DNA of 42,679 nt from the NCBI GenBank assembly GCA_030648615.1, contig JAUSHJ010000018.1:1-42679 (forward strand). Reading direction: 5' to 3'. The position numbers were made by a program, and so were the translations under genes. Below are positions 1-42,679 of this stretch, piece by piece. The stretch is from Microcaldota archaeon. Its GTDB lineage: Archaea; Micrarchaeota; Micrarchaeia; Anstonellales; Bilamarchaeaceae. The notes under the pieces were generated by a model. The model was not told where the DNA came from and made no database searches. It saw only the letters and a list, made by a program, of their open reading frames with translations. Every line of letters begins with the position of its first letter. Positions within the stretch are counted from its first letter, which is position 1.

Positions 1-1
1 T

Positions 2-1516
2 AATTCTAAAAGTTTTTGGTATCTTAAATTAAACTCTCAATTGTTTGAATTAAAATCACAGCGAGTTTTCAGGTTAGGTGAGGATGTAACGTTTGAAGAT
101 ATGTTTGGTCATCAGGAATTACAAGTCATTTTGTTTTTAGCTGAGCATCCATATTGCATTCGTAAAACTATGATAGATGCTATCGGTCTTCCGGAAAAGA
201 ATGCAGTAGTTTCAGACATAAATGGTGTTGCACGTGCATTTGGATTGCCAGAGCCTGTCCTAAGAACAAATTCAAAACCGTATCTTTACTCGGTTAATCC
301 AAAATTTGCCGAATGGTCCGGAATAGCTACAAAACCCGGAAAATTAATTTTTAATGAGATATTTGATCCAAAAGAGATGCAGATAATCCTTGAAGTTCTG
401 AATTTAGGTATTGCAGTAGTTGCGGACATCTGCAAGAATTTATCCTGGAGACGCTCTGATGTGCGTGATCAAATGGTTAGGGTAGAAAACATATGTACGT
501 CGCTTGGACTTCCGAAACCTTTTATTGCAAGCGGAAATACTCTTACTCGTCGTTATGAATTAACTGAAGAGTTTGTAAAACATTTCGGATTCAAGAAACA
601 TGCAGTTCAGTTACTTAAGTATTATTTTACTCCAAAACTAATTGAAACTCTTACTGCTATTGCAGAAAATCCACTTGCTGATTTTTCTGTCCTCGCATCA
701 AAATTAGGCATTAATGTGCCAGCACTTTATCATCGACTTAGAGATATCGAAAAAATATCAAAAAAGCACGGTATTGATTCTTTAGTCAGAGTGCATCGTA
801 ATCATCCATCTTTAGTACTTCTCAAACCAGCTTTTCTTAAGAGATTTGAACTTCCGATAGTTGCCCCTTCGATTGATCAGATTCTAGTTAATAGTATTCA
901 AAAAATAGTTTACATTGAGGAACTCAAGCATCGTAATCCTAGTGCAGCAGATACTGCAAAAGCACTCAAAATTTCGGTTTCCCAGGTATATACCGCAAGG
1001 GCAGACGCCAGGAAACGATTAAACGAGTGGAACTCTCTAATAAATTCATTTCGGGAAGTTACTGTAGATAAACCTATTGCAAAAGATTCTCTTCTTTTCT
1101 TTAGAATTGCCCATGGGCGATGGCCTAATAATAGCGATTTGAGGGACGGTGCTTCTAACATTGCAGTTGCATTTGGCGGAGAATACAATTCAGTTTTAAT
1201 TTTAGCAAGGGCAAAACCTTTCATTACTTATCAAGATTGCGTTGCAATAATACGTGCGGATCTTAAAAAAATGTCAGACTGGGATTTTTCTAAATTTCCA
1301 GATCAGATTATGGTTCAGAAAGCATTCGTAGGTGCACTGGTAAGGGGTGCCGATTTAACCCAGCTTGAAGCAATATTGCGAGAATCTAAATCGATGCAAA
1401 CTACTATTCTTAAATTAAACGAGATTCACGTTCATGGGTTAGGCTTGTCAATTGAAGAATTATCTCCAGAAATAAGCGGAGGCCGTGCCACAAGTAACGG
1501 ATATGTTTCTGGCTAA
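2..1516 (+). CDS. Tandem winged-helix/HTH repeat protein, 5' end outside window
   Basis: The reading frame is open to the left edge of the window, so the gene probably starts upstream. The first usable start codon inside the window is a TTG at 41, with no ribosome binding site. The protein is a chain of HTH-like units, for example ADICKNLSWRRSDVRDQM and ASKLGINVPALYHRLRDI, each followed by a short basic strand. It is a full-length paralogue of the protein at 26295-28190: both share the C-terminal block seen here as GALVRGADLTQLEAIL and there as GALNRGAEFANIERIM. DNA binding is inferred from the HTH pattern. The family is not one I recognise by name. The role could be a regulator or a chromatin-like architectural protein. 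No membrane segment or enzyme motif is visible. Confidence 0.7.
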   Translation, partial: NSKSFWYLKLNSQLFELKSQRVFRLGEDVTFEDMFGHQELQVILFLAEHPYCIRKTMIDAIGLPEKNAVVSDINGVARAFGLPEPVLRTNSKPYLYSVNPKFAEWSGIATKPGKLIFNEIFDPKEMQIILEVLNLGIAVVADICKNLSWRRSDVRDQMVRVENICTSLGLPKPFIASGNTLTRRYELTEEFVKHFGFKKHAVQLLKYYFTPKLIETLTAIAENPLADFSVLASKLGINVPALYHRLRDIEKISKKHGIDSLVRVHRNHPSLVLLKPAFLKRFELPIVAPSIDQILVNSIQKIVYIEELKHRNPSAADTAKALKISVSQVYTARADARKRLNEWNSLINSFREVTVDKPIAKDSLLFFRIAHGRWPNNSDLRDGASNIAVAFGGEYNSVLILARAKPFITYQDCVAIIRADLKKMSDWDFSKFPDQIMVQKAFVGALVRGADLTQLEAILRESKSMQTTILKLNEIHVHGLGLSIEELSPEISGGRATSNGYVSG

Positions 1517-1566
1517 TTAATTTAATAAAGTCAACATTATTATATTCAATTATTCTATCTATATTC

Positions 1567-1827
1567 ATGCCAACAAAGGAAGAAATTCAAAAAGTAATGC
1601 AATGGTGCGAAGATAAGAAGAAAGAACGTGGCAGGATTTATGCCATAGAAAGAAATGCATTTAGAGAAGAAATTCGCTGGACTTACCGTTTTCCTTTTAT
1701 TGAAATAGATCGTCCGAAAGAAGTTGCAGCAAAAACCAATCTTGTTTATGATTCTTTGACTAAATCACTTTGGCAGTACATGAATAATGATTGGAGACGA
1801 ATAAGCGAGGATGCAAGGATACAATAG
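1567..1827 (+). CDS. Hypothetical small charged protein
   Basis: This is an 86-residue protein that I do not recognise. It starts at ATG 1567, 51 bases after the tandem HTH gene, and an AT-rich stretch lies in between. It is rich in Lys, Arg, Glu and Trp (for example KVMQWCEDKKKERGR) and has no signal peptide or membrane segment. The ending SLWQYMNNDWRRI suggests a small folded domain. It has the same strand and base composition as its neighbours, so it may be cotranscribed with the upstream gene. Coding status is likely but not certain. Confidence 0.55.
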   Translation: MPTKEEIQKVMQWCEDKKKERGRIYAIERNAFREEIRWTYRFPFIEIDRPKEVAAKTNLVYDSLTKSLWQYMNNDWRRISEDARIQ

Positions 1828-1867
1828 CTAGTTTCTAGCTTTTACTCTTTATTCTCTAGTTTCTAGC
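1827..1867. promoter_or_regulatory. Two operator-like repeats before the AAA gene
   Basis: CTAGTTTCTAGC occurs twice, at 1828-1839 and 1856-1867. The first copy extends to a perfect inverted repeat, GCTAG-TTT-CTAGC. The copies start 28 bases apart and the second ends just before the TATA box at 1871. This is the layout of a repressor or activator site. The binding protein is unknown. Confidence 0.45.
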
Positions 1868-1870
1868 AAT

Positions 1871-1880
1871 TATTTATAAA
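1871..1880 (+). promoter_or_regulatory. TATA box of the membrane AAA ATPase gene
   Basis: TATTTATAAA lies 22-31 bases before the ATG at 1902. That spacing places the transcription start at or next to the start codon, so the mRNA is probably leaderless. No ribosome binding site is present before the ATG. Confidence 0.65.
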
Positions 1881-1901
1881 CCTCAATAGGTTATCCTAGT
1901 T

Positions 1902-4900
1902 ATGCCAGTATTAGCACAAAAAAGCCTTGCAGGTCAAAAAGTAAAAGCATACTTGAAACTTGCCCAGGAGAGTGAAGGTGCGTGGGCATCTATAGTAGTA
2001 TTTCTTGGAGCTCTATTTCTTCTAGGTGCAATACCATTTTATCCTGTTTATTTAGTTCCAGTATTAGCTGCAATCTGTGGTATAGTAGCTTATAAGCATC
2101 CTGCATTCGGCATGCTTCTTTCATTTTTACTTGCATTTCCAGCAATTTCATATCAATCAGCAATATTTGGCTGGGTATTCGCATTAGTAATATCATTAGT
2201 TTTATTTGAGATGTTTGAACAATGGCTGGTCATTGCTTATTTGGAAATCCTGATAATGGCACCATTTAGTTTTGGTCAATTGCCATTCTTTGGCTGGTTC
2301 TCAATTCTAGGTATGGCCATAGGTGCAATGCGTTTCGGTTCCAAGAAAAGCGTTATCATATCTATTCCAGCTGTTTTTGCAATTCTGCTTTTATCATCTT
2401 TATGGGGTGTGCAAAATAGTGCATTTTTACCAGTTAATTTAGATATCTATAAACCACTGAATTCTGATCTTACTCTTTCAAAAAGTTCAGTAGATATTTT
2501 TAATCTTCCATCTATGCTTTTTTCTTCTCTTGGAAGTCTTGCTGATTTTAGTGTATTGAGTAAGTTGAACGATGCCATATCTAAAGTTGGCGGGAATATG
2601 CTTGCTATTTTATTTTCAGATTCCGGTTTAATTCAACTTGCTAGCTGGAGTATTCTTCTTTTTGCCATGGCATATATTTCTGGTTATTTCAAGGGTAAAC
2701 ACGCTCAGTTTAAATCGAGTCTTTTACTATTTCTAATTGTTCCAGTTTATTTCTTTATTTCTCAGATGATGAAAACACAATTCAGGTTTGAAATAATCTT
2801 TGCTATTGGGGTTACTTCAATTGTAATAGCTGTGCTGGAACAAAATGGTATAAAAATAAGTCATGAAACAGACGTTAAAAGAGCAGAAAATACTAAGAGT
2901 TTTGGTAAATTTGGTCTTCAGGATATGGGTGTAGGCGGAGATGAAAAAGGTTTGGGTGATGTCGGTGGTTATGAAGATGTCAAAACAGAACTTAAGGATT
3001 CTATATTGCTTCCTCTTGAAAATAAAGAGTTGTCCTATGCTTATGGAATAAAACCACCTGCTGGTATTCTGTTATTCGGTCCTCCTGGTACTGGTAAAAC
3101 TATGCTTATGCGTGCTCTTGCTAAAGAGTTGAAGTACGGATTTTACTATATAAAATCTTCTGATATTTTATCGCAATGGTACGGAGAATCGCTAACCGGA
3201 GATCAAAAGATTGTAATCTTAGACAAAGGAATCGTGAAAGAAGAACGAATCGATGATGTTGTAAATAACAAAATTAACGCAAAAGTTTTGTGTTTTAATG
3301 AAAATAATCAAGTTGTTTTTTCAGATATAAGCGGACATATTAAGCACAAATCTACTTCCTCAATTTTTGAAGTTCAAACTCGTACTGGAAGAAAAATCAA
3401 AGTAACAGATTATCATTCGTTATTTACTTATGATGGAAAAAGTATCACGAGCATTCCAACACATAATCTCGTAGCTGGAAAATCACATATTGTCGTTCCC
3501 AGTGCGATACACTTAGATAATCAAATGAACGAAAAAACATTCTTTGAGATGTATCATAATAATGGAAAAGATTCTCGTCTCAAGAAAATTGGCAGCGGAA
3601 TTTATCTAGATTTAGTTGAAGAAATCAAACAAGTTAAAGACGAAGAATTTGTATATGATATTTCTGTCGATCCGACCCAAAACTTCGTTGGTGGTGTTGG
3701 TGGAATATTTGCACATAACAGTGAAAAAAATATTTCTGAAATATTCCACATAGCAAGAAGCAAAGCACCATCAATACTATTTTTTGATGAAATTGACAGT
3801 ATTGGAAAAAAGAGAACCTCTTACAGTGCAGATGATGTCGGCCCTAGAGTATTAAGCGTTCTTTTACAGGAGATGGATGGTTTAAAATCAGGTAAAACCA
3901 TCATAGTTGTAGGTGCAACGAACGTTCCTCATCAATTAGATGCAGCATTGTTAAGACCTGGTAGAATCGACAAAATAATTTACATGCACTTGCCAGATAA
4001 GGAAGCAAGAAAAGCAATATTCGAAGTTAGTTGCAAAAAAGTTCCAATTTCTGAAGATGTAGATTTTGATAAATTAGCTTTGAAAACTGATCGTTTCAGC
4101 GGTGCAGATATAAAGAATATTGTTCAGGAAGCGATTAAAATTGCGGCAAGGGCAGCAGGTGTGAAGGGTGTCGTAGTTCCAGTAACCATGGATTATTTCC
4201 TCACAGTTCTCAAATCAATCAAACCCAGCACAGGTATAGCACAGTTAGAAGATTATGAAAGATTCCAGCAGGACTTTGAAAGAAGAGTTGGTGCAAAAGA
4301 AGAAGTCAAGGTAAAAGAAGATTTAGTCACATGGAAAGACGTTGCTGGTCTAGATGATGTTAGAGATGCTCTACTGGAAACAATTGAAATGCCACTACTG
4401 CATGAGAAGGAGATGAAAGAATTCAAGATTAAGCCAACAAAAGGTATTCTATTATTTGGTCCTCCAGGTACTGGTAAAACGCTAATTGTAAAGGCAGCTA
4501 CTAATGAGCTAAAAGCAACTTTCCAGACTATGAGTGGTGCTGAATTGCTTAAACAAGGTTATGCTCAGGCAGTCAATACTATAAAAGAAGTTTTCAATCG
4601 TGCTCGGGAAAATACTCCTGCAATTATATTCGTAGATGAAATAGAGACATTGACAGCTGCAGCAGCTCGTTCAGTAAGTGGAGAAATACTTGGTCAATTT
4701 TTAGTAGAGATGGACGGAATAAAAGAATTGAAAGGTGTCATAGTCATGGGTGCCACAAATAAACCTGGCTTATTAGATACAGCAATTCTTCGTCCTGGTC
4801 GTTTCGATAAAATATTTTACGTTCCTCCTCCGAATGAAAAGGGGAGATCAGATATGTTCAAGATTCATCTAGGTAATTTAGCAGAAGGTGTTGATGCTGC

Positions 4901-5120
4901 TGTATTGGCAAAAAAAACTGAAGGATTTACTGGTGCAGATATAGCTGGCATTTGCCAGGATGTAAAAATGTCTGCATTAAAGAACAGGATTGCAAGTAAA
5001 TCCTCTAAGATAACTACTGAAGACCTACTCAAGGTCATTTCAAGAAGAAGGCCATCAGTCACCAAGGATATGCTGGTGGAATTTGAAAACTTCATGGAAG
5101 AATATGGGGAGAGACGTTAA
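1902..5120 (+). CDS. Membrane-anchored double-AAA (Cdc48-like) ATPase with intein
   Basis: The protein has 1072 residues. Residues about 28-320 hold some nine hydrophobic helices. Two AAA modules of the Cdc48/VCP type follow. D1 has Walker A GPPGTGKT at 393-400, pore loop QWYGES, Walker B ending in D629-E630, and an arginine-finger segment ALLRPGRIDK. D2 has Walker A at 853-860, Walker B D912-E913 and AILRPGRFDK. A 177-residue intein interrupts D1 at 430-606. D2 has KQGYAQAVN where the pore loop and GES motif normally lie, so its substrate loop is atypical. By family it should unfold or extract proteins, here at the cytoplasmic membrane; no protease domain (FtsH HExxH) is present. The substrate is unknown. 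It starts 22 bases after a TATA box. Confidence 0.9.
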   Translation: MPVLAQKSLAGQKVKAYLKLAQESEGAWASIVVFLGALFLLGAIPFYPVYLVPVLAAICGIVAYKHPAFGMLLSFLLAFPAISYQSAIFGWVFALVISLVLFEMFEQWLVIAYLEILIMAPFSFGQLPFFGWFSILGMAIGAMRFGSKKSVIISIPAVFAILLLSSLWGVQNSAFLPVNLDIYKPLNSDLTLSKSSVDIFNLPSMLFSSLGSLADFSVLSKLNDAISKVGGNMLAILFSDSGLIQLASWSILLFAMAYISGYFKGKHAQFKSSLLLFLIVPVYFFISQMMKTQFRFEIIFAIGVTSIVIAVLEQNGIKISHETDVKRAENTKSFGKFGLQDMGVGGDEKGLGDVGGYEDVKTELKDSILLPLENKELSYAYGIKPPAGILLFGPPGTGKTMLMRALAKELKYGFYYIKSSDILSQWYGESLTGDQKIVILDKGIVKEERIDDVVNNKINAKVLCFNENNQVVFSDISGHIKHKSTSSIFEVQTRTGRKIKVTDYHSLFTYDGKSITSIPTHNLVAGKSHIVVPSAIHLDNQMNEKTFFEMYHNNGKDSRLKKIGSGIYLDLVEEIKQVKDEEFVYDISVDPTQNFVGGVGGIFAHNSEKNISEIFHIARSKAPSILFFDEIDSIGKKRTSYSADDVGPRVLSVLLQEMDGLKSGKTIIVVGATNVPHQLDAALLRPGRIDKIIYMHLPDKEARKAIFEVSCKKVPISEDVDFDKLALKTDRFSGADIKNIVQEAIKIAARAAGVKGVVVPVTMDYFLTVLKSIKPSTGIAQLEDYERFQQDFERRVGAKEEVKVKEDLVTWKDVAGLDDVRDALLETIEMPLLHEKEMKEFKIKPTKGILLFGPPGTGKTLIVKAATNELKATFQTMSGAELLKQGYAQAVNTIKEVFNRARENTPAIIFVDEIETLTAAAARSVSGEILGQFLVEMDGIKELKGVIVMGATNKPGLLDTAILRPGRFDKIFYVPPPNEKGRSDMFKIHLGNLAEGVDAAVLAKKTEGFTGADIAGICQDVKMSALKNRIASKSSKITTEDLLKVISRRRPSVTKDMLVEFENFMEEYGERR
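3189..3719 (+). other. Mini-intein coding segment in D1 of the AAA ATPase
   Basis: The segment encodes 177 residues (430-606). Block A begins SLTGDQKIVILDKG, with Ser as first residue. Block B is KVTDYHSLF with the TxxH pattern. Block F is FVYDISVDPTQNFVGG, and block G ends IFAHN followed by extein Ser607. Excision restores WYGE-SEKNISEIF, the normal Cdc48 sequence. No LAGLIDADG endonuclease domain is present between blocks B and F; only a linker of roughly 65 residues remains. The nucleophiles and the penultimate His are intact, so splicing is expected, but mobility through its own nuclease is not. Confidence 0.93.
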
Positions 5121-5130
5121 TTCTATAAAT
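5121..5130 (+). promoter_or_regulatory. TATA box of the DEAD-box helicase gene
   Basis: TTCTATAAAT directly follows the stop codon of the AAA gene and lies 24-33 bases before ATG 5154. This predicts a separate leaderless transcript for the helicase. Confidence 0.5.
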
Positions 5131-5153
5131 TGTTTTATCAATAATGATTAACT

Positions 5154-6308
5154 ATGGGTTTTGAAGATCTTGGATTAACTGCATATACCTTACGTGCTCT
5201 TTCTAATTTAAAAATTAATGAACCTACGGAAGTACAAAAAGCAGTTATTCCTCCTATTATTGCAGGAACCGATGTTGCCGTAAGAAGTCCCACGGGTTCT
5301 GGGAAAACACTTGCATTTGTACTCGGATTGATTACGCGAATAAGTCAAAGTTATAGAGACAGATATGCATTAATCTTTTCTCCAACTAGAGAACTGGCTA
5401 TTCAGACTAGAGACGTTATTAATCGTCTTCAATTGGGCGGTATGACTGCCAGAGCAATATATGGTGATATGTCAAATGCTGATATTTTAGCTCTTGGAGA
5501 CATGAGTATTAAGTTTACAGTGGCTACTCCTAGAAAGCTCTGGGATCTTACGCAAAAAAAGCGTTTTTATCCAGAACGCTATAATTTAGTAGTTCTAGAT
5601 GAAGCAGATGAACTTTTGTTGAACGGTTTTAAGAGTGACATCGACTATGTGTTAGCACGTATTAGTATTTTACAGACATTGTTTTTCTCAGCTACTTTGG
5701 ACAAATCTTTCCGTAACCTTTCTGCAAGTTATCAAAAAGATCCGATGATATTTGAAATAGGTGAAAAAGAAGTAGTAAGAACAATTTCTACAGAAATAAT
5801 TAATGTTGCCAATGATACTGCTAAACTTTTAATTTTATTAAAAATTTTGAGAGAAGAGCCAGGACAAGTAATTGTTTTTGTTTTTAGCAGAGTTCGTGCG
5901 ACTCGACTTGGAGAAAAATTAGCTCAACTTGGGATTAATGCTACATTTACCCATAAAGAAGTTCTTCAAGTAAGAAGAGAAGAAATAATGAATGATTTCA
6001 GATCTGGAAAGTTAAAAGTTCTTGTTGGCACTGATATTCTTGCTCGTGGCATAGACATTCCTCGTCTGCCTCTAGTTGTAGAATATGATCAACCATTTGG
6101 TTCAGATTCAAGTATTCACAGAGCTGGTAGAACAGGTAGGATGGGGAACATTGGTAGAGTAATTTCATTTAATGATCTAACTGGTCGTGATCCAGCATCA
6201 CTTAGGAGATTAAGTGATGGGTCTTCAAGACGCAAAAAAAGATTTTCCGGTTCATCTGCTACAAACACTCATGTTGGCATGCCTTCTCATGTGCTAAAAA
6301 ATAGATGA
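5154..6308 (+). CDS. DEAD-box RNA helicase
   Basis: The protein has 384 residues and is a compact DEAD-box helicase with every core motif: Q motif (FEDLGLTAYTLRAL with PTEVQ), motif I SPTGSGKT (45-52), PTRELAIQ, DEAD (149-152), SAT, GTDILARGIDIP and HRAGRTGR (from 322). It uses ATP to unwind short RNA duplexes, probably in ribosome assembly or mRNA turnover. The C-terminal tail is short and basic (SRRKKR), which fits non-specific RNA contact. It ends 4 bases before the stop codon of the convergent ClpX-like gene. The family is certain; the cellular substrate is not. Confidence 0.95.
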   Translation: MGFEDLGLTAYTLRALSNLKINEPTEVQKAVIPPIIAGTDVAVRSPTGSGKTLAFVLGLITRISQSYRDRYALIFSPTRELAIQTRDVINRLQLGGMTARAIYGDMSNADILALGDMSIKFTVATPRKLWDLTQKKRFYPERYNLVVLDEADELLLNGFKSDIDYVLARISILQTLFFSATLDKSFRNLSASYQKDPMIFEIGEKEVVRTISTEIINVANDTAKLLILLKILREEPGQVIVFVFSRVRATRLGEKLAQLGINATFTHKEVLQVRREEIMNDFRSGKLKVLVGTDILARGIDIPRLPLVVEYDQPFGSDSSIHRAGRTGRMGNIGRVISFNDLTGRDPASLRRLSDGSSRRKKRFSGSSATNTHVGMPSHVLKNR

Positions 6309-6312
6309 TTAA

Positions 6313-8310
6313 TTATTTTCTAAAACCAACTTTTCTTTTCTCAACCTTTTGTTTAACGTGCTTTTCAACAAATTCCCGTTTTATCCTGAAAACCCGCTTT
6401 CCTTCTGTGATATCCTCAATCGTTAATCCATCTATCTTATTTATGTCTTTGTCGAAAAAGAGCCTGTCTTTCAATGTATCCATTACTGTCCTGATATCTG
6501 CACTCAGTTTCCTGGCACCTTTTTTGCTTTCAATTGCTGCATTTGCAAATAATTCTATTGCTTCTGGCTCAAGTGTAACTGTAATTCCATAACTTGTAAG
6601 ATCTGCTGTTGATCGTGTCAAAACCTCTAAAGGTGGGTTAGCAGTAAGCAGCGATCGGAAATCAGCATTATCAAAAGCCCTTAGTATTATGGGATTTCCT
6701 ATTCTTCCTATCATTTCTTCGCTAAAACTAGCTTCTCTCAATTGCTCTTCGTCCAATCCACTCGTATGATCGTACTTAATAAATGAGAATGCGCCTGACA
6801 GTACCATCATTACGTTCATATCTATTTTTTCTATTTGTTCAAAACGTGTACCAACGGTTAGTTCACTGCCTGGTTCAAGAAGTTTTAAGAGTTGATCTTG
6901 CAACATAGGTGCGAATTCGGGTCCTTTTCTCACTATTTTATCAAATTCATCTATATGGAGTATAATTCTTTTTGGGTCATTGTGGCGTTTTTTCAAATTT
7001 CTTATTTCTCTGGCAATAGCATTTTCTACATTGGCTCCTACGTAACCTGCTGGGGTAAGTTCTGGTATTGTTATTAATCCAAATGGTATGCTCATAATTT
7101 CAGAAATTGTTCTTACAGAATGAGTTTTTCCTACTCCAGTGGGACCTGCAATAAGTAATGGTTCGCCAATTCCTGTTTTAAGATATGAAATAATTCTAAC
7201 TATAATTAACCGTACTGCATCATCTTGACCATATATAAGTTTTCTTGTATTTTCAAGCGTCGTTGTTGCAAAACTTCGTACGTCTTCGAGTGTTATCAGT
7301 TTCGGCAATTCTCCGGTATCTGATAATTTGGATGGTTTGTGTTTTCTCGCAGCTTCACCATCAACTTTCACTTCGTGCAGACTTGGTATATTGCCATTAA
7401 CATACTTTTTTGCCTGCTCATATAACTCCGTATTTTGCTCCTTCAGAAATGCAACTATTCGTCCACGCCCATGCTTAAAGCCAAGAATGTCTTCCGCTCC
7501 GTAGTTTATCGCAGAGCCGTTTGGATGCTTCTCTTCCAAATATCCTATTAGCCTGCACAGGCGAAGTATTCTCTCTTTGTCTTTTTCAGTTAGACTATCT
7601 GTGGGTAGGACGTGTTCTACTGGAACATGTAATCTTCCTTCTGAACCTTGAAGTGCGTAGTTAAACGGAGCGTCATTTCCTTTCTCTTGAAAACGTGCAA
7701 TAACCGTATATGCAAACTTCTCAAAGTCTGCGGTCCAGTCTCTTTCTTTAATCGCTGGCATAAAATAGAAACATTTGCTCTTTGGTTCTAGTATATGAAT
7801 TTTTCGTGTCGTTTTTTTAATTTGCGATGTCTCTTTAATTCGTCTTTTTGGTTTAACCATTTTCCTTGGTTTTCTATTGGTAACCCCATCCATATTTGGT
7901 ATTATTCCATCTACATATGCCATTGCTTTTGTATACAGCTGTCTTTTTTTAAAAAATGCAGCTATTTCTCCATTTCCATATCTAAATCCTAAAACATCTG
8001 AAGAAGAAAGCATCTCTTTTTTATCTTCATCTGATAGTTCATTTTTCAGGTGTCCAAATAGTCTGCATAATCTAAATATTCTTTCTCTTTCTTTTGGGCG
8101 CGGTAAGTCTATAAGTGCAATAACTTGCTCTGGTATTACTAGTTGTACTACTCCGTCAGAATTAATTATTTCATGAAGTTTAAAAGATCCATCATTTACC
8201 TCTCTAATTGCAGTATAAACATAATCATTGAATTTGGCAATAAGTGTATGCTCTTCTATAGCTTGCGTATGGTAAAAATAGCGTCTTCTTGTTTTTATCT
8301 CTGTATCCAT
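6313..8310 (-). CDS. ClpX/HslU-like AAA+ unfoldase with duplicated N-domain
   Basis: From ATG 8310 (a TTG lies one codon upstream) the protein has 665 residues. Residues about 10-142 and 180-313 are two copies of one unknown domain: compare ERIFRLCRLFGHL with ERILRLCRLIGYL, and DVLGFRYGNGEIAAFFK with DILGFKHGRGRIVAFLK. A ClpX-type AAA+ module follows: Walker A GPTGVGKT (389-396), pore loop GYVG (422-425), Walker B HIDEFDK (D454-E455), arginine finger R536 and sensor-2 GAR (598-600). ClpX is expected to unfold proteins with ATP. The stretch between SGAF and the arginine finger is short and lacks the IGF-type loop ClpX uses to dock ClpP, and no clpP lies nearby. ClpX is essentially a bacterial protein, so its presence here is unusual. 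A partner-free unfoldase or remodeller is my inference. Confidence 0.85.
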   Translation of the reverse strand: MDTEIKTRRRYFYHTQAIEEHTLIAKFNDYVYTAIREVNDGSFKLHEIINSDGVVQLVIPEQVIALIDLPRPKERERIFRLCRLFGHLKNELSDEDKKEMLSSSDVLGFRYGNGEIAAFFKKRQLYTKAMAYVDGIIPNMDGVTNRKPRKMVKPKRRIKETSQIKKTTRKIHILEPKSKCFYFMPAIKERDWTADFEKFAYTVIARFQEKGNDAPFNYALQGSEGRLHVPVEHVLPTDSLTEKDKERILRLCRLIGYLEEKHPNGSAINYGAEDILGFKHGRGRIVAFLKEQNTELYEQAKKYVNGNIPSLHEVKVDGEAARKHKPSKLSDTGELPKLITLEDVRSFATTTLENTRKLIYGQDDAVRLIIVRIISYLKTGIGEPLLIAGPTGVGKTHSVRTISEIMSIPFGLITIPELTPAGYVGANVENAIAREIRNLKKRHNDPKRIILHIDEFDKIVRKGPEFAPMLQDQLLKLLEPGSELTVGTRFEQIEKIDMNVMMVLSGAFSFIKYDHTSGLDEEQLREASFSEEMIGRIGNPIILRAFDNADFRSLLTANPPLEVLTRSTADLTSYGITVTLEPEAIELFANAAIESKKGARKLSADIRTVMDTLKDRLFFDKDINKIDGLTIEDITEGKRVFRIKREFVEKHVKQKVEKRKVGFRK

Positions 8311-8391
8311 CAATAGATGTAATTAGCAACAGTTTTTAAATTTGTCAGAATTCCCTAAGTATTTTAAAGTTATTACAATAAAAGTAATAAC
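8311..8391. promoter_or_regulatory. Divergent promoter between ClpX-like gene and exported-protein gene
   Basis: In this 81-base gap, a TATA-like ATTTAAAAAC read leftward (about 8331-8340) serves the ClpX-like gene. A TATA-like ATTTTAAAG read rightward (about 8361-8369) serves the gene at 8392. Both lie 20-31 bases from their ATG codons, so both mRNAs look leaderless. Confidence 0.45.
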
Positions 8392-9387
8392 ATGTATAAA
8401 TCTAGGAATAGTATATATAGAAAGCCACTGGCTACTGTTTTAGCTATAGCAACAGCAGCAACATTTGCTTTAGTCAAACCTAATTTTTCTAGTTTTTCAC
8501 CAATTGTTGAGGTTGCTTCAGCACATGCAGATTCTGGTAGGCAATTGTCACTGAACGAATTAAGTAGAGAGGAAAAATTAATTCAAGAGCTAAGTAGTAC
8601 TGCAGGTCCAAATACAAGGCAACTTGCTGCATATAATCTAACTAAACTTTATATCGAAACTGAACAACTTAATAAAATTCCAATTCTTCTAACTAGTAAA
8701 GATCTTTTTGTACAAGCTGGTTGCCTTCAAAACTTAAGCGAACCAAATATCTGGTCAAAAGAAATGACAACACTCATTCCTTATTTTGTCGATATTCTCT
8801 CTGAACCTACTCAAAATAAGTTTTTTCCTGTATCTGCTCTTGCAAATGCAGCAAACATGGGCGTTGATATTAGTTTGGCAATACCTGCACTTAAACGTTC
8901 TATTCACAGTTCCGATCCAGAAGTTAAATCTCTCATAGTTAATGTCATAACGAGGCATTATATAAATCAAAGAGATTGGAATACGGTTCAGAAGTTTTTG
9001 GCACAACCCATGCTTACAAATTTGCTCGATAAAAACGTTAAAACCATTGCTGTCAAATCCTTGGTTAGGCACTATGTCGATACGAAAGATTGGAATGCAC
9101 TTAATCGATTGGAACATACTGCTGATGGTTCTATACAGAAAATTTCTCAAGCGGAAGTTACTTCTGCACAGTACGAATCTGGTATTAATATTCCTTGTGC
9201 TGTAGTTGTGCCAGCACACAAGTGCAAAGAGAATGTTGAAAAAGCGGAAAAGGAACGCGAACACAATCAAAAAGTTGACGTAGCAATTGAAATTACCAAG
9301 GTTGCTTCATGTATGTTACTAGGATTTTTTACGTTAGGGGTAGGTGGGCAAATTTGTCTGGAAGAAACAGATAAGCATAGACCCTAA
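8392..9387 (+). CDS. Exported or membrane-anchored helical-repeat protein
   Basis: The protein has 331 residues. A basic start (MYKSRNSIYRKP) and a hydrophobic stretch at about 13-28 form a signal peptide or anchor. Residues about 55-245 are alpha-helical and contain loosely repeated units resembling HEAT/ARM repeats, for example LIVNVITRHYINQRDWNTV and VKSLVRHYVDTKDWNAL. A short coiled and charged region follows, and a hydrophobic Gly-rich segment (VASCMLLGFFTLGVGG) lies near the C-terminus. The HEAT assignment rests on pattern only. A cell-surface protein-binding role is a guess. The stop codon overlaps that of the convergent polymerase gene. Confidence 0.6.
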   Translation: MYKSRNSIYRKPLATVLAIATAATFALVKPNFSSFSPIVEVASAHADSGRQLSLNELSREEKLIQELSSTAGPNTRQLAAYNLTKLYIETEQLNKIPILLTSKDLFVQAGCLQNLSEPNIWSKEMTTLIPYFVDILSEPTQNKFFPVSALANAANMGVDISLAIPALKRSIHSSDPEVKSLIVNVITRHYINQRDWNTVQKFLAQPMLTNLLDKNVKTIAVKSLVRHYVDTKDWNALNRLEHTADGSIQKISQAEVTSAQYESGINIPCAVVVPAHKCKENVEKAEKEREHNQKVDVAIEITKVASCMLLGFFTLGVGGQICLEETDKHRP

Positions 9388-10475
9388 AATTCCCCCAGCG
9401 TCTTCTGACCTGCCTTACTCTCAAATTTCTCCACTTTCACTCCCGTACGCCTGAACTCTACAAACGTAGTTTCAAGTAAACTTCTGTATAATTCTCGAAT
9501 TAAGTTCTTGATTTCAGAAACATCGTTCGTAGCTCTCACCAGGGTTTTTGATTTAGTATAATTTTTCAATTCAGAATCAATAGCATTTATTCCAACTATA
9601 GTACAAACCAAATTATTATCTTTCAGTGTTTGTGCAACATCGTTAATTAGCTCATCAATTTCAGTCATTATATATCCAATTTCTCTGGAATTTCTTTTCA
9701 GGGTTTTTATTCTACTCAACTGCTTTTGTTCTTCTACCATTGCTACTTCAGAATCATCTTCTCCATTGGCTGCTTTGATAAGCCATGCTCCGGTATTCTT
9801 GCCAAACTTTTCTGCAATTTCAGTACGATTGTACTTGTGCAGATCAGCTACAGTTTTTATCCCAAGCATATTCAATGCTTCCTTAGTCTTTGGCCCCACA
9901 CCAGGTATTTTATCCACATCTAAAATTCCAAGAAATGTTTCAACTTCTGGTGGTCTTACTATTGTCAAGCCATTGGGTTTCTGAATATCACTGGAAATCT
10001 TGGCAATTAGTTTATTTGGTCCGATGCCAATCGAGCAAGTAAAATGATAGTTCTCAAAAATCTCTTTCTTCAATTCTTCTGCAAGTTGTCTTGCTTTCAC
10101 GTATTTGTTTTCTATTCTTTTGCTGACATCTATGAATGCTTCATCTATGCTTGTCTGCTCGAACTTGTCTGCATAGCTGGCAATGACCATCATTAGCTGC
10201 TGGGAGACTTCAGCGTATCTTTCATGTCTTGCCTTTATGAAAATCGCATTTTTATCCTCCAATTTCTTCTTGGCAAAAGCAATCGGCATTCCAGATTTTA
10301 CACCATATCCTCTTGCAACATAATTGCTAGTTGCAACTGCCCCTGAATCTTCAGTTCTTCCGGAGAACATGCAGACTACTATTGGTCTATCTTTTAGCTT
10401 AGGGTTGTCAGTTTCTTCAACCTGAGCGTAGAAATAGTCGAAATCTATGTGAAAAATTATGCGTTGCATAGTCAT
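9384..10475 (-). CDS. dinB: DNA polymerase IV (Y-family, Dpo4/DinB)
   Basis: The protein has 363 residues from ATG 10475. A second ATG at 10469, giving MQRIIFHIDFDYFYAQ, fits the usual Dpo4 start better. Catalytic acids lie in HIDFDYFYAQVE (D11) and TSIDEAFIDV (D111-E112). Tyr16 is in the steric-gate position. HhH thumb sequence IPGVGPKTKEAL and a little-finger domain follow. The C-terminus QKTLGEF is a PIP-box peptide that binds the PCNA clamp. The enzyme copies across damaged template bases at low fidelity. It is convergent with the upstream exported-protein gene, with overlapping stop codons. A 12-base palindrome lies 35 bases upstream of the first ATG. Confidence 0.95.
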   Translation of the reverse strand: MTMQRIIFHIDFDYFYAQVEETDNPKLKDRPIVVCMFSGRTEDSGAVATSNYVARGYGVKSGMPIAFAKKKLEDKNAIFIKARHERYAEVSQQLMMVIASYADKFEQTSIDEAFIDVSKRIENKYVKARQLAEELKKEIFENYHFTCSIGIGPNKLIAKISSDIQKPNGLTIVRPPEVETFLGILDVDKIPGVGPKTKEALNMLGIKTVADLHKYNRTEIAEKFGKNTGAWLIKAANGEDDSEVAMVEEQKQLSRIKTLKRNSREIGYIMTEIDELINDVAQTLKDNNLVCTIVGINAIDSELKNYTKSKTLVRATNDVSEIKNLIRELYRSLLETTFVEFRRTGVKVEKFESKAGQKTLGEF

Positions 10476-10510
10476 CTATTGATAAATTGTCTTTTAATTC
10501 GACGTATTCT

Positions 10511-10522
10511 GAACGATCGTTC
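10511..10522. promoter_or_regulatory. Palindrome upstream of dinB
   Basis: GAACGATCGTTC is a perfect 12-base palindrome. It lies just upstream of the likely TATA region (GAATTAAAAG, 10491-10500 read leftward) of dinB. A further GAAC half site follows at 10531-10534. The form GAAC-N4-GTTC equals the core of Gram-positive LexA (SOS) boxes, but archaea have no LexA. It is a candidate damage-response operator. Confidence 0.35.
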
Positions 10523-10606
10523 ATTTTTTTGAACAATAATATCAAAAATTTGAATCTGATTTAATGTATTTGCTTTTGTAAGAAAAAATAAATAGATACG
10601 AAAAAA

Positions 10607-11344
10607 TCAGGTGGTTACTGGAAATCCGGAATTTCTTAGTACTTCTTCATGATTTGGAGTAGTCATGTTTTCCTTCCAGAAGAATTTGTAAGTATAATTA
10701 CTTGTTTTGTATACTGCTAGTCCTCCAATTGCCAGTACGCCTGCCATTAAACCCATCATTACTTTCATGTGGTCTACAATTTGTGACGCCATAAGTCCAA
10801 GTACTACTTCGGATATTAAAATTGCTGAAGCTAAAAAACCAACAAAAAATTTATCTACATTTAGGTATTTCCCATATGCAATAAAGCCCGCATCTTTCAA
10901 TTCCTCTCTAATACTATATTGCAATCCTGGTCTTCCAACTTCTAATGCCTTGCCTATTATGTCCATGAAATGCGTTTCAAAATAGTTTCCTTTTGGTTCA
11001 ACAGATCCAGTGAAAGCCAGATCCATTAAGTTCTCTATAGCTACTCTTCCATCTTCGCCATTTAAGTTTCGTAAATTTTTTATAGCTGGTTTTAGTTCCT
11101 GATTAATTTTTTTTCTTTCAGTTTCTATCAATATTACAGAAGTTCTTAACTCAGATTCTCTTACTGGTTCGGCTTTACCAAGGAACTTAACTCCTTCTTC
11201 CATCAGAGTTGTTCGATACATTTTATTGGCAAGACTAAGGTTAGCTCTTGATAGTATTCTACGTGCTGCCATGTCTGCTCTTCTTCGATATAGTTGCGTA
11301 GCAGTTCTATCAGTTCTTGGTTCCGTGAGTGTTCTCATCTTCAT
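10607..11344 (-). CDS. Membrane protein of unknown function, C-terminal hairpin
   Basis: The protein has 245 residues and I do not recognise it. The N-terminal half is soluble and strongly charged (TDRTATQLYRRRADMAARR). Two hydrophobic helices follow at about 165-210 (FFVGFLASAILISEVVLGLM and MMGLMAGVLAIGGLAVY), and a short polar tail ends the protein. The large domain therefore faces the cytoplasm if both ends are inside. It lies 12 bases downstream of the small membrane gene at 11357-11659, so the two form an operon and possibly one complex. Confidence 0.6.
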   Translation of the reverse strand: MKMRTLTEPRTDRTATQLYRRRADMAARRILSRANLSLANKMYRTTLMEEGVKFLGKAEPVRESELRTSVILIETERKKINQELKPAIKNLRNLNGEDGRVAIENLMDLAFTGSVEPKGNYFETHFMDIIGKALEVGRPGLQYSIREELKDAGFIAYGKYLNVDKFFVGFLASAILISEVVLGLMASQIVDHMKVMMGLMAGVLAIGGLAVYKTSNYTYKFFWKENMTTPNHEEVLRNSGFPVTT

Positions 11345-11356
11345 AAAATTACCAAA

Positions 11357-11659
11357 TTATTGATTTTTAAAAAAATTCACAAATACCAGTCCTACCATGC
11401 CAGTTATGGTTGCCGGATCTCCGGAATTCACCATTTTAGCTGCATCATTCATTCTTGATTCAACAGGTACACTCCCTTTATAATTTTGGAGCGGTTCTAG
11501 CTCTACCTTAAACCTTTTAAAATTAATTTTTGGCCGAATACCAATGCTATTTAGTTTTGTGCTGGTTTCATGGTACGAATTAGCTACAAATGCAACAGTG
11601 CCGCCTAATGTCCATACTATTCCAACACTAATTATTGCATTTTTTAATCTTCGATTCAT
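11357..11659 (-). CDS. Small single-pass membrane protein
   Basis: The protein has 100 residues. The start is basic (MNRRLKN), then one hydrophobic helix (AIISVGIVWTLGGTVAFVA, about 8-26), then a polar domain outside. A weakly hydrophobic C-terminal stretch (TITGMVGLVFVNFF) could be a second helix. It is the first gene of the pair with 10607-11344. A TATA-like AATTTATAAT read leftward sits at about 11693-11702. I do not recognise the family. Confidence 0.55.
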   Translation of the reverse strand: MNRRLKNAIISVGIVWTLGGTVAFVANSYHETSTKLNSIGIRPKINFKRFKVELEPLQNYKGSVPVESRMNDAAKMVNSGDPATITGMVGLVFVNFFKNQ

Positions 11660-11810
11660 AGTTATTCACTAAAATCAGTCTGTATGGATGTTATTATAAA
11701 TTATGTTTAAGTTTGGGGGAGTTTTGGGACTTTCATTTAAAAGCTTATCTTTACCTAAAAATAGTTAGCATTGGTTTAAAACCGTGTGAGAAAAAAAATA
11801 AGAAAAAATT

Positions 11811-11823
11811 TGAGGTGAAAAAT
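11811..11823 (+). promoter_or_regulatory. Strong ribosome binding site before mini-ORF and HTH gene
   Basis: TGAGGTGA ends 6 bases before ATG 11824 and matches the archaeal anti-SD sequence. The ATG it serves opens an 18-codon frame, not the HTH frame. A TATA-like TTTAAAAC lies at about 11775-11782. Confidence 0.55.
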
Positions 11824-11880
11824 ATGACAAAAGTTGGGGAATGTCTTTTGGGCTATAACGGGTGGTGCGAAATCCAGTGA
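11824..11880 (+). CDS. 18-codon leader ORF overlapping the HTH gene
   Basis: The sequence is MTKVGECLLGYNGWCEIQ followed by TGA. It has the only good ribosome binding site in the region and overlaps the 5' end of the HTH frame, which is open from 11828 in the +1 frame relative to it. It may be a leader peptide, the true start of an HTH protein made by +1 frameshifting, or the remains of a frameshift mutation. The same arrangement is seen at 34689-34730. Confidence 0.35.
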   Translation: MTKVGECLLGYNGWCEIQ

Positions 11881-12193
11881 ACAAAGTTCACAGCTTTCCA
11901 AGAACAGCGGTTCTTGTAAATCCAGTAAGGTTGAGCGCACATATGTAAAAGTAAAGAAAGGCAACTATTTAGTTGCAAAAACTAGTTCTGAAGAATCAGT
12001 TGTCGATAGAAAAAGAAAAGAACTCGATCCGGAAAAAGTCGGGCGACCAAATTGTTTGGACGATGTAAAACTTCAAGAAATGTTGAAGTTGTATTATACG
12101 CATCCATATAGCTACCGTCAACTGGCTGATATGTTCGGAGTTTCACGGATGACTGTGTGGCGTGCAGTGCAAGGCATTCAATTTCAGTTGTGA
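11834..12193 (+). CDS. Small HTH DNA-binding protein
   Basis: The C-terminal half holds a resolvase/invertase-type HTH (YRQLADMFGVSRMTVWRAV) after VGRP, a linker seen before such domains. The N-terminal part is Ser/Lys-rich and probably disordered. No ATG is in frame: the listed start is TTG 11834, without a ribosome binding site, while a strong SD-ATG pair at 11824 is one frame away. The HTH matches that of the gene at 34484 (DLADMFKVSRMAVWRCL). No recombinase catalytic domain is present, so it is probably a regulator. It heads a rightward run of short genes ending at glucose-6-phosphate isomerase. Confidence 0.6.
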   Translation: MGNVFWAITGGAKSSEQSSQLSKNSGSCKSSKVERTYVKVKKGNYLVAKTSSEESVVDRKRKELDPEKVGRPNCLDDVKLQEMLKLYYTHPYSYRQLADMFGVSRMTVWRAVQGIQFQL

Positions 12194-12198
12194 TTAAT

Positions 12199-12444
12199 AT
12201 GGCAACTCAAAGTAGACGACTGCCTAGTCACGACTCCGTCAATCGTAATCCCATGCCAAGAAAAGACAGGTTACAACCATTCGATGTTCTGGGTGAGAGT
12301 TATTTCGGGGCGAGCGGAGGAGCCAGACGAGTAAGGGAATGGGCGGAAGAAGTAGGGTTGGTTGAAACCTCGACAGTTTCTAAAACTGTTCCAAAACCGT
12401 TTCATTCAAATGGCGAAGTGAATCTGAGCGGGGTGTTCTTTTAA
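12199..12444 (+). CDS. Hypothetical 81-residue protein
   Basis: It starts at ATG 12199, 5 bases after the HTH stop codon; GTGATTAA overlapping that stop may act as a weak ribosome binding site. The protein is polar and basic at first (MATQSRRLPSHDS), then has a central FGASGGARRVREWAEEVGL segment that could form a helix. I do not recognise it. The close spacing argues for cotranslation with the HTH protein. Coding status is moderately supported. Confidence 0.45.
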   Translation: MATQSRRLPSHDSVNRNPMPRKDRLQPFDVLGESYFGASGGARRVREWAEEVGLVETSTVSKTVPKPFHSNGEVNLSGVFF

Positions 12445-12520
12445 TTTTTTTTCTTTTTTCCAATTAGTTTAAAAAATAGAGTTAATACCAAATTACAAAA
12501 TAGTAAAAAGGTAATCACAC

Positions 12521-12922
12521 ATGACGAAATTATGGCAAGATGCAAGACGATTAGGATGCGGTAGAGAACCTCCTATTGCACGAGTAAGAAGTTTAGTAAG
12601 TCAGTTTGGCTCACGGCTCCTTCTTCCAGGGAAAAGTCCACAGTCAACCTCAATTACACCTGCAAAACGATCTCCTTCGCAACCAATTGGTCCACAACCA
12701 AATAATTCTGGAAGTCTTTCCAATCCTACAGTAGTGGTAAAACCAGAACTTCCTATAGATTTTGGTAAAGAAGTTGTTGGTGGTTGGCCAGGAGTAACCG
12801 GTCCAGTTCGTATTGGAATTCCGGTTGTTGATAGGAATAAAGAAGTTATCGTAGTCTATCGTGAAACTAAAGGTGGTGCACTTAAATCGAAGATCGGAAG
12901 AATATCAAGAGCAGAAGAATAG
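12521..12922 (+). CDS. Hypothetical protein with Ser/Pro-rich linker
   Basis: The protein has 133 residues from ATG 12521, with AAAAGGTAATCAC as a ribosome binding site. A basic N-terminal helix (about 1-35) is joined by a low-complexity Pro/Ser/Asn linker (about 38-72) to a small C-terminal domain that looks beta-rich (PVRIGIPVVDRNKEVIVVY). No signal peptide or enzyme motif is seen, and I do not recognise it. It shares strand and spacing with the HTH cluster. Confidence 0.5.
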   Translation: MTKLWQDARRLGCGREPPIARVRSLVSQFGSRLLLPGKSPQSTSITPAKRSPSQPIGPQPNNSGSLSNPTVVVKPELPIDFGKEVVGGWPGVTGPVRIGIPVVDRNKEVIVVYRETKGGALKSKIGRISRAEE

Positions 12923-12985
12923 TTAAAAATACACACAAATTCATAAACGTTATATTAAAAATTCTTTCAATCGAATATATCTTCC

Positions 12986-13465
12986 ATGAATTCTAGTAGT
13001 AACGGTAACGCTAGTCATAGTCATAGTAGCGAATTCGAGAAAATGGTGGCAGAAGAAAGCTGGGAATCACTGGCACGTTTAGTCATGACTTTTACCATAG
13101 ATTTTGAACACGAAAGCAAGGAAACAAAAAAACTAAAAAAAGAAATGGCAGTAGTTAAGCACGTTCTACGCGAACATCTCACTAATCCTGAATATTCAGG
13201 TAGATTTGTCAATGGAACTTTCTTTATTACTTTAACAAGATACATAGGAAAACTTGAGATAGCTATAGATAAACACGGTTCAAAGCAAATAGACTTTTTA
13301 ATCTTCCTTAAGGCACTACTAAACAGAATAAAAACAGAGAAAATATTAGTTCAAAAACCAATTGAACGGTTAGACGAGTTCAAAAAAATGAAGGATGTTG
13401 TTGAAAATGGACACAGTAATATGTTCGAACCCACTAAAAATAAATCTAACGGACAATCGCCTTGA
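12986..13465 (+). CDS. Hypothetical helical protein overlapping the pgi start
   Basis: The protein has 159 residues. After a Ser/Asn/His-rich start (MNSSSNGNASHSHSSEFEK) it looks mainly alpha-helical with alternating charges (KETKKLKKEMAVVKHVL). No membrane segment or known motif is visible. Its last 59 bases overlap the start of the glucose-6-phosphate isomerase gene in another frame, an unusually long overlap that suggests translational coupling. The function is unknown. Confidence 0.5.
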   Translation: MNSSSNGNASHSHSSEFEKMVAEESWESLARLVMTFTIDFEHESKETKKLKKEMAVVKHVLREHLTNPEYSGRFVNGTFFITLTRYIGKLEIAIDKHGSKQIDFLIFLKALLNRIKTEKILVQKPIERLDEFKKMKDVVENGHSNMFEPTKNKSNGQSP

Positions 13466-14117
13466 AGTAGACGGAAAGTCTCATTCTAGCTCTGTTCGAA
13501 CAATTGCCCAGATGCAGGACGTACTTCTTAATCAAGAATTGCCTACGCAGGAACCTCTTTATTATATGTATCGCAGTGTAGCTCAGCTGGAAGATCTACG
13601 CTATGACATTACTTTGATACTTCCAAAAATACTCAGTGATGAGTATGCAAAAACCTATGGTCACTATCACCCTAAGGCTCAAGATGGTTTAGCATATCCA
13701 GAAGTTTATCAAGTGATATCTGGAGAAGCTAAATTTTTACTACAAAAGAAAAATAATGACGGAAGTGTTCACGTGATAATTGCAACTGCTAAAAAAGGTG
13801 ATTGCATCGTATTTCCACCGAGCTATGGACATGTGACAATAAATAGTTCAGAAAAAGACCCACTTCTTCTTGCTAATATTGTTTATGCTAATTTCGAATC
13901 CGATTATTCAGAATATAAAAAATTACGTGGTGGTGCAATTTATTATACTAAGCATGGTGTAGTGCAGAATACTAATTATGTTGTGAAGAATATAGAGTAT
14001 CTAACTGTAAAAGAACTAAACAATCGTTACGGGTTTCTTAGTCATGATCTATTGCAGGACTTATTTAAGAATCCTAAGAAGTTTGAGTTTTTGAAGATGC
14101 CGAGCTTGAAATTTTAG
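13407..14117 (+). CDS. pgi: Glucose-6-phosphate isomerase, archaeal cupin type
   Basis: The enzyme interconverts glucose 6-phosphate and fructose 6-phosphate in the cytoplasm. It belongs to the metal-dependent cupin family of archaea, unrelated to the usual PGI fold. From ATG 13407 it has 236 residues. Metal ligands are visible as GHYHPK (H86, H88), YPEVYQVISGEAKFLL (E99) and PPSYGHVTIN (H142). Family members are near 190 residues; the extra 40 or so residues at the C-terminus (from about 195) form a charged helical tail. Two codons, ATG 13395 and ATG 13407, are possible starts. Both overlap the upstream gene. Confidence 0.88.
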   Translation: MDTVICSNPLKINLTDNRLEVDGKSHSSSVRTIAQMQDVLLNQELPTQEPLYYMYRSVAQLEDLRYDITLILPKILSDEYAKTYGHYHPKAQDGLAYPEVYQVISGEAKFLLQKKNNDGSVHVIIATAKKGDCIVFPPSYGHVTINSSEKDPLLLANIVYANFESDYSEYKKLRGGAIYYTKHGVVQNTNYVVKNIEYLTVKELNNRYGFLSHDLLQDLFKNPKKFEFLKMPSLKF

Positions 14118-14124
14118 AAATTTC

Positions 14125-14210
14125 GAGACCAACAAATCAACTCATTGATTTGTGGTCCATTTTTCGCCAGAAGCGAAAAATCGGAGATTTGTTCCGTAGA
14201 ACAAGCCGAG
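14125..14210 (+). repeat. Dispersed three-hairpin element, copy 1
   Basis: Three hairpins follow each other. HP1 (14127-14157) is GACCAACAAATCA with TGATTTGTGGTC. HP2 (14160-14180) is TTTTTCGC-CAGAA-GCGAAAAA. HP3 (14181-14209) has outer TCGG/CCGA and inner TTGTTC-CGTA-GAACAA stems. It lies between the convergent stop codons of pgi and the HD gene. The same plan recurs at 34751-34846 and, inverted, at 18748-18807. Confidence 0.65.
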
Positions 14211-14218
14211 TTTGATGT

Positions 14219-14830
14219 TCAAATAAGTTTTTTATCGATAACTATTTTTTCGAACCATTGGTAGCAATCTTGTTTTTTCCCGCCAGTTTCGTTATCACAT
14301 TTGTAGAACATTAGGTAAAGCTTAATGCAATTGCCTAATCTATCAAGAAGTTTCAATGCTCGTGCTTCTGCACTATCCCATTTACTATCTCTATTTCCTT
14401 TCTGCCAAGATGCAAATGCTTCATCATGCAATTCTATTATATCTAAAATCTCTTTATCGCTTACATACTTCTCTGTAAATCTTCTTGCAAGCATTGCACA
14501 AGCTTGTCGCTTAGGGCGACAAGATGCCCATTGTTGCATGGCAACAATTGGGTGATGGTTCTCCCCAGTTATCTGTTTAGTGACATCTACTTTGTACTTA
14601 AAAGTATCATGAACAATAGCAATTAGTCTGAGTTTTTCTCTAGTTTCTTTATCTATTTCTAACTTATCTACGTTATCTAAAACTTCTTTTATGTGAAATT
14701 TTACCTTTCCTTCAGGATGACTCTCTTTTCTTTCTTCTATTCCTTCTCCCCATTCTGCACCAACAATCCATTCAGGATCATTAGTTATCTTCTTCTCTAG
14801 ATCGTTCTCTAGCTGAAAAGGAAGTTCCAT
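14219..14830 (-). CDS. HD-domain phosphohydrolase
   Basis: The protein has 203 residues. HD-superfamily metal ligands are visible: H46 (FHIKEVL), H74-D75 (IVHDTFK), H92/H93 (NHHPIVAM) and H135-D136 (ELHDEAFASW). Such enzymes cleave phosphate esters, often of nucleotides. The substrate cannot be told from sequence. Its ATG directly abuts the TAG stop of alaS with no spacer, so it is translationally coupled to alaS. The C-terminus has two Cys residues (YKCDNET, KQDCYQW). A tRNA or nucleotide clean-up role is only suggested by the neighbour. Confidence 0.8.
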   Translation of the reverse strand: MELPFQLENDLEKKITNDPEWIVGAEWGEGIEERKESHPEGKVKFHIKEVLDNVDKLEIDKETREKLRLIAIVHDTFKYKVDVTKQITGENHHPIVAMQQWASCRPKRQACAMLARRFTEKYVSDKEILDIIELHDEAFASWQKGNRDSKWDSAEARALKLLDRLGNCIKLYLMFYKCDNETGGKKQDCYQWFEKIVIDKKLI

Positions 14831-17503
14831 CTAGTTCAACTCTACCATTTCAACTTTCAATGCTTTTCCAGAAGCAATCTTCTCATTGCCACCGCCGTTT
14901 CCACCTAATTTAGCAAGAACTTTCTTCAATAATTCATTTGCTTTGTATTTAGATTTGCCACCGCAGGCAACAATTAGGTTGCCCTGGTTATTCATAAGAA
15001 CAACTGCGCTTGACTCGCTTGCAACTACTGCACTCGCGATTTTCTTGAGTATTTCAGAATCAACATCCAGTATTTTCATCATTACTTTTTCTTTGCAATG
15101 TTCTATCAGTTCGTGGGTTTCTTCTTCAACCAATTTATTCTGAAGCAATTCTATTTTTTTCCTCTGTTCTTTCCATTCGCTGAAAAATCTTTCAACTGCT
15201 TTTGGCAATTCATTATCTCCAACGCTGAGCATGGTTGCAGATGTATGAAGCATAGCTTCTCGTTCCTGAATATATCTGACTGCAACATCCCCGCATTTAT
15301 ATGTAAGTCGTTCAATTCCATCCTGTATGCTTTCTCTCCGTACTATCTTGAAGCAGCCAATTTCACCGGTAGTTTTCAACATGTGGTGGGTACCGCCGCA
15401 AGCTTCACTATCAACATCACCCATGCTGACTACCCTCAGTTCTTTACCTGGTACTGCCCCTCCCTGATAAAGTGTAAATCCATATTTTTGTTCTGCTGTA
15501 ACACGTGGCAGCACTTCGATTTTTATCGGCATGTTTCTGGAAATAAAATCATTTACAAGTAATTCAATCTTATTTAGTTCTTCAGGTGTAATTTTCTTGT
15601 AGTGTGTAATATCAAGATGTGCACGTTCCTCATCTTTATGGGAACCACCTTGCCATGCGTGTCTTCCCAGTACTTGCCTGCAGGCAGCAGTAACCAGATG
15701 CGTGACACTGTGGTGTCTTGTAATAGTTTTTCTTCTGTTCAAATCTACTTTGCCACTTACTTTTTGTCCTTTTTTGAATTTTGAAACATCTGCAACTTCA
15801 TGATAAGCTATTCCTGCCTGTTTTCCGACATATTTGACCTCTACGCCATTAAGTGACCCTCTATCAGAAACCTGGCCCCCGCCTTCAGGATAAAATCCAG
15901 TCCTGTCAAGAACTACATATTTTTTATTTAATATTGCAATTACAGTTGCATCGAATTCTTCCTTATCAGTATAGTATGCCTGCTCGGTTTTCGGCAATCC
16001 ATCAACATCAATTTTTGTTGAACTGTCTTCAATAGCAGTTGTTTCATCTTTTTCTCTTACTGCCTTGTAGAAATTTCCAGGTACTTCTACGCTTGCCTTC
16101 TGTTCTTTTGCTATTTCAGTAACGTATTCAGGAGGAATTCCATGGCTCTTGTACAGTGTAAATAAATCATCTGCCTTTACCTTCCCATTTGATTTTGAGA
16201 TAATCGATAATACTTTTCCCTTTGCCTTTTCTTTTGTTGCGGAATATCTTTTTCTCTCTTCTTCGATTACTGAAATAGTAGTATCTACACCGTCCTTCAG
16301 GTGTGGGAAGATATAATCAAGATGTTTTGCATGTCCTTTGAGTATTTCAGCGTAATCAAATTCAAATCCAAATTCATTTTCAAAACCAAATACTCTTCGT
16401 AGTACCATTCTGAGGTTGTATCCGCCACCTGCATTGCTTGGCAGCATGCCGTCTGTAACTGTAAACAGTAGCGTGCAAGTGTGATCTGCGGTCGCATATA
16501 TCGATTGTAGTCGTTCAAGCTGTGAGAATAATCCTTCTTTGCTTGTACCAAGCATCTTTGCCACACGTGTTTTTTCTGCTTCGAGGTCTTCCACTTCATC
16601 TTCATTTAAGCTACCTGAGATTTTTGCATATTTTAAGAATAAGTTTCTGTCAACTTCTACCCCTGTCTGTTTTTTCATTTTTTGTATTACGTCTCCAAAA
16701 ACTACTTCGTAGCTGGTCGGATCCCCGGTTGTCATCCACGCTAATCTGCTTAGTCCTGCACCCATGTCTATGACTTTGGTCTTTAGTTCGCGGTTTCCGG
16801 TTGGCGTATTTTCATATTGCATGAATACGCAATTTCCTAGTTCCAGGCCACGTACAAAATACTCCATGCTTGGGCCAAAATTACCGCCACCAGCCCAGAC
16901 ATCTTCCATGAATACCAATTCATCCTCAGGAATACCCAACTGTTTCAAATATGCAATATCGTGTTCTATTGCTTCGTTTTTCCAATAAAACAACCCTGTT
17001 TTGCTGGTGTTAAATGCATGCTGACCAATCATGACGAAATTAGTATAATGTCTTCCGCTTACACCTACGTTACTTATGTCTCCGAAACGAATGCAGGGTT
17101 GCGGCACGATTAATGGGTTATGCGGCGGATCGAGTTCCCCGTTTACTACATATGGCTGAAAATCGTTAATGCTTGCAATTGTGAAATATAAATCGTCTCT
17201 CCACCTTGCTACTGTAGGGTATGGTTTGACATAACCGTGTCCTTTGCTTGTAAAATATTTTTCAATTACTTTCCAGGTATCAACATATCCGAGTTTCTTT
17301 TTTACTGGAGTATCTCCTATAAATTGATAACCTATACAGGAAGGATCAGCACACTGCTTTCGCTCGCTGGTGCTCCAGAAATTTCTCTTGCAGCTGGAAC
17401 ACTGCTGTCGTTTGAAACCTCTTTCTATTAAGCATTCCAATTTGTAGTGCTTCTCCCACTGTTTTGTAAATTCTATTCTAAGCTGATCTTTATCAACGTC
17501 CAT
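14831..17503 (-). CDS. alaS: Alanyl-tRNA synthetase, archaeal type
   Basis: The enzyme charges tRNA-Ala with alanine. From ATG 17503 it has 890 residues (a TTG three codons earlier is less likely). The N-terminal archaeal zinc motif is C35-S-S-C38 with C51 and C56. The class II catalytic core follows (HAFNTSKTGLFYWKNE, VWAGGGNFGPSMEYFVRG). The editing domain has HHSVTHL and EACGGTHHM metal-binding motifs for clearing mischarged Ser/Gly. The C-terminal C-Ala/DHHA1 region ends in LGGNGGGNEKIASG. It is cotranscribed with the downstream HD hydrolase and divergent from the lipoprotein gene at 17596. Confidence 0.97.
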   Translation of the reverse strand: MDVDKDQLRIEFTKQWEKHYKLECLIERGFKRQQCSSCKRNFWSTSERKQCADPSCIGYQFIGDTPVKKKLGYVDTWKVIEKYFTSKGHGYVKPYPTVARWRDDLYFTIASINDFQPYVVNGELDPPHNPLIVPQPCIRFGDISNVGVSGRHYTNFVMIGQHAFNTSKTGLFYWKNEAIEHDIAYLKQLGIPEDELVFMEDVWAGGGNFGPSMEYFVRGLELGNCVFMQYENTPTGNRELKTKVIDMGAGLSRLAWMTTGDPTSYEVVFGDVIQKMKKQTGVEVDRNLFLKYAKISGSLNEDEVEDLEAEKTRVAKMLGTSKEGLFSQLERLQSIYATADHTCTLLFTVTDGMLPSNAGGGYNLRMVLRRVFGFENEFGFEFDYAEILKGHAKHLDYIFPHLKDGVDTTISVIEEERKRYSATKEKAKGKVLSIISKSNGKVKADDLFTLYKSHGIPPEYVTEIAKEQKASVEVPGNFYKAVREKDETTAIEDSSTKIDVDGLPKTEQAYYTDKEEFDATVIAILNKKYVVLDRTGFYPEGGGQVSDRGSLNGVEVKYVGKQAGIAYHEVADVSKFKKGQKVSGKVDLNRRKTITRHHSVTHLVTAACRQVLGRHAWQGGSHKDEERAHLDITHYKKITPEELNKIELLVNDFISRNMPIKIEVLPRVTAEQKYGFTLYQGGAVPGKELRVVSMGDVDSEACGGTHHMLKTTGEIGCFKIVRRESIQDGIERLTYKCGDVAVRYIQEREAMLHTSATMLSVGDNELPKAVERFFSEWKEQRKKIELLQNKLVEEETHELIEHCKEKVMMKILDVDSEILKKIASAVVASESSAVVLMNNQGNLIVACGGKSKYKANELLKKVLAKLGGNGGGNEKIASGKALKVEMVELN

Positions 17504-17595
17504 AGTTATCAATTCTGTTTAATCAGTTTTTTAAGTGCTTCTGATGTTCATTTGCTTACACAACCTTTTTATTTATTGTCTGATTTACTAGGGAA

Positions 17596-18729
17596 ATGAA
17601 ACTTTATGTCCTATTAGCACTATTTGGAGTATTACTTCTAGCAGGTTGTAATGGTTTGGTCAAAAACAATCTTTCAGACGTTCCAATTCTAGATGGAAAT
17701 AAGACAATTAAACCTGCAGAATGTTTAGATGGTGATAATGGCAAAGACATTTATGTGCGTGGTATAATTAGTTCCTCTGGTTTAACAACGGAACTCCCAA
17801 TAGAAGATAATTGCCAAGATGAAAAAATACTCAGAGAATTCTATTGCGATAATGGCGATATAAAATACGAAGATACTTCTTGTCCAGATGAGTTTACTTG
17901 TAATGACGGTGCCTGCAAACCTAAAACAATAACTATTCTAGAAGAACCAAAAATTAATGAAACTATAATACAGTCAAATATTACAGTGCAAGAAAATACC
18001 ACTTCCAATATATGTGGCCCTACCTATAACCCAGTATGTGGTAAAGATGGAAAAACATATCAGAATTCATGTGCTGCAGGTGCTGCAAACACTGTAGTTG
18101 ACCGTGCTGGTGAATGTAAAATAGAAACTAGCGGTTGTTCTAAGGATGACAACTCTAGTATATACGTAAAAGGCAGTGCAATTTTTGATGGAAAAAATTT
18201 TGATGATATCTGTAATTCAAAAGATAATCTTAAGGAGTTCTATTGTGTTAACAATTCCATTACTTCAAAAGTTATTTCGTGTCCAGGTTCCTATAGTTGT
18301 AATAATGGCACATGTGTTAAAAATATTCAAAGTTGTGTTGGTGGTAATTCTTCAAATATATATTCTGCAGGGATAGTCAATATTACTCTTCCATCTTCAT
18401 ATGTTCAGAATTATGCTGATGAATGTGTTAATGATAAATTGAAAAAATACTATTGCAGTGGAATTAATGTTAGTTCTGAACTTTTGGATTGTCCACAAGG
18501 TTTCATGTGTGATGGTGGCAGTTGCCAACATTTAAGTTATTGTTATGATTTTGATGGAGGTACGTATCCTAACATTGCTTCTAAAGTAACCATAGGGAGT
18601 ACTACGTTTTCTGATACGTGCACTAGTAACTATACTGTAACTGAGTACTACTGTGATTCCAGTAATTTAAGATTAGTGGATAAATCCTGTGACATCGGAA
18701 AAGTTTGTAAAGATGGCGGGTGCCAGTAA
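17596..18729 (+). CDS. Lipoprotein with four six-Cys repeats and a Kazal-like domain
   Basis: The protein has 377 residues. The signal peptide ends at a lipobox, LLLAGC (C18), so it should be lipid-anchored on the outside of the membrane. Four repeats of about 60-65 residues, each with six cysteines, span C43-C107, C181-C240, C247-C310 and C316-C376. Their consensus is C..D...G..I...G........D.C.....L.E(Y/F)YC......C...(F/Y).C..G.C. Between repeats 1 and 2 sits a Kazal-like module, CGPTYNPVCGKDGKTYQNSC to GEC (C140-C174), with four of the usual six Cys. Kazal domains inhibit serine proteases. Protection from secreted proteases or contact with other cells is an inference. Confidence 0.85.
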   Translation: MKLYVLLALFGVLLLAGCNGLVKNNLSDVPILDGNKTIKPAECLDGDNGKDIYVRGIISSSGLTTELPIEDNCQDEKILREFYCDNGDIKYEDTSCPDEFTCNDGACKPKTITILEEPKINETIIQSNITVQENTTSNICGPTYNPVCGKDGKTYQNSCAAGAANTVVDRAGECKIETSGCSKDDNSSIYVKGSAIFDGKNFDDICNSKDNLKEFYCVNNSITSKVISCPGSYSCNNGTCVKNIQSCVGGNSSNIYSAGIVNITLPSSYVQNYADECVNDKLKKYYCSGINVSSELLDCPQGFMCDGGSCQHLSYCYDFDGGTYPNIASKVTIGSTTFSDTCTSNYTVTEYYCDSSNLRLVDKSCDIGKVCKDGGCQ

Positions 18730-18747
18730 GCTGGTTTACTGTTTCGT

Positions 18748-18807
18748 GTCCAATAAATGCCACTGCATTTATGGATCATAAATCGATGTTTCGATTTATT
18801 GGTCTTG
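18748..18807 (-). repeat. Dispersed hairpin element, copy 2 (inverted)
   Basis: On the minus strand, HP1 is GACCAATAAATCGA paired with TCGATTTATGATC, and HP2 is CATAAATGC-AGTG-GCATTTATTGG. A third stem may be CAGTAA/TTACTG (18724-18741), overlapping the lipoprotein stop codon. It lies between convergent gene ends (lipoprotein and Fic), as copy 1 does. Stem sequences differ from copy 1 while pairing is kept. Confidence 0.55.
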
Positions 18808-18812
18808 AGTTT

Positions 18813-18841
18813 AGGTATCTTGAGTTTTACTTAAGATACTT
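18813..18841. terminator. Hairpin across the 3' end of the fic gene
   Basis: AGGTATCTTGAG and CTTAAGATACTT form 12 pairs (two G-T) around a TTTTA loop. The hairpin covers the last codons and the stop codon of fic. It may protect or define 3' ends of the two convergent transcripts. Confidence 0.4.
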
Positions 18842-19780
18842 AAAATATATTTTGAAGAACTTTTCATGCGTTTCTTTTAATCTTTCATAGAGAAATCTTT
18901 CGATTGTCACATTTTTTTCACCGTCAAAATCCTTTAATGCATTGAAATAAGAAATTCTTTGCGTTCTTCTTATTATGAGAGGCGGATACCCAGCATTGAT
19001 CAAAATAATATTTAATAGAAATCTACCTACTCTGCCGTTTCCGTCTTCAAATGGGTGAATTCCTTCAAAGCGTCCATGGAAATGGGTAGCCAATTGCAAA
19101 GGATGCACAGTGTCTTTTTTCTTAGCATACCAGTCCAGAAGTCGTTGCATCTCTTCCTGGACTTTTTCAGGAGGAACAGTGATTACGCTTCTTCCATGTA
19201 TATAATTCGGAACTGTTTTGTAGCCTTCAGGTATGCCCATATCCTTGACAAGCATAGAATGCATCCTGAAAATATCTTTTTTGTTAACGCTGAATCTTTT
19301 TCTTAGTATCAAGTCTACTACTTCACGTGAATTTCTGGTTTCATATATTTCTCTAAGCATTTTTCCCTTTATTGTAGTATTCTCGTATATTACTATGGCA
19401 ACGTCTTTGAGTGTGAGGGAATTTCCTTCGATTGCATTTGATTCATAGGTAAAATTTACAGTAAATCTGTCGAACAGGTCTTTTAGTTGATTTGAGGAAA
19501 GTTTACTTACTATTTTTCTGTATTCTACCCGCATTTTTTCTATCTTATTTATTGCATTTTTATCTGGAAGCTTGAATATTTCATGGTGTTTCTGGGTATA
19601 TTTAACATATGCTTCGGCTTCTTTTTCGTCAAAAAACAATTCTAATTCTTGAAGGCTGACTTCATTTAGATTTTTGACTAGCTTATATAATTTTGTGATT
19701 TGACCATTAGGCAATCTGATTGAACGGACAGCGTAAGTATAGTACTTTCCTTTTATTTTCTTTTTCTTGAAATGAACCAT
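18827..19780 (-). CDS. Fic-domain protein (AMP transferase family)
   Basis: From ATG 19780 the protein has 317 residues (a GTG at 19798 is the alternative start). The Fic motif HPFEDGNGRVGR (242-253) is complete, with catalytic His242. An inhibitory helix motif, S-N-A-I-E-G (114-119), lies before it, which makes it a class II, self-inhibited Fic protein. Such enzymes usually attach AMP to a Tyr, Ser or Thr hydroxyl of a target protein. The N-terminal 60 residues are basic and beta-rich; the C-terminal helical part could hold a DNA-binding fold. The promoter carries a large inverted repeat, which suggests autoregulation. Confidence 0.9.
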   Translation of the reverse strand: MVHFKKKKIKGKYYTYAVRSIRLPNGQITKLYKLVKNLNEVSLQELELFFDEKEAEAYVKYTQKHHEIFKLPDKNAINKIEKMRVEYRKIVSKLSSNQLKDLFDRFTVNFTYESNAIEGNSLTLKDVAIVIYENTTIKGKMLREIYETRNSREVVDLILRKRFSVNKKDIFRMHSMLVKDMGIPEGYKTVPNYIHGRSVITVPPEKVQEEMQRLLDWYAKKKDTVHPLQLATHFHGRFEGIHPFEDGNGRVGRFLLNIILINAGYPPLIIRRTQRISYFNALKDFDGEKNVTIERFLYERLKETHEKFFKIYFKYLK

Positions 19781-19786
19781 AATATG

Positions 19787-19833
19787 GTTACCCCCCACAG
19801 ATATTTAAATCTTACGTTTTTGTGGGGGTTAAC
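19787..19833 (-). promoter_or_regulatory. Fic promoter with 13-base inverted repeat
   Basis: The arms are 19787-19799 (GTTACCCCCCACA) and 19821-19833 (TGTGGGGGTTAAC), matching at 12 of 13 positions, with 21 bases between them. The TATA box ATTTAAATAT (read leftward, 19801-19810) is inside the loop, 21-30 bases before the ATG. The left arm lies at the expected transcription start. The runs of C and G stand out in this AT-rich DNA. Confidence 0.6.
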
Positions 19834-19860
19834 AGAATTTGTAAGGATGGAGGATGCATT

Positions 19861-21060
19861 TTACAATAGTTTCACAGCCCAGTAGGTTGGGTCAGGTTCA
19901 CCACCCATATGCCTTTTAATAAGATTAAGATCAGGGTGCTCAGATCCGCCAAGATGCACAGTGTCTATGCCTTGTGACAGAAGATCACGAAATAGTACCG
20001 AATATGCATATATAGGCATGGCACTGAAACCTGTCTCATGTGTCAATTCGACACCAGAATTTACACAACTTTGCCCTTCGGCTTTTAACCGAATGGGCAA
20101 ATCATCTCCAATTATTCCTAATCTTGTTAGTACTGTTTCCTTGTCCCTTGATGTAAATGTCGTATAAATTCCAACTTTTGTGTCCGTTAATTTTTCATAA
20201 ACGAACAGGGAAACTGGCACATCATCCAAAAATCCTATTTTTGCATCCACACCTGGTACTGAAATTAGTCTAGGGGAAATAGAATTTAGGTGATCTTCCA
20301 TAGTAGAACCAATTGCCTTTCCAAGACTTCTAAGAAGTTGAAAATGAGTTTCAAGAATCTGTAGAGCTGCATCGGTATCACTCTGTTCAAGTTTTCTTAA
20401 TTCATAAGTTAAATTGTTTCTTCTAAGGAAATTAGAGAATCTGTTGCAGTGAAGACGGAAGTTTCTTCTATGGTTATTGTTTCCACCGCTAGTCAGATTA
20501 TTTAAGCTACCATCAGGTTTGATTATTTTTTTAAGATCAATTACTCCGTTGGTTAGACTCTCATCTTCTTCCGGAGCTTCAGAGTGCCAAGGATGTTCTT
20601 TTGCAGGCAACCAACCACTATTTAGCAATTGAAGGTACTGGTCGAATTTTAGGTATCTTACACAAACACCTGAAAGTGGTATCGATGGAATAGAATCTAC
20701 AAAGTCTCTTACTTTTTCAATTGAGTTTATTCCTCTAGGGGAAACGATGATCAAATAACCTGGTTTTTCTAGAGGGTCTCCTTCCTTTCTGAAATAGCCT
20801 AGTGAGAAAATTGTTTCATTATCATGATAAATCAAGCCAAAAGGTGCAAAATCGCTTTTTCCGCGAACGTTATGTCCATTAGAGTAGAGTGCAAACGCAG
20901 TACTGCTCAAACCGTAGCTACCATCTTTAAATCTATCAACTACTGGGTAGTCAACGAGAGGCTTAAATATGTCTAGTTCTGCAGGGAATCTCTTCAGTAG
21001 TGCCATTTCCACTGTTTTTCTTTCAGTAATTGCGTGAGATACGGTTTTGTGTTTTTCCAT
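19861..21060 (-). CDS. GNAT-fold-like protein (DUF2156/FemAB-like), unknown substrate
   Basis: The protein has 399 residues. The C-terminal half resembles the acyltransferase fold of the DUF2156/aminoacyl transferase group, especially VHLGGSEHPDLNLIKRHMGG near the C-terminus, where family members have a Gly-Ser segment followed by a Lys in a hydrophobic helix. A basic Asn/Arg patch (GGNNNHRRNFRLHCNRF) lies in the middle. There are no membrane segments. Assignment is by pattern only, and transfer of an acyl or aminoacyl group is plausible, not shown. It is divergent from the Lrp gene at 21172. Confidence 0.5.
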   Translation of the reverse strand: MEKHKTVSHAITERKTVEMALLKRFPAELDIFKPLVDYPVVDRFKDGSYGLSSTAFALYSNGHNVRGKSDFAPFGLIYHDNETIFSLGYFRKEGDPLEKPGYLIIVSPRGINSIEKVRDFVDSIPSIPLSGVCVRYLKFDQYLQLLNSGWLPAKEHPWHSEAPEEDESLTNGVIDLKKIIKPDGSLNNLTSGGNNNHRRNFRLHCNRFSNFLRRNNLTYELRKLEQSDTDAALQILETHFQLLRSLGKAIGSTMEDHLNSISPRLISVPGVDAKIGFLDDVPVSLFVYEKLTDTKVGIYTTFTSRDKETVLTRLGIIGDDLPIRLKAEGQSCVNSGVELTHETGFSAMPIYAYSVLFRDLLSQGIDTVHLGGSEHPDLNLIKRHMGGEPDPTYWAVKLL

Positions 21061-21123
21061 GTTCTAACATGTTCAGCTAGTATATATAAAATAAATTATT
21101 AAAAACTTTGACAAAAGCTCAAT

Positions 21124-21134
21124 ATTTATAAATA
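21124..21134 (+). promoter_or_regulatory. TATA box of tandem Lrp regulator gene
   Basis: ATTTATAAATA lies 38 bases before ATG 21172. This leaves a 5' leader of about 12-15 bases without a clear ribosome binding site. Confidence 0.45.
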
Positions 21135-21171
21135 CTATTGCTTATTTGTAATAATAACCAGTGAGCCTCCC

Positions 21172-22212
21172 ATGCCTCCCATAAAGAAAAAATCAAGTCT
21201 TAGGTATCTAGTCTCTAGTTTCGAACAATCAACCTTACCTAAAATTGATGCTATCGACAGAAAAATTATTTATGAGCTAGAACAGAACTGCAGAAGAAGC
21301 CTGAATGAAATAGCAAAGAACGTAAGAGTAAGTAAACAGACACTTCACTATAGGATAGTGAGGCTGGTGAGTGAGAGGGTAATTACTCAATTCGTAGCTA
21401 TACTGGATGTAAGCAAACTTGGTTTGGTTAACCACGAAGTCTGGGTGCAACTGGAAGTTTTGCCAGAAGATAAAAAGAATCAGTTCATAGAGTTTCTAAT
21501 TGCTCATAATGCAACCAGGTGGGTTGCCAGTTGCGGCGGAAAAATTGATCTAGTATTTGCAATTGCTGCTGAGAATACAGTCAAGTTTAATATCATCTTA
21601 ACTGGCATTTTATCAAAATATCCTAACTATATAAAAAATTATTTTGTAACAATAACTCTAGAATACCTCACATATCCTCGTTCTCACATGATAAATGAAA
21701 GTGAAAATAGTTCTTATTCTTATATTGGCGGAGAACCGAAAAGAACTAATCTTGATGAAATTGAAATAGGTATCCTAAGTATCTTATCTAAAGATGCCAG
21801 AAAATCTACAGTGGAACTAGCAAAAGAGCTAGACATCACAGAAAATACCGTGAGGGCAAAGATAAAACTACTGGAAAAAGATAAAATAATCCAAACCTAC
21901 TCAGCAATAGTTCAGCCTTCGATGCTTGGACTGACGCATTTTGAAATACTTGCAACTACTTCTAATATGACTAAGGAAAAAGAGAAAGAGATTGAAACAT
22001 ATTGTTTGTTCAATCCATTTGTAACATATTATTTGAAATTAATAGGTAAATATGACATTGACGTGGCATTTGATGCAGTAAATCAGGAACATTTTCAGAA
22101 GATATTAGTGGAGTTCCGTTCAAGATTCTCAAGTATAATCAAGGATTTTGATTTTGTTTACATAACTTATGTTCATAAGTTCGATTATTTTGCTGGATTT
22201 GAAGTAGATTAA
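21172..22212 (+). CDS. Double Lrp/AsnC transcription regulator
   Basis: The protein has 346 residues and is two Lrp/AsnC units in one chain. Unit 1 has the HTH IDAIDRKIIYELEQNCRRSL with VRVSKQTLHYRI, followed by a RAM-like ligand domain to about residue 165. Unit 2 starts near residue 193 with LDEIEIGILSILSKDARKST and ITENTVRAKIKLLEKD, and has a second RAM-like domain. Lrp proteins normally dimerise through these domains to bind palindromic DNA and sense amino acids. The fusion makes an obligate pseudo-dimer with two different halves. The two HTHs may read an asymmetric site. The target genes are unknown. Confidence 0.88.
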   Translation: MPPIKKKSSLRYLVSSFEQSTLPKIDAIDRKIIYELEQNCRRSLNEIAKNVRVSKQTLHYRIVRLVSERVITQFVAILDVSKLGLVNHEVWVQLEVLPEDKKNQFIEFLIAHNATRWVASCGGKIDLVFAIAAENTVKFNIILTGILSKYPNYIKNYFVTITLEYLTYPRSHMINESENSSYSYIGGEPKRTNLDEIEIGILSILSKDARKSTVELAKELDITENTVRAKIKLLEKDKIIQTYSAIVQPSMLGLTHFEILATTSNMTKEKEKEIETYCLFNPFVTYYLKLIGKYDIDVAFDAVNQEHFQKILVEFRSRFSSIIKDFDFVYITYVHKFDYFAGFEVD

Positions 22213-22238
22213 AAAAAAGATAGCGGGCCCAGAGAGAT

Positions 22239-22318
22239 ATGTTCCCCATCACATGAGTTTTATCTCATGGTTTTTGGATAACCGTTTTGCCACAAGTTTG
22301 ACAAAAGTCAAAACGGTA
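22239..22318 (-). other. tRNA intron 3 (T loop)
   Basis: 80 nt. The central helix is GTTC/GAAC with bulges AAT and ATA, next to the GAGA/TCTC T stem. The inner stem is weak. The body has ACCGTTTTG/CAAAACGGT and CATGAG-ATAAAA-CTCATG hairpins. About 30 bases match intron 1. Confidence 0.85.
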
Positions 22319-22339
22319 TTGAACTCTCGGCGCATGGAT

Positions 22340-22390
22340 TTCTCGTTGAACGGTAATCCGTTCAAAGTTCGACATCAAATTTATGTCGAT
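22340..22390 (-). other. tRNA intron 2 (anticodon loop, canonical 37/38)
   Basis: 51 nt. It contains two perfect hairpins, TCGACAT/ATGTCGA and TTGAACGG-ATTA-CCGTTCAA. The bases AATC are repeated at both ends, so the exact cut is ambiguous by a few bases. The bulge-helix-bulge is relaxed (CTCT against CGAG, three of four pairs). Confidence 0.85.
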
Positions 22391-22411
22391 TAAGAGTCCA
22401 TTGCTCTACCA

Positions 22412-22487
22412 TTTCAGACCGTCTGGAAGTTGTACCTCATGGCTTTGGATAACTGTTTGCCATGAGTTTATGCTTATCCAAACGGTA
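22412..22487 (-). other. tRNA intron 1 (D loop)
   Basis: 76 nt. The bulge-helix-bulge fold is perfect: TCAG-CTT-ACCGT faces ACGGT-CTGA-AAT, with a 4-pair central helix and two 3-nt bulges. Cleavage after the second bulge base gives an exact tRNA. The body can form CTCATGGC/GCCATGAG or TTTGGATAA/TTATCCAAA. Confidence 0.88.
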
Positions 22488-22596
22488 AGCTGAGCTATGG
22501 GCCCAATAGCTACATTTCAGATTATACTGTATCAAGTAGAGATTAATCTAAGTATAGATATTTATTTAATGCTAAGTTTTAACCTTTTTTGTACCC

Positions 22597-23220
22597 CTAC
22601 AAGGCAATAAACTCAACTTCTATCTGTCTTTTGTTTATATTAACTATACAAGCCTTTCCATTTACTGCTGCAGGTACCTTTACAATATAACTTGCCCCAA
22701 TCTTTTTTACTCCGCTTAATTCGTGAACATGTCCACATAATACTAGGAAAGGTTGTTTTTCCTGGATTATCTTTAATATTGCTGTACTTCCTATGCTCTT
22801 CTCTCTTACCTGGTCAAAATATCCAAAAGGAGGGCAGTGACATACCAAAACGCTATTGTTATCTACCTTCAGTTTACTTATTTTTTTGTATATTTCTTCT
22901 TCTGTCAATTCGTTTAAAGTTCCGTAAGGAGTTATGTTGCTAAATCCGAAACCTACGATGTTTAACTGATCGTTTATTTCAATTCGTTTTTCGTGGATAT
23001 AGTTTCCTTTCTTCATTATCTCTTTAACTTCGTCGCTTTCGTTATTTCCAGCTATAGTAAACGCATCAATTGCCTGCAGTTCTTCAGCAAAACTAATGTT
23101 GTTCGTAGTAATATCTCCGCAGTTTATCAAATAGTTGAAACGCTTGCTATTTGAGAGTTTAGTTAATGATGATAACGCAAGTTCTTCGTTGTGTAAGTCA
23201 GAAAAAATAAGGAGTTTCAT
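22597..23220 (-). CDS. Metallophosphoesterase (calcineurin-like)
   Basis: From ATG 23220 (MKLLIFSDLHNEE) the protein has 207 residues. Metal-binding motifs appear in order: FSDLHNE, NCGDITT, AGNNES, CHCPPFG and CGHVHEL. This is the small YfcE-like group of phosphodiesterases. The in-frame extension up to 23277 overlaps the upstream zinc-protein gene and is unlikely to be used. It hydrolyses phosphodiester or phosphomonoester bonds; the substrate is unknown. It lies 16 bases after the small zinc protein and is probably in the operon beginning at 25439. Confidence 0.88.
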   Translation of the reverse strand: MKLLIFSDLHNEELALSSLTKLSNSKRFNYLINCGDITTNNISFAEELQAIDAFTIAGNNESDEVKEIMKKGNYIHEKRIEINDQLNIVGFGFSNITPYGTLNELTEEEIYKKISKLKVDNNSVLVCHCPPFGYFDQVREKSIGSTAILKIIQEKQPFLVLCGHVHELSGVKKIGASYIVKVPAAVNGKACIVNINKRQIEVEFIAL

Positions 23221-23236
23221 ATTGGTCGGCTCACAC

Positions 23237-23386
23237 TTAACAAAACTCGCAAACTTCCTCTTTCTTCTCTTTTTCAATCAGTTTATCATAGCATTTCTGG
23301 TCGCAAAAATACTTCTTTACCCTAAGCATGTTGATTTTTTCGAATGTTGCTCCTTCCTTTTCACAGCTTTCACATTTGTTGGTCAT
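23237..23386 (-). CDS. 49-residue Cys-rich zinc-binding protein
   Basis: A short gene with ATG 23386 and an AGGTGA ribosome binding site. The protein starts MTNKCESCEKEGATFEKI and has three Cys pairs: C5xxC8, C28xxxC32 and a C-terminal CEFC. The first two pairs could form a treble-clef or ribbon zinc site. A charged Lys/Glu helix separates them from the last pair. It lies between the large basic-tail gene and the phosphoesterase, all on the minus strand. The function is unknown; an RNA- or protein-binding adaptor is plausible. Confidence 0.7.
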   Translation of the reverse strand: MTNKCESCEKEGATFEKINMLRVKKYFCDQKCYDKLIEKEKKEEVCEFC

Positions 23387-23405
23387 ACCATCGTCACCTG
23401 TTTTT

Positions 23406-25439
23406 TTATCTGTGGTTTCTTTTAAAATTCTTTCGTGATTTTATTCCTTGTATTATCCAGGATAATCTGAAATCATTATTCATTGTTCTTTTCTTTGCTA
23501 TTCTACTCTGAGTTGTTGTTTGGAATGGACTTGAGAAAGATATTCTTATTGGTTGCTTTATTTTTTGAGGTTCTTTTTTTCCTAGTTTTAATTTTTCATG
23601 TTTCTTTCTCTCATCTTTCTTAGATCGTCTTAGTTCCATTCTCTTTGTAATTTCTTTTGGATTTCTGGTTTTAGGTTTATTCTCTGTATTTTCCTTAATT
23701 TTTGTTCTATCTTGTGAATGTTTAACCTTTGTTGTCCTGATAGTTTTTCTCCTAATTAATTCCTGAGCTTTTTTCGGAGTTTTTCTTGCGATTCTCGTAT
23801 TAATATTCAGAGTTTTTTGTTTTAGTTTAGGGGGGTGTTTCTTATTTTCAGTTTTCAATCGTTCTCTAATTGTTTCAGTTTCTCTTGCCTTTGTCTTAAT
23901 TTTCTTTCCACCGCCAAACTTCGGAGGTTTATCAACATCAGGTTTATCTTTTTTGGATTTCTTTCTATTTGATTTTGAAGGTTTCACCTGGTTCTTTAAT
24001 CTCTGCATCAAATCAAGTAATCTTGCTTCTTGGTCTAGTTCACTATCAATCCTTTTTTCTTTATCTGGTTCATCTATTTTTATTTCGCGCTGCTCTTTTG
24101 TAGCTGGGAAATACAGCCCACTTGGACCATGAGTGTCATTGCCATAACTACTTTGTTTTGTTTTAGCGTCTGCTTTTATTGTTCTTACATCTTCGGTTAG
24201 TCTGAAGGATGAGTTTTGTTTAGGTTCTGTAGTTCTTTCTGAGCTCACTATTTTTCCATCTATCGAATGTTCTCGAACTTGTCTTTGTTGTTTGAATCCA
24301 CCATGTAGCTCAATTGCTTCAATAAATTCATCAGGTAATCCGTAAAGTTTTCCCCATAATCTTCTTTCAGTGGGGTTCATGAGAAGACGCATTATTAGTG
24401 ATTCTTCAATGCGCATTTCTGTTGGCAGTGCATCCTTGATTATCGTGTCTTTTAGTCTGATTATTTGAGGTGGGATCGCTTGAGGTATCCCTGGGGGACT
24501 TCCAGGCGGATGATCGTTGCTAGTGTATGTAGAATCAGAAACCATTTTTTGTGCATATATTTGAACAGAACCAAACTTCGGACTACTGCCAGCATCAAAG
24601 TCATCACTGTTAGATCTGTAATTGGTTTGAGTTTTCTGTTCGACTTCCATCATCTTTCTCAGGGCGTAATTGAGGTCTTCTGGGAGTGGAGCGTCGAACA
24701 TATTAACTAGCATATCATTAATTTCTGTAAGGTTTCGGGCATTCCAGTTTATCTCGAATCTATAATCTAATCCAAATGGCATGCTCGGACTATACTCAAA
24801 TGATGGCTGAGATATTTCTTTTTTAGACAGTTCGTTAGTTTCACGATTTAATAAATACACCTCTTTTTTAACTAAACCTCTGGCAAGAAGTTCGGCTAGG
24901 TGTACGAATATATCTACCTCTTCTTGGCTCATGGAACCGTTACACCCTCCACCTCCTTTTCTCAAAGAAATCGGGTCTTTAGTTAATCGTGTTCCATCCT
25001 CTATCAATATTTCTTTGTTTTTGCCATCTTCAAAATCCATATCTGGGTGGTAGTGAAATCGTTTACCATCAATTTCATATACTTCCAAATGTTTTTCATC
25101 AGGAGCAAAATGGGGGTTATTTATTACTATTCCACTTGGTAGTACCATTACTGGCATCCACCTAACTTTTGAAAGGTCTAATTCACCGTGCTGGCCATAT
25201 TCTATTTGACACGATCCACTATTTTGTTCGATAATTAATTTTGTTGCATCTGTTCTATTCATTCCAAACGGAACTAATCCTGTTAATTTAGTTGTATTGT
25301 CATTACTATCTATTATGATTCTTGTGGCTTCTACTAACCGTCCAATTCCAAACTGTTTTTCTGGTGTTCTGCTTTCACTAGGGTTATCAGGTTGTTTAGA
25401 ATGTATATGTGCTTTTGATGTTATTGGATCTCTTGCCAT
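23406..25439 (-). CDS. Large hypothetical protein with very basic C-terminal tail
   Basis: The protein has 677 residues and I do not recognise it. Residues about 30-290 look folded (SCQIEYGQHGELDLSKVRW, GKRFHYHPDMDF, EEVDIFVHLAELLARGLVK). A Gly-Cys segment, RKGGGGCNGS, lies inside this part. A Pro-rich linker (HPPGSPPGIPQAIPPQ) leads to a helical region, and the last 200 or so residues are roughly one third Lys/Arg with almost no hydrophobic core. Such a tail suggests nucleic-acid binding. There is no signal peptide or membrane segment. It is the first gene of an operon with the zinc protein and the phosphoesterase. Confidence 0.6.
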   Translation of the reverse strand: MARDPITSKAHIHSKQPDNPSESRTPEKQFGIGRLVEATRIIIDSNDNTTKLTGLVPFGMNRTDATKLIIEQNSGSCQIEYGQHGELDLSKVRWMPVMVLPSGIVINNPHFAPDEKHLEVYEIDGKRFHYHPDMDFEDGKNKEILIEDGTRLTKDPISLRKGGGGCNGSMSQEEVDIFVHLAELLARGLVKKEVYLLNRETNELSKKEISQPSFEYSPSMPFGLDYRFEINWNARNLTEINDMLVNMFDAPLPEDLNYALRKMMEVEQKTQTNYRSNSDDFDAGSSPKFGSVQIYAQKMVSDSTYTSNDHPPGSPPGIPQAIPPQIIRLKDTIIKDALPTEMRIEESLIMRLLMNPTERRLWGKLYGLPDEFIEAIELHGGFKQQRQVREHSIDGKIVSSERTTEPKQNSSFRLTEDVRTIKADAKTKQSSYGNDTHGPSGLYFPATKEQREIKIDEPDKEKRIDSELDQEARLLDLMQRLKNQVKPSKSNRKKSKKDKPDVDKPPKFGGGKKIKTKARETETIRERLKTENKKHPPKLKQKTLNINTRIARKTPKKAQELIRRKTIRTTKVKHSQDRTKIKENTENKPKTRNPKEITKRMELRRSKKDERKKHEKLKLGKKEPQKIKQPIRISFSSPFQTTTQSRIAKKRTMNNDFRLSWIIQGIKSRKNFKRNHR

Positions 25440-25476
25440 TTCTCTAATATCTCAACTTAATTTTATATAACTATAG

Positions 25477-25581
25477 CAATCCACGACACGTTGCGTCGTT
25501 TTAATTGGGAGTAATGCAATTTTCTAAAATATTATTTATTTTGTGGATTGATACATGTGAACCGCATTTCCTTAAGTTCAC
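25477..25581. other. Structured intergenic region with cloverleaf-like fold
   Basis: CAATCCAC (25477-25484) pairs with GTGGATTG (25543-25550). Between them lie CGAC/GTCG (25484-25498), AATTG/CAATT (25503-25521) and AAAATA/TATTTT (25526-25542), giving a 74-nt four-way junction. A separate hairpin, GTGAAC/GTTCAC, follows (25557-25581). There is no T-loop sequence, so it is not a normal tRNA. The strand and function are unknown, and no ORF of size is present. Confidence 0.35.
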
Positions 25582-25680
25582 CATAGTTGCTCTATCTGAT
25601 ATCTTAGACGTACAAGTGCTCACTCAAATCCCAAACTCCTGACAAATAATTTTTTATATTGTTGTATTCAACTTAATATT

Positions 25681-26280
25681 ATGAAAACTAAAAAAGCACC
25701 ACTAAAAATTCCCGCAATTCTATTTTCGGCTCTAATGTTTTCCTGTTCTGCACCTATAGTGGAGTTAATTCACAGGGATGAAATCCAGACAAAAAAAGAT
25801 ACGACTGCCAAAGACATAATTGCAAAAAACGTTGTGAGTGCCAAAGGTATTATTGCAAAAGAAGGTGATGAACTTCCATCATTTAGGTACTCCAAGGTTA
25901 AACCAGATGAAATTGAAAATGTAGTTACGGGTTGTGGTACAAAAGTTATTCATATACGTGATGAAGAAGTTGAATTTCAAAATATTGATGGAGAAAAAAT
26001 ACCGGTGCCATACGATCGCAGATTTATTGTTGTTAGTATAACTAGGAACGCATCGTCAAATGTGGATGCTAGCTTTGTAGCCGAGACGTACAAAATAAGA
26101 AAACGAGGACAAAATGAAATTTTTTTGGAACAGTTCGAGCCTAATTCAGCAGAAATTAATTCTATTCCAAGTGCTAAATCAAGTTATGTAAATGGTGAAG
26201 GCAAAGAGGTTATTATAACTGAAAGCGGTTTGGACTTTTCAATAATGAAACTAGGTTGCAGCTACGTTTTTTTACCATAA
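25681..26280 (+). CDS. Putative lipoprotein of unknown function
   Basis: The protein has 199 residues. A basic start and hydrophobic stretch end at ALMFSC (C22), an imperfect lipobox, so it is secreted or lipid-anchored. A short repeat follows (AKDIIAKNVVSAKGIIAKEG). The rest looks beta-rich, with two further Cys (VTGCGTK, KLGCSYVF) that could pair. TATA-like TTTTTATATT at about 25651-25660 lies 21-30 bases before the ATG, so the mRNA is probably leaderless. I do not recognise the family. Confidence 0.6.
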   Translation: MKTKKAPLKIPAILFSALMFSCSAPIVELIHRDEIQTKKDTTAKDIIAKNVVSAKGIIAKEGDELPSFRYSKVKPDEIENVVTGCGTKVIHIRDEEVEFQNIDGEKIPVPYDRRFIVVSITRNASSNVDASFVAETYKIRKRGQNEIFLEQFEPNSAEINSIPSAKSSYVNGEGKEVIITESGLDFSIMKLGCSYVFLP

Positions 26281-26294
26281 TATTTTCATATAAC

Positions 26295-28190
26295 TTAGCC
26301 TAATTCAACATAGCTATTAGATGCTGTTCTAAATCTCTGAGGGGAAAAATCAGGAATACCCCATTTATCTTCTAACTCGTTTATCTGAGCTAATACGGTT
26401 TCTCCCGATTTATTAATTCTCATTATTCTTTCAATATTTGCGAATTCAGCTCCTCTGTTAAGAGCTCCTAAACATGCTAATCGTATGTCCCCTGCGAGAT
26501 TTTTGAATCTGCCAAAATTCATCATTTTTATTTTTTCCCCATCATTTTCTATGATTTTCTGTTCTTCTTCACTGGTAAGTGCGTGAAGGCTAGTAGTAAT
26601 CGCGAGGGTTATGGTGCCATATTTAGTTAGTGCTCTTTGTAATCCTTTTTTTTGTTCTGCCCTATTGAGTAATTCAGTTCCACTCCATTCCCCAGTTTCT
26701 TTTCTTATTCTAATAAGTTCTTTTCTAACAATATCTCTTGCAACTGATCCTTTTTTTCTACACTTTCTTGGTAAAGGTTCAAGACCTGCAGCTTCCAGAT
26801 CGATATTTATTCTTGCCGTATGGTTACCCAGAACTTTTGCTGTCATTCCCAATGCTTTTGCCGCATCTACATTTTTTTGTTTCGGATGGGCAATCAAGTA
26901 TTTATAAATTACTCCATTTTTATCTCCTAGAAATGCCTTTAGTGGATTAGGATGAACATAATCATCTAATCTTCCAAATATTCTATAAAATTCTTTGGAA
27001 AACGCAAATCTTGTTTCATACCTACCTACTCTTATCAGAAGAGGAAATTTCCGTTCTACTTCTTCCGTTACTTCTTCTATTTTTTTACATCTTTTATCTA
27101 GCTCATCAAATAAATCCCAAACATATTTTCTATTATATCCAAAATGGGTGGCAACTTCTGCTATATTGCTAAGTGGATTTGCCATTACAAATTCTATTAC
27201 ATCTATCTGTCTATTGGAAAAATAATTGCTAAAATCTCTTACAGTTATATGTGGGATGTGGTGTCTATCTAAAAATTCCTGATTAATCTTGCATGTTCTA
27301 TTTCCAGTGCCTCCATCATTTATCATTGCATCAGGCCAGCCAAATTCATGACATTTGCTATTTATTCTATTTACTATAATTGAGAAGTTTTGGGGTAGTA
27401 TTCCAAGTTCTTCGTTAATCTGATATACTCTCAATTGGTCGTGGGAACAGAGTAGAACTATAATCTTACGTTCGATCTCAGAAAAACATTGTGCAATTAA
27501 TGGTTCGGATCTTCCTAATTTTATATCAAATGCTCGTACAAATTTTTCATCTAAATAATAAAGGTTCGGTTCTCTTTTAGTTCTTCTTATGATTTCATTT
27601 AATTCTATCGATAATCTATTTTTAACCAAACAGAATCTTTCGTTTACTCCTTTGCGTACCAACGCATTTGATAGTATACTTGAAGAAATTCCATTTTGTC
27701 TTATTTCATTTTTGGAACAGAGATGGTTTCGTGCAATTGTTTTTACTAATTTCAAATGGCTTGGTGGGAGAATATCATCTAGTGCAATATCTATGCCAGG
27801 TTTTAGTTTATACTCAGAAGATAATTCCGGAGTGATGTCAAAAAGTTTTGGATTTAATGTTAGAATCCAAAATCCACATCTTTTTCCAAAGATATATTCT
27901 TTTATTACTGCATCTTGACCATATTTTTCTCGGAACATTTGATTTAATTTTAAAATTGCATCGCTGGCCGATTGATCGTTTTTAAAAGCACGAATCGATG
28001 TTCTTTTTGTAATGGGACATCTGAAGAGTTCCACTATTGTTTTTCTTTTTCTGTCCATTTGTAGTGGTATGGCTTCTAGCGCTTCTTTCATTCCAAGTTT
28101 TTTATTTATTGGTTCGACTAACTCCAATACCATTCCTTTTCTTGCTGGTACTACTTGTTTGCCAGAAACCATTGTTGCTGTTATCTGCAT
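26295..28190 (-). CDS. Tandem winged-helix/HTH repeat protein
   Basis: From ATG 28190, preceded by GTGA, the protein has 631 residues (GTG 28199 is the alternative start). It is built from repeated units of about 100 residues: an HTH (for example NIAEVATHFGYNRKYVWDLF), a basic turn and a short strand-like segment ending near a Phe or His (FVRAFDIKLGRSEPL, FLDRHHIPHITVRDF). Its C-terminal 200 residues align with those of the protein at 2-1516. DNA binding is inferred. A regulator reading a long operator, or an architectural protein, would both fit. No enzyme motif is seen. It lies directly downstream of the flavoprotein gene. Confidence 0.72.
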   Translation of the reverse strand: MQITATMVSGKQVVPARKGMVLELVEPINKKLGMKEALEAIPLQMDRKRKTIVELFRCPITKRTSIRAFKNDQSASDAILKLNQMFREKYGQDAVIKEYIFGKRCGFWILTLNPKLFDITPELSSEYKLKPGIDIALDDILPPSHLKLVKTIARNHLCSKNEIRQNGISSSILSNALVRKGVNERFCLVKNRLSIELNEIIRRTKREPNLYYLDEKFVRAFDIKLGRSEPLIAQCFSEIERKIIVLLCSHDQLRVYQINEELGILPQNFSIIVNRINSKCHEFGWPDAMINDGGTGNRTCKINQEFLDRHHIPHITVRDFSNYFSNRQIDVIEFVMANPLSNIAEVATHFGYNRKYVWDLFDELDKRCKKIEEVTEEVERKFPLLIRVGRYETRFAFSKEFYRIFGRLDDYVHPNPLKAFLGDKNGVIYKYLIAHPKQKNVDAAKALGMTAKVLGNHTARINIDLEAAGLEPLPRKCRKKGSVARDIVRKELIRIRKETGEWSGTELLNRAEQKKGLQRALTKYGTITLAITTSLHALTSEEEQKIIENDGEKIKMMNFGRFKNLAGDIRLACLGALNRGAEFANIERIMRINKSGETVLAQINELEDKWGIPDFSPQRFRTASNSYVELG

Positions 28191-28264
28191 TTTTATCACT
28201 AATTAGACACTTATGCAGGAAAAGGTTTAAAAAGTGTTAAAAAGTCTATTTTGTTGGTTTTTTC

Positions 28265-29941
28265 TTAATATTTTCTTTCCACAGGTTTAAATCTTGTAAT
28301 TTTAATATCTCTATAACTCAAAACAGGTGCTCCATTCGATTTCTTACAAACGATGTGCTTCAGCCAGTTCGTATCATCTCTCTTAGGGTAATCTGTTCTG
28401 GTATGTGCTCCTCGGCTTTCTTTTCTGTCAATTGCACTTGCTACTGTACATTCAGCAAGTTCAAGCATGAATGAAACTTCATAGGCTGCCTGCAGTTCTA
28501 CATTAAACACGTTACTATGCTCAGTCAAAGCAATATCTTCAAACTCCTTTTTCAATCTAGCAATTTCATCTTTAGCATGGTCAAGCATTTTTTCATCTCT
28601 GAAAGGACCAACGTAATCATCCATAACTTTTCCCATTTTCATTCTGATGTCCCGTGGCATGAGTTCAGTTTTCTTACTGCTCTCTGTCCATTTCTTTACC
28701 TTAGCTTCTTCTTTCTCAATTAATTTATCATCAATAGACTCAAATGTAGCAGTATTTGAGTATTCTAGAGCTGAAATTCCAGCGCGTCTTCCAAAGACTA
28801 GGGTTTCCATTAGTGAATTGCCACCAAGTCTATTACCACCATGGACGCTCAGGCAAGCACATTCACCAGCAGCAAATAATCCTACAATCTCAGTTCTACA
28901 ATCAATATCAGTAGCAATTCCTGCCATCGTATAATGTTGTCCAGGTTGCACAGGTACAGGATCATGAAGAATGTCTATCTCAAGAAGTTCCATTGCATTT
29001 TTTCTTATATCAGGAACTCTCGACATAATTATTTCCCTATCAAGATGTCTGAAATCCAAATAAACAGAATCTCCAAGAACCCCCCTGCCTTCTTTTATTT
29101 CCATTGCTTCAGCACGTGAAACCACATCTCTGGAAGCAAGTTCCATCTTATCTGGAGCGTATTTTTTCATGAATCGTTCGCCATTTGCATTGATTAAGTA
29201 TGCGCCTTCTCCTCTTGCTGCTTCGCTCAATAATTTATTAGTGCCTCGTATGGTAGTTGGATGGAACTGAACCATTTCCATGTCCATTATTCCTGTACCT
29301 GCATTGTATGCTATGGCAATTCCATCTCCAGTGTTCTCGGGATTAGTTGTTTTTCCATAAACTCTTCCTGCACCGCCAGTTGCAAATATGACTGCTTTTG
29401 CAATTATCTTTACGAACTGACTATTTGCCTTATCAATGGCAATTAGTCCAGTGACTTTGTTATTTTTAGTAGAAAGTGAAATTATTTGCCATTCATTGTA
29501 GAATGTTACGTCCAATTCAATTGCTTTTTTGTATAGCGAGTAGAGAAGTGCGTGACCAGTTCTATCGGCTGCAAAACATGTTCTGTGGAATTTCTGTGCA
29601 CCAAAAGGCCGTTGAGCTATCTTTCCATCAGAGGTAAGGTTAAAATTAACACCAAATTCCATAAGTTCGTTTATTACTCTTGGAGCATCACTACAAAGAA
29701 TTTCAACAGCATCCTGGTCTGCAAGAAAATCTCCACCATAAACCGTATCATAAGCATGATCTTCCCACTTGTCTTTTGGATCTATAGCAGCATTTATTCC
29801 ACCCTGCGCTTCAGTGGAATGTGCTTCGTTTGGGTAAGTCTTACAGAAAACCGCAGCATCACATTTTCCTTTTAACTCAATTGCTGCTCTAAGTCCAGCT
29901 AAGCCGCCGCCTACAATTATTACATCATGCTTTAGTGTCAT
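28265..29941 (-). CDS. sdhA: Succinate dehydrogenase/fumarate reductase flavoprotein subunit
   Basis: The protein has 558 residues. FAD binding is seen in VGGGLAGLRAA; the covalent-FAD histidine is H41 in HSTEAQGGIN. FATGGAGRVY, MVQFHPTT, ASRDVVSRA and AAGECACLSVHGGNRLGGNS are all typical of the SdhA/FrdA family. It oxidises succinate to fumarate or runs the reverse reaction. No iron-sulfur or membrane-anchor subunit lies next to it, which is unusual, since these are normally one operon. L-aspartate oxidase is a less likely alternative because of the family-typical C-terminal domain. Confidence 0.9.
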   Translation of the reverse strand: MTLKHDVIIVGGGLAGLRAAIELKGKCDAAVFCKTYPNEAHSTEAQGGINAAIDPKDKWEDHAYDTVYGGDFLADQDAVEILCSDAPRVINELMEFGVNFNLTSDGKIAQRPFGAQKFHRTCFAADRTGHALLYSLYKKAIELDVTFYNEWQIISLSTKNNKVTGLIAIDKANSQFVKIIAKAVIFATGGAGRVYGKTTNPENTGDGIAIAYNAGTGIMDMEMVQFHPTTIRGTNKLLSEAARGEGAYLINANGERFMKKYAPDKMELASRDVVSRAEAMEIKEGRGVLGDSVYLDFRHLDREIIMSRVPDIRKNAMELLEIDILHDPVPVQPGQHYTMAGIATDIDCRTEIVGLFAAGECACLSVHGGNRLGGNSLMETLVFGRRAGISALEYSNTATFESIDDKLIEKEEAKVKKWTESSKKTELMPRDIRMKMGKVMDDYVGPFRDEKMLDHAKDEIARLKKEFEDIALTEHSNVFNVELQAAYEVSFMLELAECTVASAIDRKESRGAHTRTDYPKRDDTNWLKHIVCKKSNGAPVLSYRDIKITRFKPVERKY

Positions 29942-29994
29942 GAAATATCCTTTACATCATCTAATCTAACATTATCTTTGTATTAATATTGCAT

Positions 29995-30462
29995 TTAGCC
30001 TGTTGTCGATTCAATTTCTTCGTGAATCATTTTCACGATTTCCCAACGTTGTGCTTCCTTATTGGGTTGTAGACCTATTGTATGGTTTTCAGCCGTAGTT
30101 TGTGCCAAGCGTTCTAGCTCCTTACTTATTGTAGCTCCATTGTCCAGCAATAATCTAACAATTTTTACGTTTCCTTTTTCAATAGCAATAGTGAGAGGGG
30201 AATCACCTTCAATATTTATTACGTTTACATTAGCACCAGCGTTAATTGCACGTTTCGTTGCAAGGACGTTTCCTTCATTTACACTTGCAAGTAGTAATTT
30301 GTTTAATTCGTTTTGCCCTTCTTTAGGTTCTGTTTTAATTTTTGCAGGTGGTTTAATTGGGGTTATTCTAGTAGGTAGCTCAACCGTATAATTTGTTTTT
30401 GGTTTTAATTCTGGAACGTATATTGGTTCTTCAGGTTTTTTTGATTTGCTTTTTTCAACCAT
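29995..30462 (-). CDS. Ankyrin-repeat protein
   Basis: The protein has 155 residues. A Pro/Lys-rich N-terminal 50 residues (KPEEPIYVPELKPKTNY) precede about two ankyrin units, including AINAGANVNVINIEGDSPLT and AIEKGNVKIVRLLLDNGAT. The GGTGATAATATG context gives a good ribosome binding site for ATG 30462. Ankyrin repeats mediate protein binding; with so few repeats a partner-binding adaptor is likely. There is no signal peptide. It lies between sdhA and thrS on the same strand. Confidence 0.85.
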   Translation of the reverse strand: MVEKSKSKKPEEPIYVPELKPKTNYTVELPTRITPIKPPAKIKTEPKEGQNELNKLLLASVNEGNVLATKRAINAGANVNVINIEGDSPLTIAIEKGNVKIVRLLLDNGATISKELERLAQTTAENHTIGLQPNKEAQRWEIVKMIHEEIESTTG

Positions 30463-30522
30463 ATTATCACCAAATTAATTTATCGATGGTAGCTTATACA
30501 TATTTCCTAAGTCTAGTTGTAT

Positions 30523-32391
30523 CTACATAATTGGTCTCTTGCCTAGGAATTGGGAAAGTGATAGTTTATCGAATGGTTTTCCTTCATTGTTTTTCTCTAT
30601 CAAAGAAACAAGTTCTTGTACACTCATTTCTTTCTTTTCTCCAGTTGCTCTTATGCTGACAGAAAGTTTTCCAGAGTCAATTTCATTATCTCCTACTACT
30701 GCAATATAAGGTATCCACTCCTTCTCAGCATCCCGTATCTTCTTACCTAAAGTTTCAGATTTATCATCTATATCTACTCTTAGTTTTCCAACTGTCATTT
30801 CATTTAATATTTTTTTTGCATATTCCTGGTGCTTGTCGCTTACTGGGATTATTCGTAATTGTGTCGGAGCTAGCCATATTGGAAACATAGGTTTTTTTCC
30901 TTGTTTCATGTGCATTGCTTCTCTTTCCAACAGTGCATAGACAACTCTTTCTATCGCACCTGGTATCGAAGCATGCAATATCGGTCCTCTGGTTTTTTCG
31001 TTTTTCTCACTTACATAACTTAAGTCAAATCGTTCACAGTTTTCAACATCTATCTGGACTGTGCTTAATGCGGTTGCTTTATCTGCATTGTCAATGAAAT
31101 TCATTTCAAACTTAGTGACGAAGTAAGCAAATCGTTTATCAAACATTTCAAGCAGCATAGGTTTTCCAATTTTCTTTACCATGCTCATATACCAGTTCTT
31201 GTTCTCTTCGAAGAAATCTGTCTGTGCTCTGAAAGCAGTTTCAAATTTCAACCCAAGTTCATCGTTCCAGTTTTTACATAACTCGAACTGTCTATCAAAT
31301 TCTTCTTTTGACTGCTCTAAATCTGCACATAACGTATGCATATCTGGCATTGAGAATGCTCTCAGTCTTTTCAAACCAGCTAGTTCTCCGCTCTGTTCTC
31401 GTCTGAATGAGTAGTGAGTTAATTCGTAGATCTTGAATGGCAGATTTTTGTAGGTAATAACCATATCATGCATAGAAATGAACTGACCGAAACAAGCGGA
31501 AAATCTTAAAAAATATGATTTATTATCGCTCTTTAATGTATACTGTCTAGCAGGAAATCTATTCAAGTAGCTCTTCAGTGCCGGATGTTCAAAATCATAC
31601 ATTATTGGAGTTTCAACCTGATTGGCACCGTAGTTAACTAAAATGTCAGTTACATATCTCTCCAGTAGTTTTTTGATCAGCAATCCTTTTGGCAACCATC
31701 TAAAGTTTCCAGAATCACTGGCAGGTTCGTAATTAACTAGCGAATGTTCTTTCATTAATTTGATGTGAGGTGGTTCTTCAGCATAAACTCTTGTCTTATG
31801 AATTTCATAATCTGCAAATTTCTTCAGATCTGGATATTTAGTGAAATTAAATTTATCTGGCTCATGCAATGTTCCATCAACATCTAAGATATAAAATCTA
31901 TTTTTCATCTCTGCTTCTTGCTTCAAGCTATCAGAGACCGCTTCTCCTTCCTCTTTTATTTTTCCTACGTCTCCCCCTGCCTTTAGTTCTCTTGACAATT
32001 CGCTTAGTGGGTGCCCCTTACACTTCAATGTGTAACCTTTATACCAGCCAAATGGAGTATGATTGCATTTCAAACCATTTTGTTTGAGTAGTTCTTCAGC
32101 TTTTTGCAATACCTTCAAAGCAACTCTAGGTGCGGATGGTTTGGATGTCAAATGGACTAGCGGATATAGGAGGATATTAGTTACCTTTATTTGATTAGCT
32201 ACTTTCTCGATTTCCTTTCTAAGCGTTTCTGCCACTGCTGCTACGTCTTCGTCTCCCTGTTCTACAGAAGTGAATACGACTAGTACTTCATCTTCTCTCA
32301 TTTTTTTCTCAGTTACTTCTTCAGCATCTTTGATTGCCTTAGTCCTGGCTTCAACTTCTATGTAGTCTGCATGTACTGTAAGTATTCTCAT
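30523..32391 (-). CDS. thrS: Threonyl-tRNA synthetase, archaeal type
   Basis: The protein has 622 residues. The N-terminal 140 residues (MRILTVHADYIEVEAR to WYKGYTLKCKGHPL) are the archaeal DTD-like editing domain that removes Ser from tRNA-Thr. The class II core follows, with zinc ligand Cys in RFSACFGQF, motif 2 HYSFRREQSGELAGLKRLR, and MPDMHTLC. The C-terminal anticodon-binding domain includes PTQLRIIPV and RVDIDDKSETLGKKIR. It attaches threonine to tRNA-Thr in the cytoplasm. The ribosome binding site GAGGGG lies before ATG 32391. The threonine dehydratase upstream uses the same amino acid, but the genes need not be linked in function. Confidence 0.96.
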   Translation of the reverse strand: MRILTVHADYIEVEARTKAIKDAEEVTEKKMREDEVLVVFTSVEQGDEDVAAVAETLRKEIEKVANQIKVTNILLYPLVHLTSKPSAPRVALKVLQKAEELLKQNGLKCNHTPFGWYKGYTLKCKGHPLSELSRELKAGGDVGKIKEEGEAVSDSLKQEAEMKNRFYILDVDGTLHEPDKFNFTKYPDLKKFADYEIHKTRVYAEEPPHIKLMKEHSLVNYEPASDSGNFRWLPKGLLIKKLLERYVTDILVNYGANQVETPIMYDFEHPALKSYLNRFPARQYTLKSDNKSYFLRFSACFGQFISMHDMVITYKNLPFKIYELTHYSFRREQSGELAGLKRLRAFSMPDMHTLCADLEQSKEEFDRQFELCKNWNDELGLKFETAFRAQTDFFEENKNWYMSMVKKIGKPMLLEMFDKRFAYFVTKFEMNFIDNADKATALSTVQIDVENCERFDLSYVSEKNEKTRGPILHASIPGAIERVVYALLEREAMHMKQGKKPMFPIWLAPTQLRIIPVSDKHQEYAKKILNEMTVGKLRVDIDDKSETLGKKIRDAEKEWIPYIAVVGDNEIDSGKLSVSIRATGEKKEMSVQELVSLIEKNNEGKPFDKLSLSQFLGKRPIM

Positions 32392-32429
32392 ATCGTTACC
32401 CCTCTTTTATTGTTCATATTAAGAAGAAA

Positions 32430-33374
32430 TTAAAAAGAATCATATTTACAATATTTTAACCAATTTTCTATATCTACATTTCCACCTGTCACAATGCAGG
32501 CTATTTTTCTACCTTTTAAACGTTTTTTCATTTTTAATGCTGCAGCTAACGAAGCTGCTCCTGCTGGTTCTACAATGAGTCTCAAAACTTCTGCGTAAAA
32601 CCTCATAGCGTATTTTATTTCATCATCGCTTACCAAGACTATGTCGTCAACATACTTTTTTACAAAATCGAAGCAAATGTCTCCAGGTTCTCTTACAGCT
32701 ATGCCATCAGCTATAGTTTCTATTTTGCTTTTTTTATATAACTCTTGTTTTTCCAGAGATAGTTTCATTGAATCTGCACCATCACTTTGAACACCTATTA
32801 CTTCTATTTCTGGGTTTATGCTTTTTGCAACGAATCCTATAGAAGATATGAGGCCACCGCCACCTATTGGAGCAATTATTCCATCAATATCAGGAATTTT
32901 ATCTAAAATTTCTAATGTTATCGATCCGTTTCCAGCAATTATATCCTCATCATTAAAACTTGGGATTAGAACGTATCCTTCATGACTTAGGGATGTAGCA
33001 TGTTCAAAAGATTCTTGATAATCTTTTCCATATAAAATAACTTCAGCACCATTTTCTTTCATCTTATCTAATTTCTTTTTTGGAGTTGAAACAGGTACTA
33101 CTATCAGAGCTTTCTTACCAAGAATCATTGAAGCATAAGAAATACCTATTCCGTGATTTCCGGAGGAGGCAGCAACTATCAGGTTAGATTTTACGTTTTG
33201 CAATTTGTTTATTGGTCCTCGTACTTTGAATGCATTACTAATTTGCATATTCTCCAGTTTGAAGTAAACTTGGCAACCCATAATTTTATTGACATGTTCT
33301 AGTTCTATCAGTGGGGTTTCAGAAATATATTTTTTAATCGATAGTCTGGAGTTTAAGACTTCTTTAAACTCCAT
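32430..33374 (-). CDS. Threonine dehydratase/serine racemase-type PLP enzyme
   Basis: From ATG 33374 the protein has 314 residues. The PLP lysine is K50 in KLENMQISNAFKVRGP, with SSGNHGIG and the phosphate-binding loop IGGGGLIS, all fold-type II markers. It should deaminate Thr (and Ser) to a keto acid, or racemise Ser. No C-terminal ACT regulatory domain is present, so it matches the short catabolic form. Its start overlaps the upstream gene by 11 bases (ATGGAGTTTAA), so translation is coupled. It is the third gene of the HTH operon. Confidence 0.9.
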   Translation of the reverse strand: MEFKEVLNSRLSIKKYISETPLIELEHVNKIMGCQVYFKLENMQISNAFKVRGPINKLQNVKSNLIVAASSGNHGIGISYASMILGKKALIVVPVSTPKKKLDKMKENGAEVILYGKDYQESFEHATSLSHEGYVLIPSFNDEDIIAGNGSITLEILDKIPDIDGIIAPIGGGGLISSIGFVAKSINPEIEVIGVQSDGADSMKLSLEKQELYKKSKIETIADGIAVREPGDICFDFVKKYVDDIVLVSDDEIKYAMRFYAEVLRLIVEPAGAASLAAALKMKKRLKGRKIACIVTGGNVDIENWLKYCKYDSF

Positions 33375-34494
33375 TGATAAAACCTCGTTTTTTTGCAATT
33401 CGAATCATTTCCTCTGCCAGATTTTGTGGCTGAATATTTCCATAAATTGCAATTGCTGGGTCACTATCCAAGACTTTTAGTCCTATTAGCAACTGTTCTC
33501 TTTCGAGAATTGAAAGTTCAGAGAGTTTTCTTTCCAATTCATTTTTATTGTCGGATAATAATGGTATCTGTTCTAATTTTTTTGGGGAGTATGGAAGAAC
33601 TAAACTGCCGTTAACTCTAGGGCGAGCATAATGGATTGCAAAAAAACCAGAATTTAGAGAATCAATGCCAAACAAACTCCCTTTTTGCTCTCTTAAAATT
33701 ACAGCTATTACTTTGTCCCATGCCCTTTCACTTTCAGGTCCAAAATGGATACAAATTTTTCCATCATTTTCAGCACAATATCTGAGCATTTCAATTATTT
33801 GAGAAACGAAATATTTTCTTGCCAAGTTTCTTTTCTCTGGATTTTTCTGAAAATTTTCCCAACCAAATGCTTGCGCAGCCTCCCCATCAACTAAATTTGA
33901 CAGTGGTCTATCCTTTTCTAGATCTTTCAGGACTTCATCAATATTTTCAGGCATTTCATATCTGATAACTTCAAAATTACATCTATTGATAACTGCTAAT
34001 CTTCTGTTTCTTAGTAAATCTATTTCGCTGCTTTCTGCGGATTCAAATTCTTTATTATAAGAAGATAAGACATTTCCAGATAAACCGACGCATGGGCGCA
34101 TATTCATGGATTTTCCAATTGCTTTCAGCAAACCAAACTTACTCAATAAAAAATAGTTTTCTTCTTTTCCAGGTGCTTGCAGGTCGTATAAAAATATGTC
34201 ATCTAATCCTTCTCCTGGGATCGCAACATGATCTATCTTTAGTGGTGCTGGGAGTTCTTTAAGCGAAGATCTCAGTCTACTTAATTTTTCAATTAGCTTA
34301 CTTCCTATTTTTTCAGAAAATCTATGTACATCCGAAGCTCTCCAATCAAAAAGAGATGCTATTTCAGCTATTTTTGGGTCATCATCAAATCTTCCTAATA
34401 CTCTATGAAGTTTTCCTAATGCTAAAGGATCGCTAATTCTTCCAGGAATTGCCATTTGCAGTAGTCCGTTTCTTAGGTGTGCATTAAGCTTCAT
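33364..34494 (-). CDS. Hypothetical protein of the HTH-dehydratase operon
   Basis: From ATG 34494, with GGAGGTG as a strong ribosome binding site, the protein has 376 residues. Residues about 40-70 (IAEIASLFDWRASDVHRF) resemble one HTH unit of the tandem winged-helix proteins at 2-1516 and 26295-28190. The rest is unrecognised, mixed alpha/beta, with no membrane segment and no clear catalytic motif. Its start overlaps the HTH gene by 11 bases and its end overlaps the dehydratase by 11 bases. The tight coupling says it works with both neighbours. Confidence 0.6.
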   Translation of the reverse strand: MKLNAHLRNGLLQMAIPGRISDPLALGKLHRVLGRFDDDPKIAEIASLFDWRASDVHRFSEKIGSKLIEKLSRLRSSLKELPAPLKIDHVAIPGEGLDDIFLYDLQAPGKEENYFLLSKFGLLKAIGKSMNMRPCVGLSGNVLSSYNKEFESAESSEIDLLRNRRLAVINRCNFEVIRYEMPENIDEVLKDLEKDRPLSNLVDGEAAQAFGWENFQKNPEKRNLARKYFVSQIIEMLRYCAENDGKICIHFGPESERAWDKVIAVILREQKGSLFGIDSLNSGFFAIHYARPRVNGSLVLPYSPKKLEQIPLLSDNKNELERKLSELSILEREQLLIGLKVLDSDPAIAIYGNIQPQNLAEEMIRIAKKRGFINGV

Positions 34495-34684
34495 GCAAAC
34501 ACCTCCATACTGCCATCCTTGACACTTTGAACATGTCTGCAAGATCACGCATGCTATGCTCGCCATTGGCATAAAGTTTCTTTGCCAGTTCTGCCTGCTC
34601 GTTATTAAGAGAGCGTTTCCTCCCTCTAGCTACTAATTTTAACCCTCTAACATCTAGTTTCTGGCTTCTACCATCTACCTTCAA
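34484..34684 (-). CDS. Small HTH protein heading the dehydratase operon
   Basis: The listed TTG start gives 66 residues. The protein is a basic N-terminal segment (KLVARGRKRSLNNEQ) followed by a resolvase/invertase-type HTH, MRDLADMFKVSRMAVWRCL. It lacks any catalytic recombinase domain. There is no ATG in frame; a strong SD-ATG pair at 34730 opens a 13-codon frame that ends 4 bases before this TTG, so re-initiation or frameshifting may be involved. It is close kin of the HTH protein at 11834-12193. It probably regulates its own operon. Confidence 0.6.
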   Translation of the reverse strand: MKVDGRSQKLDVRGLKLVARGRKRSLNNEQAELAKKLYANGEHSMRDLADMFKVSRMAVWRCLHEA

Positions 34685-34688
34685 TTCT

Positions 34689-34730
34689 TTACCGTGCTTG
34701 CCCTGTTTCTAAACACCCTTTTTCATTCAT
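34689..34730 (-). CDS. 13-codon leader ORF before small HTH gene
   Basis: The sequence is MNEKGCLETGQAR followed by TAA. TTTGAGGTGA lies 5 bases before the ATG, a near-perfect ribosome binding site and the same sequence as before the leader ORF at 11824. The HTH frame is open across its 3' part (34689-34708) in the +1 frame. The role is unknown. Confidence 0.35.
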   Translation of the reverse strand: MNEKGCLETGQAR

Positions 34731-34750
34731 TTTAATCACCTCAAACTTTG

Positions 34751-34846
34751 TTTGAGGACCGACAAATCGAAGTTTCGATTTGTGGTCCACAAAATGCCAC
34801 TAGCATTTTGTAGGATTTTTGAACCGCTGTTCAATCAATCCTCAAA
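34751..34846 (+). repeat. Dispersed three-hairpin element, copy 3
   Basis: HP1 is GGACC-G-ACAAATCGA paired with TCGATTTGT-GGTCC (34756-34788). HP2 is ACAAAATGC-CACTA-GCATTTTGT (34789-34811). HP3 has outer AGGATT/AATCCT and inner TTGAAC-CGCT-GTTCAA stems (34812-34842). An outer TTTGAG/CTCAAA pair (34751-34756, 34841-34846) can close the set. It lies upstream of the HTH operon; HP order equals that of copy 1. Confidence 0.65.
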
Positions 34847-35059
34847 TTTTTTCTACTTTTTAACAGTAAGACTAACCCAAAAGAAAAATTCAAATAACCT
34901 AAAAATAAAAATTCAAAATTTTCTATGGGACGAACTAACTATTAGCAAGTAGTTGTTTCTGTAGTTCTTGTTAGTTCTAAATATCCCATTATCATGTTTA
35001 TCAATAATTAGTTTACAATGACCTGTTTATAAATGTTTGTCACGATTTAACCTTTCTTG
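34847..35059. other. Gene-free interval with nested inverted repeat
   Basis: Together with the element before it, this makes about 330 bases between the HTH leader ORF and the HEPN gene end. It holds a nested inverted repeat (ATGGGA/TCCCAT at 34925/34984 and GAACTAAC/GTTAGTTC at 34932/34970), a palindromic TATA-like TTTATAAAT near 35025, and the direct repeat TTGTCACGA near 35038 and 35058. No gene is evident; a small RNA is possible. Confidence 0.35.
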
Positions 35060-35491
35060 TCACGAAATTCCCAGATATCCCCTAACCCTCTTTAGGAACA
35101 AAGCCGCGGAGTTTATTGCTTTTTCAGCATCATCTTTTTTGATGACCGTATCTATCCCATATGCGACTGCATGTCTTAGTTCCCTATAGGTATCAAAAGT
35201 ATTTATGTAATCATATCCCAAATCTTTGTGCTTCTGCTTAAGATACTCACAAATAGCTTTGTGGCTTCTTTCCTATATTCCGTCCATAAATAGAATTGCT
35301 CTTCCGGCATGGAACATACAGCTATACGCAGTTAGTATTGCAGACATATCTGAGCCCACATTAAAATCTTTACCTGCCTCAGTAATATATCTATCTGCAG
35401 TTTCTAAAGATTTTTGTGCACGTTCTCTAGAAGGAGGTATTTTCTTTAGGAATCCTTGCTTAAACATTTCTTCAATAGACCACGTAACCAT
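35060..35491 (-). pseudogene. HEPN toxin of MNT-HEPN pair, interrupted by in-frame TAG
   Basis: ATG 35491 starts 4 bases after the MNT stop codon. The frame runs 143 codons to TGA 35060-35062, but codon 73 (35273-35275) is TAG. The protein continues in the same frame on both sides: HAGRAILFMDGI, stop, then ERSHKAICEYLKQKHKDLGY and TYRELRHAVAYG. This is the HEPN fold, with an R..RH segment near the end as in HEPN ribonucleases. Other genes here end in TAG, so the codon is a normal stop. The toxin is therefore truncated unless there is read-through. The cognate antitoxin gene is intact. Confidence 0.8.
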
Positions 35492-35495
35492 TAAA

Positions 35496-36053
35496 CTACC
35501 CCAAAAGTATAGATGTGCCGTACAATATAATGTGGTTAGCCAGAACTTCTTTATAAAATCTTTCATTTTTATTGGCTAGTTCCTTCCATTGTGCTAGCGT
35601 GAATATAGTTAAAGAAAAATCAATTTTAAAATCATCTTTCATATCTTTAAAAATCTCGTTTACCTGGTTTTTATGGATATTTGTTATAACAAGAATGTCC
35701 AGGTCACTTTTTTCATCGAATTCTCCGTTTGCATAAGAACCGTAAAGTGCAACAGCTTGGAATTCTTCATTTTCAAATATTTTTGTATATCTATAAAGGT
35801 TATTAAGGAACCAAGTAGTTTTCAGTTTTCGTACAAAGAAACTTTCGTTATTTAAACTATAAAAATTACTATTCCCCAGCTTAGATAATTTTAGTACGTT
35901 CTTCTTTTCCAATTCTTTGCATATAGTGCTCGTCGAACCAGAGCTGATCTTAAGCGTTCTTTCAAGTTCTCTTGGATAGGTTTCTTTCTTCGGATTCTTT
36001 ATGAAATATGACAAGACTTTCCAGGTAGCATCAGTTTCGAATATTTCTTTCAT
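35496..36053 (-). CDS. MNT-type nucleotidyltransferase antitoxin with winged-helix domain
   Basis: The protein has 185 residues. The N-terminal 80 residues form a winged helix (TYPRELERTLKISSGSTSTI). The minimal nucleotidyltransferase follows, with YGSYANGEFDEKSDLDILV (104-122), the GSx..SDxDxxV catalytic pattern. In MNT-HEPN systems this protein neutralises the HEPN ribonuclease, in known cases by attaching AMP. The fused winged helix could bind the paired palindromes directly before its own start codon and autoregulate. The gene is intact, while the HEPN partner carries a premature stop. Confidence 0.88.
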   Translation of the reverse strand: MKEIFETDATWKVLSYFIKNPKKETYPRELERTLKISSGSTSTICKELEKKNVLKLSKLGNSNFYSLNNESFFVRKLKTTWFLNNLYRYTKIFENEEFQAVALYGSYANGEFDEKSDLDILVITNIHKNQVNEIFKDMKDDFKIDFSLTIFTLAQWKELANKNERFYKEVLANHIILYGTSILLG

Positions 36054-36111
36054 GCTTTATATATAAAGCAACTGCTTTTTAAATTAATCGATTGCTTTTT
36101 ATAAAAAGCAA
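36053..36111 (-). promoter_or_regulatory. Paired palindromic operators of MNT-HEPN promoter
   Basis: TGCTTTATATATAAAGCA (36053-36070) and TGCTTTTTATAAAAAGCA (36093-36110, extended one base each side to a 20-base palindrome) are perfect palindromes. They match at 16 of 18 positions, with centres 40 bases apart. A half site TGCTTTTTA sits between them at 36073-36081. The first palindrome touches the ATG, and TATA-like sequence is inside the region. Confidence 0.75.
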
Positions 36112-36147
36112 CTTATTTTTGTATCACAAGTGGCATCCCTATTCTGT

Positions 36148-37149
36148 TCAATTCAAAATAGCTAAATTATTCAATTCATAATGACGTAAGCTTTGAAATT
36201 CTTTATATTTTTTGTCAACTGATCTATAACATTCCAACTTAGAAATATTAGCCATTTGTTTACATTCATTGTTTCCTATTGCTCGAGTTACATGTCCAAA
36301 ACACCATATAACCCTTTCTTTACTTTGGAGGATTTTACATATTCTGGCATCTTTTTTTGTTATCGCGTTATGTACAACATAATATTCAGCAGAAATAGAA
36401 TACACATCATTTATTTCCATACAAATACTTGCATTTGCTTTATCTCTTGCTATGGCCGCAAGACACGTTTCTGTCCAATTTAAAACAGATAAATTATTGA
36501 ATTTTGAAATAGGTAAGTTACGCAATTCAGCATCTTTTTCGTCAACTGATATATAACATTCCAATTTAGAAATATTATCCATTTGTTTACATTCATTCTT
36601 TCCTATTGCTAGAGTTGCACTTTCAAAACAATTTTTAACCGTGTAATTTTTTTCATCTTGGAGGATTTTACATATTCCGGTATCTTTTTTTATTATTGCG
36701 ATATCTATAACGCACCGTTTAATACTATCAGAATATTTATGATCTATTTCCATACAAATACTCGCATTTCCTTTTTCTTTTGCTATAGTCTTAAGACATT
36801 CTATTCCACTTATTATTTCTTCAGTTTTATTATTTTCAAAGTTTCTTATCAATATAAATTCACTATCTAGATTCATGCATACAGATTCATTATTTTGTTT
36901 TAGTGCCGCTATATACATACATTCTTGGTAAGGATTATGTCTGTCATCTGCGGGTGCTGTGCTCGGGAACCAGGCTCCTCTATTTGAGTAGTAAAAATTA
37001 CCGGTAGTTTTATTATCATATTTTAAACAAAATGAAGGAGTAATATCTTGTCCACTATACTCGAATGTGGATTCCTTATTAGAAATGGTATAAGTACATC
37101 CAACTAAAATGATTGCTATAGTTAAATACAAAAATATTGTATTCTTCAT
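36148..37149 (-). CDS. Lipoprotein with duplicated Cys-rich unit
   Basis: The protein has 333 residues. The signal peptide ends in IILVGC (C18), a lipobox. The C-terminal 220 residues are two copies of a unit of about 105 residues; compare ANASICMEINDVYSISAEYY with GNASICMEIDHKYSDSIKRC, and AIGNNECKQMANISKLECY with AIGKNECKQMDNISKLECY. Each unit has about six Cys that probably form disulfides outside the cell. The repeats read (A/G)NASIC..I....D..C...A..K.D..IC, a helical Cys-repeat style. The binding partner is unknown. It is 11 bases downstream of the LAGLIDADG-like gene. Confidence 0.75.
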   Translation of the reverse strand: MKNTIFLYLTIAIILVGCTYTISNKESTFEYSGQDITPSFCLKYDNKTTGNFYYSNRGAWFPSTAPADDRHNPYQECMYIAALKQNNESVCMNLDSEFILIRNFENNKTEEIISGIECLKTIAKEKGNASICMEIDHKYSDSIKRCVIDIAIIKKDTGICKILQDEKNYTVKNCFESATLAIGKNECKQMDNISKLECYISVDEKDAELRNLPISKFNNLSVLNWTETCLAAIARDKANASICMEINDVYSISAEYYVVHNAITKKDARICKILQSKERVIWCFGHVTRAIGNNECKQMANISKLECYRSVDKKYKEFQSLRHYELNNLAILN

Positions 37150-37160
37150 ATTATCACTTC

Positions 37161-37664
37161 CTACTTTTTATCTTTCAAATACTCAAATACCTTGTGTCCC
37201 TGGAACCTTTTCATATAATTTTTAATAAATGTCAAAAATGCTTTAGGTTTCTCAATAATTAGTTTGCCTTCTCTATATTTTCCACCAAAACCTAACCTCA
37301 ATAAAAGTAATTCATCCTGCGGATTTGTTTTAGTGAGAAAAATAACACCTCGTTCGTCAATGCCTCCGACAGAATCAAACATTCCTGCTAAATAGCTGGC
37401 AGCATATTCATTTAGGTATTTGAATCGTTCAAGCTGCTCTTCTTCAATGTCCTGGAAAAATTTTCTATAAGCACTGTGGTAAAAGTAAGCCTTATTATCT
37501 TCGTTCTGAAATTTTTCCGTAGTTGTGAGTTGTTTATCTAAAACTTCTTTTGAAAATATTTCAAGAAATTCTGTTTCTCCTCTTATGCCTAATCCTTCAT
37601 AGGTTCGCCGCTTTCTCCAGAATCCTATAATATAAGCCAATTCTGGCGTGAGTTTTATTTTCAT
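37161..37664 (-). CDS. LAGLIDADG-fold protein lacking catalytic acids
   Basis: The protein has 167 residues, the size of a two-repeat homing endonuclease. Motif 1 is LAYIIGFWR (9-17) and motif 2 is YLAGMFDSVGGI (90-101). In active enzymes the eighth position of each motif is Asp or Glu; here they are Trp/Arg and Val. DNA cleavage is therefore unlikely, but the DNA-binding fold may remain. No intein splicing blocks flank it. It has an AGGTGA ribosome binding site and is cotranscribed with the downstream lipoprotein. It may be a domesticated DNA-binding protein. Confidence 0.7.
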   Translation of the reverse strand: MKIKLTPELAYIIGFWRKRRTYEGLGIRGETEFLEIFSKEVLDKQLTTTEKFQNEDNKAYFYHSAYRKFFQDIEEEQLERFKYLNEYAASYLAGMFDSVGGIDERGVIFLTKTNPQDELLLLRLGFGGKYREGKLIIEKPKAFLTFIKNYMKRFQGHKVFEYLKDKK

Positions 37665-37708
37665 GTTTGATTCACCTTAGTAAAAGCGAACTTTTCTTTT
37701 GTTTAGAG

Positions 37709-38221
37709 TCATACCATTTTATTCGTTTCCTTTTCAACTTTCTTTGCACTTTCAAACATGACTACTTTTTTGGTAGGTACAGCCAAAAATCTTCTGCCTT
37801 TTATATATTCATCTATTTCTTCTGCTACTAGCTCGTCTATTTGTGATGCAAACCAGTGTGCAGCTTTAGTAGAAATATATGCACTTTTGAAAATATCAGA
37901 AATTTCCGTATTCTCTTTATCAGTAAAAGGATTCTTATCCTGAGAAATGCGGTCATTTGCTTTTTCTAGTAGTTGGCTGAATCTTTTTATATCATCTGCC
38001 TTTGCTCCACCTGCATTCAATGCCGTAAGTATTCCCTTTGCTAGTACTGTATTTCTTTTTGCTGTTCTTGTAAGTAGTCGTTCGAGTTTTTTACTGTCAT
38101 CTTTAGGTAATTTTCCTTGCTTAGCTGCGCTCATTACTCTGTTTGCAAATTCGAAGAAGCTTCCTATTAGTTGCATCGAAAAATCACCAGGTGCATTTTG
38201 AGATATTTGTTCGAAGAACAA
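37709..38221 (-). CDS. Hypothetical helical protein
   Basis: The protein has 170 residues from TTG 38221. A TATA-like ATATTTAATAA (about 38247-38257 read leftward) places the transcription start close to that TTG, which supports it although it is not ATG; the first in-frame ATG is 15 codons later (MQLIGSFFEF). The protein looks all-helical and basic (KLPKDDSKKLERLLTRTAKR). No signal peptide or known motif is seen. I do not recognise it. Confidence 0.5.
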   Translation of the reverse strand: MFFEQISQNAPGDFSMQLIGSFFEFANRVMSAAKQGKLPKDDSKKLERLLTRTAKRNTVLAKGILTALNAGGAKADDIKRFSQLLEKANDRISQDKNPFTDKENTEISDIFKSAYISTKAAHWFASQIDELVAEEIDEYIKGRRFLAVPTKKVVMFESAKKVEKETNKMV

Positions 38222-38274
38222 TACATGATAAAGGATAGTGGATAAGGTTATTAAATATTGTTATGGCGTGATAG

Positions 38275-39807
38275 TTATTCATTCAGAATTAATTGCCCTC
38301 TTCCAACTGCCTCGTCTATGCGTACTCTTACATTACGTTTAATGTGCCTTGCCATATCATTTCTCTTTTCGATTGTTTCCAGGCTCAAAAGTATATTTGC
38401 ATTCTCAACAACCATAAAAGGTTTACTATTTCCAAACGTTTCTCTTACGTGCATTCCAGCTACTGTGTCAATATGATGGGTGTTCACTCCTCCTGGTGTA
38501 TCTACGGTAGCAATTACTACTCTAGCATTAGATGCATTTTGAACTATTTCTCTTCTATCTCCGAATCTTTCCAGAGCACCTGAGTTTATTACCAATACAT
38601 AATCCTTCAATTTCTCATTTATCGCTCGTAACCAAGTTAAATCTACTGCCGCTAATGGAAAATAAACTATGTCAGTAAATTCTCTGTCAAGAAAACCACT
38701 TGTAACTACTCCAGAACATGCCACTACTCCTTGATTATTGAAGTCCACTTTCTGATTTTCTACTGGTTCATTATCTGCTATCTGAATGCACCATAATTCT
38801 TTGCTATCCATGGCGAACTCAATATATTGCGATCTTCCTATTTCCTTCTCTAATTTTCTAAGTGCTATTTGCAGTAATTCAATTGCTCTTTTTTTCGCTT
38901 CGTCAAATCCATCAGTCAATGTCCAATGATTCTCTTTTTTTAAGATGGAAGAAACTCCATGCATTGCTGCAGAAATTCCGCTATCTATATAATCTATAGA
39001 AAAACTAGCCGGATCGATTTCTGTTTGTCTTATTTCATCTCCAAAAATATAAATATCTGCCCTTCTTTCAACTGCTTTTGTTCCGAATCCGTGGACGATT
39101 GCTAATTTTCCTTCTCCACTGTTCCTGAATCTTGTACTATAGCCACAGCCAGCTACCAAAGGAAAAAAAACTTCACCGAACCATTCACCAATCCAGGGTT
39201 GTATCATTACTGCCATGTCCGGCATTCCAGAGCTTGCAACTACTCGTTTTGCCATATCAATGACTTCTTCTCCTGTTGGTTCTGAAAAACCGGAGAAATA
39301 CTGACCCGTCCCACCAGTTTCATCTTTCTGGGAGGAACGAACTACGTATCCACTAGGTACATTGCTTCTTTCTGTTTCTAGTAATCTTACGATAAATTCG
39401 TTTTCCGCTTCACCTATATCTGCATTTTTTATCGTCTTTTTGACATCTTCAGCTGTCGGTTCCGAAGTAACTGCAAAACCATCATTAATTTCATCATCAA
39501 TTATTCTGGACATTCGACTGCTTGTTGCTGCTCTTCTGACTTTTACATTTAATTTGTCAGCTTCATCAAATTCCCTATCAACATTGTTTCTTTCGGCAAG
39601 ACGTCTAGCATTTAAGTGAAGCGTTTCAAAAAAATCAGTAGCAAGAACTATCGTATCAGGTACTTTCATTCCTGCACGTTCAATAGCTTCTTGTTTTTCC
39701 ATCAATTGCTGTGCCTTTCCACCAATTATCCCTTCACCTACAATAGTAAATTTACCATCTTGTCTTATGGGGAATCTTGTCTTGGATAGTTCTAGTACTC
39801 TTTGCAT
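38275..39807 (-). CDS. PEP synthase/dikinase-like phosphotransferase (ATP-grasp + swivelling His domain)
   Basis: The protein has 510 residues. The N-terminal part is the ATP-grasp domain of PEP synthase and pyruvate phosphate dikinase (IGGKAQQLMEKQEAIERAG, VRSSQKDETGGTGQYFSGF, VMIQPWIG). Near the C-terminus, TPGGVNTHHIDTVAG (His444) resembles the phosphohistidine GGxTSHxA motif. The PEP/pyruvate TIM barrel is missing, so it cannot be a complete PEP synthase. It may pass phosphate from ATP to another acceptor, as rifampicin phosphotransferases do, or need a second protein. TATA-like TTTTATATATTT (about 39824-39835 read leftward) precedes ATG 39807. Confidence 0.75.
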   Translation of the reverse strand: MQRVLELSKTRFPIRQDGKFTIVGEGIIGGKAQQLMEKQEAIERAGMKVPDTIVLATDFFETLHLNARRLAERNNVDREFDEADKLNVKVRRAATSSRMSRIIDDEINDGFAVTSEPTAEDVKKTIKNADIGEAENEFIVRLLETERSNVPSGYVVRSSQKDETGGTGQYFSGFSEPTGEEVIDMAKRVVASSGMPDMAVMIQPWIGEWFGEVFFPLVAGCGYSTRFRNSGEGKLAIVHGFGTKAVERRADIYIFGDEIRQTEIDPASFSIDYIDSGISAAMHGVSSILKKENHWTLTDGFDEAKKRAIELLQIALRKLEKEIGRSQYIEFAMDSKELWCIQIADNEPVENQKVDFNNQGVVACSGVVTSGFLDREFTDIVYFPLAAVDLTWLRAINEKLKDYVLVINSGALERFGDRREIVQNASNARVVIATVDTPGGVNTHHIDTVAGMHVRETFGNSKPFMVVENANILLSLETIEKRNDMARHIKRNVRVRIDEAVGRGQLILNE

Positions 39808-39885
39808 GCTTCTACTGTGTCAACAAATATATAAAAAAGTATCATTATCGATTAGTTTTTATTTTCTCTTTTATTTAGTTCTAGT

Positions 39886-40875
39886 ATGAAATACCAGATT
39901 GACGTCCAGCAAGTTAGAAACATCCAACAAGAAATATGGAATAGCATTCGTGGCACGTTTGAACTCAGGAAAGGCTACGGAGAGCCATTACCCATCTTTG
40001 GTCACTATGGCGGTGTATTCAAATGCGGAAGAGAAAATCTCATAATTCATACTGACGGCGTAGGGACTAAACTAATTTTAGCACAACAGATGGAGAAATA
40101 CGATACAGTTGGCATAGATGCAATCGCAATGAGCGTTAATGATATTCTTTGTTTAGGTGCAGAATCTTTAGTTGGCGTAGATTATATTGCATTGCCAAGG
40201 GAAAATACTTTTTTGGTAGCCGAACTTATGAAGGGTTTAGTAGAAGGTGCAACTCAAAGTAACTGCGCAATAATAGGAGGGGAAACAGCAATTGTTCCAG
40301 ATTTACTCAAAGATGATAAAACATTTGATCTGACATTTACTGTAGTTGGCAGAGTGATTCACAGACCATTAACAGGCAAAGACTCGAGAAAAGGCGATGT
40401 AATTCTTGGTTTAGCTAGTTCTGGTTTACATTCAAATGGTTACACTCTAGCAAGAAAAGTTCTTCCCGTAGACAAGTGGGGAAAAGAAATGCTTGAACCT
40501 ACAAAGATTTATGTAAAACCCGTTCTTTCAATACTCAATAGTGAACTATGGAAATCCGTCAAGGGTATGGCACACATAACTGGCGGTGCATTCTCAAAAG
40601 TAAGCAGACTAAGCAAGAATGTCGGTTTCCTGTTCAACGATCTGCCTAAAATGTCTCCAATGTATGAAGCTCTTTATGCAGAAGTACAGAACATAGAAGA
40701 GATGCACAAGACGTTTAACATGGGCATCGGCATGGCCATGGTAGTCAAGAGGGAAAATGCAGAGGAAATCAAGAATAGGCTGAATGCTTCTGGTGTCTCA
40801 ACCACAGTAATCGGAGAAATAATAAAAGAGTCAGGGGTTTTCATCGAGAGAGATGGAAAACGGTTTAAGGTCTGA
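39886..40875 (+). CDS. purM: Phosphoribosylformylglycinamidine cyclo-ligase (AIR synthase)
   Basis: The protein has 329 residues and is full length. The enzyme uses ATP to close the imidazole ring of AIR in purine synthesis. Family segments are visible: IHTDGVGTKLILAQQ, IDAIAMSVNDILCLGAE, IIGGETAIVPDL, GLASSGLHSNGYTLARKV and MAHITGGAFSKV. The N-terminus is slightly shorter than in bacterial PurM. No other purine gene is near. A GAGGT ribosome binding site at its 3' end serves the next gene, so both are one transcript. Confidence 0.95.
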   Translation: MKYQIDVQQVRNIQQEIWNSIRGTFELRKGYGEPLPIFGHYGGVFKCGRENLIIHTDGVGTKLILAQQMEKYDTVGIDAIAMSVNDILCLGAESLVGVDYIALPRENTFLVAELMKGLVEGATQSNCAIIGGETAIVPDLLKDDKTFDLTFTVVGRVIHRPLTGKDSRKGDVILGLASSGLHSNGYTLARKVLPVDKWGKEMLEPTKIYVKPVLSILNSELWKSVKGMAHITGGAFSKVSRLSKNVGFLFNDLPKMSPMYEALYAEVQNIEEMHKTFNMGIGMAMVVKRENAEEIKNRLNASGVSTTVIGEIIKESGVFIERDGKRFKV

Positions 40876-40884
40876 GGTTTAATC

Positions 40885-41499
40885 ATGTCATTAGAAGATG
40901 TAATCAGAAACTACTCCACGTATTTTAATAATTTTCTTCTGCTTATCGGTACATTATTTTTTGGCTGGGTATTATCAGAACAATTATTTTTGATGGGATT
41001 AGAACTTTTCTTTTTTGCATTAGCTTTAATATTTTTTATAAGAGCACATAATATTTGGAATCGTATATTCGGATGTATTTTTCTAATTGTAATTGCGATT
41101 TTAGTTTTTATGTGGGCGGTTTCAATTTCTAGTTCATTTTTTCTAATCGAGCATAACTTTATGTTCGGTCTTTTTGGCTATCTTTTCAGTACTTTAAATC
41201 GATTGTCAGTTCCAATAATTCTATCAATAGTTAATCTGTTTTACTATCTACGGAATCTAAATGCGGATTACAAAAATTCTAAGGTTTCAACCACTAGTTC
41301 TAAGTTTTTCCTTTTTGATTTTTCAAGATTGTTTTATTATCCAATTCTTTTTGCTCTTTTTGTCATTGCCCAAAATTCTCTAGTAAAATCATATTCTTCG
41401 AATATTTTTATTTATTCTACTCTGTTCATTCTGTCAAAATCAGTTTTAGACTGGTATATTATTAATGTCAAATTAAGATCACTTAATTCTAAGCATTAG
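40885..41499 (+). CDS. Polytopic membrane protein, unknown
   Basis: The protein has 204 residues with about six hydrophobic helices, among them FFFALALIFFIRA, IFLIVIAILVFMWAV and LSVPIILSIVNLFYYL. It starts at ATG 40909 or, as listed, at ATG 40885; the latter has GAGGTTTAATC as a ribosome binding site 9 bases after the purM stop. It is rich in Phe, Leu, Ile and Ser with few charges, and no transporter signature is seen. The link with purM is only positional. I do not recognise it. Confidence 0.6.
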   Translation: MSLEDVIRNYSTYFNNFLLLIGTLFFGWVLSEQLFLMGLELFFFALALIFFIRAHNIWNRIFGCIFLIVIAILVFMWAVSISSSFFLIEHNFMFGLFGYLFSTLNRLSVPIILSIVNLFYYLRNLNADYKNSKVSTTSSKFFLFDFSRLFYYPILFALFVIAQNSLVKSYSSNIFIYSTLFILSKSVLDWYIINVKLRSLNSKH

Positions 41500-41535
41500 T
41501 TCTTCAATTTATCGAGTTTTCAATCGATATCACGA

Positions 41536-41546
41536 ATTTATAAATA
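41536..41546 (+). promoter_or_regulatory. TATA box of hypothetical gene 41568
   Basis: ATTTATAAATA lies 22-32 bases before ATG 41568, predicting a leaderless mRNA. It is one of the clearest TATA boxes in the window. Confidence 0.6.
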
Positions 41547-41567
41547 CTTCGACATAAATTACAACAT

Positions 41568-42530
41568 ATGCGTATTCATTGTGCTCCACCAGTAAAAACA
41601 GACAAAACTCAATTTTTCAGAGGTGACGAAGCAACAGTTAGCAGAATAACTGGTAAAGGAAGATACAATGGAATGGTAGAAAGATTGCAGGATATGAATC
41701 CCTACGTAGAAAGTAGATTTAAAGCAAAAGATGGAAAGGGTCTTCCAATTCTTCCTGTTTACTCTAGAGATAACGAATATCATTTGCTTAAATTTCTGGC
41801 AGGTTTATTAACAAAGCGTTTATTTCCAGATAATTTTCTGTCTCTCCGTGAGTTGAGATTCTTTGAAGAAAAAGGAAAATTTCCTGTTGCAGTTACATAT
41901 TCGGATTTTGTAGTTGATGATACTGATGCTATGAAACGTGCAACGGAAACATCTAGGCTATGGTATGGGGCAGACAATGATCGGACTAAATTACAAATAA
42001 GATCAAGAGCAGATGCATATGAACACTTACTAAATCCAGAATTATCAAGACTTAGTGATCAATTTCTAGCAGTTGGCTTGGATCTGGCACATCCCGAATG
42101 TAATTATCATATAGCTGGTGGCAAAACCATTTTTTTCGAAGTGGAAGGTCTAAACTTAGTTATAACTTTGAAACACTTATTAACTGCTTTTCCAGGTGAT
42201 TTTGAAGCATTATGTTATTTTGCTGCACTCTATTCTATTATTCTAAAAACGAAAGGCTCAGAACGTGATTGCAGAGAACCAAATTCTTATGTAAATCAAA
42301 AACCTGTTAAACAGTTAATTGAAGACATATATCGAATTTTGGTCATCCGAGATCCGCTTCTAATTCAATTATTTTTTGATGCAGCAATGCTTGTGTACAG
42401 GGATGTAAGTTCGATAGATGAAAAACTTACTAAAATTAGAAAACAGCATATTTCCATGGAAGCTAAAACTCGACTTCTTACTTTTCTTCAAGATGACGTA
42501 GCTCCTGAAATTTGGGATATGCTGAAGTGA
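41568..42530 (+). CDS. Hypothetical protein, possibly degenerate kinase fold
   Basis: The protein has 320 residues. I do not recognise it. A central stretch, VGLDLAHPECNYHIAGG followed by KTIFFEVEG, resembles the catalytic-to-metal loop of aminoglycoside-type kinases (HPxxxN.......FxDxE), but the catalytic Asp is not convincing and no nucleotide loop is seen. The C-terminal half is helical. There are no membrane segments. It has its own TATA box and is monocistronic in this window. The kinase suggestion is weak. Confidence 0.5.
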   Translation: MRIHCAPPVKTDKTQFFRGDEATVSRITGKGRYNGMVERLQDMNPYVESRFKAKDGKGLPILPVYSRDNEYHLLKFLAGLLTKRLFPDNFLSLRELRFFEEKGKFPVAVTYSDFVVDDTDAMKRATETSRLWYGADNDRTKLQIRSRADAYEHLLNPELSRLSDQFLAVGLDLAHPECNYHIAGGKTIFFEVEGLNLVITLKHLLTAFPGDFEALCYFAALYSIILKTKGSERDCREPNSYVNQKPVKQLIEDIYRILVIRDPLLIQLFFDAAMLVYRDVSSIDEKLTKIRKQHISMEAKTRLLTFLQDDVAPEIWDMLK

Positions 42531-42542
42531 TATTTTTACGTG

Positions 42543-42679
42543 TTATTTTTTCTCAGTTACTTTCTTCCAGATATGGAAATAAATTAATCCAACTAACCCT
42601 GCTAGGAGTGCTATTATCAACAAACTAAATAGGTCTCCTCCAAACAATCCATATCCACCCATCATTCCACTGGCAAATA
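42543..42679 (-). CDS. Small Gly-rich membrane protein, partial at window end
   Basis: The frame reads FASGMMGGYGLFGGDLF, then a single hydrophobic helix (LLIIALLAGLVGLIYF), then HIWKKVTEKK and TAA at 42543. It is open to the right edge, so the start may lie outside, or either ATG of GMMGG may be used. Such tiny Gly/Met-rich one-helix proteins are common in archaea. The function is unknown. Confidence 0.5.
   Translation of the reverse strand, partial: FASGMMGGYGLFGGDLFSLLIIALLAGLVGLIYFHIWKKVTEKK

Follow-up and report, generated by a model that had tools for sequence, protein, structure and literature searches.

Transfer RNA genes with three introns, together with large-scale intron transposition, have been described from the Thermoproteales (Sugahara 2008; Fujishima 2010, via PMC4033280, PMC4090602), and a first-pass annotation of the DNA analysed here took them to be known mainly from that group. 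This view is out of date: in the parts of these reports consulted, multi-intron tRNAs are also recorded from ARMAN-1/2 (PMC4033280) and from wetland Asgard archaea, in which 92-95% of tRNA genes are interrupted (PMC11291895). In a literature search that was thin on subscription papers, we found no account of multi-intron tRNAs in Micrarchaeota beyond ARMAN. As to the origin of archaeal tRNA introns, transposition has been inferred in the Thermoproteales, and the portions of the literature examined describe no free-standing donor element. Under the strict definition, a bulge-helix-bulge (BHB) motif has a central helix of 4 bp between two 3-nt bulges, and an outer helix beyond each bulge; relaxed BHB and BHL-type motifs are reported substrates of the ε2 EndA splicing endonuclease, which also has broad specificity (PMC6379350, PMC12397907).

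The locus described here lies in a stretch of 42,679 nucleotides, analysed as a whole and referred to as the window, from a metagenome-assembled genome of 1.65 Mb in 76 contigs (89.75% complete; G000). The window encodes an AlaRS that shares 76% identity with its counterpart in a Candidatus Micrarchaeota MAG (nzgw32), and almost all of its near matches come from Micrarchaeota. A tRNA-Lys(CTT) gene of 281 nt runs from 22504 to 22224 on the minus strand, with 74 nt of exon (17+21+21+15 nt in four exons) and 207 nt of intron (76 nt in the D loop, 51 nt at 37/38 and 80 nt in the T loop). The first-pass annotation had placed such a gene at 22224-22504, with about 207 of 281 nt as intron; its coordinates were exact, and 76+51+80 gives the same intron total. 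The features are as follows, the exons being those of the blind spliced alignment described below.

22488..22504, minus strand: exon 1 (GGGCCCATAGCTCAGCT)
22412..22487, minus strand: intron 1, 76 nt, D loop, after position 17, with an HBh' motif
22493-22490 and 22417-22414, minus strand: TCAG and CTGA of the HBh' motif of intron 1, with h' ACCGT/ACGGT
22433..22486, minus strand: ~57-nt hairpin element within intron 1 (51.5 bits to model R1)
22391..22411, minus strand: exon 2, with anticodon CTT (TGGTAGAGCAATGGACTCTTA)
22340..22390, minus strand: intron 2, 51 nt, canonical 37/38, with a relaxed BHL-like motif and two internal hairpins
22319..22339, minus strand: exon 3 (ATCCATGCGCCGAGAGTTCAA)
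22239..22318, minus strand: intron 3, 80 nt, T loop 58/59, with an hBH motif
22324-22321 and 22244-22241, minus strand: GTTC and GAAC of the hBH motif of intron 3
22261..22317, minus strand: ~57-nt hairpin element within intron 3 (81.5 bits to model R1)
22224..22238, minus strand: exon 4 (ATCTCTCTGGGCCCG)
22211..22218, minus strand: T8 run, 5 nt past the tRNA 3' end, likely an archaeal terminator

Once the three introns are removed the cloverleaf is complete. Given the spliced 74-mer, ARAGORN reports tRNA-Lys(ctt) with every stem paired, as the earlier description of an intact 74-nt cloverleaf had anticipated, and given the unspliced 281-nt gene it reports no tRNA. Annotation programs had been expected to miss it, and neither ARAGORN nor Rfam at the gathering threshold reports any tRNA in the whole window. 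The exons were also located blind, using a profile built on three tRNA-Lys sequences, all intronless and taken from relatives, run on both strands with introns allowed anywhere. The best path consists of exactly these four exons and scores 64.8. Apart from a value of 35.7 that overlaps part of this same gene, the runner-up among independent places in the window reaches 13.3, and over 60 Markov-shuffled windows the mean is 17.5 and the maximum 24.4. These scores, and the existence of orthologs, refute a chance assembly of tRNA-like pieces, to which we attach practically no credence.

Intronless Lys-CTT genes occur in G006, G008, G016, G017, G020, G030 and G037, among other relatives, and the spliced tRNA resembles them. 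The spliced aligner recovered D-, anticodon- and T-loop introns between intact exons in the tRNA-Lys(CTT) of G013, G022 and G007, each from another genus, and two introns in that of G001; intron columns in these alignments are ambiguous by a few nucleotides, and the claim is of the same regions, not of identical positions throughout. The placement of introns in the D, anticodon and T loops thus holds in orthologs of three other genera, and the D-loop site context GCTCAGCT^A...CTGAAA^TGG (^ marks the splice point) is conserved in several. Within G000, a DNA search and a search with the pattern GAGCRNNNGACTYTTA returned one Lys-CTT, the present gene, and one Lys-TTT (C63:31715), which has two introns, in the D and T loops. 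A second, uninterrupted copy of Lys-CTT, which the first-pass annotation had named as grounds for rejecting its reading, was found by neither search in this assembly; these copy counts come from searches and chosen stretches of a ~90% complete MAG, whose missing ~10% could hide an intact copy. The Lys-TTT gene gives some footing to the idea that the locus is a decayed pseudogene, leaving the AAG codons of lysine to tRNA-Lys(UUU). Yet no stem of the spliced tRNA is broken, the exons are conserved relative to the intronless orthologs, and other genera have interruptions in the same three regions between intact exons, so that decay is very improbable.

Interrupted tRNAs are probably widespread in some of these genomes. 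With the Rfam tRNA model at E<=0.001, 10 tRNAs are detected in G000, 4 in G001, 5 in G007, 2 in G009, 5 in G013 and 3 in G022, against 36-45 in G006, G008, G010, G011, G016, G017, G020, G021 and G024 of the same family. We read the low counts as intron disruption, since many interrupted tRNAs were seen by eye, and incompleteness may explain part of them; standard tools can miss most tRNAs in such genomes. Synteny was uninformative for tRNA-Lys, in that the loci beside the Lrp orthologs in G007 and G009 hold none; that of G007 (C88, L046, ~710-848) contains an apparent initiator tRNA-Met with D-loop and T-loop introns.

The splice motifs of introns 1 and 3 are relaxed, each having a central helix of 4/4 bp and 3-nt bulges with one outer helix weak or absent. 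At intron 1 the motif reads TCAG-CT^T-ACCGT / ACGGT-CTGA-AA^T, with central helix TCAG/CTGA and bulges CT^T and AA^T; the intron helix ACCGT/ACGGT is present and the exon helix nearly absent, giving an HBh' form. The bulge-helix-bulge sequences claimed for this intron by the first-pass annotation are all present. At intron 3 (GTTC-AA^T / GAAC-AT^A) the central helix GTTC/GAAC, correctly foreseen at 58/59, is flanked by bulges AA^T and AT^A and an exon helix GAGA/TCTC, the intron helix (h') being weak (hBH). At intron 2, C-T-C is paired with G-A-G and the fourth pair fails (3/4 bp in the canonical register), there is no continuous h' helix, and hairpins form within the intron itself in a BHL-like manner; because AAT is repeated at both ends its bounds are ambiguous by 1-3 nt, with which 37/38 is consistent.

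G000 encodes an EndA frame of 420 aa (C32, ~53084-53575, minus strand), which aligns with residues 4-391 of 391 of the ARMAN-2 EndA 4fz2 (E 6e-136), the length of a three-unit protomer of ~390 aa. The two are identical at 199/383 residues (52%), a value low enough to indicate a distant lineage within the phylum, and the catalytic residues Y236/H251/K282 are kept, as are R275/W384 and, in the ASL, Y160/K161. Judged by its sequence, the splicing endonuclease is of the ε2 (ARMAN-2) type and not heteromeric (alpha-beta)2, so that the heteromeric enzyme predicted by the first-pass annotation gives way to a full-length match to 4fz2. Of the 27 genomes examined, most have EndA frames of ~380-490 aa (shorter in G009, G030 and G031). 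Since a frame of ~400 aa is common to intron-rich and intron-poor relatives, EndA type was rejected as the sole cause of intron richness; the enzyme permits introns, and does not itself explain their number. G000 also encodes a second PF01974 (EndA-like) protein of 166 aa, apart from the long EndA (C50:16775-17023, L026), and short PF01974 frames of roughly 140-210 aa recur beside the long EndA in many relatives; by eye, the catalytic histidine of the short protein is seemingly replaced.

The ligase RtcB is encoded in G000 as well. Its gene (C63:25373-23869; L297, L299) is broken between the codons for MPDGH and those for GYGFPIGG, and a cut of 32 nt by the BHB rule (CAT^A...AA^TCC) restores MPDGH-S-GYGFPIGG, which is uninterrupted in rtcB of G013, G011 and G018. 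The same interruption, with its stem conserved, is present in G001 (C51:19439-20532, L310), making two genera in all; should EndA and RtcB splice this intron, the gene for the ligase would depend on its own product. Upstream of rtcB in G000 are two ORFs with LAGLIDADG_3 matches (C63, L297 minus strand, ~397-1236). The rtcB frames of G006, G007, G012, G014, G029 and G032 (937-991 aa) carry a large in-frame insertion near residue 105, probably an intein in each. The window itself contains a mini-intein of ~177 aa (3189-3719; Pfam Intein_splicing E 6e-17) in an AAA (Cdc48-like) ATPase ORF (1902-5120).

Introns 1 and 3 align with a score of 58, against a maximum of 32 in 500 shuffles. Further copies in G000 were found by DNA search at 86-92% identity, and copies overall at 83-92% with E-values of 1e-8 to 1e-18. 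By eye, G000 copies were recognised in the T loops of tRNA-Pro(GGG), tRNA-Leu(TAG) and tRNA-Gln(CTG), among others. R1, a covariance model of seven copies whose E-values are rough, has 13 matches in G000 at E<=0.1, four of them antisense to other matches; the nine sense copies all fall within tRNA loops, as far as these can be read by eye. At E<=1e-5, R1 matches 13 of 245 genomes of the phylum, and all 13 belong to this family, across several genera of which the element occurs as an intron: in relatives it was seen by eye in D loops (e.g. L238, L241, L247, L248, L252), T loops (L222, L223, L266-L269) and anticodon loops (L256, L258). A known RNA family for the element was sought and rejected, there being no Rfam match at the curated gathering threshold; 12 element loci searched at E<=5 gave only tRNAs and weak below-threshold matches. 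On this evidence introns 1 and 3 are homologous and belong to one family of ~57-nt elements, a kinship, shared by introns in other tRNAs, that the first-pass annotation had not noticed. Similar hairpins might instead have been imposed on introns unrelated by descent by BHB motifs, EndA or another RNA-binding protein, and part of the similarity does lie in helices, BHB constraints being common to archaeal introns; but the likeness extends to unpaired stretches outside the splice motifs (e.g. TATCCAAAA), the unbiased DNA search returned copies of high identity, and the element is restricted to one taxonomic family, all of which makes convergence decidedly unlikely.

The element has a stem, S1 (NNCTTTTG / CAAAAGNN), with a T4-5/A4-5 core and outer pairs that vary on both sides; one such pair is CG in 33 cases, GC in 17, AU in 5 and UA in 3. 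As aligned, S1 strongly covaries, with counts biased by its being part of the model behind the alignment. A second helix, S2, lies outside the R1 model and pairs CTTATGGC, immediately upstream of the 3' strand of S1, with GCCATGAG, downstream of that strand. In S2, 77% of cells are paired (72% in shuffles) and 25 cells are two-sided (11.6 in shuffles), neither value being equalled in 1000 shuffles (0/1000), a test inflated by shared descent as the sequences are related; slid versions of the helix pair in 14-47% of cells. The middle of S2 is often open, and at two of its pairs the bases fail to pair in 22 and 30 sequences; the full helix is thus not universal. Together, S1 and S2 would probably close into an H-type pseudoknot in vivo. 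Several copies show by eye a third helix, TGACTT with AAGTCA in the tail, and other hairpins after S1 in L031 (G000:C32:15268), L208 (G000:C44:28275) and L216 (G020:C2:17443) are possible nested insertions.

The element also occurs outside tRNA genes. G020 is intron-poor, with 45 Rfam-detectable tRNAs and 14 element matches at E<=0.1, the lower-scoring of which (ACTTTTTTG type, 24-32 bits) are the family's least secure members. When these loci were read by eye, 1-4 nt separated five of the 14 from an end of a complete tRNA (these follow tRNA-Gly, -Thr, -Ala and -Ser, or precede tRNA-Leu on the other strand), three abutted a duplicated tRNA fragment (a tRNA-Lys 3' part and tRNA-Leu 5' parts), two were within ~100 nt of a tRNA and four had no clear tRNA neighbour. 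On a rough binomial estimate, given ~90 tRNA ends over 1.2 Mb, five of 14 copies would fall so close, at 4 nt or less, with a probability below 1e-10. In G003, three copies (L227, L229, L233) stand in sequence that could not be read as tRNA.

Copies that begin 1-4 nt past the 3' ends of tRNAs, and a T-rich stem, are also what a host signal of tRNA genes (a 3' trailer, terminator or processing structure), co-opted into introns and not mobile, might look like. Against this, some G020 copies are antisense near tRNA 5' ends or lie by duplicated tRNA fragments, others have no tRNA nearby (L040, L214, L216, and the three of G003), and most relatives lack the element; we consider a host signal unlikely, if less so than convergence. 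The distribution suggests a mobile intron family that targets tRNA genes, and the duplicated pieces of tRNA-Lys and tRNA-Leu next to certain G020 copies bear on the empty sites or target duplications by which a mobile element is recognised. We put forward tentatively, at a little under even odds, that pseudoknotted elements of ~57 nt insert preferentially at tRNA genes in this micrarchaeal family, and that insertions into loops survive as introns because ε2 EndA tolerates relaxed BHB motifs. Insertions beside a tRNA would be harmless, and those in D, anticodon and T loops would persist as introns; gene conversion between introns, or reverse splicing, may have been the copying route. If this is true, the elements would be an archaeal counterpart of the introner elements of eukaryotes, and would show a source of tRNA introns at work.

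Our overall reading, to which we assign a probability of about 0.92, is that the locus is a functional tRNA-Lys(CUU) gene whose three introns are cut by EndA and joined by RtcB, introns 1 and 3 deriving from one element family. Transcription from the A+T-rich DNA upstream would yield a single precursor of ~281 nt plus ends, terminating presumably at the T8 run. The folded precursor would be cut by the ε2-type EndA at six sites in the relaxed HBh', BHL-like and hBH motifs, and RtcB would join the four exons. Insertion, next to tRNA genes or within them, is the most likely way in which the elements spread in this taxonomic family.

Three-intron tRNAs are an already known kind of gene, found here in a new lineage; what is new is a structured repeat family in tRNA introns that also lies outside tRNA genes. 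Its presence beside intact tRNAs in a relative hints at a source of tRNA introns, and because the same element occupies tRNA loops in intron-rich genomes and lies by intact tRNAs in an intron-poor one, donor, target and tolerance become testable. As far as the consulted parts of the Thermoproteales reports go, the likeness lies in single tRNAs with as many as three introns, at canonical as well as non-canonical sites, and in similar introns shared across different tRNAs; unlike them, this is a DPANN archaeon with an epsilon2 EndA, and its shared introns have a covarying structured core with copies also outside tRNA genes. With wetland Asgard archaea it has in common a genome-wide richness in tRNA introns, many of them multiple and non-canonical, whereas the lineages are unrelated and the portion of that report consulted mentions no shared element (PMC11291895). 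ARMAN-1/2 (Micrarchaeum) belong to the same phylum and have the same endonuclease type and relaxed BHB/BHL motifs (PMC4033280, PMC6379350, PMC12397907), but the sections of these papers seen describe no element family, and here three introns fall in one tRNA-Lys. The disrupted tRNA-Thr of Caldiarchaeum likewise ties tRNA intron gain to mobile DNA and tRNA fragments; there, however, the integrating element is 1.8 kb long with a predicted recombinase (PMC3293823), whereas here it is non-coding and of only ~57 nt.
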